Part shown: positions 1-64,000 of the stretch, piece after piece
Numbering within the stretch: the stretch's first letter is position 1
How the letters are laid out: each line of letters starts with the position of its first letter
NCBI GenBank assembly: GCA_017437125.1
Contig: JAFSBV010000016.1
Coordinates: forward strand, 48,133-112,132
DNA from: Bacteroidales bacterium
GTDB lineage: Bacteria; Bacteroidota; Bacteroidia; Bacteroidales; UBA932
Reading direction: 5' to 3'
Length of the DNA stretch: 64,000 nt
The notes under the pieces: generated by a model
Database searches by the model: none
What the model saw: only the letters and a program-made list of their open reading frames with translations
Told to the model about the DNA's origin: nothing
Translations under genes and position numbers: made by a program

Positions 1-2271
1 TTTTCTAATAGCTGGCAGTTAAAGTATCTGGTACTTCCTGAGAGTGTTGAAACTCTGGAGGATCAGGCTTTTTTTGGTTTGGACTTAGATTCATTATATG
101 TTTCATCGAATTTAAGTAATTTTACCGGTTATGCTTTTTCGGCATGCAAAATAGGGCGTTTCGTCGGCGATTCTATTGTGCAGGGCAATGGCAGATTTAT
201 CATAACGGGAGATACACTTAAAGCGGTTGCAACATTACAGGAAAAAGAGTTGGTTATTCCAGGGTCAATCAGAGTGATAGGACGTCATGCAATATGGTCG
301 GTCAATCCGAATGTTACAAAAATATTGATAGAAGAAGGGGTTGAAATAATTGAACCATATGCGTTTTCTGGATGTAAGTCTCTTGAGGAAGTCTATCTGC
401 CAAACAGCTTAATAGATTTACAAAATTCTGTTTTTGATTATTGCGATAATATCCGTCAGTTTTATGGCCCGGAAGAATATGTTTCTAACGATGGAAGGTT
501 TACATATCGAAATGTGTTCTGGATTGATAAGGAAGAGAAATTCATTTCCAATGTTGCAAAAGCCGGATTGACAGAGTTTATTGTTGATGATGATATCGGT
601 GGCCTTGATCCAGAGTCTTTTTGTCGTGCGTATGACCTTAAGACATTGACAATTAATAGCCAAAACGTTTATATTTCAGGAGACACCTTTGATGAGTGCT
701 ATAATCTGGAGTGTATAAAGGGCCCCGGTGCTACAGCAGATGGACGTGGTTATGTGGGAATCGGTTTTCCTTCAATCCTGCCGGATAGTTCGGAAAATCT
801 CAAGTTCCTTATATTTGCGGGAAAAGGTATTTCTGAATATGAAGTTGGAGATTACTGTCAGGAGATTGGATCTTGTGTGTTTGCTTATCAGCCGGATTTG
901 AAAAAAGTTAAATTTGATGATAGTATCATTCGATTAGGAAGTGACGTGTTCAGAGAATGTCAAAAGTTGGAAGAAGTCACTCTCCCTGCGCAGTTGAAAT
1001 ATATTGGTATAAATGCTTTTACTGCTTGCCCAAATATTAAATCTGTATATCTGCGTTCTATCCTTCCTCCGGAATTAGAAAGATATGGTACAAATGTGGA
1101 TGATATTTTTGATGAGGTGGGAAGATTAGGAGATCTTAAGATATATGTGCCAGAGTCATCGGTAAGCTTATATAAGGACACTTTCCCTTGGAGTCTTTAT
1201 TCTAATCATATTGTTGGGTATCAACCTGATTATGATTACTATGTGTCTTCAGATTACTCCTCTGACGGAGTGGTCGAGACTCTTCAGACTGCGACAAAGG
1301 GCAATGGAATAAAAATAGTTCTTCTCGGCGACGGCTACAGCGACCGTCAGATTGCGGACGGAACATATAAGGCAGATATGGAGTTCGCATATCGTAATCT
1401 TTTTACAGAAGAGCCTTACAAGTCGCATCAGGATATGTTCAATGTAAGCTATGTGAATGTTGTTTCTATGACAGAAGGTTATGAGTACGGCGGTAATGCC
1501 TTGGGATGTCAGTTCGGAGGAGGAACTTATGTGTATGGAAATGATGCCTTGTGCTTTAAATATGCACAGAATGCTGTCGCTGAGGAAGATATGGATGAAG
1601 CCTTGGTCGTAGTGCTGATGAATTCGGATGCCTATGCCGGTACCTGCTTCATGTATCATCCTATAGGTACGACAAAGGACTATGGGTCAGGAGCGGCGGT
1701 TGCATATTTCCCTAAGGGTACAGATGAGGATATGTTTGCACAACTGCTGCATCATGAAGCAAACGGCCATGGTTTTGCGAAGCTGGCTGACGAATATGCA
1801 TATGAGGATATGGGCGAAATCCCGTCTTCTGTGGCGGATGATCATCGTCGTCAGCAGAATGACTGGGGCTGGTGGAAGAATGTAGATTTCACAAGCGATG
1901 TGACTCAGGTTCGTTGGGCGAACTTCATCGAGGATGAACGATATGCAAATGAGGGCCTTGGTGCATACGAAGGTGGCCTGACCTACTGGAGCGGCGTATG
2001 GCGTCCTACCGAAAACAGCATCATGCGTTACAACACTGGCGGCTTCAACGCTCCTTCGCGCGAGGCGATTTACTATAGAATCCATAAACTTGCGTACGGA
2101 GAAGATTGGGAATATGATTATGAGAAGTTCGTGGAATATGATGCAATAAACCGTGCAGCGGCGGCGGGCGGGCCTCAGAAGCGACGTGCGAACTATGTGG
2201 AGAAACAGTATGAACCTCTTCATCCGCCTGTCGTTGTCGGCAAGACGTGGAGAGAAGCTGGTAGCAACTAA
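1..2271 (+). CDS. LRR (BspA-type) / M64 metallopeptidase surface protein, 5' end missing
   Basis: The reading frame is open from base 1, so the N-terminus (and any signal peptide) lies outside the window; the TTG at 79 is not a real start. The first ~370 visible residues carry BspA/LRR_5 repeats of the form LxxVxLPxxLxxIGxxAFxxC. The C-terminal half matches IgA peptidase family M64: HEANGH at 1753-1770, followed by GFAKLADEY, gives the zinc motif HExxHxxxxxxxDE. M64 enzymes are secreted zinc endopeptidases; the first described one cleaves IgA, but most members have unknown targets. The LRR part probably binds a host or polymer partner (inference). A GH2 gene starts 11 bp downstream, so the two are likely co-transcribed. 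Confidence 0.88.
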   Translation, partial: FSNSWQLKYLVLPESVETLEDQAFFGLDLDSLYVSSNLSNFTGYAFSACKIGRFVGDSIVQGNGRFIITGDTLKAVATLQEKELVIPGSIRVIGRHAIWSVNPNVTKILIEEGVEIIEPYAFSGCKSLEEVYLPNSLIDLQNSVFDYCDNIRQFYGPEEYVSNDGRFTYRNVFWIDKEEKFISNVAKAGLTEFIVDDDIGGLDPESFCRAYDLKTLTINSQNVYISGDTFDECYNLECIKGPGATADGRGYVGIGFPSILPDSSENLKFLIFAGKGISEYEVGDYCQEIGSCVFAYQPDLKKVKFDDSIIRLGSDVFRECQKLEEVTLPAQLKYIGINAFTACPNIKSVYLRSILPPELERYGTNVDDIFDEVGRLGDLKIYVPESSVSLYKDTFPWSLYSNHIVGYQPDYDYYVSSDYSSDGVVETLQTATKGNGIKIVLLGDGYSDRQIADGTYKADMEFAYRNLFTEEPYKSHQDMFNVSYVNVVSMTEGYEYGGNALGCQFGGGTYVYGNDALCFKYAQNAVAEEDMDEALVVVLMNSDAYAGTCFMYHPIGTTKDYGSGAAVAYFPKGTDEDMFAQLLHHEANGHGFAKLADEYAYEDMGEIPSSVADDHRRQQNDWGWWKNVDFTSDVTQVRWANFIEDERYANEGLGAYEGGLTYWSGVWRPTENSIMRYNTGGFNAPSREAIYYRIHKLAYGEDWEYDYEKFVEYDAINRAAAAGGPQKRRANYVEKQYEPLHPPVVVGKTWREAGSN

Positions 2272-2282
2272 ACAAGAATGAT

Positions 2283-4091
2283 ATGAAAAGACTTATCCTT
2301 ACCTTATGTCTTTTGACTGGTGCTTTCCTGGCTTATGCCGGTGAGGATGCACCTGCACCGCAGATCGTGAATGTGCTTGGACGTCAGACGGTTTCGCTTG
2401 ACGGAATGTGGAAGACGATCGTGGATCCGTATGAGAACGGATATTACAATTACAGGATGCATCCGCATGGAGATGCTTCGTCATATTTCGCGGACAGGGA
2501 TTTCGATGCAGATCGTACTGTTCTGTATGAATATAATTTCAATACGGACCGCACATTGCTGGTGCCTGGAGACTGGAACACGCAGAGGGACGAGCTCTAT
2601 TATTATGAGGGAACCGTATGGTACAGGAATATCTTCGACTGGCAGCCGAAGCCTGACAAGCGTACCTTTATCTATTTCGGTGCGGCAAACTATGAGGCCA
2701 TCGTAGGTCTGAACGGAAGTAAGATCGCGAAGCACATAGGCGGTTATACGCCTTTCAATGTGGAGGTTACCGGAAAACTGAAGGAGAGCGGTAACTCTCT
2801 GATAGTCAAGGTGGATAACAAGAGGCATGCAGATGCCGTGCCGACTCTGAACTCAGACTGGTGGAACTATGGCGGCCTGACCCGCAGCGTGATGATAGTT
2901 GAGACTCCGATGACATTCATCCGTGACTATTGCGTGCAGCTGAAGAAAGGTGATCCGAAGAAGATCGAGGGATGGATACAGCTGGACGGAGAGCAGGCCG
3001 AGCAGGATGTGACAGTGAATATTCCGGAGCTGAAGGCTGCAGTCAAGGTACGTACTGATGCTGAGGGACGTGCCACATTCGAGATGAAGGCGAAGCCGGA
3101 ATACTGGTGCCCGGACAACCCTAAGCTATACGACGTCACGATAACATCGGAAACTGACAGCATTACTGACAGGATCGGCTTCAGAACCATCGAGACACGT
3201 GGAACGGAGATACTTCTCAATGGCGAACCGATATTCTGCAAGGGTGTAAGCGTCCATGAGGAAATGCCTTACTCAAGCAGCGGGCGTGCATATTCTGAAG
3301 ATCATGCACGTATCCTTCTCGGATGGGCGAAGGAAATGGGATGCAATTTCGTCCGTCTGGCGCATTATCCTCATAACGAGTACATGGTCCGCGTCGCAGA
3401 GGAGATGGGAATCATGGTGTGGTCGGAGATACCTGTATATTGGACCATCCAGTTCGAGAATCCGGAGACATATGCAAATGCGGAATCACAGCTCGTTGAC
3501 ATGATCACCAGAGACAGGAACAGGGCGAATGTGATCATATGGTCTGTGGCCAACGAGACCCCTCATGGCAAGCCTCGCCTCGAGTTCCTCAAGAAGCTCA
3601 TTGCCAAGACTCGTGAAATGGATCCGACAAGGCTCGTCAGCGCAGCGATGGAGAAGGATAATATCGATGCAACGACTGTGACTGTAAAGGATGAACTTGT
3701 TGATCATGTGGATCTTATCAGTTTCAATCAGTACCTCGGATGGTATGATGGCTCTACGGAGAAATGCGACAGGATGAACTGGGTGTTCGATATCAAGAAA
3801 CCTGTGTTCATCTCGGAATTCGGAGGCGGTGCCGTTTATGGAAGACATGGTGACGTGAAGGAGCGCTTTACCGAAGAATATCAGGAGGATCTGTATCAGA
3901 GGAATGTCAATATGTTCGACCGCATTGAGGGACTGGCAGGAACGACTCCTTGGATATTGAAGGATTTCCGTTCGCCGCGTCGTCAGATTGTCGGTATTCA
4001 GGACGATTTCAACAGAAAGGGCCTCATTTCGGAACAGGGAGGCAAGAAGAAAGCCTTCTATGTGATGAAGAAGTGGTACGAAAGCAAATAA
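2283..4091 (+). CDS. Glycoside hydrolase family 2 (beta-glucuronidase/beta-galactosidase-like)
   Basis: A 602-residue protein with a signal peptide ending near AYA-GE, so periplasmic or exported. Order of parts: jelly-roll sugar-binding domain (~40-210), Ig-like GH2 domain (~215-300) and TIM barrel (~300-600). The acid/base is E425 in SVANE and the nucleophile E512 in ISEFGGG. The short length and WSEIPVYW motif resemble bacterial beta-glucuronidases, but substrate cannot be fixed from sequence alone. It lies 11 bp after the M64 peptidase gene and is followed by a strong terminator, so it ends that unit. Pairing with a peptidase suggests attack on glycoproteins (inference). Confidence 0.88.
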   Translation: MKRLILTLCLLTGAFLAYAGEDAPAPQIVNVLGRQTVSLDGMWKTIVDPYENGYYNYRMHPHGDASSYFADRDFDADRTVLYEYNFNTDRTLLVPGDWNTQRDELYYYEGTVWYRNIFDWQPKPDKRTFIYFGAANYEAIVGLNGSKIAKHIGGYTPFNVEVTGKLKESGNSLIVKVDNKRHADAVPTLNSDWWNYGGLTRSVMIVETPMTFIRDYCVQLKKGDPKKIEGWIQLDGEQAEQDVTVNIPELKAAVKVRTDAEGRATFEMKAKPEYWCPDNPKLYDVTITSETDSITDRIGFRTIETRGTEILLNGEPIFCKGVSVHEEMPYSSSGRAYSEDHARILLGWAKEMGCNFVRLAHYPHNEYMVRVAEEMGIMVWSEIPVYWTIQFENPETYANAESQLVDMITRDRNRANVIIWSVANETPHGKPRLEFLKKLIAKTREMDPTRLVSAAMEKDNIDATTVTVKDELVDHVDLISFNQYLGWYDGSTEKCDRMNWVFDIKKPVFISEFGGGAVYGRHGDVKERFTEEYQEDLYQRNVNMFDRIEGLAGTTPWILKDFRSPRRQIVGIQDDFNRKGLISEQGGKKKAFYVMKKWYESK

Positions 4092-4100
4092 AAGAGGAAA

Positions 4101-4125
4101 AGCCGGTCAGACGACCGGCTTTTTT
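4101..4125 (+). terminator. Rho-independent terminator after GH2 gene
   Basis: Perfect 8-bp stem AGCCGGTC / GACCGGCT with a 4-base loop, followed by a T tract. It lies 10 bp after the GH2 stop codon and just beyond the 3' end of the opposing tRNA-Gln gene. Confidence 0.9.
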
Positions 4126-4129
4126 CAGG

Positions 4130-4200
4130 TTGAGATACCAGGATTCGAACCTGGACAGAGGGAACCAAAATCCCTAGTGCTACCATTACACCATACCTCA
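4130..4200 (-). tRNA. tRNA-Gln (anticodon TTG)
   Basis: Read on the minus strand: acceptor stem TGAGGTA pairs with TATCTCA (one G-U), the anticodon stem AGGGA/TCCCT encloses TTTTGGT with anticodon TTG, and the T arm is CCAGG TTCGAAT CCTGG. CCA is not encoded, and the discriminator base is A. It has its own consensus promoter 10 bp upstream. Confidence 0.95.
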
Positions 4201-4210
4201 ATTCCGTCTG

Positions 4211-4242
4211 CAAAGATATTACTATTTTTAATTATCTGCAAA
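4211..4242 (-). promoter_or_regulatory. Bacteroidota-type promoter of tRNA-Gln
   Basis: On the minus strand TTTG (4242-4239) is followed after 20 bp by TATCTTTG (4218-4211). This matches the TTTG-N19-21-TAnnTTTG primary sigma-factor consensus of Bacteroidota. The -7 box ends 10 bp before the tRNA. Confidence 0.85.
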
Positions 4243-4246
4243 TAGT

Positions 4247-4684
4247 TTAAAACAGCCCGTATATCAGGTTCCAGACTAGGAAACGGGCGAATTTTCCGAT
4301 TAGCAGAAGAACCATGGTCCAGCCAGGACGGGTCTTGTAGAAACCTAATGCTATGGCGATTACGTCACCGATGAAAGGAATCCATGCTGTCAGTGCGAGC
4401 CATACTCCGTATCTGTCGATCTTCTCTTTCTGTTTCTGAAGAGTTTCCGGCTTGACCTTGAACCATTTCTCGATCCACTCCCATTTCCCTATCCAGCCGA
4501 TCCAGTATGTCACGACGCTTCCGAGCCAGTTGCCCAAGGTTCCGACAAGAAGACAGCCTACAGGATTTGCCGTTGCCGCCAGTATCGCAAGATACAATGC
4601 GTCGGAACTGAACGGGAAGATCGTCGCTGCCAGAAAAGTTCCTATGAAAAGGCCGAACAGGCCAAGTCCTTCAAGCCATTCCAT
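4247..4684 (-). CDS. VTT/DedA-like inner-membrane protein (YqaA family)
   Basis: A 145-residue hydrophobic protein with about four membrane segments. The FPFSSDALYLAIL and GNWLGSVVTYWIG stretches, followed by a basic cytoplasmic loop and IPFIGDVIAIALGF, are typical of the YqaA branch of the SNARE-associated/VTT family. Larger DedA relatives move undecaprenyl phosphate or other lipids across the membrane; the role of this short branch is not established. Its start lies 2 bp after the tadA stop codon, so the two share a transcript. Confidence 0.8.
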   Translation of the reverse strand: MEWLEGLGLFGLFIGTFLAATIFPFSSDALYLAILAATANPVGCLLVGTLGNWLGSVVTYWIGWIGKWEWIEKWFKVKPETLQKQKEKIDRYGVWLALTAWIPFIGDVIAIALGFYKTRPGWTMVLLLIGKFARFLVWNLIYGLF

Positions 4685-4686
4685 GT

Positions 4687-5136
4687 TTATTTCCTTTTGT
4701 TCCTGAAGAATTCAGTGACCATGTTTCCGCATTCATCAGCCAGGACACCGGAGACAACCTCTGTCTTGGGATGCAGCAGGGAAGGGGAGAACAACGAATA
4801 TCCGCGCTTGGGATCGGATGATCCATATACGACCTTGCCTATCTGAGCCCAGGCAAGTGCACCGGCGCACATCGGGCAAGGCTCTACCGTGACATATAAT
4901 GTGCAGTCGTTGAGGTATTTGCCTCCGACAGCTTCTGTCGCAGCAGTGATGGCTATCATCTCGGCATGTGCGGTCGGATCGTTCAGCCTCTCGGTCATGT
5001 TATGCCCCTTGGCTATGATGCGTCCCTTGCACACGATCACAGCTCCGATAGGGATCTCATCCTCACCGGCGGCCGCCATTGCCTCGCGCAGGGCATCTCT
5101 CATATATCTTTCGTCCTGTTCCATATCGTTTGTCAT
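4687..5136 (-). CDS. tadA: tRNA adenosine(34) deaminase TadA
   Basis: A 149-residue cytidine/deoxycytidylate-deaminase-fold enzyme. Zinc ligands and catalytic residues are visible as HAE (57-59) and PCPMC (86-90). TadA converts A34 to inosine in the tRNA-Arg(ACG) wobble position; family members in this group are sometimes annotated as nucleoside deaminases. A second possible start, MEQDERYM, lies four codons downstream. It follows the rpmH terminator and precedes the VTT protein gene by 2 bp. Confidence 0.9.
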   Translation of the reverse strand: MTNDMEQDERYMRDALREAMAAAGEDEIPIGAVIVCKGRIIAKGHNMTERLNDPTAHAEMIAITAATEAVGGKYLNDCTLYVTVEPCPMCAGALAWAQIGKVVYGSSDPKRGYSLFSPSLLHPKTEVVSGVLADECGNMVTEFFRNKRK

Positions 5137-5143
5137 TAAAAGA

Positions 5144-5176
5144 AAAGAACCCGGCCTCGTGGTCGGGTTCTTTTTC
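5144..5176 (-). terminator. Terminator of rpmH
   Basis: Near-perfect 13-bp stem AAAGAACCCGGCC / GGTCGGGTTCTTT (one G-T) with a TCGT loop; T-rich on the minus strand past the stem (seen as an A-rich tract on plus). It separates rpmH from tadA and looks functional in both directions. Confidence 0.8.
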
Positions 5177-5329
5177 TTACCATCTGTCCTCAGATGATAC
5201 AGTCAGTTTCTTGCGGCCGCGACGACGGCGAGCTGCCAATACACGACGTCCGTTAGGAGTCGACATGCGCTCGCGGAAGCCATGTTTGTTGCGACGCTTG
5301 CGCTCTGATGGTTGGAATGTTCTTTTCAT
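5177..5329 (-). CDS. rpmH: 50S ribosomal protein bL34
   Basis: A 50-residue, very basic protein beginning [18 protein letters not shown] and containing the family signature [20 protein letters not shown]. Length and sequence fit bL34 of Bacteroidota. bL34 is a small protein of the large ribosomal subunit. It has its own consensus promoter and its own terminator, so it is a single-gene unit. Confidence 0.97.
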
Positions 5330-5368
5330 ATCTAGATATTTTTATATATTCCTATAAAATTGGGAGTG

Positions 5369-5399
5369 CAAAGGTAGTCTTTTTCAATTGAATTGCAAA
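5369..5399 (-). promoter_or_regulatory. Promoter of rpmH
   Basis: Minus strand: TTTG (5399-5396), 19-bp spacer, TACCTTTG (5376-5369). Full match to the Bacteroidota primary promoter, 40 bp upstream of the rpmH start codon. Confidence 0.85.
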
Positions 5400-5404
5400 A
5401 TATT

Positions 5405-5462
5405 TTTGAAGATTCTTCGCATTCGCTCAGAATGACAGGTTACTTTTGCTCAGAATGACAGG
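5405..5462. repeat. Tandem copies of a dispersed palindromic repeat
   Basis: GCTCAGAATGACAGGTTA occurs twice in tandem (about 22-bp period), with ATTCTTCGCATTC before it. Read on the minus strand this is the CTGTCATTCTGAGC...GAAGAATCTTC type of intergenic repeat; TTTCGA variants of the same element recur at 17350, 21071 and 32494. Confidence 0.6.
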
Positions 5463-6149
5463 TTATTTTTCAATGTAAATGACCTGTTTTGTCTCAAAAA
5501 ACGGGTCTGAAGTCCAGCTTGATATCGGCCATACATGCACGGAACCCTTGCGCATCCTGAATTTTGCCATTGCTGTGGATATCTCTTCAGCGAGATCACC
5601 GCCTTTGAGATAGAGGATTCCTTCCGCATATTTACCCTTGACCCATGGCATGAAGTTCTCGAGTGATGTCACCGCGCGGGAAACGATGTAGTCGAATGTC
5701 TCCGGCAGGGATTCGGCGCGGGCGTTCACGGTCTTTACATTCCTGAGCTCCAAGCCCTTGCTGACCTCTGTAGCTACCGTTATCTTCTTTCCTATGGAGT
5801 CACATAATGTGAAGGATGCATGAGGAAACAATACAGCCAGAGGAATTCCCGGAAAACCTCCTCCTGTTCCAAGGTCAAGTATTTTCAGCGGTTCGGAAAG
5901 GGCAAACGGACCGTCTCCACGCATACGGTCATATACATCCGGCATCTCGCTCTTGAGATATGCGGCTATGCCGAGCGAATGCAGGACATGATGCCTGTAC
6001 AGTTCGTCGATATCTTTTCTTGAGACTACGTTTATCTTCGAGTTCCACTCACGGTAGAGGCCTTCCATCCTCCTGAACTGCTCCATCTGGTCCGCAGTCG
6101 TTTCCGGGAACTTGTCTTCTACTATTGTCTTGAATTCTTCAAATATCAT
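5463..6149 (-). CDS. rsmG: 16S rRNA (guanine(527)-N7)-methyltransferase RsmG
   Basis: A 228-residue class I SAM-dependent methyltransferase with glycine-rich motif I LDLGTGGGFPGIPLA and the RsmG-specific N-terminus (YREWNSKINVVSRKD). RsmG methylates N7 of G527 in 16S rRNA; its loss gives low-level streptomycin resistance in other bacteria. It lies 2 bp after the ECF sigma gene, as the last gene of the polA operon. There is a 12-residue insert between the helical N-terminus and the Rossmann core (around MRGDGPFALSEP). Confidence 0.93.
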   Translation of the reverse strand: MIFEEFKTIVEDKFPETTADQMEQFRRMEGLYREWNSKINVVSRKDIDELYRHHVLHSLGIAAYLKSEMPDVYDRMRGDGPFALSEPLKILDLGTGGGFPGIPLAVLFPHASFTLCDSIGKKITVATEVSKGLELRNVKTVNARAESLPETFDYIVSRAVTSLENFMPWVKGKYAEGILYLKGGDLAEEISTAMAKFRMRKGSVHVWPISSWTSDPFFETKQVIYIEK

Positions 6150-6151
6150 AA

Positions 6152-6751
6152 TTATAATAATTCATCTGAATAGTCCATCATCTTGAGAAGCTGGGCTTTG
6201 GCACGTCTGATCTTGGTCTTGACCGTGTTGATGGGCATGTCAAGTGCATCAGCGATCTCCTTATATCCGAAATTGTCGATGAGGTTCATCTTTGCAACGG
6301 TCCTGTAATCGTCCTTCAGTTTTTCGATATTCGTCAGCCATTTGTCATATTCCTGCTGATTGATTATGTCCTCCTCCGGATTATGCATTGTCGCAGGAAT
6401 CTCCTTGAGCTCAGCGATATCCTCGTTTATGGAAGTCGTAGGCATGTTCGTCTTTTCGCGGTCATGCTTGCTGAGGTGGTCAAAGGCAGTGTTGCGCGCT
6501 ATCCTGTAAAGCCAGGTGGAGAACTTATACTCCGGATTGTATGAACCTATCTGACTGAATGCCTTCTGGAAACTCTCCAGGCAGATGTCCTCGATGTCCT
6601 CCTTCTGGATGACATATCTGGAAATATGACTTCTGACACCGGCATTGTACCTTGTGTAAAGTACGATGAACGCGGCCTGATTCTGTTCAAGGGCGAGTCT
6701 GACAAGGTCTGTGTCAGGCAGATTAGTGAGCTTCGAGCCAGTTGTTTCCAT
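6152..6751 (-). CDS. ECF-type RNA polymerase sigma factor
   Basis: A 199-residue sigma-70 family protein with region 2 (FIVLYTRYNAGVRSHI through FSTWLYRIARNTAFDHL) and region 4 with an HTH (YKEIADALDMPINTVKTKIRRAKAQL). A ~45-residue polar linker separates the two. The start codon lies within the 3' end of polA (29-bp overlap), so translation is probably coupled. No anti-sigma factor is adjacent, so it may be regulated by expression or by an unlinked partner. Its regulon is unknown. Confidence 0.9.
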   Translation of the reverse strand: METTGSKLTNLPDTDLVRLALEQNQAAFIVLYTRYNAGVRSHISRYVIQKEDIEDICLESFQKAFSQIGSYNPEYKFSTWLYRIARNTAFDHLSKHDREKTNMPTTSINEDIAELKEIPATMHNPEEDIINQQEYDKWLTNIEKLKDDYRTVAKMNLIDNFGYKEIADALDMPINTVKTKIRRAKAQLLKMMDYSDELL

Positions 6752-9383
6752 GGTTGCATTCTACTGTTAGTGGTACTGATAGTTTCATTACGTTCTCCAT
6801 TTCTTCCGTCACGATCTTCTTCAGATGCTCCACTTCCGACGGAATCGCGTCGAAAAGAAGTTCGTCATGGATCTGGAGGACCATGCGGCTTTGCAGTCCT
6901 TCGGCTGCAAGGCGCCTGTCAACATTGATCATGGCGATCTTGATTATGTCAGCCGCAGTGCCCTGGATAGGTGCATTGACTGCATTTCTTTCTGCCAGCG
7001 AGCGGACTGTACCGTTCTTGGAATTGATGTCGGGCAGATAGCGGCGCCTGCCGAATACAGTCTCTACATAACCGTTTTCGCGAGCGGCGGCCAGTGTGTC
7101 ATCGATATATGATGAAATGGCCGGGAAGTTTGCGAAATAATCTTCTATGATCTTCTTGGCCTCTCCTCTTGAAATGCCCAGACGCTGTGCAAGACCGAAT
7201 GTGGAGATTCCGTACATGATTCCGAAATTGGCGGTCTTGGCGATCCTTCTCTGCTCCGGAGTGACTTCGTCAATGCTTATTCCGAATATCTTCGCAGCTG
7301 TGGAGGCATGCACATCCTGTCCTTCTCTGAACGCGGAAATAAGGTGCTGGTCGCAGCTCAGATGAGCCATGATCCTCAGCTCGATCTGTGAATAGTCGGC
7401 TGAAACCATCACTCCGTCCGGACGGCTGGAAACGAATGCCTTCCTGATCTCCTTGCCCCTTTCCGTCCTGATCGGGATGTTCTGCAGATTCGGTTTTGAG
7501 GAACTTAACCTTCCGGTGGCTGTAAGTGCTTGATTGAAAGTGGTATGTATTCTTCCTGTGACCGGTGATATGAAGGTCGGAAGCGGCTCTATATAAGTTG
7601 ACAGAAGCTTCCTCAATCCTCTGTATTCGAGGATCTCGTTGATGATAGGATGCCTGTCGGCGAGTCCGTTCAAAGTCTCCTCATCGGTAGGGTAGTTGTA
7701 CCGTACTCCTGACTTCGGCTTTATCTTAGGGTCGAGATTCAATTTCTCGAACAGCAGTATTCCGACCTGTTTCGGAGAAAGGATGTTCAGATTCGGCTCG
7801 TCAGCCATTGTCCTTATCCTCTCCTGCGTCTCATTCATCTCGGTGGCGAGAGATGAGGCATATCTCCGAAGCTGCTGCAGGTCTATCTTGACTCCTTCCA
7901 GTTCCATTCCTGACAGAACCCTCATAAGCGGCTCCTCCATCGTCTCATACAGGCCGCAGAGGCTCAAGCTCTCCATCTCTTCCAGAACCTTGGCTCCAAG
8001 CTGCAACGTTGCGGCAGCCTCAGCCGGATGCCCCTTGGTCTCATTGTCATCTTCCGGAATTTCGTCAAACAGGGATAACGGTGCTTCCGCCTCTGAAGGC
8101 TGTACACACTCCTCTATGTTGACACCGAGATATGTTCTTGTGAGGATGTCTATCTTATGACTTTTCTCAGGATTGATCAGATAATGCATCAGCTCAATGT
8201 CGAAGAGACGTCCGGCAATCTCTGATCCGTTGAAGCTCAGTATGTTGCATTGCTGCTTGAGGTCATATCCGTACTTGGCTATTGCAGGATCGGTGATGAT
8301 GTCCCTGAAGTCGTCGAGCCTGCCGGATGAGACCATGCATGTGCCCCCGTACTCAGTCGCAACAGTGATGAGCTTTACAGGTGTAAATGATCCCGTCTGT
8401 TCTCCCTCTGTAATGATCGAACATCTTCCGCTTGTCCTTGCGGCTTTGCAGACGGTTGCAGGATCCGATTCTGTAAAGCAGAGCTTCTTTTCGACCTTGG
8501 CCGCTGTCGGCTTCACATTGCCGATGAACCGTCTTAATGATCCGAACTCATACAGTTCGAAAAGATCCGCCACTTCCGGGTCATATGACAGGTTTACCGC
8601 CATGTCTTCGCTCTTCACATCAAGTACTATGTCTGTCTTGATCGTCACCAGATCATGGCTGAGGCCGATATGTTCACGGGCATTCGCGAATGCCTCCCTC
8701 TGCTTCGGAGTCAGTTCGTCAATATGTCTGTAGATGTTTTCCACATTGTCATATTTCGCGATGAGCTTTCCTGCTCCCACTTCTCCAACACCTTTTACTC
8801 CAGGTACGTTGTCGGATGAATCACCGCAGATGGTGAGTATCTCTATCACCTGTTCAGGCCTTGAGATACCGTATTTTTCGCAGACTTTCCTGACATCGAT
8901 CAGTTCGTTGTCGCTTCCGGACTTGCCCGGCTTGTATTGCGTTATATGTTCGGAAATCAGCTGGCCGTAATCCTTGTCAGGAGTGACCATGAAAACGTCG
9001 AAGCCTTCTTTCTCGGCACGTTTTGCCATTGAGCCTATGACGTCATCAGCCTCGAATCCCTTTACCATCAGTACCGGTATGCACATGGCCTTGCAAAGGT
9101 TGCAGAGCGGTTCGAGGGAGTCGATGATGAGCTGCGGGGTTTCCTGACGTGTGCCCTTGTATTCCGGATACATTTCATGCCTGAATGTGCCTCCCGGAGG
9201 ATCGAACGCAATGGCGAGATGCGTAGGCTTTTCACGCTCGATAAGTTCGAGTATATATTTGGTGAATCCGAAGAGGATGGACATGTCCGCACCTTTGGAA
9301 TTTATCATCGGATGACGCAGGAATGCGTAGTACATCTTGAAAATCAGTGCGTGGCCGTCTATCAGGAATAGTCTTTTGTTCAT
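6723..9383 (-). CDS. polA: DNA polymerase I, with degenerate 3'-5' exonuclease domain
   Basis: An 886-residue protein: 5'-nuclease domain (1-~290), exonuclease-fold domain (~305-490) and family A polymerase. The polymerase motifs are intact: DYSQIELR (motif A), RRIAKTANFGIMYG (O helix, with the Phe that disfavours ddNTPs) and QIHDELLF (motif C). The exonuclease residues are not: motif I, normally DxE, reads ITEGE without the Asp, and motif III lacks its terminal Asp (AEAAATLQL where E. coli has AEDADVTLQL). Proofreading is therefore probably absent. I chose the ATG at 9381-9383 because the -7 box TAACTTTG (9409-9402) lies just upstream and family members begin MNKRLFLIDGHA. Confidence 0.93.
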   Translation of the reverse strand: MNKRLFLIDGHALIFKMYYAFLRHPMINSKGADMSILFGFTKYILELIEREKPTHLAIAFDPPGGTFRHEMYPEYKGTRQETPQLIIDSLEPLCNLCKAMCIPVLMVKGFEADDVIGSMAKRAEKEGFDVFMVTPDKDYGQLISEHITQYKPGKSGSDNELIDVRKVCEKYGISRPEQVIEILTICGDSSDNVPGVKGVGEVGAGKLIAKYDNVENIYRHIDELTPKQREAFANAREHIGLSHDLVTIKTDIVLDVKSEDMAVNLSYDPEVADLFELYEFGSLRRFIGNVKPTAAKVEKKLCFTESDPATVCKAARTSGRCSIITEGEQTGSFTPVKLITVATEYGGTCMVSSGRLDDFRDIITDPAIAKYGYDLKQQCNILSFNGSEIAGRLFDIELMHYLINPEKSHKIDILTRTYLGVNIEECVQPSEAEAPLSLFDEIPEDDNETKGHPAEAAATLQLGAKVLEEMESLSLCGLYETMEEPLMRVLSGMELEGVKIDLQQLRRYASSLATEMNETQERIRTMADEPNLNILSPKQVGILLFEKLNLDPKIKPKSGVRYNYPTDEETLNGLADRHPIINEILEYRGLRKLLSTYIEPLPTFISPVTGRIHTTFNQALTATGRLSSSKPNLQNIPIRTERGKEIRKAFVSSRPDGVMVSADYSQIELRIMAHLSCDQHLISAFREGQDVHASTAAKIFGISIDEVTPEQRRIAKTANFGIMYGISTFGLAQRLGISRGEAKKIIEDYFANFPAISSYIDDTLAAARENGYVETVFGRRRYLPDINSKNGTVRSLAERNAVNAPIQGTAADIIKIAMINVDRRLAAEGLQSRMVLQIHDELLFDAIPSEVEHLKKIVTEEMENVMKLSVPLTVECNHGNNWLEAH

Positions 9384-9401
9384 ATACGCAAAATTGAACC
9401 C

Positions 9402-9439
9402 CAAAGTTATAAAAAGTTTCGATAAAATCATTATATTTG
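9402..9439. promoter_or_regulatory. Divergent promoter region polA / SPFH gene
   Basis: Two oppositely oriented -7 boxes are visible: TAACTTTG on the minus strand (9409-9402, for polA) and TATATTTG on the plus strand (9432-9439, for the SPFH gene). Neither has a clean TTTG at the expected -33 distance, so these are weaker calls than the tRNA promoters. Confidence 0.5.
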
Positions 9440-9472
9440 AAATCTGATCATTTGACTGAAAACAATTTGAAT

Positions 9473-10426
9473 ATGGAAAAGGAATTCAAAGGCACCGTCC
9501 TTAACGGCTTTCTGATGCTTTTTGTGGTACTCATCATGTGTTTCGGAAGTATCGCTATGTTTGTACTTGCTGGTCTGGAGATGATTCCGTTGTGGACTCT
9601 TGCTCTCAGCATTACCGCTTTCATCGTATCTTTCTTCCTGATGCCCGGATTCGTGAAGCTTGAGCCTAATGAGGCATCCGTAATGGTGTTTTTCGGAAAA
9701 TATGAGGGTACATTCTCTCAGACAGGATACTATTGGGCCAATCCGTTCCTTTCCAAGAAGGCGGTATCTCTCAGGGCCAGGAACCTCAATGTCGATCCTA
9801 TAAAGGTCAATGACAAGGAAGGTAATCCTATCCTAATCGGTCTCGTGCTCGTATGGAAACTGAAGGATTCGTACAAGGCGATGTTCGAGATCGATTCACA
9901 GACTCTTGCCGCTGCCTCTGCTGCCGCTGCAGGTCAGGTGGGAACAAGCCAGGTGGCATCACGCATGCGTGCTTTCGAGAATTTCGTGAAGGTGCAGTCC
10001 GATGCCGCACTCCGTTCTGTCGCAGCTCTCTATTCATATGACGACAACGACGGCAATACAGATGAGGCTACATTGAGAGGGGGAGCGGATGAGGTTAATC
10101 AGGTTCTTCTCGACAAGCTTAACGAGCGCCTTGAAATGGCCGGTCTCAGTGTCGTTGAAGCGAGGATCAATTATCTCGCATATACTCCTGAGATCGCTGC
10201 CGTGATGCTCAGAAGACAGCAGGCGACAGCCATAATCTCTGCAAGGGAGAAGATCGTCGAGGGCGCTGTGTCGATGGTCAAGATGGCTCTTGACAAGCTT
10301 TCGGATGATGGCGTCGTAGAACTTGATAACGACCAGAAGGCCAGGATGGTATCGAACCTTCTCGTTGTTCTCTGCGCTGACGAATCCGCTCAGCCTGTCG
10401 TGAATGCTTCAGGTGAAAACAGATAG
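9473..10426 (+). CDS. SPFH/band 7 (flotillin-like) membrane protein
   Basis: A 317-residue protein with two N-terminal membrane helices (about residues 8-55) followed by an SPFH domain (FVKLEPNEASVMVFFGKYEG... GYYWANPF) and a C-terminal helical stretch RRQQATAIISAREKIVEGAV. SPFH proteins form ring or cage assemblies at membranes and often hold proteases or organise microdomains; the partner here is unknown. The longer frame from 9437 is rejected because it would start inside the -7 box. The gene is 6 bp before a barrel protein gene. Confidence 0.82.
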   Translation: MEKEFKGTVLNGFLMLFVVLIMCFGSIAMFVLAGLEMIPLWTLALSITAFIVSFFLMPGFVKLEPNEASVMVFFGKYEGTFSQTGYYWANPFLSKKAVSLRARNLNVDPIKVNDKEGNPILIGLVLVWKLKDSYKAMFEIDSQTLAAASAAAAGQVGTSQVASRMRAFENFVKVQSDAALRSVAALYSYDDNDGNTDEATLRGGADEVNQVLLDKLNERLEMAGLSVVEARINYLAYTPEIAAVMLRRQQATAIISAREKIVEGAVSMVKMALDKLSDDGVVELDNDQKARMVSNLLVVLCADESAQPVVNASGENR

Positions 10427-10432
10427 CCTTGG

Positions 10433-11314
10433 ATGAAAAGGTTCCTGATCACTGTCTTTCTGGCTGCGATTTCATGTGTGGCTGCCCGTTCCGAAACCCC
10501 TCCTGTGGATTATTATACTCCGACAGGGGTGGCTCCGGCTTTCTTCGGTCCCAATGCCTTTCCTGTGCCTGACATGCTTGACGGACGCACGTCTTCTGTT
10601 TTCAGACTCGAGGCATATGCGGACAGCTATTGGGGAAATGCGGTCGAGGGAGAAGACTATACGTCGGACTTTTTCATGAGGCTCGTGATCCCATGCTTCA
10701 CCCCGAGGGTGAATTTCGTGATGTGGGGATATCTTGCGGAATATTGCAGGACAGGCCCGGAAGCGAATTCATTCAGGGGAGTGGGATACGACGGGACATT
10801 GAAGGACTGTTACGCAGGTGATTTCTATATATCGGCGGATGCCATGATATTGACGCAGGAGGAATGCGGCCTGGATGTGTCTGCAAGAATGGCCTTGAAG
10901 ACAGCCTCCGGACACAGATTCCATTATGCAAGGTATTATGACAGTCCGGGATATTTCTTCGATGCCTCGGCAGGTCGGTCATTTCCCATTGCCGACGGCA
11001 GGGCCATGGCAAGATTGGCGGTAAGTACAGGCTTCCTGTGCTGGCAGACTGATGTCAGAAGACAGAATGATGCTGTGATGTACGGAGCCCATGCCTCTGT
11101 ATCGTCGGGAAGGTGGGAACTGTCAGCAGAATATGGCGGATATGTCGGATGGGAAAGGCATGGTGATGCCCCTATGACATTGAAGACATGTCTTTCCTGC
11201 AGTTTCGGCAATCTTGTCATGAAGCTGCAGCATCAGGCCGGATTTGCAGACTGGCCATATCATCAGTTACGTTTTGGTGCAGAATACCGCTTCTGCTTCA
11301 GCAAGGACAGATAA
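10433..11314 (+). CDS. Predicted outer-membrane beta-barrel protein, function unknown
   Basis: A 293-residue protein with a signal peptide (MKRFLITVFLAAISCVAARS) and many alternating amphipathic strands rich in Tyr, Trp and Gly. The end, HQLRFGAEYRFCFSKDR, resembles a barrel's closing strand. I do not recognise a named family. It lies 6 bp after the SPFH gene and 10 bp before the response regulator gene, so it may be co-transcribed with the two-component system. Confidence 0.6.
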   Translation: MKRFLITVFLAAISCVAARSETPPVDYYTPTGVAPAFFGPNAFPVPDMLDGRTSSVFRLEAYADSYWGNAVEGEDYTSDFFMRLVIPCFTPRVNFVMWGYLAEYCRTGPEANSFRGVGYDGTLKDCYAGDFYISADAMILTQEECGLDVSARMALKTASGHRFHYARYYDSPGYFFDASAGRSFPIADGRAMARLAVSTGFLCWQTDVRRQNDAVMYGAHASVSSGRWELSAEYGGYVGWERHGDAPMTLKTCLSCSFGNLVMKLQHQAGFADWPYHQLRFGAEYRFCFSKDR

Positions 11315-11324
11315 GATACGGACT

Positions 11325-12005
11325 ATGAAAATACTTATAATAGAAGATGAGGTTTCTCTTCAGGAAATGATGACCCTTTCCTTGAGGAAAGAAGGTTATG
11401 TCGTGGAGAGTGCAGAGGATTTCCATGCCGCCATGGACAAGATAGCCGGATATTCGTATGACTGTATCCTTCTGGATATCAATCTCCCGGGCGGTTGTGG
11501 GCTGGATATACTTGAGCACGTGAAAAAGATCGGATGCAGGGCGGATGTCATAATAACTTCTGCCCGTGATTCGATTGACGACAAGGTACGCGGACTGGAG
11601 CTGGGTGCGGATGATTATCTGGCGAAGCCTTTCCATATGGCAGAGCTTGTTGCCCGTATAAGAAGCGTCGCACGCAGGAGCAGGAATGACGGTGACATGA
11701 CATACAAGGCCGGTAACGTCTCGATGGATGATGTGTCTAAAAAGGTGATTGTCGGGGGAAAGCCCTTGACGCTTCTGAAAAAGGAATTCGACATATTGAA
11801 ATACTTCCTGATGAGGCAGGGATATACTGTTGACAAGGCGGCATTAGCGGAAGCTGTCTGGGGAGACCATATCGATCAGACAGATGATTTCCAGTTCGTA
11901 TATGCCCAGGTGAAGAATCTTCGCAGGAAACTGCAGGATGCAGGTGCCGACATAGAGATAAAATCGATCTACGGATTCGGATACAGACTTATTCTTCCAG
12001 AGTGA
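11325..12005 (+). CDS. OmpR/PhoB-family response regulator
   Basis: A 226-residue protein with a receiver domain (acidic pocket E7/D8, phospho-acceptor D51 in LLDINLPG, Lys in YLAKPF) and a C-terminal winged-helix DNA-binding domain (~130-226, ending IYGFGYRLILPE). The frame opens further upstream at 11244, but MKILIIEDE is the family start. The stop codon is 1 bp from the histidine kinase start, so the pair is translationally coupled. The PepSY-like genes just downstream are likely targets (inference). Confidence 0.95.
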   Translation: MKILIIEDEVSLQEMMTLSLRKEGYVVESAEDFHAAMDKIAGYSYDCILLDINLPGGCGLDILEHVKKIGCRADVIITSARDSIDDKVRGLELGADDYLAKPFHMAELVARIRSVARRSRNDGDMTYKAGNVSMDDVSKKVIVGGKPLTLLKKEFDILKYFLMRQGYTVDKAALAEAVWGDHIDQTDDFQFVYAQVKNLRRKLQDAGADIEIKSIYGFGYRLILPE

Positions 12006-12006
12006 T

Positions 12007-13290
12007 ATGAAGCTTATATATAAGATAACTCTGACTTTCATTGCCCCGCTTGTCGTCACTCTGGCGCTGTGGGGATGGCTTTCATATCGTACCATGGAAA
12101 GGAAGATCCATGCCGATACGGATATGATCCTCAAGGAGTATTCCGATGCCATAATCACACGCAAGCTTTCCGGATTTGAGCTGCCGGAAAGATTCAACGG
12201 AGCATATAATACCTATTATATTAAGGAAGTCACTCCTGAATATGCAGCAGAAAATCCGGCTGTAGAATATATGGAGGCTGAAGTCAGTCTCAAGACTCAG
12301 GAAGATTTTGCCAGTTCGCGAATCCGCCGTCAGATATTCATGGATAAGGAAGGCAGATATTATGAGATAAGCGTGTCGCTTCCTACATTCGAGCAGGATA
12401 CCTTGGTCGAGCATGTGCTCTGGTGGACAGGAATCCTCTTCGTGGTGCTTCTTATAGCTCTGCTTATAATAGGAATCCTTGTCATAAATTACAACCTCAG
12501 GCCGTTCAAGGCCCTGATGGACTGGATGGACGGATATGTTCCGGGACAGGTTCATGAATCTGTACCGGACAATACGGATGTTCTTGAATTCCGCAAGCTT
12601 GCGGCAACCGTGCAGAAGGCGGTTGACCGTTTCGAACACGAATACGCGGAACGTAAGATATTCATAGGAAATGTCTCTCATGAACTTCAGACTCCGCTTG
12701 CCGTATGTGCCAACAGGGTGGAACTGCTCCTTGACAGACCGGACCTTGATGAAGAAATGGCCGGTGAACTCGTGAAGCTTCACCGGAGTCTCCAGCACAT
12801 GATCCGTCTCAACAAGACATTGCTTCTTCTTGCGAAGATAGAGAACGGTCAGTTCCCTGAAACGGTGGATGTCGATCTTGGAGCAATGCTCGATGACGCT
12901 TCTCTCATGTATGATGACATATATTCCCAGAGATATCTAAACGTGACATTTGAGAAAGAGGATGAGCTGGTCTGCCGGATGAATGAACAGATGGCATCGG
13001 TGCTCGTCAACAATCTTCTGAAGAATGCATATGCGCATTCTGACTATAATGGCGATGTGGAGATTGTTGTAAACCGGCGGGGATTCTCTGTAAGCAATTC
13101 AGGAACCGCTCCTCTTGACCGTTCCAAGTTGTTTACCCGTTTCTATCAGCCGGAGGGACGCAAGGAAGGAGCTACCGGACTTGGACTTGCCCTTGCCTAT
13201 GCCGTATGTGAAAGAAACGGCATGGAATTGTCATATGATTTCAAGGAAAACCATCATGTTTTTTCGGTTATTTTGAAAAAATCAAAATAA
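12007..13290 (+). CDS. Sensor histidine kinase
   Basis: A 427-residue inner-membrane kinase. Two membrane helices (about 8-28 and 137-160) flank a ~105-residue periplasmic sensor domain. There follow a linker, the dimerisation domain with H225 in NVSHELQTPLAV, and an ATPase domain with N box NLLKNAYAH and a TGLGLALAYAV G box. It phosphorylates the adjacent response regulator. Its signal is unknown; PepSY proteins next to such kinases often act as periplasmic sensors or modulators. Confidence 0.93.
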   Translation: MKLIYKITLTFIAPLVVTLALWGWLSYRTMERKIHADTDMILKEYSDAIITRKLSGFELPERFNGAYNTYYIKEVTPEYAAENPAVEYMEAEVSLKTQEDFASSRIRRQIFMDKEGRYYEISVSLPTFEQDTLVEHVLWWTGILFVVLLIALLIIGILVINYNLRPFKALMDWMDGYVPGQVHESVPDNTDVLEFRKLAATVQKAVDRFEHEYAERKIFIGNVSHELQTPLAVCANRVELLLDRPDLDEEMAGELVKLHRSLQHMIRLNKTLLLLAKIENGQFPETVDVDLGAMLDDASLMYDDIYSQRYLNVTFEKEDELVCRMNEQMASVLVNNLLKNAYAHSDYNGDVEIVVNRRGFSVSNSGTAPLDRSKLFTRFYQPEGRKEGATGLGLALAYAVCERNGMELSYDFKENHHVFSVILKKSK

Positions 13291-13345
13291 TTTCCAAAAA
13301 TTCATATTATTTCAGTTTCTTTTCAGAATTGTGTCTGACTTTTGT

Positions 13346-13362
13346 ATTGTCAAAAAGACAAT
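13346..13362. promoter_or_regulatory. Inverted repeat upstream of PepSY genes, possible operator
   Basis: ATTGTC-N5-GACAAT lies 30 bp before the first PepSY-like gene, next to TTTTG. An OmpR-type regulator more often binds direct repeats, so this may also be a short RNA hairpin. Low confidence. Confidence 0.3.
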
Positions 13363-13391
13363 GAATAGGTTAAATTAAAAAAGATACAACT

Positions 13392-13823
13392 ATGAAAAGA
13401 ATCATTACAGTATTGGCAATCGCGATTGCATCTCTTTCAGTGGCTTACGCAGGCGACAAGCCTGTCTCATTCAACCAGCTGCCTGCCCCGGCTCAGTCGT
13501 TCCTTAACACAAACTTCCCAGGTGACGGCATATCATATGCAACCATAGACGATGACCTCATACGTCCGGACTATAATGTCGTTCTGGTAAGCGGTGTGAA
13601 GATCCAGTTCGAACATGACGGAGCTCTCGAGAAGATCGAGTGCAGGACAGGTGTCCCTGTCGATCTGATTCCTGTGCAGATAAAGGATTATGTGAAGCTG
13701 CATTATCCTGATGCATATTTCACAGAATATGAGATCGGACGCAAGTCTTATGAGGTAAAGCTGTCAAACAGGCTTGAAATGAAGTTCAACCGTAACTTCA
13801 TCCTTGTGGAAATCGATGACTGA
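13392..13823 (+). CDS. Periplasmic PepSY-like protein
   Basis: A 143-residue protein with a signal peptide cleaved after AYA-GDK. The remainder consists of two PepSY-like repeats (FNQLPAPAQSFLNTNFPG... and LIPVQIKDYVKLHYPDA...) of the Bacteroidota PF11396 type (putative beta-lactamase-inhibitor-like). These small proteins are found beside two-component systems and are thought to act in the periplasm; biochemical function is not established. It is followed after 46 bp by a second PepSY-like gene. Confidence 0.8.
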   Translation: MKRIITVLAIAIASLSVAYAGDKPVSFNQLPAPAQSFLNTNFPGDGISYATIDDDLIRPDYNVVLVSGVKIQFEHDGALEKIECRTGVPVDLIPVQIKDYVKLHYPDAYFTEYEIGRKSYEVKLSNRLEMKFNRNFILVEIDD

Positions 13824-13869
13824 TGAATATGTACTGGAATAATCAATGAATTTTTAAAAGAGAAAAGAT

Positions 13870-14334
13870 ATGAAGAAGATAATGATGATACTGGCTGTAG
13901 TAGCCGCTTTCGCAGCAGTTCAGGCTTGCGAGAAATATGAAGACGGACGTCCGTCAAAGGCAATCATAAATGAGTTTGAGAGAATGTATCCTGATGCATG
14001 GGACATTGAATGGGAATATGAGGTTTCATATTGGGAGGTGCATTTCGAAACCGGACCACGTCCGAACGGCATTGAGCATACCGCTTGTTTCGACATGTCG
14101 GCGAACTGGATCAATACACAGACAGAGCTTCCTCTTACCTCCGTCCCTCAGAAGATCAAGGATTATCTTGCATCGTCAAACTTCGGAGACATCCAGTATG
14201 AAGACTATTTTGTCGATTATTATGAGACTCCTACAGGTAATTTCTACAGATTCGATGTCCATATCAACGGTGGCAAGGCTGAAATAGATGTGACGGAAGA
14301 TGGAAAAGTATCTGTCGCAGGTTATGGATATTGA
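13870..14334 (+). CDS. PepSY-like lipoprotein
   Basis: A 154-residue protein with a lipoprotein signal (VAAFAAVQAC, lipid-anchored Cys ~20). The mature part has PepSY-like repeats around INEFERMYPDAWDIEWE and VPQKIKDYLASSNFG. It is a divergent paralogue of the preceding gene and probably belongs to the same unit downstream of the two-component system. Its end is followed by a -7-like box and a terminator hairpin. Confidence 0.75.
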   Translation: MKKIMMILAVVAAFAAVQACEKYEDGRPSKAIINEFERMYPDAWDIEWEYEVSYWEVHFETGPRPNGIEHTACFDMSANWINTQTELPLTSVPQKIKDYLASSNFGDIQYEDYFVDYYETPTGNFYRFDVHINGGKAEIDVTEDGKVSVAGYGY

Positions 14335-14345
14335 TCAGGAATTGC

Positions 14346-14402
14346 TAAATTTGTGCACCTTATGGTGCAGTCGAGGCTGACCCTGCGGGGCCGGCCTTTT
14401 TT
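14346..14402 (+). terminator. Terminator between PepSY genes and pepC, possibly an attenuator
   Basis: TAAATTTG (14346-14353) fits a -7 box. It is followed by a small TGCACC/GGTGCA hairpin and then by a stem AGGCTG-A-CCC / GGG-C-CGGCCT ending in TTTTTT (14374-14402). The latter is a clear intrinsic terminator for the PepSY unit. If the -7 box is active, the hairpin would lie in the pepC leader and act as an attenuator. Confidence 0.65.
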
Positions 14403-14428
14403 GTCGGAATATAAAAACCTTTCAAGAT

Positions 14429-15889
14429 ATGAAGAAACTTTTATTTGCTGCGGCTGTTGCCGCATTTGCTGCGATGAATGCCTATGCACAGCAGCCTGCA
14501 GGTGCTCCCGAAGGAGGAATTTCAGCGGAAATGCTGAAAGAGATCAGTAAAGGATATGAGGGCAATGCCAGTGACAAGGCTTTGAGGAATGCCCTTGCCG
14601 TCACTTCGATCGGCACTCTTGCGATCAATGCTGAGAATGCGGCCATGATCGATACTCATTTCTCAGACAGAGTCAGGACCAAGGGAATCACCGACCAGCA
14701 GTCTTCAGGAAGATGCTGGCTTTTTACTGGCCTTAATGTGTTGAGAGCCAAGATGATCGATAAATATGACCTTCCTGGAATGGAGTTCTCTCAGAACTAT
14801 CTCTTCTTCTATGACCAGCTTGAAAAGGCCAATCTTTTCCTTCAAGGAATCATCGATACGAAGGAGCTTCCGTTTGATGACAGGAAGGTTGACTGGCTGT
14901 TCTCCAATCCGCTCAGCGACGGCGGTCAGTTCACAGGCGTGTCGAATCTGATCACCAAGTATGGTCTTGTTCCTTCTGAGGCAATGCCGGAGACTTACCA
15001 GGCAAACAACACTTCCCAGATGGCAAATCTCATCAAGCTCAAGCTGCGCGAATACGGACTGGAACTTCGTGAGGCATATGAGGCAGGCTACAAGGAGATC
15101 GGCAAGCGTCCGAGGAAGGATGTGGAAAAGAGTATGAAGGCTCTTGATGCCAAGCTTCAGGATATGAAGATCCAGCAGCTTTCTGAGGTTTACCGTATGC
15201 TCGCCCTCTGTCTTGGTGAGCCGGTTCAGGAGTTCGAATGGATAAGATGCGACAAGAACAACAATATCGTAAGCCGCAAAACCTATACTCCTAAGTCATT
15301 CTACGATGAGTTCATAGGAGAGGATCTGGAGAATAATTATGTCATGATAATGAATGATCCTTGCCGTGAATATGGAAAGGTATATGAGATCGATTATGAC
15401 AGGCATGTATATGACGGTCATAATTGGCTCTATATCAATCTTCCTGTAGAGAGGATCAAGGAGATGGCTATAGCTTCGATAAAGGATAATACTGCAATGT
15501 ATTTCTCATGTGACGTGGGCAAGTTCGCGAACAGCAAGAAGGGTGTTCTTGATCTCAATAACTTTGACTATGAGTCACTTATGGGCGTTGAGTTCGGTAT
15601 GGACAAGAAGGAGAGGGTGCAGACACATGCCAGCGGATCTTCTCATGCAATGACTCTCATAGCTGTCGATATCGTTGACGGAAAGCCTGTAAAGTGGATG
15701 GTGGAGAACAGCTGGGGCCCTTCTGCAGGATACAAAGGCAACTATATTATGACTGACGAGTGGTTCAACGAATATATGTTCCGACTTGTTGTCGAGAAGA
15801 AGTATGTTCCTGCCGATGTGCTCGAAATTCTGAACCAGGAGCCGGTGCAGCTTCCTGCATGGGATCCTATGTTTGCTCCGGAAGAATAA
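14429..15889 (+). CDS. pepC: C1-family aminopeptidase / bleomycin hydrolase (exported)
   Basis: A 486-residue papain-fold cysteine peptidase. The catalytic Cys is in [14 protein letters not shown], the His in [12 protein letters not shown] and the Asn in VENSWG. Bleomycin hydrolase/PepC enzymes form self-compartmentalised hexamers and act as aminopeptidases. Unlike classic cytoplasmic PepC, this protein starts with a signal peptide ([22 protein letters not shown]), so it is probably periplasmic, as in other Bacteroidales homologues. Confidence 0.9.
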
Positions 15890-15933
15890 AGATTTTACTA
15901 TATTTGCAGTTTGTAACAGTAAAAGATAAGTCA

Positions 15934-17343
15934 ATGGCACAGAAACCGTCAATCCCAAAGGGAACAAGAGATTTCGGACCTGCAGAGATGGCAGGAAGAA
16001 ACTATATATTCGATACTATCCGTTCGGTATTCAAGACATATGGATATGCACCTATAGAGACTCCTTCCATGGAGAATCTCAGCACTCTTCTGGGAAAGTA
16101 CGGAGAGGAGGGAGACAAGCTTCTTTTCAGGATACTTAACTCCGGAGATGCGTTCTCGAAGATCAATTATGATGATTATCGCGTCGAGGGTACAGAGGAT
16201 GGCTATAACAGCAAGGCTCTCTCTCTGAAAGTGTGCGAGAAAGGTCTCCGCTATGACCTTACTGTGCCTTTCGCCCGCTTTGTCGTGCAGCATCAAAATG
16301 ATATCACATTCCCTTTCAAGAGGTTCCAGATCCAGCCTGTATGGCGTGCGGACCGTCCTCAGAAGGGCCGTTACAGAGAATTCTATCAGTGTGATGTGGA
16401 CGTCATAGGTTCTACATCCCAGCTCAACGAGCTTGAGCTTGTGCAGATCGTTGACAGGGTGTTCACTCTCTTTGATGTAAACGTGTGCATCAAGATAAAC
16501 AACCGTAAGGTGCTCACAGGTATGGCCGAGATCTGCGGATTCCCTGACAAGGTCGTTGACATTACTGTCGCGATTGACAAGATTGACAAGATCGGTCTGG
16601 AGGCCGTTGAAGCCGAGATGCTGGAAAAGGGTCTTACAGCCGAAGCCGTTGAGGTCATCCGTCCTGTTCTTGTTCTTTCAGGATCCACTGCAGAGAAGAT
16701 TGCCGTGATGCGCGACCTCATGAACGGAAAATCTGCTTCCGGACTTGTTTCCGAGACGGGCCTCAAGGGCTTGGATGAGCTCGAGGAACTCTTCGGATTC
16801 ATTGATGCTGCCGGAATCCGTCATGATGTCGAGATCGACCTCTCGCTTGCCCGTGGTCTGAATTATTATACAGGAGCCATCTTTGAGGTAAAGGCTAAGG
16901 ACTTTGCAATCGGAAGCATCTGCGGTGGTGGACGTTATGATAATCTTACCGGCATTTTCGGCCTTCCGAACATGTCTGGCGTAGGTATCTCGTTCGGCGC
17001 AGACCGTATCTATGACGTGCTCAAGGGACTCGACAAGTTCCCTTCTGAAGTGACATCTACCACAAAGCTCCTGTTTGCTAATATGGGTGCAGATGAACTC
17101 AGGTATCTGATTCCTGTGGTCAAGGCTCTTCGAGAGGCAGGAGTTCCATGCGAAATATATCCTGAGCAGACAAAGCTCAAGAAGCAGTTCGAATACGCAG
17201 ACAAGAAGGCGATACCGTTCCTCTCGATTGTCGGAGGTAATGAAATCGCAGAAGGAACTGTCAATGTAAAGAACCTTGCTACAGGTGAACAGAAGTCATT
17301 CGCCAACACCGATGTGGAAGGAATAATCATGTTTATGAATTAA
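15934..17343 (+). CDS. hisS: Histidyl-tRNA synthetase
   Basis: A 469-residue class II synthetase: motif 1 near GTRDFGP... , motif 2 FRIQ-type ([25 protein letters not shown]), the histidine-specific signature [14 protein letters not shown], motif 3 GGGRYDNL...GISFGADR and a C-terminal anticodon-binding domain. The open frame extends back to 15760, inside pepC; I chose [14 protein letters not shown] because the -7 box TATATTTG lies at 15899-15906. Confidence 0.96.
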
Positions 17344-17349
17344 TGTTTC

Positions 17350-17380
17350 TGTCATTTCGAACGAAGTCGAGAAATCTAAA
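17350..17380 (+). repeat. Dispersed repeat, TGTCATTTCGA type
   Basis: CTGTCATTTCGAACGAAG followed by TCGAGAAATCTAAA. It is nearly the same as the element at 32494-32528 and related to those at 5405 and 21071. It lies right after the hisS stop codon. Confidence 0.6.
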
Positions 17381-17395
17381 TTTTTGCAATAAAAA

Positions 17396-17426
17396 TTTGC
17401 AGTTTCAAAAATTGTCCGTATATTTG
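17396..17426 (+). promoter_or_regulatory. Promoter of initiator tRNA
   Basis: TTTG (17396-17399), 19-bp spacer, TATATTTG (17419-17426). Full match to the Bacteroidota consensus, 11 bp before the tRNA. Confidence 0.88.
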
Positions 17427-17437
17427 CAGTCCAATAT

Positions 17438-17510
17438 CGCGGGATAGAGCAGTTGGTAGCTCGTCGGGCTCATAACCCGGAGGCCGGAGGTTCGAGTCCT
17501 CCTCCCGCTA
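17438..17510 (+). tRNA. Initiator tRNA-fMet (anticodon CAT)
   Basis: Anticodon loop CTCATAA (CAT). The initiator hallmarks are visible: three consecutive G-C pairs (GGG/CCC) at the base of the anticodon stem, and an unpaired first position. Here the 1-72 pair reads C-T(U) rather than the C-A of E. coli. The rest of the acceptor stem GCGGGA/TCCCGC pairs fully. CCA is not encoded. Confidence 0.93.
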
Positions 17511-17515
17511 CTAAA

Positions 17516-17549
17516 AGAGGTGTTGAAATTCTTCAGCACCTCTCTTTTG
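17516..17549 (+). terminator. Terminator after initiator tRNA
   Basis: 12-bp stem AGAGGTGTTGAA / TTCAGCACCTCT (one G-T) followed by CTTTTG. It also faces the opposing lipoprotein gene. Confidence 0.85.
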
Positions 17550-17565
17550 TTATTTCATGTTCAGC

Positions 17566-18042
17566 TTAGAACTTGCAGACGATATCATCATCGATGACGC
17601 ATTTGCCGAAAGCAAGGTCGAATGTCACCTTATCCATGCCGATGACCATCTTGTCTTTTGAGACTGATTTCAGATAGATTCTTCCGGAATACTTAGTTCC
17701 GTAGTTTCTGGAATCGCTTGAATAAGGAAATCCGAAAGACAGATCCTTGATGGTGAGTTCCGGATTCTTTTTCGAGATGTCTTCTTTTAGGAAATGGATG
17801 CTCAAAGCAGCGAAATCATCTGCCATTTTTCCGCTGGAAGCGGCCCAGATAGATGAGCAGCCTTCAATTGAAGAAGTCTCTTCATAGCTGATTCTGTCAA
17901 GTTTGATTTTCTTGACTTTTGAGGTTTGATTTTCAGGTTCTTGTACAGCGTCATTCTTCAAGTCAGGATATCCCTCTGAACATGAAGCCAGCATCATGCA
18001 GACAGCTGCAAACGATGCGAAGATCAGATTAATGAATCTCAT
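17566..18042 (-). CDS. Hypothetical lipoprotein
   Basis: A 158-residue protein with a lipoprotein signal (FAAVCMMLASC, anchored Cys at 21), a short polar linker and a globular part with three further cysteines (CSSIWAASS and near the C-terminus, KCVIDDDIVCKF). I recognise no family. It stands alone between tRNA-fMet and the divergent acyltransferase gene. Confidence 0.7.
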   Translation of the reverse strand: MRFINLIFASFAAVCMMLASCSEGYPDLKNDAVQEPENQTSKVKKIKLDRISYEETSSIEGCSSIWAASSGKMADDFAALSIHFLKEDISKKNPELTIKDLSFGFPYSSDSRNYGTKYSGRIYLKSVSKDKMVIGMDKVTFDLAFGKCVIDDDIVCKF

Positions 18043-18151
18043 GGCTGTATTGTTTTATGGTTCAGCTGCAAATGTATCAATAAATTCTTAATATCCTTTT
18101 ATTTATGTTTATATTTTGCTTATTTTTACATTTGGTAAAACTTTTAATGAA

Positions 18152-19270
18152 ATGAGTTCAAATTCTGACCGCGTCGTATTTCTTGACTGGCTGCGATTCA
18201 TCGCGTGCTTTATGGTGATTCTGGTTCATTGTATCGAGCCTTTCTATCTTGGTGGCCCCGGAACCTTCATTGCATCTGAAGGCGATGCTTTCTGGGTTAC
18301 ATTCATCAATTCCGCATTGCGTCCGGCTGTTCCTTTGTTTGTGCTGGCCTCAAGTTATCTCCTGTTTCCTGTCAAGACCGATACGGGCAGCTTCTTCAAG
18401 CGAAGAATCATCCGAGTATTCGTACCGTTCCTCATATGGACGTTGCTGTATATATTCATTCCGCCGATCGGCTCAGGATCAGCTCCTGATATTGCCGGAG
18501 GCCTCAAGGAACTGCCTTTCAATTTTGTGATGACCAGCAGCGGACATCTCTGGTTCGTTTATATGCTCCTGGGGGTGTATCTGCTTATGCCGCTTCTTTC
18601 TCCGTGGATCGAAAAGGTGTCGAAGAAAGAGGAGAAGGCCTTCCTTTATCTGTGGGCCTTCACAACGGTTCTCCCATTGCTCCGCCCTGTTGCCGAGGCA
18701 GTTACCGGCAGCAGTAATCTTTGGGGAGAATGCCCTTGGAATCCGTTCGGTACATTCTATTATGTCAGCGGTTTCATCGGTTATCTCGTGCTCGGACATT
18801 ACATCCGCAAATATGTAGGTGAGGTAAGCTGGGTAAAGACATTGACATATGCAGTTCCATTCTGGGCAATCGGATATGCCGTGACTGCAACAGGTTTCAT
18901 TCATTTCATGCCTTGCCAGGACGGATTCCCGGTTTCAGCCCCATACGAAACAGCGGTTCTGATGGAAACGACATGGAATTTCTGCACATTCGGCGTGATG
19001 ATGCAGACTGTCGCATATTTCCTGATAATCAGAAAGATAACCTCAAGCGGATGGTTCTATCAGCGTATCGTGCTCCCGATCTCCAAGCTCAGCTATGGAA
19101 TGTACCTCATGCATATGTTCGCATTGATTCCGGTACTCGCATGGGTGAGGTCATGGGGAATTCCGACTCCTCTGGTAATGATACTGTCTGCAGCCATCAC
19201 ATATGTGATATGTGCGATATCTGCACGACTGCTTGCCTTCCTTCCTAAAAGCAAATATTTAGTCGGATAA
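18152..19270 (+). CDS. Acyltransferase family 3 membrane protein
   Basis: A 372-residue integral membrane protein with about ten helices and the family 3 signature near the start (FLDWLRFIACFMVILVHC, with the conserved Arg and His). These enzymes (OafA/YrhL, WecH, NodX types) transfer acyl groups to surface glycans or peptidoglycan. No glycan-synthesis genes adjoin, so the acceptor is unknown. The -7 box TACATTTG at 18127-18134 argues for the MSSNSDR start rather than the longer frame from 18116. Confidence 0.88.
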   Translation: MSSNSDRVVFLDWLRFIACFMVILVHCIEPFYLGGPGTFIASEGDAFWVTFINSALRPAVPLFVLASSYLLFPVKTDTGSFFKRRIIRVFVPFLIWTLLYIFIPPIGSGSAPDIAGGLKELPFNFVMTSSGHLWFVYMLLGVYLLMPLLSPWIEKVSKKEEKAFLYLWAFTTVLPLLRPVAEAVTGSSNLWGECPWNPFGTFYYVSGFIGYLVLGHYIRKYVGEVSWVKTLTYAVPFWAIGYAVTATGFIHFMPCQDGFPVSAPYETAVLMETTWNFCTFGVMMQTVAYFLIIRKITSSGWFYQRIVLPISKLSYGMYLMHMFALIPVLAWVRSWGIPTPLVMILSAAITYVICAISARLLAFLPKSKYLVG

Positions 19271-19275
19271 ATAGT

Positions 19276-19306
19276 TTTGCAAATCTGATATTTTGTCGTA
19301 CATTTG
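19276..19306 (+). promoter_or_regulatory. Promoter of tRNA-Leu
   Basis: TTTG (19276-19279), 19-bp spacer, TACATTTG (19299-19306); 11 bp before the tRNA. Full consensus match. Confidence 0.88.
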
Positions 19307-19317
19307 CAATCCGGTTC

Positions 19318-19399
19318 GCGGGCGTGTTGAAATTGGTAGACAAGCCAGACTTAGGATCTGGTGCCGAGAGGCGTATGGGTTCGATTCCCTTCGCCCGCA
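19318..19399 (+). tRNA. tRNA-Leu (anticodon TAG)
   Basis: Acceptor GCGGGCG/CGCCCGC, anticodon stem CCAGA/TCTGG around CTTAGGA (anticodon TAG), a class II long variable arm, and T arm GGG TTCGATT CCC. Discriminator A; CCA is not encoded. The following 1.9 kb is decayed accessory DNA, so the tRNA may have been an integration site. Confidence 0.93.
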
Positions 19400-19402
19400 C
19401 TT

Positions 19403-19455
19403 AGAAGAGTTGCTAACAATATGAAAATCATAGAGTTAGCAGCTCTTCTTCTTTT
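19403..19455 (+). terminator. Terminator after tRNA-Leu
   Basis: A 15-bp stem AGAAGAGTTGCTAAC / GTTAGCAGCTCTTCT (one G-T) with a ~16-base loop, followed by TCTTTTATTTT. Confidence 0.8.
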
Positions 19456-19486
19456 ATTTTGGCGGCTTTTTGGCGAGATGTGATCT

Positions 19487-19848
19487 CTATTCGTTAATAT
19501 CTGGTGTCAACCTATCGGGTAATACGGACTTATTAATTGTTTTAATCCTTTCTGGTAACAATTTTCCTTCTTTAGATATCATTTTTGTGTAAGCTAATAG
19601 AATAAGGTTGCGTGTTTTTGCTAAATTGGCGTCAGACATAATTCCCTTTGCAAACATTATTTTTAAAGATGATAACGTATATCCAAAATAATATGATGAC
19701 TTTCCAAGGTCTGCAAATATTTCCTTACAACCTCATCCCATTTTTCCGGCATTTCAAATATAACAAGTATTACCATTATATGTCTTACGACAGGATTTGC
19801 TTCTTTCTTTATCTTGTTATAGTGGCCGTTGTCGATTAGGATTTTCAT
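19487..19848 (-). pseudogene. Frameshifted small AT-rich gene, family unknown
   Basis: A 61-codon ORF starts at 19848 (MKILIDNGHYNKIKKEANPV...) and stops at 19663. In another frame, open from about the codons for PEKWDEV, a better-formed continuation runs on to 19487 (CKEIFADLGKSSYYFGY..., ending LPDRLTPDINE). Joined at that point they give one ~120-residue polar, helical protein. The total of 362 bp is not a multiple of three, which fits a single indel. Lower GC than the surroundings suggests acquired DNA. The alternative is two small unrelated ORFs. Confidence 0.5.
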
Positions 19849-19851
19849 GGG

Positions 19852-19908
19852 GCTGTCGGGGACAGCTCTTCGATTCCGAGTGAGATCCCCGGTCAAGCCG
19901 GGGATGAC
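19852..19908. repeat. Palindromic intergenic repeat (CCCCGG...CCGGGG type)
   Basis: Two stems in a row: GCTGTC-GGG-GACAGC and ATCCCCGG-TCAAG-CCGGGGAT. The second is the core of a common bacterial intergenic repeat; a shorter relative (GTCATCCCCGGC) sits at 31182. No T tract follows, so it is not called a terminator. Confidence 0.55.
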
Positions 19909-20013
19909 GGGACAAAGGTAATGAAATGTTGTCGCGAAAGAAACAATAGGGAATGATAATTGTTATTATTGTGAACGAGACTTAGAAGATATTGGATTAT
20001 TGAAATAAATCCG

Positions 20014-20105
20014 TATCTTTGCAGAAATAGAAAATGAGTCCTACTCTGTACGAAGGCTTTAGTTCCACTTTAGCGGTTTATGTAGTACAAGCGGGGCTTG
20101 TTTCT
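20014..20105 (+). ncRNA. Candidate small transcript (sRNA or 31-codon mRNA)
   Basis: A -7 box TATCTTTG (20014-20021, with TTGG 18-20 bp upstream) is followed ~70 bp later by an intrinsic terminator, ACAAGC-GGG-GCTTGT-TTCTTTT, ending near 20105. This defines a ~75-nt transcript ending just before the 3' end of the convergent DUF3800 gene. It contains an ATG at 20034 with a 31-codon frame to 20129 (MSPTLYEGFSSTLAVYVVQA...) whose middle is hydrophobic, but the terminator falls inside that frame. I favour an untranslated RNA. Confidence 0.4.
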
Positions 20106-20106
20106 T

Positions 20107-20946
20107 TTATATATACTTCATATCTCTGAATTCTGCAGGGAGGAACTTCCAGTGACGGTATGGGGTTATCCAGTAGTCCTTTGGCGATTTAGCCGGAGTT
20201 GTCTCACATATGCAGAATACTTCACATCCATTGGATTCCTTGATGAGTTCAATGATGTGATTGAAAAGTTTCTCTTTTGCTATTGTCCTTTTGCCTCGCT
20301 CATTAGTGCCAGGTGCTGTCTCAAGATGCTTTTTGTTGAGGACGAATGCCATTGCACCAAGCACGATATCCATACATTGCTGTATGGTGTGCTTCTTCGA
20401 GTTGATTTCCGCAATATCGTCAAGTCTGATCTTCAGACGCGCCTTCCTGAACTGCCAGAATTTCTGTAATGACAGAATGTGGGCCTTGAATGCGTCACGC
20501 TGATCCAATGGATATGGAATCTCATCGAAATATAGTCTTAGATAGACGTCCTTATCAGCCGGACCATCATGATGAGGCAGACCAAAAGAGTGTTTTACGA
20601 ATTGATAATAAAGCAGAGAGTATCTGTTCTGAATCTGCTCCGGGCTGAGTCCTGACGGTACATGCGGAGTCTCTTTGAACATGATTCTTACTTTAAGACG
20701 ATTCTGTTTTACGTAACTGAAAAACAGATCGATCATCTGAATGTATTTGTCAATGTAGTTCTCGGTTACTCTCGACCATTTGATTTCATTGAGCAGGTTT
20801 AGCTCCTGTTTCTTCGCCTCTAGAGTATCTTTGATTTCATCGAAATCTCCACTCCTCACAAGTACTCCTCCGAAGAAGTCTGAGTAGTACTTTCCGTCCG
20901 TTACGGACTCATCACAATAGATAATGTACTCCATATCTCTCTTCAC
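20107..20946 (-). CDS. DUF3800 domain protein
   Basis: A 279-residue protein with the DUF3800 N-terminus (MEYIIYCDES..., the usual motif being hDESG), FFGGVLV, and a mid-region acidic motif YLRLYFDE. The fold is thought to be RNase H-like, and the family is frequent in phages, plasmids and genomic islands, but its activity is unproven. Two starts are possible, MKRDMEYI (20946) and MEYI (20934). It sits alone in decayed accessory DNA downstream of tRNA-Leu, and its 3' end faces the small transcript. Confidence 0.75.
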   Translation of the reverse strand: MKRDMEYIIYCDESVTDGKYYSDFFGGVLVRSGDFDEIKDTLEAKKQELNLLNEIKWSRVTENYIDKYIQMIDLFFSYVKQNRLKVRIMFKETPHVPSGLSPEQIQNRYSLLYYQFVKHSFGLPHHDGPADKDVYLRLYFDEIPYPLDQRDAFKAHILSLQKFWQFRKARLKIRLDDIAEINSKKHTIQQCMDIVLGAMAFVLNKKHLETAPGTNERGKRTIAKEKLFNHIIELIKESNGCEVFCICETTPAKSPKDYWITPYRHWKFLPAEFRDMKYI

Positions 20947-20984
20947 TTTATGTTTGGGTCTTAAAGGTAGCGTAATTTTCTTGA

Positions 20985-21290
20985 TTACTTGTTGTTTGTT
21001 AGAAATTGTATGATCCAGTCGGCGAGGTCGATGTGGGCTGCTCGATCGGGTCGGGCATGACGATAGTAGAGGAGATTTCTTTCGCTTGCGCTCAAGCGAC
21101 TTCGGCTATGACTCGACTCGCTACGCTACGCTCGAAATGACAAAGCTGCGATGTTCCGGATGGTCGTGATGATATTCCTGCGTATTTCTGGAGGTGGTAT
21201 CGGCTCATTCTTCGTCCGTGATGTCGAGGATGAGCCAATCGTCTTTGACGTCGTTTGCCTGCAGCTTGTTACGATTGAATTTGCGAATTA
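20985..21290 (-). pseudogene. Remnants of two mobile-element genes
   Basis: On the minus strand the tail of one gene reads IRKFNRNKLQANDVKDDW...DITDEE and stops at 21205. Its TGA overlaps an ATG (ATGA) that starts MSRYHLQKYAGISSR, an N-terminus I associate with DUF6371/primase-like proteins of Bacteroidota mobile elements. That frame is broken after ~20 codons by the repeat at 21071-21143. A further fragment, RAAHIDLADWIIQFLTNNK, stops at 20985 and looks like the C-terminus of the same protein. The overlapping ATGA suggests a former operon. Family assignment is from memory and tentative. Confidence 0.4.
21071..21143 (-). repeat. Dispersed repeat, long TGTCATTTCGAG variant
   Basis: On the minus strand: TTTGTCATTTCGAGCGTAGC ... 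GCTTGAGCGCAAGCGAAAGAAATCTCC. It is the longest copy of the family seen also at 17350 and 32494, with internal palindromes (GCTTGAGCGCAAGC). It interrupts the mobile-element gene remnant. Confidence 0.6.
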
Positions 21291-21330
21291 ATGACTACCT
21301 TTGCATCACCGTGATTATACTACTGATTGT

Positions 21331-22395
21331 ATGAAAAAACTTTTGCTGAATCTTCTGGTGATTGTCTGCTTTTTCTCTGTCAAGGCTCATGCGCAGACTG
21401 GCTACATAATATCTGGAAATCTTAATTCGATTCTAAGTATGTATGCAGAGGGCTCAAAAATCAGTTCTACATATATAATGAGTGATGATAAGATCATCAG
21501 TGATAAGGCTGCTGTTTCTTCTGATGGATCTTTTACCTTATCAGGCCAAGTTGATAAACCTATAGAGGCATGTCTTGTCGTTGATCTCATTGTTCCCGGA
21601 GGTACGGGGCGGTCATCTGCATTCTTTGTGTTGGAGAACGGGGAAATTTCTGTCAACGATTGTCTCAGCAGGGATTTTCAGGGGACACCTCTGAATGATG
21701 CCGTTTACAATGAAATCAAGTTTCTGATGCAATGCTCTGAGGCATCTGAATTTAAGATGAAACACGTTATTTCTTTTATTGATCAATACAAGGGAACTCC
21801 TGCAGTGGCAATGGTGTTGTCTGGATTAGCCATACGGAAATTGTTTACAATGGAGGAAATGCTTGGTATTGTCAATGCATCAGACAAGCTTATTCTTGAA
21901 AGTCCCTTAGTAGAAACATATGTGTCTGAAGTCAAGCGTCTGTTAAACAGAACACAAAGTTCCGAAGCTGCAGGTGAGGGAGAGATGTTTGTTGATTTTG
22001 AGGTGGAATATGATGGACATATCCAGCGTCTGTCTGATTATGTCGGTAAGGGCAAATATGTTCTGGCAGACTTTTGGGCCTCATGGTGTCGTCCTTGTCG
22101 TCATGATATCCCCCAGGTCATTGAATTATATGAGAAATATAAGGACAGAGGATTGATTGTGTTAGGTGTTACCGTTAATGATAAACCTGAGAATACCATC
22201 AAAGCAATAAGGGATCTGGGAATTCCATATCCTCAGATTATGAATGGAGGTCAATTGACCACAGAACCTTATGGCATTGATGCTATACCTCATGTTATAT
22301 TATTTGGACCAGATGGAAAAATAATAAAGCGTGACGTCAGTATAGATAATGTCAAGCAACTTCTTCAGGATATTTTTCTTATCTTGCAGAATTGA
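21331..22395 (+). CDS. TlpA-like thioredoxin with DUF4369-type N-terminus
   Basis: A 354-residue exported protein: signal peptide ending KAHA-QT, a DUF4369-like beta domain (~20-130), a helical linker, then a redoxin/TlpA domain with active site WASWCRPC (C253, C256). Such proteins are periplasmic thiol-disulfide reductases of Bacteroidota; the N-terminal domain is thought to bind substrates or membrane partners. The start at 21331 is preferred to 21301 because the -7 box TACCTTTG covers 21296-21303. The next gene begins 18 bp downstream. Confidence 0.85.
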   Translation: MKKLLLNLLVIVCFFSVKAHAQTGYIISGNLNSILSMYAEGSKISSTYIMSDDKIISDKAAVSSDGSFTLSGQVDKPIEACLVVDLIVPGGTGRSSAFFVLENGEISVNDCLSRDFQGTPLNDAVYNEIKFLMQCSEASEFKMKHVISFIDQYKGTPAVAMVLSGLAIRKLFTMEEMLGIVNASDKLILESPLVETYVSEVKRLLNRTQSSEAAGEGEMFVDFEVEYDGHIQRLSDYVGKGKYVLADFWASWCRPCRHDIPQVIELYEKYKDRGLIVLGVTVNDKPENTIKAIRDLGIPYPQIMNGGQLTTEPYGIDAIPHVILFGPDGKIIKRDVSIDNVKQLLQDIFLILQN

Positions 22396-22413
22396 CCGGA
22401 AAAACGATAACTT

Positions 22414-23022
22414 ATGAAAAAACTGGCTGTTCTGAGTATGGCCGTTCTGCTGCTGGTGCCATCCTTGAGTTCATCAGCGGAAGAGCTGCCTGACGGATAT
22501 GTGGATGAAAAGGAGGTTACAGAATATCTCAATTCAATAAAGTTCACTTTCCTTTCGTGGTTTACAGGAAGTACGAAGATCGCATATGAGAGAGCACTGC
22601 CGGATGTCAGACAGAGTGCGGAAATCTGTGCAGGGATTATCAGTGCAGGATATGACAAATACAGGAATGACCCTTCAGGCTTTTCTCTGAGGTATGGACA
22701 CAAATTCTTCCTCCAGGATAAGGATGAGGTTTCCTTGAAAGGGTTTTACCTTCGCCCGGAAGCAGTATATTCACGTTATTTCTACAATCTCATGGAGAAT
22801 GGAGAGCGGGCATTGTCCAATATGCTCGCATTCTTGGGCACGATCGGATACCAATATGTCTATCACCGTTTTCTTGCAGACATATGGGTCGGAGGAGGCC
22901 CTGCGTCAGGAACTCCTTCCGACACGCTCTATCATCATGGTTTTGAACTGTGGAACTGGCTGGGCACGGTCAATACCAGCATAGCACTCAGCTTCAGCAT
23001 AAGGCTGGGAATCTGCTTCTGA
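22414..23022 (+). CDS. Small outer-membrane beta-barrel protein (DUF3575-like)
   Basis: A 202-residue protein with a signal peptide (VLLLVPSLSSSA) and a mature part of alternating hydrophobic strands, including YGHKFFLQDKDEVSLKGFYLRPEAVYSRYF and a closing strand SFSIRLGICF ending in Phe, typical of OM barrels. The motif LRPEAVYSRYF resembles DUF3575-type porin-like proteins. Function is unknown. It follows the TlpA-like gene by 18 bp and converges on a lipoprotein gene. Confidence 0.6.
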   Translation: MKKLAVLSMAVLLLVPSLSSSAEELPDGYVDEKEVTEYLNSIKFTFLSWFTGSTKIAYERALPDVRQSAEICAGIISAGYDKYRNDPSGFSLRYGHKFFLQDKDEVSLKGFYLRPEAVYSRYFYNLMENGERALSNMLAFLGTIGYQYVYHRFLADIWVGGGPASGTPSDTLYHHGFELWNWLGTVNTSIALSFSIRLGICF

Positions 23023-23033
23023 TTCAAAATGAA

Positions 23034-23636
23034 CTATTTCTTTTCTTCTTCCACAACAAGTGGTATGAAATAGCTGGTATGAGTGTCATACCAGAATTCT
23101 ACCGATGGTTTACCCTCCAGGTAGGTCAGTCCGAAGAAATTACAGTAAACAGGCCTGCCTGCTGAATTCCTATAGTAATATCCGAAACTGTCTGAATCGA
23201 TTGTAACTCCTTTGTAATCAACAGGAAGCTCAAACCCGTTCTTGTCGCCACTGTCTTCCGATTCTTCCTTTTCAGGATCGGCAGGTTCGGGATCCGGATA
23301 TATCCTGTCAATGAATCTCATGACCATTTCTGCACCTGTCAGCGAAGTCACGTTCCAAAGGGTGGAATCAATCTGCAGGTCGCCGTTGGAACTGTCATAT
23401 ATGAAAGGATATGCCCCCTTGTATCCTTCTATGCAGCAGTAGCCCTGTCTGTAGAACGATATTGCGGTGATTACGCATGTGTCCAGCTCCGCTACCATTT
23501 CCCCATTGAAGTAGTATTCTCCTTTGACTCCGTCCCAATTGCCGACAGGGGAGTCCAGAGGCCCGAGATATGCCTCCGGCTTGCAGGAAAAGGCACAGAT
23601 CAGCGCGAATATGTATGTGAGTCTTTTCATCTTCAT
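23034..23636 (-). CDS. Hypothetical lipoprotein
   Basis: A ~200-residue protein with a lipoprotein signal (RLTYIFALICAFSC), a globular beta-rich region (GPLDSPVGNWDGVKGEYYF), and an acidic Pro/Glu linker (PDPEPADPEKEESEDSGDK). The WDGVKGEY region is reminiscent of lipocalin-like small Bacteroidales lipoproteins, but I cannot place it. The start is one of two close ATGs (23636 or 23630); it overlaps the 3' end of prmA by 4 bp, so it is the third gene of the asmA-like/prmA operon. Confidence 0.7.
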   Translation of the reverse strand: MKMKRLTYIFALICAFSCKPEAYLGPLDSPVGNWDGVKGEYYFNGEMVAELDTCVITAISFYRQGYCCIEGYKGAYPFIYDSSNGDLQIDSTLWNVTSLTGAEMVMRFIDRIYPDPEPADPEKEESEDSGDKNGFELPVDYKGVTIDSDSFGYYYRNSAGRPVYCNFFGLTYLEGKPSVEFWYDTHTSYFIPLVVEEEKK

Positions 23637-24490
23637 GCCTTTTTGAATTTTATGCAGCACCAGTTGTCAATGGAATCATGACTTACATATTCCAGACCGT
23701 TTGCCGTAGCTGTGCCTATGAGCATCGGCATGTCTTCAACATAGAAGCCGCTTGTGAAAAGGAGACCTTCCTTATGAAGCGACAATGCATAAGTCGGCAT
23801 GTCCTGAAGCAGGATGTTGCGGTTTATGTTAGCCAGAAGCACGTCATATGAGTTCCTCTGAAGGAGGGAGGCATCTCCGCAATATGTCTCCATCAACTTT
23901 CCCACCCTGTTGAGGCGTGCGTTGTCATATGCTGATATGGCTGCAACGGCATCGATGTCGATTCCATATACTTTTGCGGCCTTCATCTTTGCAGCAAGAA
24001 TTGCCAGGATGGCGGTTCCGCATCCCATGTCCATCACGACCTTTCCCTTTACGGCATCCTCGTTCTGAAGGAGGGCGCGGCACATCATGTATGTGGTCTG
24101 GTGATGACCTGTTCCGAATGCCATCTTAGGGTCTATCGTGATGTTGAACCTTGTCTTTTTCAGATCCTTGTGGAAGGAAGCCTTGATCGTGCACCTGTCA
24201 TCGACAACTATAGGAGTGAACTGGCTTTCCCATACCGCATTCCAGTTTACTGCTGGCATGAGCGTGGCATTGAAGCTTATGTCAAACCCATAATCCTCCG
24301 CTCCGCTCAGCACGATCTTGAGCGCATGTGCATCGTAAAGTTCCTTCTGGATATAGCATTTCAGGAACGGGTCCTCCATGCTGAACGATTCGAAAGGCAG
24401 TTCACTGACTTCCGCTGTCACAATTTCCGCGTTCTCTTCAGTAAAAGGTGCGATCTTTATCGCAACCTCGATATATTCCTGACTGTTCAT
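23633..24490 (-). CDS. prmA: Ribosomal protein L11 methyltransferase
   Basis: A 285-residue class I SAM methyltransferase with motif I VMDMGCGTAILAILAAKM, the PrmA-specific FGTGHHQTT before it and LLANINRNIL after it. PrmA trimethylates several residues of ribosomal protein uL11. It starts 2 bp after the stop codon of the AsmA-like gene and overlaps the downstream lipoprotein gene. Confidence 0.93.
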   Translation of the reverse strand: MNSQEYIEVAIKIAPFTEENAEIVTAEVSELPFESFSMEDPFLKCYIQKELYDAHALKIVLSGAEDYGFDISFNATLMPAVNWNAVWESQFTPIVVDDRCTIKASFHKDLKKTRFNITIDPKMAFGTGHHQTTYMMCRALLQNEDAVKGKVVMDMGCGTAILAILAAKMKAAKVYGIDIDAVAAISAYDNARLNRVGKLMETYCGDASLLQRNSYDVLLANINRNILLQDMPTYALSLHKEGLLFTSGFYVEDMPMLIGTATANGLEYVSHDSIDNWCCIKFKKA

Positions 24491-24492
24491 TC

Positions 24493-27400
24493 TTATCTGT
24501 TTTTATTGATTATCATTTCATTAAGGGTGTTGGATATGGACAGACTGTCAACGGAAAGCACTGTGTCCGCCTTGACTCTTTCCTCTTCAAGCTGCCTCTG
24601 CTCTTCTGCAGTAAGTTCCTCTATCTGCTGCTCGGCTGCATTGATATAACCTATCCTCGCCTTGTGTTCGTTTATCGCTGCCTGCTTTTCGTTCTCCCTC
24701 ACGGCTATATCCACGCCCTTTTCAAATATTCCTCTGATTGATTCGGCGAGGTTTATTCTTGTCTCGTCTATTACAGCCGTGAATACGGGAACATCTGTGC
24801 TTCTGTACTTTGGCTTGCCGATCTTGAATTTCATGTTGTCGAAATCAGGACCGTAAATATCTACTCCGACCTTGAATACGATAGGAGAGCGTATTATCGA
24901 AGCATGGTATCTGTATGACATATCCAGGTTGTGAAGGCCGCTAAGGGCAAGGGTATATCTGTCAAGCTCCAGGACGAAAGGGAATACCTCGAGAATGTTG
25001 TCCTTGATGACTCCTTCGACTGTCATCCTGTCTATCCTTCCTTCCTTGCTGTTCTTGAACTTGAGCTTGCGTGCAAGGTCGCTGAATACCTTGTTTTCAC
25101 TCATCCTGAGATTCTCACTGCCGATCCTGATCACGCCGTTTATAGTCGGTGTCAATACATTCATCATCGTGTCCAGTCTTGCCGTGGCTGCCAGCTCGCA
25201 GTCGATCAGGCCGCTGAACGACTTCAGAAGAGGCATGATCGTGTCTATGGCAGGCATCATGGCGATGACCTTTTCCGATGTCACGTCGGTAAGGTTGAAG
25301 TTGAATCCTGTCTTGATGTCCTTCTTGCTTCGTGTGGCGTAGAATCCCTCGAATTCGGCCTTGCCCATATTGGTCGAAGCCTTCGAATTCACTATCTGCA
25401 TACACCTTTCCTTCATGACTATGTCGGCAGTCAGAGAGTCGATGAAGAGGTCTGAGAACCTTACTCCGGCAGCATTTATTCCGATGTCCGCATTCAAGTC
25501 TGCCGGTACGATGATCAGCGGGCTGACATCTTCTTTTACCAGTGAATCGGCTGTGACCATCTGAAGGAATTCAGAATCGGATACTTCCGCCATATCTTCC
25601 TTGTCCGACGGGGGACTGAATGATGCTCCTGTGCTCAATGCGGCAAGAAGTTCGTCGGCATCCATCTTCTCTGTAGAAAGATCCAGATCCAGCCTGTATG
25701 TTCCTCTGCCGAGAAGTGCCCTCCTGAGCCCTCCCAATGAACCCTTTGCCGCGATTTCAGATTTTCCGGAATTGAGCTTGAATCCATTGATCCTGACGGC
25801 ATTGTTGTCAAATGACATGTCAAGGCCTTTCAAGATGTTCCTGAGCGGAAGATATGGTGTCATCAGGATGCCTGTACGTACTCTGACCCTTCCGGAAATG
25901 TCCCATTTGCGGAAATATTCGGCAAGAATTCCATCCAACGAGAAATTAATGTCGCCGGCCTTGAAGTCCTCTTCCGTCATCCACTCCGGAACTTGAGCAT
26001 CGGTGTTCCGTCTGGTACGCATCTGTACCATGAGCGAATCTCTCGGTATATCTGGATTTGCGAGTGCCAGAGAATCCATGAACGCCCTGCGCTTCTGTCT
26101 TCTTTCGATGGAATTCATCGCGGCAGTACCGTTGAGGTCGGCATCCGTCAATATGATTCGGTTCGTGTTGTCCCTCAGATATATGCGCTTGTTGCTGCTG
26201 TTGAGACTGAGTACCGGGATATCGGGATGTCCATCCTTAGGAACCATCTGGAAGCTGTTCTCAGTGTTATCAAGAGTGATGGACATGCCGTCGCCGTCTT
26301 TTAGTGCGAGTTCTGCCGCCTTGAGATGTCCTCCGAGAGGATGGATCCTTTCCTTCTCCTTTCCGGAAAGGGCTTCCGTCGAGTTCTTGGCGCTGAATGA
26401 CATTGATGAACCGCTGAATGTCATGACATCCTTCAGAGCCACTTCTGCATTGCTTATGTTGCCGTTTATGCCGAGCAGCCTGAAAGTCTGTTCAGGGTTG
26501 CGGACAGATGTCTTTGATTCAGGACCTATGCTGACGGCGATTCCCTGAAGGGCTACGCTGATTGTGTCTCCCGGAGACCTGAACGTGAATCTCTCGCTTG
26601 TCATGTCACCCGATATTTCAGCCTGGCCGAAATTGTAGATGTCCATCTGAGAGAGTCTTATGCTGCCTTTCAGCTTCGCATCCACACCGCCTTCTGCCGT
26701 GATTCCCGAGTCTTTGGGCAGGAATGTGGCAAGAGAATCCGCCGATGCCCTGATCTTTCCGTCTATCCCTATAAGAGGATCTTCGCTCAGAACGTCGGAA
26801 GCGTCGATCATGGCGTCGATGTCCATGCCGTATGTGCTGACTTTCAGCTTGCCGATGCTGGCGTTCACTCTTCCCTCATCATCCGTTCCGGCTTCTGCCG
26901 ACAGCGCAAGAATGACCTCATGCTCAAGGCTCTTGTGCTTGATTCTTGATTGAGGAATATCCATCGAAACATCGAATGCCGGCAGCGTTCCGTTTCCGAG
27001 CGTACCACTGCAAGTTCCGGACAATGATATTACCGCGTCCGTCCTTATGTCGGCCGTTGCAGGTATTATGTTCCTCAGGAAACCGTCCGTAAGATCCTCT
27101 ATCTTGCATCCTTCCACTCCGAACCTTCCGTCTATGTTCATGTGGCCGTCTTTTCTCCTGAGATCGACGTCGAAGTCTATAGGCAGGGCGGCGATTTCGG
27201 CCTTGAAGCCATGGAGAGCGATCGCATCGGCGTTCCTGTCAGGGAAACCGGCCGTGCCCTTTATGCTGATAGGGATATGTATTCTTCCGAATGCCCTTGT
27301 GGCCAGAAGTGCCTTTGCACTTGCATGTATGTCCATATGGTCATTATGCTCGTGCATATGCAGCCTTTCCATGTTGAGGCCGATCGTATCTGCCGCTATC

Positions 27401-28137
27401 CTGCCGGCTACAAGCATGCTGTCGAATTCCAGGCTGATCCTGTTTCGTGAGGCCCTGCGTGTGTCAAGTCTGCCGTCGAAAGACATGCTGCTGACATCTA
27501 TCATCGCAAACAGCGTATCTCTGCTGTCCGTATATACAATGTGAGGATGCCCGGTCAGCCTTATCCTGCCGACGGAAATCGGAGGCAGGACAGTTTCGGT
27601 CGTGTCTGAACTGCTTGTCCTGAATATGTTCCAGTTGGCGTTCAGACTGTCATATGAATGTGCGAATATCCTCGGCTTGTCCAGGCGGACGTACGGGATG
27701 CTGATCTTTCCGGTCAGAAGGGAAGCGATATTGATTCCGGCTGAGAAATGACGGAATGAAGCGAGTGTGTCTGCTTCTTCTCCGCATCCGCCATATAGCA
27801 GAATGCCTTGAGGACCGGCGTTTTCCAATGAATCATAGCGTTCTGCCGGATATGTCAGTGCACCCTCCTCGATGCTTATCCCTGCATTCGGGAAATGACG
27901 GAACATTTCCACTTTGACTCTCTTGAATTCCAGATCTCCGTCAATGAAGTCAGAGGCATATCTGTCGATTATGGAGTTCAGAATCGAAGGGGAAAGGACG
28001 ATCTGCATGATGAGCAGCAGGCCGAGCCATATGCCGGCAATCCATGCCAGTATCTTCACGCATCTTTTCAAAAGCGTGTTTCTTCCTGGAGGTGAAGCTG
28101 TTTCTGCAGCTGGCGTATGTCCTTTACTGTCGTTCAT
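24493..28137 (-). CDS. AsmA-family large periplasmic membrane-anchored protein
   Basis: A 1214-residue protein: cytoplasmic tail, one membrane helix (~30-52) and a very long periplasmic beta-rich region with an AsmA N-terminal motif (VKVEMFRHFPNAGISIEEG) and a C-terminal AsmA_2 region (INGVIRIGSENLRMSENKVF...). The very end is a charged helix rich in Glu. AsmA-like proteins form a hydrophobic groove bridging inner and outer membranes and are implicated in phospholipid transport. I chose MNDSKGHT at 28137, since the -7 box TATCTTTG (28162-28155) lies inside the longer frame. Confidence 0.88.
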   Translation of the reverse strand: MNDSKGHTPAAETASPPGRNTLLKRCVKILAWIAGIWLGLLLIMQIVLSPSILNSIIDRYASDFIDGDLEFKRVKVEMFRHFPNAGISIEEGALTYPAERYDSLENAGPQGILLYGGCGEEADTLASFRHFSAGINIASLLTGKISIPYVRLDKPRIFAHSYDSLNANWNIFRTSSSDTTETVLPPISVGRIRLTGHPHIVYTDSRDTLFAMIDVSSMSFDGRLDTRRASRNRISLEFDSMLVAGRIAADTIGLNMERLHMHEHNDHMDIHASAKALLATRAFGRIHIPISIKGTAGFPDRNADAIALHGFKAEIAALPIDFDVDLRRKDGHMNIDGRFGVEGCKIEDLTDGFLRNIIPATADIRTDAVISLSGTCSGTLGNGTLPAFDVSMDIPQSRIKHKSLEHEVILALSAEAGTDDEGRVNASIGKLKVSTYGMDIDAMIDASDVLSEDPLIGIDGKIRASADSLATFLPKDSGITAEGGVDAKLKGSIRLSQMDIYNFGQAEISGDMTSERFTFRSPGDTISVALQGIAVSIGPESKTSVRNPEQTFRLLGINGNISNAEVALKDVMTFSGSSMSFSAKNSTEALSGKEKERIHPLGGHLKAAELALKDGDGMSITLDNTENSFQMVPKDGHPDIPVLSLNSSNKRIYLRDNTNRIILTDADLNGTAAMNSIERRQKRRAFMDSLALANPDIPRDSLMVQMRTRRNTDAQVPEWMTEEDFKAGDINFSLDGILAEYFRKWDISGRVRVRTGILMTPYLPLRNILKGLDMSFDNNAVRINGFKLNSGKSEIAAKGSLGGLRRALLGRGTYRLDLDLSTEKMDADELLAALSTGASFSPPSDKEDMAEVSDSEFLQMVTADSLVKEDVSPLIIVPADLNADIGINAAGVRFSDLFIDSLTADIVMKERCMQIVNSKASTNMGKAEFEGFYATRSKKDIKTGFNFNLTDVTSEKVIAMMPAIDTIMPLLKSFSGLIDCELAATARLDTMMNVLTPTINGVIRIGSENLRMSENKVFSDLARKLKFKNSKEGRIDRMTVEGVIKDNILEVFPFVLELDRYTLALSGLHNLDMSYRYHASIIRSPIVFKVGVDIYGPDFDNMKFKIGKPKYRSTDVPVFTAVIDETRINLAESIRGIFEKGVDIAVRENEKQAAINEHKARIGYINAAEQQIEELTAEEQRQLEEERVKADTVLSVDSLSISNTLNEMIINKNR

Positions 28138-28154
28138 GTCAATCCGATAACTTA

Positions 28155-28251
28155 CAAAGATATATAAAATAATCCGTGAATTATTCACAATGAGGTGTTA
28201 ATATCTATGTAACATTTTTGTTGCACGGATTCTTCCGTGATATTAATTTTG
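28155..28251. promoter_or_regulatory. Divergent promoters for asmA-like gene and ATPase gene
   Basis: Minus-strand -7 box TATCTTTG at 28162-28155 and plus-strand -7 box TAATTTTG at 28244-28251, the latter with TTG 20 bp upstream (28221-28223). A CACGGA/TCCGTG inverted repeat lies between TTG and the plus -7 box. Confidence 0.55.
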
Positions 28252-28278
28252 CATCTGAAAAGTAATCTGGAAAGATAG

Positions 28279-29433
28279 ATGGATACACCTTTTATATATG
28301 ACAAGCATGTGACAGGCCGCAGTTTCATCGGAAGAAAGTCCGAGTGCGCCATATTGGCGAATCTGCTGAAGGCAGGTGAACATGTGTCGATTTATGAACC
28401 GCCTAAGACAGGCAAGATGTCCCTCGTTCATCAGACTTTGTACAATCTGAGAAACGAAGGGGTGCAGTTCATGGTGGCATTTATAGATATGTTGAATGTC
28501 AGGACTTTGAGCGATTTTCTGATCAAGTTCGGTACGTCTGTCATGAGGTCTGCAGCTTCCACTCCCGATGCATATGACGCTATAGTCCGTGAGTACCTGA
28601 CAGGAACTCATTTCGTGTTTGACCGCGTCCGTTTCATGACCTATGACGAACTGGTGTCGCTGAACTGGAATCCTGATATGAACGATGTCCGTAAGATGCT
28701 CGAGCTTCCACAGATGATCGCAAAGGAAAGACAGCTTCCTTTCCTGTTGATCTTCAAGGAGTTCCAGAATCTGATGAACGCAGATGAATATGATGACGTG
28801 TTCAAGCTCATGGAAGGCATGATGAAGGAGAGGGATCGTTCGGAACCATATCCTGCTACATATATCATGTGCGGAGCGATGGTGAATGCGATGAAGTTCA
28901 TATTCGAGGAAAAGAGATATTTCTATCGTCAGGTCAACCATGTGGCTCTTGCTCCTGTGGATGAGAAGGAGATAATCGAGCATGTGGTAAAGGGATTCCT
29001 TAACGGAATGGGAAAGTCTTTCGACAGGAATCTTGCCATGGGAGCATGTGAACTTTTCAAATGCAATCTCTGGTACTTGAATCATCTCGCTTCCATATGT
29101 GATGCTCTTTCAAAGGGCTTTGTTACGGAGACCATGATGACAGATGCCCTCAATTCGATGATTTCCGTGCATGAGCCGAGGTTCATTTCCATAATAAACG
29201 ACCTCACCGACCATCAGCTCAGCCTGCTGAGAGCCGTCCTTGACGGAGTGGTGAAATTCAGTGCTTCAGATGTGGTGGAGAGGTATCACCTGAATTCTTC
29301 GGCGAACGTGCGCAGGGTCAAGGACGCTCTGAAGAAAAAGGAGGTACTCACATTCAATGAAAAGGACGAGCCTCAGATTCTTGACCCGCTTTTTGAATAC
29401 TGGGTAAGCAACATATATTTTGAAAGACGATGA
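28279..29433 (+). CDS. AAA-type ATPase-like protein with degenerate Walker motifs
   Basis: A 384-residue STAND/archaeal-ATPase-like protein: N-terminal FIGRKSECAILANLL, a P-loop position reading YEPPKTGKMSLV (first Gly replaced by Glu), and a Walker B position reading FLLIFKEFQNL (usual Asp replaced by Lys). A C-terminal winged-helix region follows (FSASDVVERYHLNSSANVRRVKDAL, IFDPLFEYW-like ILDPLFEYW). Similar proteins are common in Bacteroidales. Nucleotide binding is likely weak or lost. The stop codon overlaps the sirtuin start (ATGA). Confidence 0.75.
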   Translation: MDTPFIYDKHVTGRSFIGRKSECAILANLLKAGEHVSIYEPPKTGKMSLVHQTLYNLRNEGVQFMVAFIDMLNVRTLSDFLIKFGTSVMRSAASTPDAYDAIVREYLTGTHFVFDRVRFMTYDELVSLNWNPDMNDVRKMLELPQMIAKERQLPFLLIFKEFQNLMNADEYDDVFKLMEGMMKERDRSEPYPATYIMCGAMVNAMKFIFEEKRYFYRQVNHVALAPVDEKEIIEHVVKGFLNGMGKSFDRNLAMGACELFKCNLWYLNHLASICDALSKGFVTETMMTDALNSMISVHEPRFISIINDLTDHQLSLLRAVLDGVVKFSASDVVERYHLNSSANVRRVKDALKKKEVLTFNEKDEPQILDPLFEYWVSNIYFERR

Positions 29434-30146
29434 AAAGAAAGAAGATAACGGTTCTGACCGGTGCTGGAGTCAGCGCTGAGAGCGGCATCAGCACATTCAG
29501 GGACAGTGACGGCCTTTGGGAGAATCATAATGTCGAGGATGTGGCTTCTATTGAAGGATGGTACAGGAATCCGGCCCTCGTGCTTGATTTCTACAATGCC
29601 CGCAGGGCTCAGTTGTTTACGGTAAGGCCCAACGCCGCTCATGAGGCCATCGCTTCGCTTGAGAATGAATATGATGTGACTGTGGTTACCCAGAATGTGG
29701 ATAATCTTCACGAGCGTGCAGGAAGCACAAGAGTCATACATCTGCATGGAGAATTGACGAAGGTGCGTCCGGAAAACTGCTGTAACGACAGGGACGGATA
29801 TTCCGAGGAAACTGTATTCGATATAGGACCGGATGCCATACATATAGGCGATATGGCACCGAACGGGGCGCAACTCAGGCCGCATATCGTATGGTTCGGC
29901 GAGGCGGTTCCAAAGATCGAGTCTGCGATAGATGCAGTGGAGGCTGCGGATATCCTTCTGATCGTCGGAACCTCTCTTCAGGTATATCCGGCTGCCGGAC
30001 TTTACAGATATGCAAAGATGAATACTCCTATCTATATCATAGATCCTAAGGATGTGCCTGTCCGCGACGGACGCCTTACACACATAAAGGATGTGGCCAC
30101 CAAGGGAATGGAAACCTTCAAAAAACTCATAAATTCAAAAAGTTAG
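29430..30146 (+). CDS. cobB: NAD-dependent protein deacylase (sirtuin, CobB-like)
   Basis: A 238-residue sirtuin with the NAD motif TGAGVSAESGISTFRD, TQNVDNLHERAG, the catalytic His in IHLHGEL and RPHIVWFGE. FYNARRAQL supplies the Tyr and Arg of class III sirtuins, which bind succinyl/malonyl-lysine. The zinc-ribbon cysteines are largely missing (only an adjacent CC pair), which I recall being common in Bacteroidota. The four-base overlap with the ATPase-like gene implies coupled translation; whether the two proteins interact is unknown. Confidence 0.9.
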   Translation: MKRKKITVLTGAGVSAESGISTFRDSDGLWENHNVEDVASIEGWYRNPALVLDFYNARRAQLFTVRPNAAHEAIASLENEYDVTVVTQNVDNLHERAGSTRVIHLHGELTKVRPENCCNDRDGYSEETVFDIGPDAIHIGDMAPNGAQLRPHIVWFGEAVPKIESAIDAVEAADILLIVGTSLQVYPAAGLYRYAKMNTPIYIIDPKDVPVRDGRLTHIKDVATKGMETFKKLINSKS

Positions 30147-30148
30147 GC

Positions 30149-30178
30149 TTGGAATTTAATTTTTTATGCCTATCTTTG
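30149..30178 (+). promoter_or_regulatory. Promoter of rpsU
   Basis: TTG (30149-30151), 19-bp spacer, TATCTTTG (30171-30178). The -7 box is perfect; the upstream box is CTTGG rather than TTTG. Confidence 0.7.
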
Positions 30179-30191
30179 CAGCCCTATAATG

Positions 30192-30203
30192 AAAAGGAGG
30201 TGA
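30192..30203 (+). promoter_or_regulatory. Extended Shine-Dalgarno sequence of rpsU
   Basis: AAAAGGAGGTGA, 7 bp before the rpsU ATG, is complementary to the full anti-Shine-Dalgarno end of 16S rRNA. Other genes in the window lack such a site. In Bacteroidota the anti-SD is occluded by bS21 and neighbours, and rpsU itself keeps a strong SD, giving autoregulation when bS21 is scarce (described for Flavobacterium johnsoniae). Confidence 0.85.
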
Positions 30204-30210
30204 TTTAGAT

Positions 30211-30405
30211 ATGATTATAGTTCCAGTAAAGGATGGTGAGAGCATCGAGAAGGCTCTGAAGAAGTTCAAGAGAAAGTTCGAGAAGACAGGTGCAATTCGT
30301 GAGCTCCGCGCAAGGAAGACATTCCTCAAGCCATCAGTGAAGAAGAGAATGCAGATGCAGAAGGCTATCTACGTTCAGCAGCTTCAGCTCCAGGACGAGC
30401 AGTAA
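30211..30405 (+). CDS. rpsU: 30S ribosomal protein bS21
   Basis: A 64-residue basic protein beginning MIIVPVKDGESIEKALKKFK with the KFEKTGAIRELRARK core and a conserved Tyr near the C-terminus (QKAIYVQQ). In Bacteroidota ribosomes bS21 helps bury the anti-Shine-Dalgarno sequence. Its own mRNA has the strongest SD in the window, which fits a feedback loop. It precedes rplU by 106 bp. Confidence 0.97.
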   Translation: MIIVPVKDGESIEKALKKFKRKFEKTGAIRELRARKTFLKPSVKKRMQMQKAIYVQQLQLQDEQ

Positions 30406-30441
30406 TTTTTATTACATAACAGAAGATTATTTAAAGATTGT

Positions 30442-30479
30442 CAAGCATTTGATAAAGAGCTGCCAAGGGCAGCCGCTTG
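30442..30479 (+). promoter_or_regulatory. Two-stem leader element before rplU
   Basis: An inner hairpin GCTGCC-AAG-GGCAGC (30459-30473) is enclosed by CAAGC (30442-30446) pairing with GCTTG (30475-30479). No T tract follows, so it is not a terminator. It lies 33 bp before rplU and could bind a ribosomal protein or stabilise the mRNA; function inferred from position only. Confidence 0.45.
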
Positions 30480-30511
30480 CTGTCTAAAACTTTTAATATT
30501 TACAAGTTTTT

Positions 30512-30823
30512 ATGTACGCAATCGTGGACATTGCAGGCCAGCAGTTCAAGGTAGAGGCTGGTATGGAAATCTTCGTCAACCGCCTCGCGGCTGAGAAGGG
30601 TGCTGCAGTCGAGTTCGACAAGGTACTCCTTATCGACGCAGACGGCACAGTAAAGGTCGGTGCACCATACGTTGAGGGTGCCAAGGTTACAGCAACTGTA
30701 CTTGACGACACTTGCAAGGGCAAGAAGGTTCTTGTTTTCAAGAAGAAACGTCGTAAGGGTTACCAGAAGATGAACGGTCACCGTCAGTATCTTACTAAAC
30801 TTCAGATCAATGCGATCGCTTAA
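30512..30823 (+). CDS. rplU: 50S ribosomal protein bL21
   Basis: A 103-residue protein starting [17 protein letters not shown] and containing the bL21 signature ([20 protein letters not shown]). Usual length for the family. It binds 23S rRNA in the large subunit. It is followed after 21 bp by rpmA, the conserved bL21-bL27 pair. Confidence 0.97.
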
Positions 30824-30844
30824 TTAATTGAGGAGGAACAGAAT

Positions 30845-31105
30845 ATGGCACATAAAAAAGGCGTCGGTAGTTCTAAGAACGGTCGTGAGTCACATAGCAA
30901 ACGACTCGGTATCAAGAAATTCGGTGATCAGACAGTAAAGGCTGGCAACATCCTCGTTCGTCAGAGAGGTACTGTACACAACCCAGGTCTGAACGTTGGA
31001 ATGGGTAAGGATCACACACTTTACGCTCTTATTGACGGTAAGGTAAGCTTCCGCAAGAAGGCAGACAACAAATCTTATGTCTCGGTACTCCCTTTTGAGA
31101 ACTAA
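30845..31105 (+). CDS. rpmA: 50S ribosomal protein bL27
   Basis: An 86-residue protein beginning [20 protein letters not shown] with the bL27 core [19 protein letters not shown]. The N-terminal tail of bL27 reaches the peptidyl-transferase centre. It has no firmicute-like cleavable extension. AGGAGG at 30831-30836, 8 bp before the ATG, is the only other good Shine-Dalgarno I noticed here. The two genes end at a terminator with interleaved stems. Confidence 0.97.
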
Positions 31106-31107
31106 GA

Positions 31108-31168
31108 CTCGGGATTTAATGTAAAAGATAGAGGACTGTTCCCCGAGTTGGGTGCGGTCCTCTTTTTT
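31108..31168 (+). terminator. Terminator after rpmA with interleaved stems
   Basis: AGAGGAC (31130-31136) pairs with GTCCTCT (31157-31163), followed by TTTTT. A second pairing, CTCGGG (31108-31113) with CCCGAG (31142-31147), has one arm before and one inside the first hairpin's loop, giving a pseudoknot or an alternative fold. Confidence 0.7.
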
Positions 31169-31221
31169 ATGAATTGTTAATGTCATCCCCGGCTTTTCGA
31201 GGGATATAAACAGAAATAATT

Positions 31222-32493
31222 ATGCTGACACTCAAACTGCTTCGCGAAAATCCGGAATTTGTGATTTCGAAGCTCGCAGTCAAGAATTTTGATGCAAGGG
31301 AGATCGTTGAGAAGATCAACGTCCTTGACCAGAACAGACGTGCTCTTCAGACAGAGCTCGATGCATGTCTGGCTGAACAGAAGAAGAAGGCCGCTCAGAT
31401 CGGTGGCCTCATGAAGGAAGGCAAGAGAGATGAGGCTGAGGCTGTAAAGGCTGAGGTTGCCGCTCTTAAGGCACGTTCTGGTGAGATTGAGAAGACATCC
31501 GAGGAGAACAATACGGAACTCAATTCCCTCCTTGTTCTTCTTCCTAACATACCATGCGATCAGGTTCCTGAAGGAAAGACCGCTGAGGACAATGTAGTTG
31601 TAAAGACTGGAAACGAGATTCCTGATCTCGGCGAGAACAGCCTTCCGCATTGGGAGCTTGCCAAGAAGTATGACATCATCGATTTCGATCTTGGCGTGAA
31701 GCTTACAGGTGCCGGCTTCCCTGTGTATAAGGGAAAGGGTGCAAGGCTTCAGAGAGCCCTCATCAACTACTTCCTTGATATGAATACTTCCGTAGGATAT
31801 CTTGAGGTGGAACCGCCTGTAATGGTAAACGAGGCTTCTGGCTTCGGTACAGGACAGCTTCCCGACAAGGAAGGCCAGATGTATCATGCAACTGCGGACA
31901 ACTTCTATCTCGTACCTACTGCTGAGGTTCCTGTTACAAACATCTATAGGGATGTCATCCTCGGAAACAATGATTTCCCTGTCAAGATGACGGCCTACAC
32001 TCCATGCTTCCGTCGTGAGGCTGGTTCATATGGCAAGGATGTACGTGGTCTCAACCGTCTCCATCAGTTCGACAAGGTAGAGATCGTGCGTATCGAGAAA
32101 CCGGAAGATTCATATGCAGCGCTTGATGACATGATCGCTCATGTTGAGAAGCTTGTTTCAAGCCTCGGACTTCCATACAGAATCCTCCGCCTCTGCGGTG
32201 GTGACATGAGCTTCACATCAGCTATCACATATGATTTCGAGGTTTACTCTGCAGCTCAGGGCCGCTGGCTTGAAATCTCATCGGTTTCAAACTTCGAGTC
32301 GTATCAGGCCAATCGTCTGAAACTCAGATATAAAGATGCTGACGGCAAGGTTCAGCTTGCACATACTCTCAACGGAAGTTCACTCGCACTTCCACGTGTG
32401 GTGGCAGCTCTTCTCGAGAACAATCAGAAGGGTGACAGAATCGAGATACCTGAGGCACTCCGTCCATATACAGGCTTTGATTATATTGATTAG
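31222..32493 (+). CDS. serS: Seryl-tRNA synthetase
   Basis: A 423-residue class II synthetase: N-terminal coiled-coil arm (~30-100, rich in Lys/Glu), then the catalytic domain with motif 2 (TPCFRREAGSYGKDVRGLNRLHQFDKVE region) and motif 3 (HTLNGSSLALPRVVAALLE). Normal length. It stands 116 bp after rpmA with a terminator between; its stop codon is immediately followed by the repeat that carries the ruvC start. Confidence 0.96.
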   Translation: MLTLKLLRENPEFVISKLAVKNFDAREIVEKINVLDQNRRALQTELDACLAEQKKKAAQIGGLMKEGKRDEAEAVKAEVAALKARSGEIEKTSEENNTELNSLLVLLPNIPCDQVPEGKTAEDNVVVKTGNEIPDLGENSLPHWELAKKYDIIDFDLGVKLTGAGFPVYKGKGARLQRALINYFLDMNTSVGYLEVEPPVMVNEASGFGTGQLPDKEGQMYHATADNFYLVPTAEVPVTNIYRDVILGNNDFPVKMTAYTPCFRREAGSYGKDVRGLNRLHQFDKVEIVRIEKPEDSYAALDDMIAHVEKLVSSLGLPYRILRLCGGDMSFTSAITYDFEVYSAAQGRWLEISSVSNFESYQANRLKLRYKDADGKVQLAHTLNGSSLALPRVVAALLENNQKGDRIEIPEALRPYTGFDYID

Positions 32494-32528
32494 TCTGTCA
32501 TTTCGACCGAACGAAGCGGGTGGAGAAA
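32494..32528 (+). repeat. Dispersed repeat overlapping the ruvC start
   Basis: TCTGTCATTTCGACCGAACG then AAGCGGGTGGAGAAATCTA. The same block (TGTCATTTCGA...GAGAAATCTAAA) occurs after hisS at 17350-17380. Here the GTG at 32520-32522 inside the repeat is the only plausible ruvC start. Confidence 0.65.
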
Positions 32529-33077
32529 TCTAAAGTCATATTAGGAATTGATCCCGGAACCAATATTCTTGGTTACGGGATCATTCGTGTCGATGCCCAT
32601 GGCCCGAAATTTGTAACTATGGGGGTCTTTGATTTGCGGAAAATCAAGGATCCATTCGAGAAGCTTGCCAACATCTTTGCAGGTGTCGGTGAGATCATCG
32701 ATGAATATAAACCGAACGAACTTGCTGTAGAATCCCCGTTTTATGGAAAGAATGCTCAGGTGGTGCTGAAGCTCGGGAGAGCTCAGGGCGCCGCGATAAC
32801 TGCAGCAATAATGAGAGGGATACCTGTGGCTGAATATGCTCCAAGGAAGGCTAAGATTGCGATTTGTGGTAACGGAGCAGCGTCAAAGGAACAGGTGTCG
32901 ATGATGATCCAGAAGACATTGAAGGTCGAGCTGGATCCGAAGTATCTGGATGCGACTGATGCGCTTGCCATAGCCCTCTGTCACCATTACCAGATGTCGA
33001 ACCCGCTTGCGGGTGTGTCCGGAAAGACCGATTGGAAGAAATTCATCGAGAATAATCCGGACAGGATTAAAAAGTAG
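32520..33077 (+). CDS. ruvC: Holliday junction endonuclease RuvC
   Basis: A 185-residue RNase H-fold resolvase: first catalytic Asp in ILGIDPGTN (D11), a Glu in LAVESPFYGKN and the acidic pair in LDATDALAIALCHH. It cuts four-way junctions during recombination, together with RuvAB. The start codon is GTG; no ATG is available, and the first codons (GTG GAG AAA TCT AAA) belong to a dispersed repeat found elsewhere in the window. Gene order serS-ruvC, with the receptor gene 25 bp downstream. Confidence 0.93.
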   Translation: MEKSKVILGIDPGTNILGYGIIRVDAHGPKFVTMGVFDLRKIKDPFEKLANIFAGVGEIIDEYKPNELAVESPFYGKNAQVVLKLGRAQGAAITAAIMRGIPVAEYAPRKAKIAICGNGAASKEQVSMMIQKTLKVELDPKYLDATDALAIALCHHYQMSNPLAGVSGKTDWKKFIENNPDRIKK

Positions 33078-33102
33078 TGTAACAACTGTAACAACCATAA
33101 CT

Positions 33103-36084
33103 ATGATAAACAACAATGTTGCTCTCTTCAGGAGGGTGATACTGACAGTATGTGTATTTCTTTTGGGATTCTCTGCTTACGCTCAGAATTCATTTACCGT
33201 AAAACTCAAGCTTGTTGATGCAAAGACAGCGGAACCTGTCTCCTTTGCTACGGCATCTCTTACAGTCAAGGGTGAGACGACGGCTGCCAAGTATGTCCTG
33301 ACTGATGCTGAAGGTGCAGCCTCCCTGACAAAAGTAAGGAAGGGAACATATGTCTTGAAAGCGGAACTTATGGGATATAAGTCCCATGAGCAGGAGCTTG
33401 TTGTTGACAAGAACATCGATCTGGGTGAAATCAAGATGAACGAGGATGTCGAGGTTCTGGATGCTGCCAGTGTTTCAGCTGTAGGTAATCCTATAGTCGT
33501 GAAGAAGGATACGATTGAATATACGGCGTCTTCATTCAAGACATCGGATAACGATATGCTTGAGGAACTGCTCAAGAAGCTTCCGGGTGTCGAGGTCGAG
33601 GCTGACGGATCCATCACTGCCAACGGTGAGGCCGTTACCAAGATCATGATTGACGGAAAGCCGTTCTTCCTCGATGACCCTCAGCTGGCTTCCAAGAATA
33701 TCCCGGCAAAGCTGATCGAGAAGATCAAGGTCGTGGAAAAGAAGTCCGATCAGGCAATATTTACAGGTATTGACGACGGAGAAGAAGAGACTGTGATCGA
33801 CCTTTCTGTGAAGCAGGGCATGATGGACGGATGGTTCGGAAACCTCATGGGTGGCGGCGGACATGATGTGCCAGGTGCCGGATCTGACATGAATGATCCA
33901 CGATATCAGGCTGCAGCCATGATGGGACGTTTTTCCGATAACAGCCAGGTGAGCATCATTTTGAACGGAAACAATACCAACAATAGAGGATTCAATGACG
34001 TCGCAGGCGGAATGATGATGGATATGCGTGGCGGTGGCATGGGCCGTGGAATGGGCGGCTGGGGCCGTGGAAACGGTATCTCGACGTCATGGATGGGCGG
34101 TCTCAACGGAACATGGGATCTGTTTGACGACGATATGGAACTCTCCGGAAACTATCTTTACAACCGTTCTGACCGCGTAGTTGAAGAGGAAAGCTCGAGG
34201 GTTACATATATGGATGACGGGAGCCATCTCCTGAACAGGAATGTCGGCTTCAACAATTCTCATTCCCAGGGACATCGTTTCGGAATGCGTCTCGAACATG
34301 ATTTCTCGGAGAATACATCTGTCCTGTTCGAGCCTCAGTTCAATTTCGGCAACGGATATTATTCAGAGCATTCAGAGTTCAATACCGACCGTGCTTTCGA
34401 GGGTGATACGACATATACCAACAAAGGTTTCACTGACAATCTCGGAGATAACCGCAACTGGTCTGCAAGCGGCTTCATGCTTCTCCGTCAGAGACTTGGA
34501 AAGCCGGGAAGAACGGTGTCCGTGAATTTCCGATACAACTTCAGAAACAATGAACTTCTGGGATATAATCAGTCTTTGACATATGCGGATGAAAACAATG
34601 ACAACTCATGGGATGCAGATCCTGAAGTTGTGAATCAGAAGATAGAACGTGTGTCAAGGAATGCTTCGCTCAACGGCCGAGTGGTATATACCGAGCCATT
34701 GGCCGAGCATCTTTATCTCGAAGCGAACTATCAGTACGGATGGAGCAGGAACATTTCTCAGAAGATCGCATATAACAGCGGAAACCTCTATGATCACCTG
34801 GGCTCGAGCGTCACTTCTCTCATATATCAGGAAGAGGGTGCTGTAAAGGACGATACTTATTCCAACGATATTCTCAACCGTATCATAAATCAGCGGGGAG
34901 GTCTGAGCCTCAGTTACCAGAAACCGGGAATCCGTGCCCAGCTCGGTATGGCTGTCACTCCGACAGATACCTACAATGAAACCAATGGCGAGACTTATGA
35001 AAGCAAGGTCTTCAACTGGGCTCCGCAGGCTACATTCAATTATGAGTTCAACGATTATGCTCATCTGAGGATAAGGTATAACGGCCGCTCGTCACAGCCG
35101 TCAACATCGCAGCTCATGCCGGTCCCGGATAATTCCGACCCTCTGAACGTCTCTCTTGGTAACCCGTACCTTGAACCGTACTTCAGTCATAATTTCCGTG
35201 CGAATTTCGGCTATACGAACAGGGAGACATTCACATCCGTCCATGGAAACATCGGAGGAGGAAAGGTTGACAATGCCATTACAAATGCGAAATGGTATGA
35301 CAATGCCGGAGCGCAGTACTCTATACCGGTGAACGGTCCCGGAACCTACTCCGCTAACGGACGAATAATGGTCAATTCTCCTATAGGCAAATCGGATTTC
35401 TCGATTTTCTCGATGACCAACGGTAATTACAATGAGTCAACATCGTTCATCGGCAAGGGAACATTGGACAGCGGAAAGTATTATAATGCAGAAACCGCTG
35501 AATTTAACTATGACCTTTTCCATAAGGATTTCCCTGACCTGACGGAGGCTGAAGACTATTTTACCGAGAACAGGACACAGACCGTAAGCTTCATGCAGAG
35601 ACTCCGCCTTACTTACAGGAATGATTTTGTGGAACTGGTTGCCGGAGGACGTACAAGAATGTCGAAGTCGTGGTACACTATCGCCAATGCGAATACGAAA
35701 GCGACATGGAGCAATCAGGTGGAGTTCTCGATGAACTGGACTGTACCGGGAGGCGTTAATATCATTACTGATGCCGATTATAACTGGTACAACGGATATA
35801 CGACTCCTCAGGAAGATGAAATCATCCTCAATGCGGAGATCACAAAGCTTCTTTTCAAGAACAAATGCACCCTTGCCCTCAAGGCGTATGATATCCTCGG
35901 ACAGTCAAAGAATCTGTCGGTATCAGACAGTCAGAACTACCATCAGGAGGTACGTAACAACACTCTCGGACGTTATGTCATCCTCTCTCTCACATACCGT
36001 TTCGGTAACTTCGGAGGAGCCGGCATGGGTGGCGGACGTGGCCCGGGACGCGGACCAGGAGGACCGATGGGACCAAGAAGATGA
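33103..36084 (+). CDS. TonB-receptor-like outer-membrane beta-barrel protein, paralogue 1
   Basis: A 993-residue protein: signal peptide (LLGFSAYA-QN), CarboxypepD_reg-like Ig domain (~28-110), plug-like domain (SSFKTSDNDMLEELLKKLPGVEV... IMIDGKPFFLDDPQLASKNIPA) and a large OMP_b-brl_3-type barrel. A Gly/Met-rich stretch (GGMMMDMRGGGMGRGMGG) lies near 310-330, and the C-terminus ends in Gly/Pro/Arg repeats. No SusD-like partner is present, so it is not a classical Sus pair. The start MINNNVAL was chosen over the longer frame because it gives a proper signal peptide. Confidence 0.85.
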   Translation: MINNNVALFRRVILTVCVFLLGFSAYAQNSFTVKLKLVDAKTAEPVSFATASLTVKGETTAAKYVLTDAEGAASLTKVRKGTYVLKAELMGYKSHEQELVVDKNIDLGEIKMNEDVEVLDAASVSAVGNPIVVKKDTIEYTASSFKTSDNDMLEELLKKLPGVEVEADGSITANGEAVTKIMIDGKPFFLDDPQLASKNIPAKLIEKIKVVEKKSDQAIFTGIDDGEEETVIDLSVKQGMMDGWFGNLMGGGGHDVPGAGSDMNDPRYQAAAMMGRFSDNSQVSIILNGNNTNNRGFNDVAGGMMMDMRGGGMGRGMGGWGRGNGISTSWMGGLNGTWDLFDDDMELSGNYLYNRSDRVVEEESSRVTYMDDGSHLLNRNVGFNNSHSQGHRFGMRLEHDFSENTSVLFEPQFNFGNGYYSEHSEFNTDRAFEGDTTYTNKGFTDNLGDNRNWSASGFMLLRQRLGKPGRTVSVNFRYNFRNNELLGYNQSLTYADENNDNSWDADPEVVNQKIERVSRNASLNGRVVYTEPLAEHLYLEANYQYGWSRNISQKIAYNSGNLYDHLGSSVTSLIYQEEGAVKDDTYSNDILNRIINQRGGLSLSYQKPGIRAQLGMAVTPTDTYNETNGETYESKVFNWAPQATFNYEFNDYAHLRIRYNGRSSQPSTSQLMPVPDNSDPLNVSLGNPYLEPYFSHNFRANFGYTNRETFTSVHGNIGGGKVDNAITNAKWYDNAGAQYSIPVNGPGTYSANGRIMVNSPIGKSDFSIFSMTNGNYNESTSFIGKGTLDSGKYYNAETAEFNYDLFHKDFPDLTEAEDYFTENRTQTVSFMQRLRLTYRNDFVELVAGGRTRMSKSWYTIANANTKATWSNQVEFSMNWTVPGGVNIITDADYNWYNGYTTPQEDEIILNAEITKLLFKNKCTLALKAYDILGQSKNLSVSDSQNYHQEVRNNTLGRYVILSLTYRFGNFGGAGMGGGRGPGRGPGGPMGPRR

Positions 36085-36122
36085 TTTTATTAAACCTTTG
36101 AGGTTTTAATGTGTCTATATAT

Positions 36123-36152
36123 ACGGTGGCAGAAATATGCCACCGTGTTTTT
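36123..36152 (+). terminator. Terminator between the two receptor paralogues
   Basis: Perfect 9-bp stem ACGGTGGCA / TGCCACCGT, 6-base loop, then GTTTTTT. It lies 38 bp after the first receptor gene, so expression of the second probably relies on readthrough or on a promoter I do not see. Confidence 0.88.
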
Positions 36153-36168
36153 TATAAAGAATTGCGTT

Positions 36169-39100
36169 ATGGTAACGAAATCAGAACATTTCATCCTTAA
36201 GGTTGTCCTTGTATGTGCAGCCATGATCCTCAGTCTTTCTGCTTATGCGCAGAATTCATTTACCGTCAGCATGAAGCTGACCGATGAGAATACTGAAGAA
36301 CCGGTAAGCTTCGCAACGGCTTCCCTGACCAAGGCCGGAGAAAAGTCACCGGTCAAGTATGTCCTTTCGGATAGTGAAGGAAATGCTGTCCTTGAGAAGG
36401 TCAGGAAGGGAACCTATATCTTCAAGGCTGAACTTCTTGGATACAAGGCATTTGAGAAAGAGATAACCGTTGAGGGAGATCTCGATCTCGGCACATTGAA
36501 GATGAAGGAGGATATAGAAGTTCTGAACGCGGCAAATGTATCTGCTGTGGGCAATCCGATCATTGTCAAGAAAGATACCGTCGAGTACAATGCATCGTCA
36601 TTCAAGACTTCCGACAATGATATGCTCGAGGATCTGCTCAAGAAGCTTCCTGGAGTAGAAGTGAATTCCGACGGCAGCATAACGGCAAATGGCGAGACCA
36701 TTACTCAGATCACCATTGACGGCAAGACATTCTTCCTTGATGACCCTCAGCTGGCTTCTAAGAACCTTCCGGCAAAGATGGTGGAGAAGGTGAAGGTTGT
36801 GGAGCGCAAGTCCGAGCAGGCGCAGTTCACAGGTATTGACGACGGTCAGGAGGAATTCATCATTGACCTTTCGATTTACAAGGGCATGATGGACGGATGG
36901 TTCGGAAACCTCACCGGTGGCGGCGGACACGATGCTCCGGACAAGGGATATTACAATGACGAGCATAAGTTCGTAGATGAGGGATGGCGTTACCAGTCAG
37001 GTGCCATTGTCGGTAATTTCAAGGATCATAGCCAGCTTACTCTCATTCTCAATGCAAACAATACCAACAACCGAGGCTTCAATGACCTCGCAGGCGGCAT
37101 GATGGGTGGCATGATGGGTGGAATGCGCGGTGGCGGAATGCGTGGCGGCATGGGCGGCGGTATGATGGGCGGCGGCATGATGGGAGGCGGCATGGGCGGC
37201 TTCGGTGGCGGCGGAATCACCAGCTCATGGATGGGCGGCGTCAACGGCGCATGGGATCTTTTTGACGAGTCCATGGAGCTTTCAGGAAACTATCTGTACA
37301 ATGGCTCCAATGCTCTTGTCAAGGAAGAAAGCTCAAAGATTACATATAGGGAGAACGGAAGCCGTCTTCTTAATGACAACAACGGCTACAGCTCGACCAA
37401 TACCGGAGGTCACAGATTCGGTATCCGCCTTGATCACGAGTTCTCTCCAAACTCTTCGATCCTCTTCGAGCCTCAGTTCAACTTCGGAGGCGGAAACTTC
37501 TCTGAGTTCTCTGACTTCGCGACCAATACTGTAGGAACTGACGGCGTCGAGAGAAAGACCAACAAAGGTTTCAACTCCAGCTACGGTGACAACAATAACT
37601 GGACTGCAAGCGGCCGCTTCCTTTACAGACAGCGCCTTGGAAAGGCCGGAAGAACACTGTCATTGAATGCCAACTATAATTTCAGCAACAATGACATGAC
37701 CAGCTTCAACCAGTCATTGACCAGAGTTGACGACAATCAGGATGACATCTGGGATGAGAATCCGGAAATCATCAATCAGAAATACCTCCAGAATTCGAGA
37801 AGCTCTTCATTGACCGGACGTCTCGTATATACGGAGCCTTTGATGGAGCAGCTTTATCTCGAGGCAAGCTACCAGTATTCTTGGAGCAGGAGCAACAGCA
37901 CGAAGGATGCATTCAACAGCGGCAGCATGGAGTATGGTGATGATTTCATCATATATGATCCTGTAGGAGCGACCCCTGATCCTTTGTATTCGAATTCCAT
38001 CCTGAACGAGAATATCAATCAAAGAGCCGGCCTGACATTCAGCTGGCAGACAGAAAAGCTTACAGCGCAGCTTGGAGCATCAGCCAACCCTACGCATACA
38101 TACAACGAAACCAACGGCAAGACATATGAAAGTAACGTGTTGAACTGGGCTCCTGAGGCAAGAGTTCGTTTCTACTTCAACGACTACACCAACATGATGA
38201 TCAACTACAACGGACGTTCGGCTCAGCCTTCTACATCACAGCTCATGCCTGTTCCGGACAATACCAATCCGTTGAATGTATCGTTGGGTAACCCTTACCT
38301 CAAGCCATATTTCAATCACAACATGCGCTGGAACTTCGGATATACCGATATGGATACATTCACTTCGGTCAATGCCAATATTTCCGGAGGTATGGTTCAG
38401 GACGCTATAACAAACGCCCAGTGGTATGACAAGGCTGGTGTACAGTACTCGATTCCGGTGAACGGTCCGGGAACTGCCAATGCCAATGCCATGCTGATGT
38501 TCAATTCGCCTATAGGCATGTCAGGTTTCTCTATCATGTCCATGACGAATGCCCGTTACAATCAGTCAACATCGTATATCGGTACTGAACGCCTCTCGGC
38601 TGACAAATACTATGATTCAGAAACCGTTACATTCGATTATGAGGCATTCCACAAGGATTTCCCTGATCTCGGCAACACAGATGCATTCACTGAAAACAGG
38701 ACTCTTACAGCTGGTGTGATGCAGATGCTCCGTCTTACCTACAGGAACGATTTCGTCGAGCTCGTTGCCGGTGGAAGGACAAACATGTCGAAGTCGTGGT
38801 ACACCATGAATGAAGTGAATCAGAAGGCTACATGGACCAACAATGCTTCATTCGAAATGAACTGGACCCTTCCTTTCGGAATGAATCTCATTACCGATAT
38901 CAACTATAACTGGTATAACGGATATACTACTGCACAGAAGCCTGAGTTCATCTGGAATGCTGAGATAACACAGCTTCTGTTCGACAAGAAATGCACTATA
39001 GCCCTCAGGGCATATGACCTTCTCAACCAGGCGAAGAACCTGATGGTTACAGATAATTCTGACTACCATATGGAGACACGCAGCAACACTCTCGGACGCT

Positions 39101-39255
39101 ATGTCATCGTAGCATTCACATACAGGTTCGGAACATTCGGCGGAAACCGCGGTAACCGCGGCCCGGGAATGGGACGAGGCGGAATGCGCGGCGGTCCTGG
39201 CGGAATGGGACGCGGCCCGATGGGCCCTCCTCCGGGAGGAATGATGAGGAGATAA
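36169..39255 (+). CDS. TonB-receptor-like outer-membrane beta-barrel protein, paralogue 2
   Basis: A 1028-residue paralogue of the preceding protein, alignable along its whole length (shared blocks: QNSFTV, VRKGTYxxKAEL, SSFKTSDNDMLE, RSxQPSTSQLMPVPDN, NPLNVSLGNPYL). Parts: signal peptide (SLSAYA-QN), Ig-like domain, plug, barrel. The insert between plug and barrel is longer and richer in Gly/Met (GGMMGGMMGGMRGGGMRGG and on). The C-terminal tail is Gly/Arg/Met/Pro-rich (MGRGGMRGGPGGMGRGPMG). A tandem duplication is clear. Substrate unknown; Met-rich segments could bind metal (inference). Confidence 0.85.
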   Translation: MVTKSEHFILKVVLVCAAMILSLSAYAQNSFTVSMKLTDENTEEPVSFATASLTKAGEKSPVKYVLSDSEGNAVLEKVRKGTYIFKAELLGYKAFEKEITVEGDLDLGTLKMKEDIEVLNAANVSAVGNPIIVKKDTVEYNASSFKTSDNDMLEDLLKKLPGVEVNSDGSITANGETITQITIDGKTFFLDDPQLASKNLPAKMVEKVKVVERKSEQAQFTGIDDGQEEFIIDLSIYKGMMDGWFGNLTGGGGHDAPDKGYYNDEHKFVDEGWRYQSGAIVGNFKDHSQLTLILNANNTNNRGFNDLAGGMMGGMMGGMRGGGMRGGMGGGMMGGGMMGGGMGGFGGGGITSSWMGGVNGAWDLFDESMELSGNYLYNGSNALVKEESSKITYRENGSRLLNDNNGYSSTNTGGHRFGIRLDHEFSPNSSILFEPQFNFGGGNFSEFSDFATNTVGTDGVERKTNKGFNSSYGDNNNWTASGRFLYRQRLGKAGRTLSLNANYNFSNNDMTSFNQSLTRVDDNQDDIWDENPEIINQKYLQNSRSSSLTGRLVYTEPLMEQLYLEASYQYSWSRSNSTKDAFNSGSMEYGDDFIIYDPVGATPDPLYSNSILNENINQRAGLTFSWQTEKLTAQLGASANPTHTYNETNGKTYESNVLNWAPEARVRFYFNDYTNMMINYNGRSAQPSTSQLMPVPDNTNPLNVSLGNPYLKPYFNHNMRWNFGYTDMDTFTSVNANISGGMVQDAITNAQWYDKAGVQYSIPVNGPGTANANAMLMFNSPIGMSGFSIMSMTNARYNQSTSYIGTERLSADKYYDSETVTFDYEAFHKDFPDLGNTDAFTENRTLTAGVMQMLRLTYRNDFVELVAGGRTNMSKSWYTMNEVNQKATWTNNASFEMNWTLPFGMNLITDINYNWYNGYTTAQKPEFIWNAEITQLLFDKKCTIALRAYDLLNQAKNLMVTDNSDYHMETRSNTLGRYVIVAFTYRFGTFGGNRGNRGPGMGRGGMRGGPGGMGRGPMGPPPGGMMRR

Positions 39256-39277
39256 ACTGAATCAGGCATGATTTTAG

Positions 39278-39317
39278 GAAAGAGATGAGTGAAAGCGCTT
39301 GTCTCTTTCTTTTTTTA
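39278..39317 (+). terminator. Terminator after receptor paralogue 2
   Basis: GAAAGAGA (39278-39285) pairs with TCTCTTTC (39302-39309), followed by TTTTTTT. Confidence 0.8.
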
Positions 39318-39327
39318 TTTATATTTG
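39298..39327 (+). promoter_or_regulatory. Promoter of the structured leader RNA
   Basis: CTTG (39298-39301), 18-bp spacer, TATATTTG (39320-39327). Transcription would begin near 39332-39335, ~235 bp before the first recognisable gene. Confidence 0.65.
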
Positions 39328-39391
39328 CAGATGAAAATGCGATCAGCATTTTCGGACATATTGAAATTTAAGCATTTGCTTTTATTCTGGA

Positions 39392-39529
39392 CTTCGTGAA
39401 ATTTGGCGATTTTGAAAAGTTTACAGGAATAAAAGTGATGCCTGCGCATGAGCGTGGGTATTCCTTTTCTGTAAACTTAGGTTCGCCAAAACCTCACGAA
39501 GAGAAAAAGAATCCTCACGCTCTTTTTTT
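39392..39529 (+). ncRNA. Structured leader RNA with alternative terminator, possible riboswitch/attenuator
   Basis: Five nested stems form one long hairpin: P1 39392-39399/39494-39501 (8 bp), P2 39402-39409/39483-39490 (8 bp), P3 39417-39426/39469-39478 (10 bp), P4 39427-39431/39459-39463 (5 bp), P5 39441-39447/39452-39458 (7 pairs, ATGA loop). P1-P3 are perfect. GAGCGTG (39450-39456) in the tip also complements CACGCTC (39516-39522), which is followed by seven T's. So an alternative or pseudoknotted fold with a terminator-like tail exists. CCTCACG occurs twice (39492, 39513), so P1 too has a competing partner. No known family recognised. A 22-codon frame (39331-39399) precedes it. Confidence 0.6.
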
Positions 39530-39568
39530 GTGCTGTGGTGAAATACTAACTATTAAATATTTAAAGTC

Positions 39569-39688
39569 ATGAAACAAACAACTAATCTAAACAATTACGA
39601 ATCTCCTCAGATGGAGGTTATGGAAGTCGTTACAGAAGGAATTTTCTGTACTAGTATGGAACCGTCAGATTTTGATATGGGAAACTAA
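39569..39688 (+). CDS. 39-residue peptide of the Bacteroidales YxxPxMEV type
   Basis: MKQTTNLNNYESPQMEVMEV, then VTEGIFCTSMEPSDFDMGN; no signal peptide. The pattern (Tyr-x-x-Pro, alternating hydrophobic/Glu, then a short hydrophobic-Cys-Ser motif and a polar tail) recurs in many tiny Bacteroidales proteins of unknown role, often beside fimbrillin-like genes. It lies 13 bp before the large lipoprotein gene and ~40 bp after the structured leader, so all three are probably on one transcript. Too short for most gene callers. Confidence 0.65.
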   Translation: MKQTTNLNNYESPQMEVMEVVTEGIFCTSMEPSDFDMGN

Positions 39689-39701
39689 TAATCATTGAAT
39701 C

Positions 39702-42269
39702 ATGAAGAAAGTCATTTTATCACTGCTTGCTGTTTCAATGATATTATTCAGCAATTGTACTCAGAAAGAGTATGAAAGTCCGGTAATTGAAAAGTCATTG
39801 GAACTCACAGCCATTATGGAGGGCGAGACACAGACTCGCTCAGAAGTTACAGATAATGGATATTTCACATGGGCCGAGGGAGATGAGATATTAATCTTCT
39901 CTGGTGAAAGCTCACAGAAAGGAACACTTTCAGATGGAGCAGGAACACCTGTAGCCAAATTCACTTACGAAGAAGAAATTGAGGCAGATGCATATGCATA
40001 TGCTGTATATCCTCACAATACAAAGCATTCGCTTGATAACGGTACTTTGACTGTCAAAATGCCTGCAGTTTATGAACTTGGAAAAAACACATCAAACACA
40101 AATGCCATTATGCTTGCTGTTTCTCAGTCTGAAGAGGCTGATTTCAAATTCCAGCATCTTGGTGCCGTTATCCGTTTCAACTTTAAGAACGTTCCGGCAG
40201 GGGTTGATAAGTTAGTTCTCTCTCTTGGAGGCAAAAAAATCAACGGTGAGTTTGTTGTTGACACAGAAAACCTCACTATCTCTACAGCTGATACAGATGT
40301 AGAAGAGGAAAAATCTATAACTCTTGAATTCGAGGCGCTGACAGCTGCTTCTAATCTCAAGTTATATGTTCCAGTGCCTGTCGGTGAATATAAAGGGATG
40401 GCTGCTTGTCTAAAAGCAGGCGAAGAAACAGTGTGGGAGTATTCAAGCGATAATGCATCTAACAATATCAACAGAAGAGACCTTAAGCTCGCAACAGTAC
40501 AGATTACAGAGGGACTCGCTGGTGCAGGAACAGAGGCGAATCCATATCTGATAGCAGACCTCTCGGATCTCATAGCTTTCCGTGATCATGTAAATGAAGA
40601 AGGAACTAAATATAATGCAGAAGGTGTATATGTTGCGCTTACTGACGATATTGATATGAGTTCTGTTGATTGGAGTGTAAATATCGGTGATGATTGCAAT
40701 ACCACTTTCGACGGAATCTTTGATGGTAGGAATCACGTGATTAGAAATCTGAACAGCGTTGAGACAGCAGCAAAAGCCGACGAATATTTCTGTACTGGAC
40801 TCTTCGGAGCTATCTATGGACCGGCTGTAGTCAAGAACCTCACCATTGAAAACGTTGACATCAACGCAGGTGAATTTACTGGTAACAATGCCGGAGCAGT
40901 TGTCGGTTTTGCATACAAGAGTACTGGGTCAATCGAGAATGTCAAGGTTACAGGTGACATCAACATCAACGCTGCGGGCATTACAGGAACAGGTGCTGTT
41001 GTCGGTTATGCATATAGTAGTAAACTCAATCTCCTGAATTGTACAGTTAAAGGTAATGAGGGCTCGAAAATAGTTGGTGCTGCATATGTGGGTGGTCTTA
41101 TCGGTTATTCGACCATGGATGTCTTAGTAGGCAATACAGTCAGCAACATTGATGTCACTGCAACCAGCTGCTGTGCCGGAGGTGTTGCCGGAATCATGCT
41201 TGCAGGAGGACAAGCATCGAACAATACAGTAACTGATGTCAATCTTATTTCAACGCACGAAAACTGGCATAACTCTGCTGCTGTTGTAGTTGGTGCTATT
41301 ACAGGCAAGGTTAATGTAGCAGGAACTGAGTTTGATAATGTTACAGCAAACGGATCTGCTACCACTTCAATCGTCGGCAGCGCACATGCTGATAAACCGA
41401 CTACTCCTGTTGCAAAGGTACAGGCAAGTGTTGAGAACGATTTTTACGTGACATTCGCTGAGGCCCTTGCTGATGCAACCAATGAGCAGACAATCACATT
41501 GTGGTCTGACATTGTGATGTCTGAGACTCTGACTATCGCGAAAGACAACGTTCTTTCATTGGATTTGAATGGCTATGATGTAAGCTACGCTGTGGATAAT
41601 GATGGTAAGGCTTCGGCTATTTTCAGTAATAACGGTACTTTGAATCTTTCCAACAATGCAGATTCAGAGTCAGTGATTTCATTTGTAGCAAGTGACCCGG
41701 ATCTTGAGAAAATTCCTTCATATGCAACAAACACAATCTCAAACTACGGCACTTTGACCATCGGTAAGAATGTGGTCGTTACAAACACAAGCGACGGTGG
41801 GGCAAGTTATGCTGTTGATAATCATGCATTCTTTACTCTGAACGGTGGTACATTGCTTGGAAACAGATGTGCATTGCGTATAGCAAAGTTCAACCCATCA
41901 ACAGTAGTATTCACAATGGTAGATGGTCTTATTAAAGCCGGCACACCAGCATGGATCCACTTGCCAGGTAGCGATAGTAGTGTTGCTCCTTCTATTACTG
42001 TAGTCATTGAGGGAGGAAGAATGGAGACTACAAAGGAAACAAGTGCGGATAACAATATATTCTATTCGTATTCGTATGGAAATAGTCATGCTAATACTAC
42101 TATCAATATTTCAGGTGGCGAATTTATTGGTGGAACAGTCTCTATCGGAAGTGGCTACAAGGGTGATGCACCGGAGATGAACATTACTGGAGGTAAATTC
42201 GACTATGATGTAGTACAGTGGCTTGAAAATGATGAATATAAAGTATTATATGAAGCTAACAATAATTAG
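39702..42269 (+). CDS. Fimbrillin-like beta-helix surface lipoprotein with GLUG repeats
   Basis: An 855-residue protein. The lipoprotein signal ends SMILFSNC (Cys ~19). Residues ~25-260 look like a Mfa-like/fimbrillin domain (TRSEVTDNGYFTWAEGDEILIFSG, YAVYP, FQHLGAVIRFNFKNV). Residues ~280-560 carry GLUG-type beta-helix repeats (GLFGAIYGPAVVKNLTIENVDI, GAVVGFAYKSTGSIENVKVTG, GGLIGYST, GGVAGIM). The rest is a right-handed beta-helix-like region (NGTLNLSNN, YGTLTIGKNV, FTLNGGTL). Probably surface-exposed adhesin or glycan binder (inference). The gene is noticeably more AT-rich than its neighbours. Confidence 0.8.
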   Translation: MKKVILSLLAVSMILFSNCTQKEYESPVIEKSLELTAIMEGETQTRSEVTDNGYFTWAEGDEILIFSGESSQKGTLSDGAGTPVAKFTYEEEIEADAYAYAVYPHNTKHSLDNGTLTVKMPAVYELGKNTSNTNAIMLAVSQSEEADFKFQHLGAVIRFNFKNVPAGVDKLVLSLGGKKINGEFVVDTENLTISTADTDVEEEKSITLEFEALTAASNLKLYVPVPVGEYKGMAACLKAGEETVWEYSSDNASNNINRRDLKLATVQITEGLAGAGTEANPYLIADLSDLIAFRDHVNEEGTKYNAEGVYVALTDDIDMSSVDWSVNIGDDCNTTFDGIFDGRNHVIRNLNSVETAAKADEYFCTGLFGAIYGPAVVKNLTIENVDINAGEFTGNNAGAVVGFAYKSTGSIENVKVTGDININAAGITGTGAVVGYAYSSKLNLLNCTVKGNEGSKIVGAAYVGGLIGYSTMDVLVGNTVSNIDVTATSCCAGGVAGIMLAGGQASNNTVTDVNLISTHENWHNSAAVVVGAITGKVNVAGTEFDNVTANGSATTSIVGSAHADKPTTPVAKVQASVENDFYVTFAEALADATNEQTITLWSDIVMSETLTIAKDNVLSLDLNGYDVSYAVDNDGKASAIFSNNGTLNLSNNADSESVISFVASDPDLEKIPSYATNTISNYGTLTIGKNVVVTNTSDGGASYAVDNHAFFTLNGGTLLGNRCALRIAKFNPSTVVFTMVDGLIKAGTPAWIHLPGSDSSVAPSITVVIEGGRMETTKETSADNNIFYSYSYGNSHANTTINISGGEFIGGTVSIGSGYKGDAPEMNITGGKFDYDVVQWLENDEYKVLYEANNN

Positions 42270-42295
42270 TTTGTTTCTGACTTTTCAGCGATGGG

Positions 42296-43924
42296 TTACC
42301 TCCTTGTGATGGCTCTCACGACAAGCGCAAGCATAAGCAGGATGAAGATAAAACTGCAGATGCGACCTGTGATATCACCGTAAGAAACGAAGAAGGTCAT
42401 GTCATCACGAAGCGGAATGCTTCCTTCTATTGCAGCCGGCTCCCACCAAGGGGTCGGCTGAAGTATTTTTCCGGAAGGGGAAATGATCGCCGATATGCCG
42501 GTGTTGGCACAGCGCGCGATGGCGCGACGGGTCTCGATGGCTCTTAATGAGGCATAGCTGAGGTGCTGCTTGTAACCCGGTGTGTCACCCCACCATGCGT
42601 CGTTTGTGATTATGGTCATTGCGAGTGCTCCCTTGCGGATATAGTCCGTATAATATTCTCCATAGACGGATTCGTAGCATACGGCACATCCGACAGGAAT
42701 GTTCTCGCCGTCGAGGGTGCGTACGTTCAGCAGACTGATCTCGTCCTGACCGACGCATCTGCCCATGACGCCGCCGAGAAGATCGTCGATCTTGCAGAAT
42801 ATCGCCGGATATGGTGTCATTTCGACTGCTACGACAAGCTTGCTCTTATGGAATATCTCAGTCCTTTCGGTTCCGTCGGTAATGAGTGCCGAATTATGCG
42901 ACTCCACCCATCTTCCGTCCTGAAGCTGCCTGGCTGTATGCGAAGGCCTGTCTGCAGACTCGAAATAATCGTATGAAGATGCTCCGAAGAGAAGATTTAC
43001 ATTCGGGTAATCCTTCAGGAATGAAGTGAAGCCTTTCCATGTCCGGCTGCGGGAATATTCTCCGCATATGATGTCGCTTGTGAAGGTTTCCGGTGCGACG
43101 ATCAGGAGAGGGGAGGCTGTACTGTCATTCTTACGGCCCTTCATGGCCTTTTCTGCCATAGAAAGAAGCACTCCGTTCTGCTGGGCCTGGGTCATCGCCT
43201 GGAACTTATTATACGGGTCGATATTCGGCTGTATGATAAGTACATCCAGCATGTCTTCCGATGTCATGGCGTCCTTATATTCCTTGCCTGTGATGGCAGA
43301 AGCGATGAACGGCAGGATAAGAATCGCGGCATATCCTCCGAGTGCAGCGAGCCTTGCCTTCCTGTTCCACTCTGCGATGCTTCCGTCGGATATTGAAACG
43401 AAAAGCCCGAAGAGGCCGAGGTTGCATGCCCATATCCATAACGAACCTCCGAGCGTGCCGGTGAATTCATACCACTGTATGGCCCAGGTTGTGCGTGCGA
43501 ATGAATTGCCGAGTACGAGCCATGGCCATGATATCTCTGCGTCGAAATAGAACCTCTCCCACGCTATCCACGCCACGGCAAGGAATATGTATGGCAGAGA
43601 TCCTTTGAATTTACGTTTGCTCAGACGGAAAAGGCCGAAGATGAGGGACATCTGCAGGGAATTGGCCAGTACGGCGAAGATTCCGCCTCCGACAGTAGCA
43701 TTGCACACCCAGAATGTTGTTATTGCATTCCAGAGCACGAATGCGGAGTAATGATATATCCATATCCTTCTCTTTCCCATCATGTCGGCGATCCGTTCCA
43801 TGCAGAGCAGAGGAACTATACCGAACAAGGCGAGAAAGCCAGTATGAGGTATTATGAACGGAACGGACATTAACAGTGCGAAAAGCACGGTCAGTCCCCA
43901 GAGTATCATATTTTCCTTTTTCAT
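42296..43924 (-). CDS. lnt: Apolipoprotein N-acyltransferase
   Basis: A ~542-residue inner-membrane enzyme with about seven helices and a C-N hydrolase (nitrilase) domain. The catalytic triad is visible as Glu in LLIVAPETF, Lys in IFHKSKLVV and Cys in VGCAVCYESVYGEY. Lnt adds the third acyl chain to the N-terminal Cys of lipoproteins, consistent with the many lipoproteins encoded here. The -7 box TATCTTTG (43954-43947) sits 11 bp before an upstream in-frame ATG (43936), so I prefer the ATG at 43924 (MKKENMILW). Confidence 0.93.
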   Translation of the reverse strand: MKKENMILWGLTVLFALLMSVPFIIPHTGFLALFGIVPLLCMERIADMMGKRRIWIYHYSAFVLWNAITTFWVCNATVGGGIFAVLANSLQMSLIFGLFRLSKRKFKGSLPYIFLAVAWIAWERFYFDAEISWPWLVLGNSFARTTWAIQWYEFTGTLGGSLWIWACNLGLFGLFVSISDGSIAEWNRKARLAALGGYAAILILPFIASAITGKEYKDAMTSEDMLDVLIIQPNIDPYNKFQAMTQAQQNGVLLSMAEKAMKGRKNDSTASPLLIVAPETFTSDIICGEYSRSRTWKGFTSFLKDYPNVNLLFGASSYDYFESADRPSHTARQLQDGRWVESHNSALITDGTERTEIFHKSKLVVAVEMTPYPAIFCKIDDLLGGVMGRCVGQDEISLLNVRTLDGENIPVGCAVCYESVYGEYYTDYIRKGALAMTIITNDAWWGDTPGYKQHLSYASLRAIETRRAIARCANTGISAIISPSGKILQPTPWWEPAAIEGSIPLRDDMTFFVSYGDITGRICSFIFILLMLALVVRAITRR

Positions 43925-43946
43925 CATGAGCGTCATTATTCACGGA

Positions 43947-43975
43947 CAAAGATATGAAAATTATTACTACCTTTG
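43947..43975. promoter_or_regulatory. Divergent -7 boxes between lnt and lysE-like gene
   Basis: TATCTTTG on minus (43954-43947) for lnt and TACCTTTG on plus (43968-43975) for the exporter gene, only 13 bp apart. Upstream boxes are not clear, and the two promoters would interfere. Confidence 0.55.
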
Positions 43976-44005
43976 TCTGTTTACATTTTTATAAAAGTAC
44001 AGATC

Positions 44006-44653
44006 ATGCTTGTTGATATGCTTAAAGGTTTCCTCGTAGGAGTCTGTGCGTCGGCACCGGTCGGGCCGATCGCCATCCTCGTCGTGCAGAAATCTTTGAG
44101 CAAGGGCCATAAGGCGGGATTCGTCTCTGGTCTGGGAGCAAGCGTGGTTGACACATTGTATGCATTCATCGCGATCTTCGCATTGGCATTCGCCCAGAAG
44201 TTCATAGATGCACATCAGAACCTGATTCTGCTTGTCGGGGGTGCTGTTCTGTCCATTGTCGGACTGTCTATGGCCTTCTCGGATCCTTTCAGGAAGATGA
44301 AGTCAGATGGCGGGTCATCGGTGTCTCCCAAGGATTTCGGACAGGCAGTGGCCATGGGACTGTCGAATCCTATGGCGATCTTCGTGATGTTTACGCTTTT
44401 TGCGTTTTTCGGTCTGGCAGACGATGCACCTCATAACTGGAGTGTAGCGCCGATAATCCTGTCTGTCAGCACCGGTTCGGTGATATATTGGTTCAGCGTG
44501 TCATGGCTTCTCAGCCGTTTCCGCAAGAACTTCAGAATGAGTACGATACTGTGGATCAGCAGAATCACAGGAGCGATAATAGTAATCATAGGCATAGCCT
44601 TGCTGGGACAGGGACTGTTCAATGTCATCTTCAAGGGCCTGCCGATAATGTAA
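44006..44653 (+). CDS. LysE-family amino-acid exporter
   Basis: A 215-residue membrane protein with six predicted helices and the LysE/RhtB N-terminal motif FLVGVCASAPVGPIAILVVQKSLSKGHKAG split over helix 1 and the first loop. LysE/RhtB proteins export amino acids or related small molecules. The -7 box at 43968-43975 excludes the longer frame from 43973. It is the first gene of a tightly packed run with the DUF362, PASTA and pseudouridine synthase genes. Confidence 0.88.
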   Translation: MLVDMLKGFLVGVCASAPVGPIAILVVQKSLSKGHKAGFVSGLGASVVDTLYAFIAIFALAFAQKFIDAHQNLILLVGGAVLSIVGLSMAFSDPFRKMKSDGGSSVSPKDFGQAVAMGLSNPMAIFVMFTLFAFFGLADDAPHNWSVAPIILSVSTGSVIYWFSVSWLLSRFRKNFRMSTILWISRITGAIIVIIGIALLGQGLFNVIFKGLPIM

Positions 44654-44661
44654 GTTCAACT

Positions 44662-45810
44662 ATGGAAAAATCAAAAGTGTATTTTACGGATCTTAGGACC
44701 GTACCGGGAAATGACCTTCTTACCAAACTTGAAAGGCTTATAAGGAAAGCCGGAATCGCCGACATCGATTTCGAAGGCAAGTTCACTGCCATCAAGATTC
44801 ATTTCGGTGAGCCTGGAAACATGGCGTATATCCGTCCCAACTATGCAGCTCGTGTAGTTGATGTCGTACGTTCTCTCGGTGCAAAGGTATATCTTACAGA
44901 TTCCAATACATTGTATTCAGGCGGACGCTCGAATGCTGTTGATCATCTTCACGCTGCAATGGAGAACGGATTCAACAGAATCGGTGCACATGCAGATATC
45001 ATGATTGCCGACGGTCTCAAGGGAACAGATTACAAAGAGGTTCCATCAGGCGGTAAGCTCTGTCCTTCTCCTAAGATCGGAGCTGCAATTGCTGATGCTG
45101 ATATCGTGATTTCCATGAATCATTTCAAGGGACATGAGCAGAGCGGATTCGGTGGCGCTCTCAAGAACCTCGGTATGGGCTCTGCGAGTGTGGGAGGAAA
45201 GCTTGAACTCCATTCTTCATCCCAGCCATGCATTGACCTTGACAACTGCATCGGATGCCGTATATGCGAGAAGTATTGCCGTCATGAGGCAGTTAAGGTA
45301 GTTGACAAGAAGGCTGTGATCGACTATGACAAGTGTGTGGGATGCGGACAGTGTGTGGCTGTATGCCAGAAGGCGGCTGCCGTGGTGAAGGACTATGATA
45401 CATCTGAAGTTCTCAACAGGAAGATTGCCGAATATGCATATGCAGTTGTAAACGGCAAGCCGTCATTCCATATCAGCTTCATTATGAATGTGTCACCTAA
45501 CTGCGATTGCTGGAATCACAATGATGCCGCTCTCGTACCGGATATCGGAATAGCTGCATCATTCGACCCTGTTGCTTTGGATTGTGCTTGTGCTGACATG
45601 GTGAAGGCTGCCCCAAGTCTTCGTGGCAATGCAATTTCGGATAAGGATGCGGCTCATGAGCATGGTGAGGATTGCGGATGCCATCACCATCATAAAGGCG
45701 ATGACAAGTTCCGTATCGTTCATCCTGACACCAACTGGGAGGCTGGCGTCGAGTATGGCGAGATAATCGGTCTTGGAAGCCGCGCATATGAATTGATTAA
45801 AGTAAGATAA
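44662..45810 (+). CDS. DUF362 protein with 4Fe-4S ferredoxin domain
   Basis: A 382-residue protein. The DUF362 region spans both ends (AIKIHFGEPGNMAYIRP, VYLTDSNTLYSGGRSNAV, MNHFKGHEQSGFGGALKNLGMG, and PDIGIAASFDPVALDCACADM), with two 4Fe-4S motifs in the middle: CIGCRICEKYC and CVGCGQCVAVC. A His-rich segment, HEHGEDCGCHHHHKGDD, follows near 335-350. DUF362 ferredoxins are cytoplasmic and poorly understood; a role in electron transfer or cluster handling is inferred. Starts 8 bp after the exporter gene. Confidence 0.88.
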   Translation: MEKSKVYFTDLRTVPGNDLLTKLERLIRKAGIADIDFEGKFTAIKIHFGEPGNMAYIRPNYAARVVDVVRSLGAKVYLTDSNTLYSGGRSNAVDHLHAAMENGFNRIGAHADIMIADGLKGTDYKEVPSGGKLCPSPKIGAAIADADIVISMNHFKGHEQSGFGGALKNLGMGSASVGGKLELHSSSQPCIDLDNCIGCRICEKYCRHEAVKVVDKKAVIDYDKCVGCGQCVAVCQKAAAVVKDYDTSEVLNRKIAEYAYAVVNGKPSFHISFIMNVSPNCDCWNHNDAALVPDIGIAASFDPVALDCACADMVKAAPSLRGNAISDKDAAHEHGEDCGCHHHHKGDDKFRIVHPDTNWEAGVEYGEIIGLGSRAYELIKVR

Positions 45811-45811
45811 A

Positions 45812-46612
45812 ATGAGTGAAAAGACTGCCGGAAAAGGTTTCTTCAGTAATTGGATAGTACGTAATCTGCTTGTTGCTTTCGTACTCGTTGTCGTTCTTGT
45901 GATAGGAGCGATGATATTCCTCAATGTAGTGACCAAGCATAATCAGGTGCTTGTTGTCCCTGATTTCTCGAACATGAGTGTGTCTGAAGCGGAATATGCG
46001 GCAGCACAGGCTGGAATGAGAGTGGAGGTTACTGATTCTGTCTTTGCTAAAAGAATGAGAAAGGGAGCGGTCAGGGATCAGAATCCAGCTCCAGGTTCCA
46101 AAGTGAAGGAGGGAAGACGTATCTCGCTGACCATCAATGCGCTGAATGCGAAAAAGGTGACCATGCCTGATCTCGTAGGACTGTCCATGCGTCAGGCTAT
46201 GGCTGAACTTCAGTCGAGAGGTCTTGTTCTGGGCAAGCTTGTCTATGTAGAGGATCTGGCGACAAACAATGTCCTCAGACAGCTCAGAGGTAACCGTGAG
46301 ATAGAGCCGGGCAGGACTGTCGAGACAGAGACGGTTATAGATCTCGTGGTCGGTCTCAATCCTGATACAGATGCCTCTACATATATTCCTGACATATTGG
46401 GAAAGAGGTATCTTACTGCTGTGGATGCCGTTCATAAGCAGTCGCTGAACATCAGGACACTCCGGTTTGATGACAGTGTGAAAACTTATGATGACAGTCT
46501 TAATGCAGTCGTTTACCGTCAGGCTCCGGAGCCTTCTCCTGAACCTGTAAGTCTTGGTGACGACATGTCGCTCTACCTTACAGTTGATCCAGATAGAATA
46601 CCTGCAAGATAA
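45812..46612 (+). CDS. PASTA-domain membrane protein
   Basis: A 266-residue protein with one N-terminal membrane helix (~17-42) and three extracytoplasmic PASTA domains (VVPDFSNMSVSEAEYAAAQAG..., VTMPDLVGLSMRQAMAELQ..., YIPDILGKRYLTAVDAV...). PASTA domains bind peptidoglycan fragments in Ser/Thr kinases and PBPs; here no kinase or transpeptidase domain is attached, as is usual in Bacteroidota. It is 1 bp from the DUF362 stop, and its TAA overlaps the ATG of the next gene (TAATG). Confidence 0.9.
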   Translation: MSEKTAGKGFFSNWIVRNLLVAFVLVVVLVIGAMIFLNVVTKHNQVLVVPDFSNMSVSEAEYAAAQAGMRVEVTDSVFAKRMRKGAVRDQNPAPGSKVKEGRRISLTINALNAKKVTMPDLVGLSMRQAMAELQSRGLVLGKLVYVEDLATNNVLRQLRGNREIEPGRTVETETVIDLVVGLNPDTDASTYIPDILGKRYLTAVDAVHKQSLNIRTLRFDDSVKTYDDSLNAVVYRQAPEPSPEPVSLGDDMSLYLTVDPDRIPAR

Positions 46613-47727
46613 TGAATCAGAACAGTCTTTTTCAGTTTGATGAAGATCCGGTAGAGGATTTCGATCCGGTGCAGGCCGGTGACGAGGTCGCGTATGAGGA
46701 TGAACAGCAGGAGATGTTCGAGCATTACCGCTTCGACATCTCTTCCGGTCAGGTTCCCATGCGAGTCGATAAGTATCTTGCGACTCATATGGAATATACC
46801 TCCCGTCATCGCATCCAGCTGGCGATCAAGGCGGAATATATCCGCGTGAATGACAAGATCGTGAAGGCGAATTATGTGATCCGTCCAGGTGATGTGATAA
46901 AGTTCGTCATGCCTTATCAGAGGCGTGGCCTGGAGATTCTCCCTGAGGCTATTCCTCTGAACATCGTCTATGAGGATGATGATCTTCTTGTACTCAACAA
47001 GGAAGCCGGAATGGTTGTTCATCCGGGTCATGGTCATTTTTCGGGTACTTTGGTTAATGCTCTTGCGCATCATCTTGGAATATCGCAAGGCCCGGATGCT
47101 GAGGATGAAAGGATGGGAGTGCTGGTTCACAGAATAGACAAGGACACTTCAGGTCTTCTTGTCGTGGCAAAGAATGACGAGTCCCAGCTCGATCTTGCAA
47201 AACAGTTCTTCGTGCATTCGATTGAGAGACGCTATGTAGCTATCGTATGGGGCAATCTTAAAGAAGACGAGGGAACGATAACAGGTAATATCGGACGAGA
47301 CCCTAATGACCGTATGCGCTTCAAGGTCTTTCCGGAAGGTGATCATGGAAAACATGCGGTGACGCATTACCGGGTATTGGAGCGTTTCGGTTATGTAACT
47401 ATCGTGGAGTGCCGTCTGGAGACAGGCAGAACGCATCAGATCCGTGTGCACTTCAACTGGATCGGTCATCCGCTCTTCAATGACAGCCGCTATGACGGTT
47501 CGGAAATCCGCAAGGGAACGATCTATGCCAAGTACCGCCAGTTCATAGAGAACTGCTTCAAGCTTCTTCCTCGTCAGGCCCTCCATGCCAAGACCCTCGG
47601 TTTCGTCCACCCGCGCACAAAGCAGATGGTCCGCTTCGACTCGGAACTCCCTGCCGACATGCAGGCCCTGATCGACAAATGGCGCAAATATTCCGAGAAT
47701 ATGACTCAGTTCCTGGAGGAGGAATAA
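46612..47727 (+). CDS. rluD: RluD-family 23S rRNA pseudouridine synthase
   Basis: A 371-residue protein with an acidic N-terminal extension (~1-45), an S4 RNA-binding domain (MRVDKYLATHMEYTSRHRIQ) and the RluA-type catalytic domain with the active-site Asp in VHRIDKDTSGLLVV. RluD isomerises uridines in helix 69 of 23S rRNA; RluA and RluC relatives have other targets, so the symbol is by closest resemblance. Translation is coupled to the PASTA gene by a one-base overlap, a frequent arrangement in Bacteroidota. Confidence 0.88.
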   Translation: MNQNSLFQFDEDPVEDFDPVQAGDEVAYEDEQQEMFEHYRFDISSGQVPMRVDKYLATHMEYTSRHRIQLAIKAEYIRVNDKIVKANYVIRPGDVIKFVMPYQRRGLEILPEAIPLNIVYEDDDLLVLNKEAGMVVHPGHGHFSGTLVNALAHHLGISQGPDAEDERMGVLVHRIDKDTSGLLVVAKNDESQLDLAKQFFVHSIERRYVAIVWGNLKEDEGTITGNIGRDPNDRMRFKVFPEGDHGKHAVTHYRVLERFGYVTIVECRLETGRTHQIRVHFNWIGHPLFNDSRYDGSEIRKGTIYAKYRQFIENCFKLLPRQALHAKTLGFVHPRTKQMVRFDSELPADMQALIDKWRKYSENMTQFLEEE

Positions 47728-47788
47728 GCGGTTCGGAATTTATTTTGCCTTGTGAGGCATCTTTCAATAAACTATCAGTACTTCTTTT

Positions 47789-47949
47789 CGACAGCCTGTG
47801 GATAGCGGAGTACAATTCCTGTCGTAGTCGGTAGTTAGAGCTTGGACAGAAAATACTCTGATTTTGTCCGAGCTGTGTCGGAAATCCGTATTATTTGTAT
47901 GTTTGGGGCAGAGCTTGGCCACTTATTGCCAGAAATCTGCCCGAGCTGT
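47789..47949 (+). repeat. Hairpin-rich intergenic region with two 40-nt repeats
   Basis: Between the rluD-like gene and the rng terminator lie a hairpin CGACAG/CTGTCG (47789-47794/47819-47824) and two 40-nt elements (47837-47876 and 47910-47949, 73-bp period). Both elements start AGAGCTTGG and end YCCGAGCTGT, with unrelated 21-nt centres. The ends pair with each other (AGCTTGG with CCGAGCT). Copy 1 extends the stem inward; copy 2 has a competing GGGCAGA/TCTGCCC stem. No gene is visible. Confidence 0.6.
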
Positions 47950-47987
47950 TAAACAATAATTTAAGACAGATTAACGGAGGTGTTCTC

Positions 47988-48020
47988 AAAAAAAGAGAGA
48001 AGCTTAATCAAGCTTCTCTC
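47988..48020 (-). terminator. Terminator of rng, containing its stop codon
   Basis: Perfect 11-bp stem GAGAGAAGCTT / AAGCTTCTCTC with a 4-base loop; on the minus strand it is followed by a run of seven T's. The rng stop codon (48004-48006) lies at the edge of the loop, so the last codons are part of the terminator. Confidence 0.9.
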
Positions 48021-49560
48021 CTTTTTCGTTGTAAAATTCATTCTGCAAGACTGTGAAGTCGGTTGATTCGATGACTTCGATCTTACATCTGTACTTCTTT
48101 TTCCATTTGCCCACGATAGAGGTGAAGATACCTCTGGTGAGATAGGCTCCGAGGATAGGATTGACCTTGAGTGTCAGATTCGTGATCTTCTTTTCCGTCA
48201 CATAGAATGACAGCCTTCTTTCGATCGCCTCATCTATCACTACACTTGATGTTATTTTTCCGGTACCATGGCATGTCGGACAAACCTCTGCGGTGTTTAT
48301 CTCTGTTGCCGGACGTACCCTTTGCCTTGTGATCTGCATGAGACCGAACTTTGTGAGAGGCAGCACATTGTGCTTTGCCTTGTCGGACTCCATGAGCTCC
48401 TGCATCTTCTTGTAGAGGGCATTTCTGTGCTCGTTCGACTCCATATCTATGAAGTCCACGATCACTATGCCTCCCATGTCTCGAAGTCTGAGCTGTCTTG
48501 CGATCTCCTCGGCTGCGAAGCAGTTGATATCGAATGTGTTCTGCTCCTGCTCCTTGTTCTTTGAGCGGATGCCGCTGTTTACATCGATTACATGCAACGC
48601 TTCAGTGTGTTCGATGACAAGGTATGCGCCCTGTTTGATAGGAACCACCTTTCCGAATGAACTCTTGATCTGTCTCGTTACTTCGAAGTGGTCAAAGATC
48701 GGCTCCTTCTCCTTATAGAGCTTCACGATCTTCTCCTGCTCCGGTGAGATCAGCGAGATGTACTTGCGGGTTTCCTCGTAAATGTTCTCATCGTTCACGT
48801 AAATGTTTGAGAATGAATCGTTGAGAAGGTCTCTGAGGATTGTCGTGGTCTTGCTGTACTCTGTGAATAGCAGCTGCACATCCTTGGATTTCGCCAGATT
48901 CTTCCATGAATTCTCCCACTTTTCTACAAGTGACATGAGCTCGGCATCCAGTACTGCGGCGTTCTTGCCTTCGGCAGCCGTGCGGATGATGGCTCCATAA
49001 TTCTTGGGAAGAATACTCTTTACAAGTGTCTCCAGTCTTCTTTTTTCCTCTTTGGAGGAAATCTTCTGGGATACGCTCACCTTCTCAGCGAAGGGGAGCA
49101 GTACGATGTTTCGTCCTGCCAATGAAATTTCTGCAGTCAGTCTTGAACCTTTTGTCGATATTGGCTCCTTGACAATCTGTACGATCATCATCTGACCAGG
49201 GGTCAGCACATTCTCGATACGTCCTTCCTTCTCAAGGATCGGACCTGGCTTGATGTGCTTGTAAATCCCTTTGTTGTCCGAGTTCGGATTTATACGCTTT
49301 ACAAATTCGTCAAATGCGTTGAAATACAGACCCAGATCCAGATAATGTACAAATGCCTGTTTCTCGTCTCCGATATCGACGAAGGCAGCATTCAGGGCCG
49401 GAAGAATCTTCTTTACCTTTCCGAGATATACATCTCCTACGGAAAAGCTGTGACCCTGGCTGGACTCCTTGTTAAGCTCGATAAGCCTGTGGTTTTCCAT
49501 CAGTGCGATCGAGACTTCCGTTGAGTTCACGTCAACGATCAGATCTTTTTCAGACTCCAT
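48004..49560 (-). CDS. rng: Ribonuclease G/E family endoribonuclease
   Basis: A 518-residue protein: S1 domain near the N-terminus (VGDVYLGKVKKILPALNAAFVDIG), RNase H-like and DNase I-like catalytic regions with the acidic metal ligands (IDVNSG and IVIVDFIDME), and the zinc-link CPTCHGTGK. Length fits RNase G without the long E-type scaffold tail. It processes rRNA and mRNA 5' regions. It lies downstream of HU and a 30-residue basic protein. Confidence 0.92.
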   Translation of the reverse strand: MESEKDLIVDVNSTEVSIALMENHRLIELNKESSQGHSFSVGDVYLGKVKKILPALNAAFVDIGDEKQAFVHYLDLGLYFNAFDEFVKRINPNSDNKGIYKHIKPGPILEKEGRIENVLTPGQMMIVQIVKEPISTKGSRLTAEISLAGRNIVLLPFAEKVSVSQKISSKEEKRRLETLVKSILPKNYGAIIRTAAEGKNAAVLDAELMSLVEKWENSWKNLAKSKDVQLLFTEYSKTTTILRDLLNDSFSNIYVNDENIYEETRKYISLISPEQEKIVKLYKEKEPIFDHFEVTRQIKSSFGKVVPIKQGAYLVIEHTEALHVIDVNSGIRSKNKEQEQNTFDINCFAAEEIARQLRLRDMGGIVIVDFIDMESNEHRNALYKKMQELMESDKAKHNVLPLTKFGLMQITRQRVRPATEINTAEVCPTCHGTGKITSSVVIDEAIERRLSFYVTEKKITNLTLKVNPILGAYLTRGIFTSIVGKWKKKYRCKIEVIESTDFTVLQNEFYNEKGEKLD

Positions 49561-49582
49561 CAGGAATTTCAGTGATAAAACT

Positions 49583-49617
49583 TTTAAAAAAAGAGACCGA
49601 CCATCCTGGTCGGCCTT
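49583..49617 (-). terminator. Terminator after the small basic protein gene
   Basis: CCGACCA-TCC-TGGTCGG stem (49597-49613) followed on the minus strand by a T-rich run (seen as A's at 49585-49592). It lies between the small basic protein gene and rng, so the latter may need readthrough or its own promoter. Confidence 0.75.
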
Positions 49618-49656
49618 CTTTAGCGGACTGCTAAAATGGCAGACACTGCAGAGAAA

Positions 49657-49749
49657 TTACTTTCTCTTCTTGTGTCTGTTCTTACGCAGGCGCTTCTTGC
49701 GCTTGTGCGTAGCCATCTTATGCCTCTTATGCTTCTTTCCGTTTGGCAT
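49657..49749 (-). CDS. 30-residue highly basic conserved protein, probably ribosome-associated
   Basis: MPNGKKHKRHKMATHKRKKR then LRKNRHKKRK: 30 residues, of which more than half are Lys, Arg or His. I know very similar tiny proteins in Bacteroidota between HU and RNase G genes. The composition suggests rRNA or ribosome binding, but I cannot name it with certainty. It is 31 bp after the HU stop and is followed by a terminator. Below the length cut-off of many gene callers. Confidence 0.75.
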   Translation of the reverse strand: MPNGKKHKRHKMATHKRKKRLRKNRHKKRK

Positions 49750-49780
49750 AATACTTTGATTTTAGATTGTTATATAAATA

Positions 49781-50056
49781 TTACTTCTTTACTTCGTTTA
49801 CGAACACCTTAGCAGGCTTGAAAGCAGGGATGTTGTGTGCAGGAATAGTCATCGTTGTGTTCTTTGTGATGTTTCTTGCTGCCTTCTCTGCTCTATGCTT
49901 GATGATGAAGCTGCCGAATCCACGGAGATAAACAGGGTTACCCTTTGCAAGTGAGCCCTTTACGCTCTCCATGAACGACTCAACTACAATCTGAACTGTT
50001 GCCTTCTCGATGCCGGTTGCCTTTGCAACCTCATTTACGATCTCTGCCTTTGTCAT
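49781..50056 (-). CDS. hup: HU-family DNA-binding protein
   Basis: A 91-residue HU/IHF-fold protein: MTKAEIVNEVAKATGIEKATVQ, the beta-arm signature GFGSFIIKHRAEKAARNITKN and a C-terminal IPAFKPAKVFVNEV. HU bends DNA and organises the nucleoid. It has a perfect promoter 53 bp upstream and is first in a unit with the small basic protein. Confidence 0.96.
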   Translation of the reverse strand: MTKAEIVNEVAKATGIEKATVQIVVESFMESVKGSLAKGNPVYLRGFGSFIIKHRAEKAARNITKNTTMTIPAHNIPAFKPAKVFVNEVKK

Positions 50057-50108
50057 AACTTATTGTCCTTTTTAATATTAATCAAAAACTATTATCGATA
50101 TATCCATG

Positions 50109-50140
50109 CAAAGATAGACTGAATTTTTCAATTAGGCAAA
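50109..50140 (-). promoter_or_regulatory. Promoter of hup
   Basis: Minus strand: TTTG (50140-50137), 20-bp spacer, TATCTTTG (50116-50109). Full consensus match. Confidence 0.87.
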
Positions 50141-50300
50141 TCAACTGCTTAAATTTCAGCGAAAAACTTATGTTTGCAGGAAAAAATGACAAAAAACGGC
50201 TCTGTATTCATACTGCCAATCTGCTGGCATGGAGATTGACCATATATATGTACGGAAATTTTTAGTGGAGAAGACTGCCATTTTGGCAGATGTAGATAAA

Positions 50301-52709
50301 ATGGAACTTATGAAAGATATAATGAACGACATTTTTTCAGCGGGTGGCGCTGAGGTCAGTATAATTCCTGTCATGCAGGGGGAAGGTATGGTGAATATCG
50401 AGGAGTCCCAGCTCCCTGATTCTCTGCCGATACTTGCCCTCAGGAATGCCGTACTCTTCCCGGGTACTGTATATCCTATAACAATTGGCAGAGAGAAGTC
50501 GATCCGACTGATAGAAGATGCCGAAAAGAACAATACATTCATCGGAGCTGTCCCTCAGAACGACCTTGCTGTAGAAGATCCTCGTGAAAAGGATCTGTAC
50601 GGCTATGGTACTGTAGCGAAGATTGTAAAGACTCTGGAGATGCCGGACGGAACGATTACGGCGATACTTCAGGGATATAAGAGGTTCGAACTGGATCAGG
50701 TGGTCGAGTATGAGCCATATATGCTCGGTCGTGTGAGATATCTTGATGATATCATGCCGGAGATCGATGTGAAGATCAGGATGATTGCGGAATCTCTGAA
50801 AGAGAAGGCCGCCTCAATAATACGTTCGTCTTCATTCGTGCCGCGTGAGGCTGCGAGTGCATTGAAAGGCATTGACAACTTTGCCTTTCTGGTGAACTTT
50901 ATTGCCACCACCATCGAAGTCGAGAACTTCATGGACAAGGTGGAGCTCCTTCAGTACGGAGACCTCAGGGCCCGTGCGATGAAGCTTCTCTCCGTGCTTG
51001 ACACTCAGGTGGAGCTCCAGAAGATCAAGCAGGAGATCAATCAGAAGGTCAAGACTGAGATCGACCAGCAGCAGAGGGAATATTATCTCAACAACCAGCT
51101 CAAGACAATCCAGGAAGAGCTTGGCATGGACGATGTGGAGGAATTCGCCCAGCTACGTGCACGTGCTGAGGAGAAGCTCTGGCCGGCTTCCGTTCAGGAG
51201 ATATTCGACAAGGAGATCGCAAAGCTTGAGAGATATAATCCGAGCTCGCCGGACTACAGCATACAGTATAACTATATCCAGTTCATGCTTGATCTTCCGT
51301 GGGGAGAGATGTCCGAGGACAACCTCGATCTGAAGAACGCTCAGAAGGTGCTGGATGAAGATCATTACGGCCTTGAGAAGGTAAAGGAGAGAATCATTGA
51401 ATATCTGGCTGTCCTTAAGCTCAAGGGTGACATGAAGTCTCCGATACTTTGCCTCTATGGCCCTCCGGGTGTCGGAAAGACCAGTCTCGGAAAGTCAGTC
51501 GCAAGAGCATTGGGACGTAAATATATACGTATAGCTTTAGGTGGAGTTCACGACGAGTCGGAGATCCGCGGACACAGGAAAACATATGTAGGTGCGCTTC
51601 CAGGCAGAATCCTCAATGGAATCAACCGTGCCGGAACATCCAATCCTGTGATTGTGCTTGATGAGATCGACAAACTTACGAAGGATATAAAGGGCGATCC
51701 GTCGTCTGCTCTTCTTGAAGCGCTTGATCCTGAGCAGAATACGGCCTTCCATGACAACTATCTCGATATCGATTATGACTTGTCTGATGTCCTCTTCATC
51801 ACCACGGCTAACAATATCGACACCATCCAGCCTGCCCTCAAGGACAGAATGGAGATGATCAATGTCAGCGGCTATCTTGCAGAGGAGAAGTATGAGATAG
51901 CGAAGAACTATCTTGTGCCTAAGCAGATTCAGGAACACGGACTTGACAAGAGCCAGCTCAAGTTTGACAAGGGGGCCATCACCAGGATCATTGATGAATA
52001 CACCCATGAGTCAGGAGTGCGTGGTCTTGAAAAGCAGATTGCCAAGGTTGCCCGTGTGACGGCAAAGAAGATTGCATTGGAGGAGGAATATCCTGCTGTG
52101 ATCAAGAAGGAACACCTGAGGGAATATCTGGGTCTTCCGACCAATTCCCATGACGTGCAGAAGGGCAATGAGGCACCTGGAGTGGTTACCGGCCTTGCCT
52201 GGACTTCGATGGGAGGTGAGATACTTTTCATTGAGAGCTCTGTCAGCAAGGGTAAGGGAAATCTTTCCATGACCGGAAATCTTGGTGATGTGATGAAAGA
52301 GTCTGCCCAGATCGCTTATCAGTATATAAAGGCTCATCCTGAAATGACAGGCCTTACATATGAGGAGTTTGCAGAGAAGGATATTCATGTCCATGTGCCG
52401 GAAGGTGCAGTACCTAAGGATGGACCGTCCGCAGGTATCACCATGGTAAGTTCGATGGTTTCTGCATATCGTGGAAAGAAGGTGAAGAGCGGTATCGCCA
52501 TGACCGGTGAAATGACCCTCAGGGGCCGAGTGCTGCCGGTCGGTGGAATCAAGGAGAAGATCCTGGCAGCAAAGAGGTCAGGAATCCATACGATCGTGAT
52601 TTCAGAGGAAAACAGAAAAGATGTCGAGGATATAAAGGAAATTTACATAAAAGGTCTTACCTTTGTCTATGTCAAGAGCATAAAGGATGTGATAGATTTT
52701 ATATTCTGA
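50301..52709 (+). CDS. lon: ATP-dependent protease Lon
   Basis: An 802-residue protein: N-terminal substrate-binding domain ([20 protein letters not shown]), coiled coil, AAA+ module (Walker [10 protein letters not shown] at ~386, Walker [11 protein letters not shown]) and protease domain with catalytic Ser S710 in PKDGPSAGI and Lys in [11 protein letters not shown]. Lon degrades misfolded and regulatory proteins. The frame is open from an ATG at 50229 (+24 codons); I prefer MELMKDIM because homologues start close to the N domain, but the -7 box TATGTTTG at 50169-50176 allows both. The stop overlaps the ung start (TGATG). Confidence 0.93.
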
Positions 52710-53377
52710 TGGAAGTACGCATAGAGCAAAGCTGGAAAAACGCATTGGCGGGCGAATTTGAAAAACCATATTTCGCATCGCTGGTGCGTTTTTTACATGA
52801 GGAAAAGGCTCAAGGACGAAAGATATTCCCTCCGGGAAGCCAGATTTTCAGGGCATTTGACCTGACTCCGATGTCTCAGGTGAAGGTGGTGATTCTCGGA
52901 CAGGATCCATATCATGGACCGGGACAGGCACACGGACTGTCCTTCTCCGTTCCGGACAACATGCCGGCTCCTCCGTCCTTGAAAAATATATTCAAGGAAA
53001 TCGAATCGGATCTGGGGGTACATATGAGCGGATATCCGAATCTGGAGAAATGGGCCCGTCAGGGAGTCCTCATGCTCAATGCTGTGCTTACGGTGCGAAG
53101 CGGTGAGGCGGCATCCCACAGCAAGATCGGCTGGGAAGAATTTACTGATGCCGTGATCAGATGCATATCGGATAACTGCAGCGGAGTGGTATTCCTTTTG
53201 TGGGGCAATTTCGCGCGCAGCAAAAGAGATCTGATAGACCGCTCCAGACACCATGTCCTGGAGGCGGCACACCCGTCTCCGCTTGCCCGAGGAGCATTCT
53301 TCGGCTGCAGGCATTTCTCGCAGACGAACAATATTTTGCTGTCACAGGGCAGAACACCTGTTGACTGGCAGCTTTGA
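52709..53377 (+). CDS. ung: Uracil-DNA glycosylase
   Basis: A 222-residue family 1 UDG with the water-activating motif GQDPYHGPGQAHGLSFSV (D66) and the Leu-loop motif HPSPLARGAFFGC. It removes uracil from DNA at the start of base-excision repair. Its ATG overlaps the lon stop codon, so it is translated from the lon mRNA. Confidence 0.96.
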   Translation: MEVRIEQSWKNALAGEFEKPYFASLVRFLHEEKAQGRKIFPPGSQIFRAFDLTPMSQVKVVILGQDPYHGPGQAHGLSFSVPDNMPAPPSLKNIFKEIESDLGVHMSGYPNLEKWARQGVLMLNAVLTVRSGEAASHSKIGWEEFTDAVIRCISDNCSGVVFLLWGNFARSKRDLIDRSRHHVLEAAHPSPLARGAFFGCRHFSQTNNILLSQGRTPVDWQL

Positions 53378-53388
53378 TAGAGTGACAT

Positions 53389-53847
53389 ATGAAAAGAACA
53401 GCTTTATTTCCAGGATCATTCGATCCGTTTACTGCAGGCCATCTCAATATCCTAAAAAGGGCATTGACGATGTTTGACGAGGTGGTTGTGGCAGTAGGAG
53501 TCAATATAGACAAGAGGGGATTCTTCCCTAACGAAAAGAGAATCGATATCATCAGGCAGGCAGTTGAAGGCCTTGATGGTGTGACTATAATCCAGTATGA
53601 CAATCTGACCATAGACAAATGCCGCGAACTCGGCATACGTCATATCGTGAGGGGAGTGAGGAACATGATCGATTTCGAGACGGAACGTTCGATTGCTGAT
53701 GCGAACAGAAAGCTTGCTCCGGATATCGAGACGATAATCATTCCTACTGCCCAGGAGTTCGCTCATATCTCATCAACCGCCGTCCGCGATCTTCTGAAGC
53801 ATGGCGGTGATACCTCGCTCTTTGTTCCGGATGGAGTGAAATTGTAA
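53389..53847 (+). CDS. coaD: Phosphopantetheine adenylyltransferase
   Basis: A 152-residue nucleotidyltransferase with the T/HxGH motif FDPFTAGHL (H18) and the C-terminal ISSTAVRDL motif. It makes dephospho-CoA from 4'-phosphopantetheine, the penultimate step of CoA synthesis. It lies 11 bp after ung, and its TAA overlaps the next ATG (TAATG). Confidence 0.96.
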   Translation: MKRTALFPGSFDPFTAGHLNILKRALTMFDEVVVAVGVNIDKRGFFPNEKRIDIIRQAVEGLDGVTIIQYDNLTIDKCRELGIRHIVRGVRNMIDFETERSIADANRKLAPDIETIIIPTAQEFAHISSTAVRDLLKHGGDTSLFVPDGVKL

Positions 53848-55325
53848 TGCGCAGACTTCTGACATATGTTCTTGCCTTTCTGCTGAGTGCGGCATCGCTT
53901 TGTGCCCGGCAGCTGGATTCTTTGTCCCAGGCATCTCTGAGAGATAAGGTCAAGGAATATTTCGGAGCACTTCAGCATGAAGATCTCGAAGTGCAGAAGA
54001 ATGAAGCCGACTTCATGATAGAAGTTTCTTCTGACACGCTCATCCGGCAGTTTATAGCTTCGGAGATTTATAATCATTATATCGACTCTCCGGTAATGGG
54101 AGCGGAGAATGTGGCTGTCCACATCTTTGACAGATGGTTCAGCGACGGCACTTTGAAGATGGACAGTGACATGGATTTCATCAATGCGAAGATGTTCGCG
54201 GAATTCAACCGTCAGTCCCTTATAGGTATGAAGGCTTCTCCTTTAGTCATGGAAGGAATGGACGGATCTCTTGTGGAATTGTTCACACCTTCTGACAAGG
54301 GCGGCTCATACCGCATCCTGTTCTTTTACGATACCGGATGTGCAAAATGCAAGGTTGAAAGCATTCTGTTGAGGAACATGCTCGCTGTCGGATCATTCCC
54401 TGTTGAGTTCTATGCCGTATATTCCGGTGATGACCGTCAGGCATGGGAATCATATGTCCAGGAACGTTTCCCGGAATCTGACATGATACACATATGGGAT
54501 CCTTCTATGGCTTCTGATTTTCAGCGTAAATATGGCGTCATTCAGACTCCTCGCCTGTTTCTGGTTTCTCCGGACGGGGTGATCATTGGCAGAGGTCTGG
54601 ATTCCGCAGCCCTTTCCACAATGCTTCACGGCATATTCGATGAAGTGAACCTTGAATATGGCGGGGATGAATCGGTTGAGCTCTTCGATAAGGTTTTCCT
54701 TGAAGGAGGAGCAGAGCCTGTTGTGAAAGATGTGAGAAGGATCGCTGATTATATTGAAGACACTGCTCTGTCAGCAGGTGATACTGTGATGTTCAGGCAG
54801 CTGACAGGGGATCTGCTTTATTATCTTTCGGCTCAGAAAGGAGAGGCATTCAAGGAAGGAGCATCATATCTGATCAATGAGAAGATCCTGTCCAGGGGCG
54901 ATATCTGGAGGACGCAGGACGATTCTCTCAAGGTGATTGGCCTCGCACAGTTCATGGACGGACTTCTTGACAAGGCTGTTCCGGGAAGCAGGATTGCAGA
55001 TCTGAAGGTTCCAGCCGTACAGCTGAAGTCCGGAAAAGACAAGGCCGGCGTTTTCAGGATGACAAAGCTTCGTGGCAAGAGAAACATCATACTTTTTTTT
55101 GCAGAAGGTTGTCATGTATGTGATGCCGAGAAGAAAGCCGCGCGGGAATTGTCTGAAAATGACAGGAATGTACGTGTGATGATGGTCAATGTAGATCAGA
55201 TCGTGGCATCAGATCCGGCACTTGCAAGCCGCCTTTTCGATTCATTCGATCTTTCCACCTTACCTTATATAATCGAGACCGACAGAAAGGGAATTATCCT
55301 CAGACGTTATATTACTTTGCAGTAG
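53847..55325 (+). CDS. Exported protein with two thioredoxin-like domains (DUF5106-like)
   Basis: A 492-residue protein with a signal peptide (LAFLLSAASLCA-RQ), an N-terminal helical region (~20-125), a first thioredoxin-like domain (~130-275; FFYDTGCAKCK), a helical spacer and a second thioredoxin-like domain (~385-490; LFFAEGCHVCDAE). Both CxxC pairs are present but differ from the TlpA WCxPC type. Probably a periplasmic thiol oxidoreductase. Translation is coupled to coaD by a one-base overlap. Confidence 0.8.
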   Translation: MRRLLTYVLAFLLSAASLCARQLDSLSQASLRDKVKEYFGALQHEDLEVQKNEADFMIEVSSDTLIRQFIASEIYNHYIDSPVMGAENVAVHIFDRWFSDGTLKMDSDMDFINAKMFAEFNRQSLIGMKASPLVMEGMDGSLVELFTPSDKGGSYRILFFYDTGCAKCKVESILLRNMLAVGSFPVEFYAVYSGDDRQAWESYVQERFPESDMIHIWDPSMASDFQRKYGVIQTPRLFLVSPDGVIIGRGLDSAALSTMLHGIFDEVNLEYGGDESVELFDKVFLEGGAEPVVKDVRRIADYIEDTALSAGDTVMFRQLTGDLLYYLSAQKGEAFKEGASYLINEKILSRGDIWRTQDDSLKVIGLAQFMDGLLDKAVPGSRIADLKVPAVQLKSGKDKAGVFRMTKLRGKRNIILFFAEGCHVCDAEKKAARELSENDRNVRVMMVNVDQIVASDPALASRLFDSFDLSTLPYIIETDRKGIILRRYITLQ

Positions 55326-55408
55326 TTGTATATTTATTACAAAAATCGTAAAGTTTGGCGTGCCGTTTGAAAGGGTGAATCATGACAATGGATATTGACC
55401 CTTAAATA

Positions 55409-55633
55409 ATGACTGCCATGTGTACATTCATCGAGGATTATCTTGACAATCCTGCAAAAGCAATTTCAGCCGCACGCGAGAGAGCATGCCGTAAGTTCTG
55501 GTATGACGTTTTTGATGAAGAACAGATCTATAATGAACTGGCATCACCGGAATTCCATCTTTATGAAGCTATGGTTATGACAGAAGAAAATGAAAACACG
55601 CCACATGCAAGCGGTTATGCTGTTGTGGCGTGA
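55409..55633 (+). CDS. Small acidic protein of unknown function
   Basis: A 74-residue ORF, MTAMCTFIEDYLDNPAKAIS..., helical and acidic, with a Trp-Tyr motif (RKFWYDVFDEEQIYNEL). A second start lies three codons in. No family recognised and no clear promoter. Its last codons form an inverted repeat, ACGCCACA/TGTGGCGT, that contains the stop codon; no T tract follows. Coding status is likely but not certain. Confidence 0.5.
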   Translation: MTAMCTFIEDYLDNPAKAISAARERACRKFWYDVFDEEQIYNELASPEFHLYEAMVMTEENENTPHASGYAVVA

Positions 55634-55656
55634 TCGGATAATTCATATGTCTGCGT

Positions 55657-57912
55657 CTATATTTCTGTCGAAATGCTCTGTCGGATATCGTCTGATGATG
55701 ATCCTACCAAAATCTCAATTCTTCCTGGTTCGATGATCCAGCCGTTCTTGTCCATATCCCAATGAGCAAGTTCACTTACAGGGAACTCCAGTGAAACCTT
55801 CCTTGTTTCACCTGCATTCAATGTTATTCTGTCAAATGCCTTGAGTTCCTTATAAGGCCTCTCCACCTTGGAGTCAATCCTTCTTACATAAAGCTGGACG
55901 ACCTCGTCTGCCTGCATGTTGCCAAGATTCTCAAGATCGAAACTTACTTCTATCCTATCATTGCGGTTTCTGCATTTAAGTGCACCATATTCGAAATCGA
56001 CATATGAAAGGCCATGTCCGAAAGCATACATTACAGGCACTTCCTTTGTGTCAAACCATCTATATCCTACGAGGATGCCTTCTGTATAGCGTGACTCCGG
56101 GTCCGGAAGATTATCAATGTATTCCTGGATCTGATCGCGTGTCAGGCCGGTTGCATCAAGCCTGTACATGAGGGTGAAAAGGTCACCGCCTGAATTCTTG
56201 TCAGGGAAATTGCCCATTGCATATGCTGGAGAATCTTCAAGCTTGAGCGGGAATGTGAACGGAAGCTTGCCTGACGGAGCGATATCGCCGAAAAGAACTT
56301 CTGCAAGGGCTTTACCTCCTTCCATTCCGTTCCACCAGCCCTGAACTATGGCAGGTGAATACTGATCAAGTACTCTGAGGTCACATGGACCTCCTGAAAT
56401 GATTACGGTCACGAGGTTATCGTTGGCTTCGTAAAGTGCCTGAACAAGTTCATTCTGTCCGCATGGCAGATCGATGTTCTGGCGGTCGCTGCCTTCAGTC
56501 TCAATTGATTTGTTTGTTCCTCCGAAGAAGATCACCATGTCTGCATCCTTTGCCAGAGCAACAGCTTCGGCAAGAAGCTCCGGATCGGCAGGGTCGGAAG
56601 GAGAAGCTGCATCAAGCGGGCCGAGCGGGCCAGGTTTTCCCCAGCTCATCTTGTAACTTCTGTATCCTGGAGCATATGTGACTTCAATATCTTGTCCGGC
56701 ACGTTCGCGTATGCCTTCAAGCGGTGATATTTCATAAAGTGTCTTTACTCCTGCTCCGACTCCTCCTGCTGCGGTTGAAAGAACGGCATTCTGACCTATG
56801 ACTGCGATCTTCTTCACATCTTCTGCGATAGGAAGATTGCGTGTCTCGTTCTTGAGAAGCACGATCGACTTCTGAGCAATTTCATAAGCCACCTTCTGTG
56901 TTTCCGGCTGTGAAGTCATTACGGTATTGGCTACATCCTCCGGAACCGGTTCGATGGCAAAGCGCAGACGGAGAATCTCACGGACCTTTGCGTCAACAAC
57001 AGCCTCATCAAGTGCTCCGTTTCTTACTGAATCGATCAGTGCCTGACCGAAATAATTGTCTCCGGTCATCTGTACGCAGAGTCCTCCGAGTGCAGCTCCC
57101 ATGGTGCTGTGAGTGCCTCCCCAGTCAGATACTGTCATTCCTTTGAATCCCCATTCTCCACGAAGTATCTCGTTCAGAAGATGAGCATTCTCCGAACAGT
57201 AATATCCGTTTACTTTGTTGTATGCAGGCATCACGCACATGGCACCGGCCTCTCTGACCGCAGCTTCGAAAGGCTTGAGATATATCTCGCGCATGGTACG
57301 CTCGTCTGCAATCACATTTACGCTTCCGCGGTTGGTCTCCTGATTGTTGAGGGCGAAATGCTTCAGACATACCGCTGTTCCTGCCTCCTGAGAACCTTTC
57401 GTATATTCAACAGAAAGCCTTGCGCTGAGGACCGGATCCTCGCTGAGATATTCGTATGTACGTCCGCCGACAGGAAGCCTCTGGATGTTGATTGCCGGAC
57501 CGAGGATTATATCCTTGCCTCTGAGGCGTCCTTCCTTACCCATTGCCCATCCGTTCTTGTATGCAAGCTCCTTTGACCATGTTGCAGCGAGTGCTGAGCC
57601 GGTAGGGAAGTAGGTCGCGGAATCAAGCTTCCATCCGAGAGGACGGAAACCGTCGCCGTTCTCCTCCCTGATTCCGAACGGACCGTCGGTATATTTTATG
57701 TCCTGAATTCCGAGACGGGGAACTCCCTCTGATGACATGTTGGTTTTGCTGTGCAGCATCTCGACTTTCTCTTCCAGAGTCATCAGCGCGATGATTTCAT
57801 TGATCTTGTCGTCATTCACGGTAAGTCTGTCCTGAGGAGACACTGTGCTGTTGCAGCTTGTCATGATTGCAAAGCCTGTAAGGCATGCAAGAAAGGTTGT
57901 GTAGAGTTTCAT
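55657..57912 (-). CDS. Glycoside hydrolase family 3 (beta-glucosidase-like) lipoprotein
   Basis: A 751-residue protein with a lipoprotein signal (LTGFAIMTSC), the GH3 N-terminal barrel, nucleophile D263 in MTVSDWGGTHS, the KH(x)FALNNQE motif (LKHFALNNQETNRG), the GH3 C-terminal domain and a fibronectin III-like tail (VSFDLENLGNMQADEVVQLYV). GH3 enzymes release terminal beta-linked sugars; BglX-type beta-glucosidase is the nearest resemblance. I start at MKLYTTFL (57912), since the longer frame lacks a signal peptide. It is divergent from the GH2 gene. Confidence 0.9.
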   Translation of the reverse strand: MKLYTTFLACLTGFAIMTSCNSTVSPQDRLTVNDDKINEIIALMTLEEKVEMLHSKTNMSSEGVPRLGIQDIKYTDGPFGIREENGDGFRPLGWKLDSATYFPTGSALAATWSKELAYKNGWAMGKEGRLRGKDIILGPAINIQRLPVGGRTYEYLSEDPVLSARLSVEYTKGSQEAGTAVCLKHFALNNQETNRGSVNVIADERTMREIYLKPFEAAVREAGAMCVMPAYNKVNGYYCSENAHLLNEILRGEWGFKGMTVSDWGGTHSTMGAALGGLCVQMTGDNYFGQALIDSVRNGALDEAVVDAKVREILRLRFAIEPVPEDVANTVMTSQPETQKVAYEIAQKSIVLLKNETRNLPIAEDVKKIAVIGQNAVLSTAAGGVGAGVKTLYEISPLEGIRERAGQDIEVTYAPGYRSYKMSWGKPGPLGPLDAASPSDPADPELLAEAVALAKDADMVIFFGGTNKSIETEGSDRQNIDLPCGQNELVQALYEANDNLVTVIISGGPCDLRVLDQYSPAIVQGWWNGMEGGKALAEVLFGDIAPSGKLPFTFPLKLEDSPAYAMGNFPDKNSGGDLFTLMYRLDATGLTRDQIQEYIDNLPDPESRYTEGILVGYRWFDTKEVPVMYAFGHGLSYVDFEYGALKCRNRNDRIEVSFDLENLGNMQADEVVQLYVRRIDSKVERPYKELKAFDRITLNAGETRKVSLEFPVSELAHWDMDKNGWIIEPGRIEILVGSSSDDIRQSISTEI

Positions 57913-58013
57913 AATTGAGTCTGATGGTTTTATGATGTAAATATAAACAGTTTTCTTCATTTAAATGCTAAAAATGCTTAATTTCGCGATAGCTACATTC
58001 AAACTGAAAAATC

Positions 58014-61000
58014 ATGAAAACCAGCCAACTGTCTTTCATTGTCCTGCTTGCCAGTCTTTGCGGATGTGCGGGAAACACTTCTACCGAGTTTACGAGAGGA
58101 ATCGGAGAATATCCAGGAAAGGTATGTGATTACGTCGGTCCTGAGCAGGTTCAGGGTGGAGAATACAGAAACCTTGCCCTCCATCGTGCCGCTTACCATT
58201 CTTCAAGCTATGATTACAATCTGACGGCTCATCTCGCTACTGACGGAATCATTCAGGGGCAGATGCCATATCATATCGATGTGCTGACTCATAAAGGCCC
58301 GGTCGAAAAACGTGACAGGGAAAGGATTTTCGATGACAATACTACCAATATTCCTGTTGAAGGAGGTGATGGCGCATATCTTCTTCTTCATTTCAATGGC
58401 GGTGGTGCAGATGCAGACAGGCTGGCATTCAATGGTACGGCGATATGTGATCTGGATGCTGCCAGAGGCTGGAAAGCAGATATACTGGCTTCTATTGACG
58501 GAAAAACTTGGGAGAAACTTGAAACTTACGAGGGAAAGAACCTTCCGGGAGAGGCGCGTGTCATGAGGAACATGGGTGGCGGATCTCAGAATGTTGCGGT
58601 TTCTTCAGGTCTGAAGAATGTGCAGATGACTCCGGAAATGAAGGAGTATCTCCGTATGCTGGAGAGCCGAAGGAACTTTTCTTTTGAAGCTGCGATTCCT
58701 GAAGGAAAGGACTACCGTCAGTTCCGTATCAGTTTTGATGCACCGGCGGTGCAGACGTGGAATATGGCTGAGGTGGATTTCTTCAAGGACGGCGCTGAAG
58801 TGAGCGTCCTCCCTTCATATAACTTCTGCAGTGCATGGATGAGTCAGACAGCAGATGAAGAATGGATATATGTCGATCTTGGCGGTGAAGCAAAGTTCGA
58901 CAAGGTGAACCTACATTGGATCTGTCCTCCTGCTGGTGGTGCTGTCGAGATATCTGACGATGCTGAAACATGGAAGAAGATAGCTGCCATAGCCGTTGAT
59001 GAGAATGAAATCGCAGTCAAGGGAAAAGGCCGTTATCTTCGTCTGTCCTTGGATGGGGCTGCTGATGGCAAGCATGTCATTCTCAGTGAGATGGAAGTCT
59101 ATGGAACAGGAGGTGTGACTCCTTATGCACAGGCGCAGCCGCAGGCAGAGGATGGGAAAATGTATCTGACAGGAGGTCAGTGGAGAATCCAGCGTGCTCC
59201 TCAGGCAGGTGCTGACGGCAAGGAACTTTCGACTGCCGGATTCGACGATCAGGAATGGCTTCCTGCAACTGTCCCAGGCACAGTGCTTTCATCATATTAT
59301 AATGCCGGAGCAATTGCAGACATCCGATATGATGACGACCAGCTTCAGATTTCGGAATCATGGTTCTATTCGGATTTCTGGTATCGCAATGAATTCGAGA
59401 TTCCTGCCGAGTTTGCAGGAAAGACCTTGATGCTTAACTTTGACGGCATCAATTGGAAAGCTGACGTATTTGTAAACGGGGCGCAGGCCGGAAGAATCGA
59501 GGGAGCGTTCACAAGAGGAAAATTCGATATTACTGACTATGTGAAGCCAGGTGAAACCACAGCTATAGCTGTCAGGATATACAGAAATGACAATCCAGGA
59601 GTCATAAAGGAACAGAACAGACAATATACAGACGTAAACGGCGGTGACCTCGGAGCTGATAATCCTACCTTCCATGCTACGATAGGCTGGGACTGGATTC
59701 CTACAGTACGCGGACGTAATATCGGCATCTGGAATGATGTATATCTCAGCTCCCATGATGGCGTGGTGACGGTGGATGACGTGTTCTTTGATACGGATCT
59801 TCCTCTTCCTGAAACAAATTATGCCGATATAAAGCCTGTCATCACACTTACCAATCATAATGAAACCGAGGCAAACGGTTCGATTCAGGTGAAGTATGGT
59901 CCTCTTGCATTCAGCAGCGATGTGACTTTGGATGCCGGTCAGACCAAGGATGTCGCAATGGATCCTGTCAGACTGGACAATCCTGAGTTATGGTGGCCGA
60001 ACGGATATGGAGAACAGCATCTTTATGATGTAGAGGTGGCTTTTGCAACTGACGGAAAGATATCAGATGTAAAGAAAGTCAGGAGCGGTGTCCGTGAAAT
60101 GTCCTATACTCTTGAAAACGGTATTCTGGATATTTTCGTCAATGGACGCAGGCTTATCGGAAACGGAGGCAACTGGGGATTTCCTGAAATCAATCTCAAT
60201 TACCGCGCACGTGAATATGATATTGCCGTAGGATACCATGCCGATATGAATTTCACTATGATCCGCAACTGGGTCGGAATGACTGGGGACGAGGAATTCT
60301 ACGAGGCGTGCGACAGACATGGTGTCATGATATGGCAGGACTTCTGGCTTGCCAACCCTGTCGATGGACCGAATCCAAATGATGAAGGAATGTTCGTTGC
60401 CAATGCAGAGGATTATCTCAAGCGAATCCGTAATCATCCGTCCATCGGTCTTTACTGCGGACGAAACGAAGGAAATCCTCCTCAGTCTCTTGACAAAGAG
60501 CTTGCAAGACTTGTTACGGAAATACATCCGGGTATGTACTATATCCCACATTCTGCAGAAGGTCCGGTCAGCGGCTACGGCCCTTATAGAGCCCTTCCTG
60601 TCAAGGAGTATTTTGGTGCGGAGCGTGGCAGGGATCGTCTCCATAGTGAGAGGGGCATGCCTAACGTCATGACACATGAAAGCATGACCCGTATGCTTTC
60701 GGATGAGAACCAGTGGCCTCAGAACAGCGTTTGGGGCATTCATGACTATACGCTTGAGAATGCTCAGAGCTGTGCTACATTCAACCAGCTGATCGAGACG
60801 GCATTCGGTGAGCCGTCAGATCTCAAGGAGTTCACGGAGTGGGCGCAGTGGATCAATTATAACGGTTACCGTGCCATGTACGAGTCAAGAAGCTGGAACA
60901 GGAAGGGACTTATCATCTGGATGAGCCACTCTTGCTGGCCGTCAATGGTATGGCAGACATATGACTACTATTTCGAGCCAACAGCTGCTTACTTTGGAGC

Positions 61001-61607
61001 AAAGAAAGCGTCAGCTCCTGTCCGTATCCAGTGGAATCCGGTTTCAGAACAGGTCGAAGTGGTAAATAATAATGCAATGGATCAGAACGGACTGAAGGCA
61101 GAGGCGATGATCGTCAATTATGACGGAAAGATAGTATATCAGACAAGTGCGGACCTTGACAGCAAGGAAGATACGACAACGCCTGTATTCGGTCTTGAGT
61201 TTGATTCTCCTGAGATTTCAGATGTTTATTACATAAAGCTCCGACTCACTCAGGGCGACAGACTGATTGCCGACAACTTCTACTGCCTTGGCAAGGAAGA
61301 TGGCAATCTTCGTCAGTTGCACTCTCTTCCAAAGGTGAAGATCGATGAGGAAACATCGATAGAAAGGAACGGAGACGAGTGGCAGGCAAATGTTCGCCTT
61401 AAGAATACAACTGATGTGCCTGCATTGATGATCCGCCTCAAAGTCTATGGCAAGAAGACAGGTGAACGCATTCTTCCTGCATATTACTCGGACAATTACA
61501 TCTCACTATTGCCGGGAGAGGAGAAGGAAATCGCTGTCACATTCAAGAATGAAGATACCAGAGGGGAACGTCCTGCTGTCGAAATCAGCGGATTCAACAT
61601 TGATTGA
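58014..61607 (+). CDS. Glycoside hydrolase family 2, exo-beta-glucosaminidase/mannosidase-like, with discoidin domain
   Basis: A 1197-residue lipoprotein (signal ending LASLCGC). Residues ~35-365 hold F5/8-type C/discoidin-like regions (AYHSSSYDYNLTAHLATDG, WIYVDLGGEAKFDKVNLHW). Then come the GH2 sugar-binding domain (GTVLSSYYNAGAIADIRYDDD, FDGINWKADVFVNG), Ig-like domains and a TIM barrel with acid/base E819 (CGRNEGN) and probable nucleophile E879 (HSERGMPN). RNW and GNWGFPE resemble exo-beta-D-glucosaminidases and beta-mannosidases. A C-terminal beta-sandwich follows. The next GH3 gene starts 20 bp later. Confidence 0.87.
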   Translation: MKTSQLSFIVLLASLCGCAGNTSTEFTRGIGEYPGKVCDYVGPEQVQGGEYRNLALHRAAYHSSSYDYNLTAHLATDGIIQGQMPYHIDVLTHKGPVEKRDRERIFDDNTTNIPVEGGDGAYLLLHFNGGGADADRLAFNGTAICDLDAARGWKADILASIDGKTWEKLETYEGKNLPGEARVMRNMGGGSQNVAVSSGLKNVQMTPEMKEYLRMLESRRNFSFEAAIPEGKDYRQFRISFDAPAVQTWNMAEVDFFKDGAEVSVLPSYNFCSAWMSQTADEEWIYVDLGGEAKFDKVNLHWICPPAGGAVEISDDAETWKKIAAIAVDENEIAVKGKGRYLRLSLDGAADGKHVILSEMEVYGTGGVTPYAQAQPQAEDGKMYLTGGQWRIQRAPQAGADGKELSTAGFDDQEWLPATVPGTVLSSYYNAGAIADIRYDDDQLQISESWFYSDFWYRNEFEIPAEFAGKTLMLNFDGINWKADVFVNGAQAGRIEGAFTRGKFDITDYVKPGETTAIAVRIYRNDNPGVIKEQNRQYTDVNGGDLGADNPTFHATIGWDWIPTVRGRNIGIWNDVYLSSHDGVVTVDDVFFDTDLPLPETNYADIKPVITLTNHNETEANGSIQVKYGPLAFSSDVTLDAGQTKDVAMDPVRLDNPELWWPNGYGEQHLYDVEVAFATDGKISDVKKVRSGVREMSYTLENGILDIFVNGRRLIGNGGNWGFPEINLNYRAREYDIAVGYHADMNFTMIRNWVGMTGDEEFYEACDRHGVMIWQDFWLANPVDGPNPNDEGMFVANAEDYLKRIRNHPSIGLYCGRNEGNPPQSLDKELARLVTEIHPGMYYIPHSAEGPVSGYGPYRALPVKEYFGAERGRDRLHSERGMPNVMTHESMTRMLSDENQWPQNSVWGIHDYTLENAQSCATFNQLIETAFGEPSDLKEFTEWAQWINYNGYRAMYESRSWNRKGLIIWMSHSCWPSMVWQTYDYYFEPTAAYFGAKKASAPVRIQWNPVSEQVEVVNNNAMDQNGLKAEAMIVNYDGKIVYQTSADLDSKEDTTTPVFGLEFDSPEISDVYYIKLRLTQGDRLIADNFYCLGKEDGNLRQLHSLPKVKIDEETSIERNGDEWQANVRLKNTTDVPALMIRLKVYGKKTGERILPAYYSDNYISLLPGEEKEIAVTFKNEDTRGERPAVEISGFNID

Positions 61608-61627
61608 AGAAACTAAACATACAAGAC

Positions 61628-63937
61628 ATGAAAAGACTTTATGCGTTGCCTATAGCTCTTTTGGCGCTGGCATCTTGCACTGCAACACGTTGGACTGAAA
61701 TCCAGATAGAAAACGGATATAATCTTGTTCTGCAGAAGAAAGGACAAACGCTTGGTTATGCACCAGGTTCAGGAGTGACATTGCTTTTCGATGACGGATA
61801 TGCCTTCAAGGATCTTAACCGCAACGGAAGCCTGGACCCGTACGAGGACTGGCGACTGTCAGCAGTAGAAAGGGCTGAAGATCTTGCTTCTCGTCTTTCG
61901 GTTGAAGAAATTGCCGGAATGATGCTTTACAGTTCTCATCAGTCGGTTCCTTCTGAGAACTGGAGCGGAGTTTATGACGGAAAACCTTTCGCAGAGAGCT
62001 CGGCGGAAGCTTGGGATCTTTCTGACAATCAGAAGAAATTCCTTGTGGAAGACAATCTGAGAGCCGTTCTTGTCACTACCGTCGAATCTCCTGCTGCAGC
62101 GGCGAAATGGAACAACAACATGCAGATGCTTGTGGAAGGAATGGGATGCGGCGTTCCGGTAAACATATCTTCAGATCCCCGACATGAGACATCGGCTACT
62201 GCGGAATATAATTATGGATCCGGAGGTGACATATCGCATTGGCCTACATCACTTGGCATGGCTGCCACATTCGATCCTGCTCTGGTCGAGGAATTTGGCA
62301 GGATCGCGGCGGACGAGTACAGGGCTCTGGGTATCGCAACAGCTCTCTCGCCTCAGATAGACCTTGCTACAGAACCACGTTGGACGCGTTTCTATGGCAC
62401 TTTCGGAGAAAGCCCTGAGCTTGATACAGATATGGCCCGTGCCTATGTTGACGGATTCCAGACAAGTTATGGAGAAGATGAGATTGCAGACGGCTGGGGA
62501 TATAAGAGCGTAAATGCAATGGTGAAGCACTGGCCGAGCGGTGGCCCGGAAGAAGCAGGCCGTGACGCACACTATAATTATGGTAAATATGCCGTGTATC
62601 CGGGCGGGGCGTTCGAGACCCATCTCAAACCTTTTACGGAAGGCGCGTTCAGACTTGATGGCCCTACAGGGAAGGCTTCGGCTGTAATGCCTTATTATAC
62701 CATATCATATGGTATTGATCCTTCAGGAAGGAATGTCGGAAACGGCTATAGCAGATATATAATCAATAACCTGCTGCGTGAGAAATACGGATATGACGGA
62801 GTCGTTTGCACCGATTGGGCTATTACGGCAGACAACCGCAGCATAGACAGTTTTGATGGAAAGCCATGGGGTGTGGAGGAACTGACAGTAGCCCAAAGGC
62901 ATTACGAGTGTCTTAAGGCAGGTGTCGATCAGTTCGGAGGCAACAATGATAAAGGACCTGTGCTGGAAGCATATGATATGTGGGTGGCGGAATTCGGCCG
63001 GGAGTCTGCTGAGCGGCGTTTCAGAGAGTCGGCTTGTCGCCTTCTTATGAATTCTTTCCGTACGGGCTTGTTCGAGAATCCGTATCTCGATCCGGAGGTT
63101 TCTGAGGAGATTGTCGGTAACCCGGAATATATGGAAAAAGGATATCAGGCTCAGCTGAAGTCTGTAGTTATGCTAAAGAATTCGGATAATGTCCTTCCAG
63201 TGAAGACTGACGGTGAAAAGCCTAAGGTATATGTTCCTCAGAAACTATATCCTTCCGTAGCGGATTTCTTCGGCAGGATGTCTCAGGAAAGGTGGGAGGA
63301 TGCCTTTGCGGCAGAACTTCTTGAGAATTATTATGAACAGGTTTCAGACCCTTCCGAGGCAGATTTCGCTATCGTGGTGATTGATGCTCCGACTTCGGGC
63401 AACGGATGGCATGTCTCGGATGTAAATGCCGGAGGCACAGGATATCTGCCTATAAGCCTTCAGTACAATGACTATACGGCAGAACATGCGCGTGAGACCT
63501 CCATTGCCGGTGGTGACCGTCTTGAGGGCTTCACAAACAGGACATACAAGGGAAAGTCCGTGGAGACAGCCAATAAGGCTGATCTGCAGATTGTAATTAA
63601 AACGAAGGCTGCGATGAAGGACAAGCCTGTCATCGCAGTCGTAAATGCCGGTAAGCCGTTCGTTCCAGAATTTGAACCATATACGGATGTGATCCTTGTC
63701 AGCTTCGGCTGTCAGAATCAGGCCATTCTGGATCTCATAAGCGGAGCCGTGGAGCCATCCGCCCTCCTTCCGATGCAGCTGCCGGCCGATATGAAGACCG
63801 TGGAACTGCAGAAGGAAGATGTCCCATTCGATATGGAATGTTACGTCGATACAGAGGGCAATGCCTATGATTTTGCCTTCGGACTAAATTGGTCCGGCCG
63901 TATAGAAGATGAACGTGTAAGGAAGTATGCCCGTTGA
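61628..63937 (+). CDS. Glycoside hydrolase family 3 lipoprotein, divergent
   Basis: A 769-residue protein with a lipoprotein signal (LLALASC). The GH3 N-terminal barrel contains MMLYSSHQSVPS, an SPQIDLATEPRWTRFYGTFGE motif and nucleophile D396 in GVVCTDWAIT; a C-terminal GH3 domain with PLQYNDYTA-like PISLQYNDYTAE follows. It is not close to the GH3 at 55.7 kb and has a long insert after the barrel start (EF-hand-like DLNRNGSLDPYEDW at ~65). Co-transcribed with the GH2 gene. It converges on a regulator. Confidence 0.88.
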   Translation: MKRLYALPIALLALASCTATRWTEIQIENGYNLVLQKKGQTLGYAPGSGVTLLFDDGYAFKDLNRNGSLDPYEDWRLSAVERAEDLASRLSVEEIAGMMLYSSHQSVPSENWSGVYDGKPFAESSAEAWDLSDNQKKFLVEDNLRAVLVTTVESPAAAAKWNNNMQMLVEGMGCGVPVNISSDPRHETSATAEYNYGSGGDISHWPTSLGMAATFDPALVEEFGRIAADEYRALGIATALSPQIDLATEPRWTRFYGTFGESPELDTDMARAYVDGFQTSYGEDEIADGWGYKSVNAMVKHWPSGGPEEAGRDAHYNYGKYAVYPGGAFETHLKPFTEGAFRLDGPTGKASAVMPYYTISYGIDPSGRNVGNGYSRYIINNLLREKYGYDGVVCTDWAITADNRSIDSFDGKPWGVEELTVAQRHYECLKAGVDQFGGNNDKGPVLEAYDMWVAEFGRESAERRFRESACRLLMNSFRTGLFENPYLDPEVSEEIVGNPEYMEKGYQAQLKSVVMLKNSDNVLPVKTDGEKPKVYVPQKLYPSVADFFGRMSQERWEDAFAAELLENYYEQVSDPSEADFAIVVIDAPTSGNGWHVSDVNAGGTGYLPISLQYNDYTAEHARETSIAGGDRLEGFTNRTYKGKSVETANKADLQIVIKTKAAMKDKPVIAVVNAGKPFVPEFEPYTDVILVSFGCQNQAILDLISGAVEPSALLPMQLPADMKTVELQKEDVPFDMECYVDTEGNAYDFAFGLNWSGRIEDERVRKYAR

Positions 63938-64000
63938 TCATTTTCTGTAGTCCGACGGTGACTGTCCTATATGCCGGCTTACATATCTGGTGAAGTATGA
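63938..64000 (-). CDS. AraC-type HTH regulator, C-terminal fragment
   Basis: The minus strand encodes SYFTRYVSRHIGQSPSDYRK followed by TGA: the last 20 residues of an AraC/XylS DNA-binding domain (second helix-turn-helix). The rest lies beyond the window. It may be a plain AraC regulator or the end of a hybrid two-component protein, as is common beside Bacteroidota glycan loci. It probably controls the adjacent GH genes. Confidence 0.75.
   Translation of the reverse strand, partial: SYFTRYVSRHIGQSPSDYRK

Follow-up and report, generated by a model that had tools for sequence, protein, structure and literature searches.

A leader RNA family of Bacteroidota with two competing apical pairings, proposed to work as a transcription attenuator

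The element described here lies in a window of 64,000 nucleotides (the whole stretch of DNA that was analysed) from a Bacteroidales genome, and the element and the genes that follow it are on the forward strand. Before it, two adjacent and similar outer-membrane proteins are encoded at 33007-36084 and 36109-39255, with a carboxypeptidase-regulatory-like N-terminus and Gly/Arg-rich C-terminal tails; the second, the only one of the pair that was scanned, matched the Pfam family OMP_b-brl_3. The element itself occupies 39330-39530 and is preceded at 39299-39327 by a promoter-like site, formed by TTG at -33 (39299-39301), a spacer of 18 nt and TATATTTG at -7 (39320-39327), in agreement with the Bacteroidota-type promoter consensus. 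A sigma-70 scan called one site, at 39361-39388, and left this promoter uncalled. The first ORF after the leader (39569-39688) encodes a 39-residue peptide of the YxxPxMEV type, and the next one (39702-42269) encodes a predicted surface lipoprotein of 855 residues, with a signal sequence and a lipobox in the translation; neither product matched Pfam.

The minimum free energy of 39330-39530 was -70.6 kcal/mol, compared with -42.0 ± 3.9 for dinucleotide shuffles (n = 200, z = -7.3), and none of the 200 shuffles folded as well as the native sequence. Right after the expected transcription start this fold showed an 8-bp hairpin, H0 (GAAAATGC-GATCA-GCATTTTC, 39333-39353), and a second small hairpin, H1 (AAGC-ATTT-GCTT, 39370-39381), was placed by the covariance-model match. 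The five nested stems that had been proposed, P1 to P5, were recovered by the fold at 39392-39501. P1 joins CTTCGTGA (39392-39399) to TCACGAAG (39494-39501) by 8 bp and P3 joins AAGTTTACAG (39417-39426) to CTGTAAACTT (39469-39478) by 10 bp, both supported by fold and covariation. P2 pairs TTTGGCG(A) with (T)CGCCAAA, its strands being located at 39402-39408 and 39484-39490, and P5 is formed by GCCTGCGC (strand a, 39440-39447) and GCGTGGGT, both helices being supported by covariation. The 3' strand of P2 is framed by GGT (39480-39482) and ACC (39491-39493), which could form a short stem with that strand as its loop. In the apex, strand b (GAGCGTGGGT, 39450-39459) can pair either with a, giving P5, or with strand c (CTCACGCTC, 39514-39522), and both pairings are supported; in the window GAGCGTG(GG) at 39450-39458 is complementary to (C)CTCACGCTC, and seven Ts follow at 39523-39529. 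A scan for consensus terminators, which considered loops of 3-8 nt only, called sites at 39276-39311 and 39437-39462 and left b:c uncalled. The sequence CCTCACG is present twice (39492-39498 and 39513-39519), as had been noted, but the rival partner that this repeat would offer to P1 was not conserved and looks coincidental, since among P1, P2 and P3, the helices counted, P1 varied most, with 153 distinct sequences in 196 rows.

By DNA similarity the window element was a single copy in its own genome, and 101 genomes of the same genus gave one relative (L003, 72% over about 150 nt) and two matches of 27-29 nt to the promoter region. The apical pattern GCCTGCGCNNNAGCGTGGG was searched in genome and viral contigs; at least 120 genome stretches and 51 viral stretches were screened with two flanking motifs, and three Bacteroidales stretches were inspected by eye. 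Its matches were mostly GC-rich chance, and two, L105 and L107, were judged true among the matches listed. An order-wide pattern that included the tail was found in 2 of 393 genomes and in none of the control; it was too strict as a detector of the family and gave a fifth sequence, L207. The first covariance model was built from L207, L105 and L107 only. It recovered the two sequences left out, the window with 82.6 bits (E 1.8e-17) and L003 with 69.5 bits (E 2.6e-14), a recovery that is blind only beyond the apex, because the training trio had been picked through the apical 19-nt pattern common to the window and L003. With this model at least 65 of 247 genomes of the order matched at E ≤ 1e-3. 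Across the phylum, at E ≤ 1e-6, a model rebuilt from 33 sequences, the window included (R2), matched at least 37 of 296 genomes, of which eight belong to other classes; in the window's genus it matched at least 45 of 121 at E ≤ 1e-5. The searches of order, phylum and genus scored 10 to 24 candidates per genome, so these counts are lower bounds. In another genus R2 matched 8 of 8 genomes, with 2 to 17 copies in each. The distribution across genomes is sporadic.

In the genome of the window R2 gave five matches at E ≤ 1, four of them convincing (113.5, 77.3, 70.7 and 42.5 bits) and the fifth marginal (21.2 bits, E 0.47). This marginal copy, L243 (G000:C98), has a much longer apical arm and keeps UAUGACAU upstream and CCACGC with a U-tract downstream. 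Members were also found on a plasmid of Chryseobacterium shandongense (92.6 bits), on a plasmid of Bacteroides finegoldii (50.7 bits), on the viral contig L402 (85.1 bits) and on two faecal contigs labelled as phage (80.9 and 66.6 bits); TonB genes follow a B. finegoldii member. A second viral pattern gave two contigs, L402 with its member and L403, which had no R2 match at E 0.01; a third had zero matches in the viral contigs, and phage and plasmid searches with the window and with L105 as queries gave no convincing match. The 194 members considered below are high-ranking places taken roughly in rank order, not at random: 90 from the order search, 49 from the phylum, 49 from the genus and, besides L105 and L107, the window element with three further copies of its genome. 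The two alignments of this set, A9 and A10, contain 196 rows each, two more than there are members, because a reverse-strand artefact and a duplicate, which count as rows, were excluded from the member counts. On six contigs (G274:C931, G115:C295, G177:C66, G111:C416, G214:C288 and G147:C552) two co-directional copies lay 1.1-2.6 kb apart, resembling tandem units of leader and gene, and opposite-orientation pairs were seen on G170:C573 and G170:C600.

Compensatory change in the stems, proposed at the outset as the check on the fold, was plentiful. In an alignment of 33 rows 98.1% of the cells were paired, 30 of 41 pairs had double changes, and 268 cells were doubly changed compared with 67.6 ± 6.2 in shuffles and 39 to 50 in slid versions. 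With 94 rows (93 of them distinct) 96.6% of the pair cells were intact and double compensatory changes were present in 40 of 41 pairs, the doubly changed cells being 891 versus 229.6 ± 14.2 in shuffles and at most 159 in slid controls. Both alignments were fitted to the model, so these counts lean towards it. The recovery of left-out sequences and the folding of single sequences are free of this bias, and in the latter 72 to 92% of the P1 to P5 cells were present over 196 rows, with 13% for H1. By helix, double changes were found in 7 of 7 pairs of P1 and 7 of 8 of P5 (both in A9), in 7 of 7 of P2 and in 4 of 4 of H1. Over all helices of the 196 rows there were 596 G.U against 74 A.C cells, an asymmetry which indicates that the gene-sense strand is selected as RNA; in P2 alone both numbered 6. 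The window element is thus a member of a structured-RNA family found through Bacteroidota, with compensatory changes as in structured cis-regulatory leaders. An additional helix between the 3' arm of H1 and the GGAUAAG linker was rejected on its swap control (mean 9.89 versus 9.65, maximum 9.99).

P2 differs from its neighbours, with 56 distinct sequences in 196 rows compared with 145 in P3, and it is nearly devoid of G.U (6 of 1276 cells in these rows); in the 94-row alignment its first five pairs contain none. Across the family GGU or GGC and ACC or GCC flank its 3' strand, and the variable positions of these flanks covary: in the 192 rows of 196 that could be parsed, the third nucleotide of GGx and the first of yCC were UA in 136, CG in 41, UG in 12, AU in 2, UU in 1 and CA in 0, so UA and CG together reached 177, compared with 117 (maximum 136) in 2000 shuffles. 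The 5' strand is framed by GAAA and UUUC-type segments, for which the swap control was exceeded by less (4.30 versus 3.97, maximum 4.09). Taking into account both frames, the simplest proposal is that the loops of two small hairpins kiss through P2; this is suggested by covariation rather than by a solved structure.

The complementarity between the apical tip and the tail had been noted in the initial annotation, and it was kept in nearly all of the family. Strand b, which in many members is GCGUGGG, pairs with a in P5 and has its alternative partner in c, in many CCCACGC or UCCACGC. At least seven consecutive b:c pairs were present in 182 of 194 members, against a mean of 148 (maximum 156) when tails were swapped; one of the 12 members lacking a 7-bp helix is cut by a contig end. 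The mean b:c score was 20.8 versus 17.7 ± 0.18 in 200 tail swaps. In the covariation count 95.7% of the cells were paired, double changes were seen at 5 of 7 pairs, and 8 cells were doubly changed compared with 1.3 in shuffles; of five measures, four put b:c above every one of the 500 shuffles and one put it above 495 of them. Altered b was matched by altered c, as in GGUGCGG/CCGCGCC and GUGUGAGC/GCUCACAC. Judged by these sequence comparisons, the pairing between 39450 and 39516 passed the covariation check that had been suggested for it, and it is no coincidence. Strand c is similar to the complement of a segment that is conserved in 16S rRNA. Mimicry of 16S rRNA was discarded on the divergent L271, L272 and L281, where b and c change together, which indicates that the intramolecular pairing is what is kept.

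Around the end of c, U had a frequency of 0.52-0.90 at eleven positions (-4 to +6) and of 0.24-0.40 beyond them (193 members). A GC-rich helix adjoining a U-tract, as in an intrinsic terminator, is thus available. In 126 of 179 members its predicted stability exceeded that of a:b (-16.3 versus -12.2 kcal/mol in the window), a comparison that leaves out 15 of 194 members having no full P5 and leans towards b:c, for which flanking bases were allowed. The short loop of a local terminator hairpin was not found: the arms of b:c are 55 nt apart in the window, and in 179 members the median distance is 57 nt (range 35-70), with P1' to P4' in between. When P1 to P4 are formed b:c is a pseudoknot, with a linker of 13.4 ± 1.8 nt (94 rows).

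The promoter-like site noted before the window element has its counterpart in the family. In the 120 nt upstream of the 194 members the box TAnnTTTG occurred 177 times versus 17.4 in shuffles (10-fold), and 145 members had at least one. With ORFs called by a simple greedy rule instead of a gene finder, a gene lay within 400 nt downstream of 173 members and was co-directional in 165; for upstream genes the figure was 89 of 165. Between leader and start codon lay a median of 61 nt. The intervals between leader and start codon contained 3 TAnnTTTG boxes in 107 versus 4.9 in shuffles, which is no excess, so that, judged by this box, the only one considered, the downstream gene appears to lack a promoter of its own; the leader lies in cis. 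Two motifs accompany part of the members. Ten of the 194 (L211, L214, L226, L230, L235, L236, L253, L313, L316 and L357) have an extra hairpin, with a UGGGRYU loop and a variable stem, between the RNA and the start codon, against 0.05 in shuffles, and TGACAT was found upstream of H1 in 26 of 194 against 5.4. A coding role for the mini-ORF ATG-ACA-TAA upstream of H1 was dropped, as in several relatives it looks like ordinary sequence following H0.

A hydrophobic, signal-like N-terminus was predicted in 106 of 165 genes downstream of the leader and in 25 of 124 on its upstream side (Fisher p 5e-14) by a rule that merges secreted, lipoprotein and membrane proteins and cannot separate them. Considering 133 pairs of copies within eight genomes (median identity 78%, range 68-94%), the similarity of 120 stopped no more than 100 nt past the RNA, and that of 12 extended beyond 150 nt; one leader stands in front of mostly unrelated genes. 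We scanned 133 of the 162 distinct downstream proteins and, as controls, 133 of the 166 upstream ones. Downstream Pfam matches included TonB plug (7), MmeI methyltransferase (6), T9SS tail (5), EcoRI methylase (3) and BspA repeats (3), with response regulators (3) and sigma factors (3) also among the best 25 of 87 families; NCBIfam gave SusC/RagA (7), and PADLOC gave type IIG and II restriction-modification proteins, BrxP (2), ZorA (one) and SspB (one). No pathway common to the targets emerged from the Pfam, PADLOC and NCBIfam scans of these 133 proteins, and in the window's genus the leader often precedes restriction or methylase genes instead of genes for secreted proteins. On the upstream side HTH, PIN and toxin-antitoxin genes were abundant, and the proteins scanned there matched 119 PADLOC families, against 44 for the downstream ones. 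A defence enrichment specific to the downstream gene was accordingly abandoned: the loci are accessory regions, and the bias in signal-like N-termini is the only one specific to position. Neither did the tie to YxxPxMEV peptides and fimbrillin genes extend to the family, as 2 of 5 copies in the window's genome precede them. Such peptides (YxxPE/QxxVM..EGxxC, 39 and 44 residues), which matched no Pfam family, are encoded at 39569-39688 of the window and at 1770-1904 of L242, in both cases with a leader copy before and fimbrillin-like lipoproteins directly after them, and a peptide similar to that of the window follows the copy at G000:C53.

Taking together the stem and b:c covariation, which support the two-state leader originally suggested, we favour with moderate confidence a two-state transcription attenuator as the function of this new Bacteroidota family of leader RNAs acting in cis. 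Polymerase would start at the TAnnTTTG promoter, and a leader of roughly 200 nt would fold into P1-P5, with P2 as the kissing contact between the two small hairpins. While b is held by a in P5, c would stay free and polymerase would continue into the gene. If c, on emerging, captures b, a GC-rich helix would form before the U-tract and transcription would end at about 39529. The balance between both states would be set by a ligand or a protein recognising the conserved core. At the level of sequence the family has two exclusive conserved pairings, one of them tied to a putative expression platform, as expected of a riboswitch. The weak point of this mechanism is geometry, because b and c are separated by a median of 57 nt and b:c would be pseudoknotted with P1 to P4 formed; it would be no canonical local hairpin and would need either the pseudoknot or the melting of P1-P4. 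We know of no intrinsic terminator of such a long-range pseudoknotted build. Attenuation is further weakened by the small number of doubly changed b:c cells, by the 12 members short of a 7-bp b:c helix, by the equal G.U and A.C numbers in P2, by the sporadic distribution and by targets that share no pathway.

Some riboswitch leaders, such as the purine riboswitches, have a tertiary loop-loop contact. The present family resembles riboswitch leaders in its 5' position, its complex covarying fold, the proposed kissing loops and the exclusive pairings upstream of a U-tract; in contrast to them it is a candidate with no ligand assigned and no common target pathway, and its switching strand is apical rather than part of P1. 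With transcription attenuators it has in common a strand, b, belonging to two helices, U residues after the second of them, and a gene that would be reached by read-through, whereas its terminator-like helix joins distant strands, with about 57 nt between them, and no leader peptide with a codon run was seen. 6S RNA and 6S-Flavo (RF01685) are also long bulged hairpins in Bacteroidota; the family differs from them in its 0 to 17 copies per genome, its leader position and the lack of an Rfam match. Rfam 15 at curated thresholds gave four matches in the whole window, none at the element, and 0 in 20 member loci, as had been anticipated for the window element. Relaxed searches of the window element and L225 gave only weak matches far below gathering; those resembling MIR8007 and SNORA26 (21 bits versus gathering cutoffs of 195 and 40) were put down to chance. 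Elsewhere in the window, a DUF3800-VIII RNA matched at 20035-20100 on the forward strand with 47.1 bits (gathering 40.2).

The family is new as far as Rfam 15 and the literature searched go, and parts of it may sit in published candidate lists, with which it was compared by description. In the titles and abstract beginnings of the open literature searched, no description of this leader family was found; it is not mentioned in the portions consulted of a B. thetaiotaomicron transcriptome paper (PMC10994844) or in those of one on F. psychrophilum (PMC9723704), whose supplement is stated to list 64 structured 5' regions. Some Bacteroidetes motifs, Bacteroides-2 and GUCCY-hairpin included, are described with no Rfam number (PMC2864571, as far as consulted); like the present family they are candidate RNAs of Bacteroidetes, and they fall outside the Rfam searches made here. 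Bacteroides-2 is reported there from one sequenced organism, unlike this family, by description. The human-microbiome list, in the parts seen (PMC8040213), contains the palindromic Bacteroidetes candidates HMP2_1032, HMP2_4205 and HMP_4078, hairpins of 106-132 nt. HMP2_1032 was predicted to be a terminator and lies near TonB, which recalls the member before TonB genes in B. finegoldii, and these candidates might be fragments of this leader family; in contrast to it they are described as palindromes on both strands, with no switch analysis in those parts.

Other explanations have to be weighed against attenuation. The leader could recruit processive antitermination, of which put-, EAR-, ops- and dfn-like types exist, with the RNA fold itself, or a NusG paralog bound to it, loaded onto polymerase and promoting read-through of recently acquired surface or defence genes. 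NusG paralogs (UpxY) act on Bacteroides capsule operons, and the leader position, the accessory targets (T9SS cargo, SusC, R-M, BREX and Zorya proteins) and the members on plasmids and phage contigs are all consistent with such a role. It appears unlikely to us nonetheless, given that many targets are ORFs of about 100-400 residues, and that the tripartite b/c pairing with its U-tract is more directly explained by attenuation. Bacteroidota mRNAs are largely devoid of Shine-Dalgarno sequences, so the leader might instead act after transcription, protecting the mRNA 5' end or controlling ribosome access, with the U-rich tract as a translation enhancer. The end of the leader at about 61 nt from the start codon and the UGGGRYU hairpin of 10 of the 194 members would fit this role, but the joint change of b and c and the abutment of c on the U-tract are left unexplained by it, and we consider it quite unlikely.

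The upstream promoter box, the terminator-like end and the up to 17 copies per genome would also suit a stand-alone small RNA, a terminated product of roughly 195 nt acting in trans beside a bystander gene. Multicopy sRNA families exist in Bacteroides, such as FopS, which like the present RNA is multicopy, and which in Bacteroidaceae has effects on SusC-type genes (PMC11697453, as far as consulted). According to the same source FopS acts in trans, is in Rfam and is built from a single-stranded 5' stretch and a terminator hairpin, an architecture that differs from that of this family, where such a 5' seed and hairpin were not found. The co-direction of 165 of 173 downstream genes, their narrow spacing, the lack of promoter-box excess in between and the signal-like N-termini concentrated downstream speak against a bystander, and make this explanation improbable. 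Much less credible still is a mobile DNA element, or a single-strand DNA recombination site (MITE- or attC-like), carrying a promoter. Copies scattered at unrelated sites, named in advance as the sign of a MITE, do occur; they are multiple, in variable contexts and partly on mobile elements, next to upstream HTH, PIN and toxin-antitoxin genes and in pairs of either orientation, and P2 alone has no G.U excess. But the copies stand co-directionally about 61 nt before genes, in a fixed relation to the start codon and mostly behind a promoter box, and those within a genome are a median of 78% identical with compensatory changes, none of which is expected of a MITE; the G.U to A.C asymmetry, which a DNA element would not show, points to selection on the gene-sense RNA. 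A retron was dropped on architecture.

Returning to attenuation, a leader so structured, spread over the phylum and repeated up to 17 times in a genome would imply a regulon and a signal undescribed in the literature searched. With it Bacteroidota would have their own class of switch, acting on the genes of surface proteins and nutrient receptors and on those for restriction. The covariance model permits annotation of the regulon, and the structure yields predictions directly testable in vitro. It is also conceivable, though rather doubtful, that the family is a phylum-wide sensor RNA whose core is a kissing loop and whose terminator is a pseudoknot from apex to tail, and that it ties what the surface exposes (TonB receptors, T9SS adhesins, lipoproteins) to restriction and other phage-defence genes. 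If so, one intracellular signal would set both the surface shown to phages and the defence of the cell; this coordination is weakened by the defence enrichment not being specific to the downstream gene. As a separate observation, similar genes for MmeI-like methyltransferases of the restriction type stand behind leader copies at L003/L273, L240, L234, L282, L288, L289, L291 and L382, in two families of the order.
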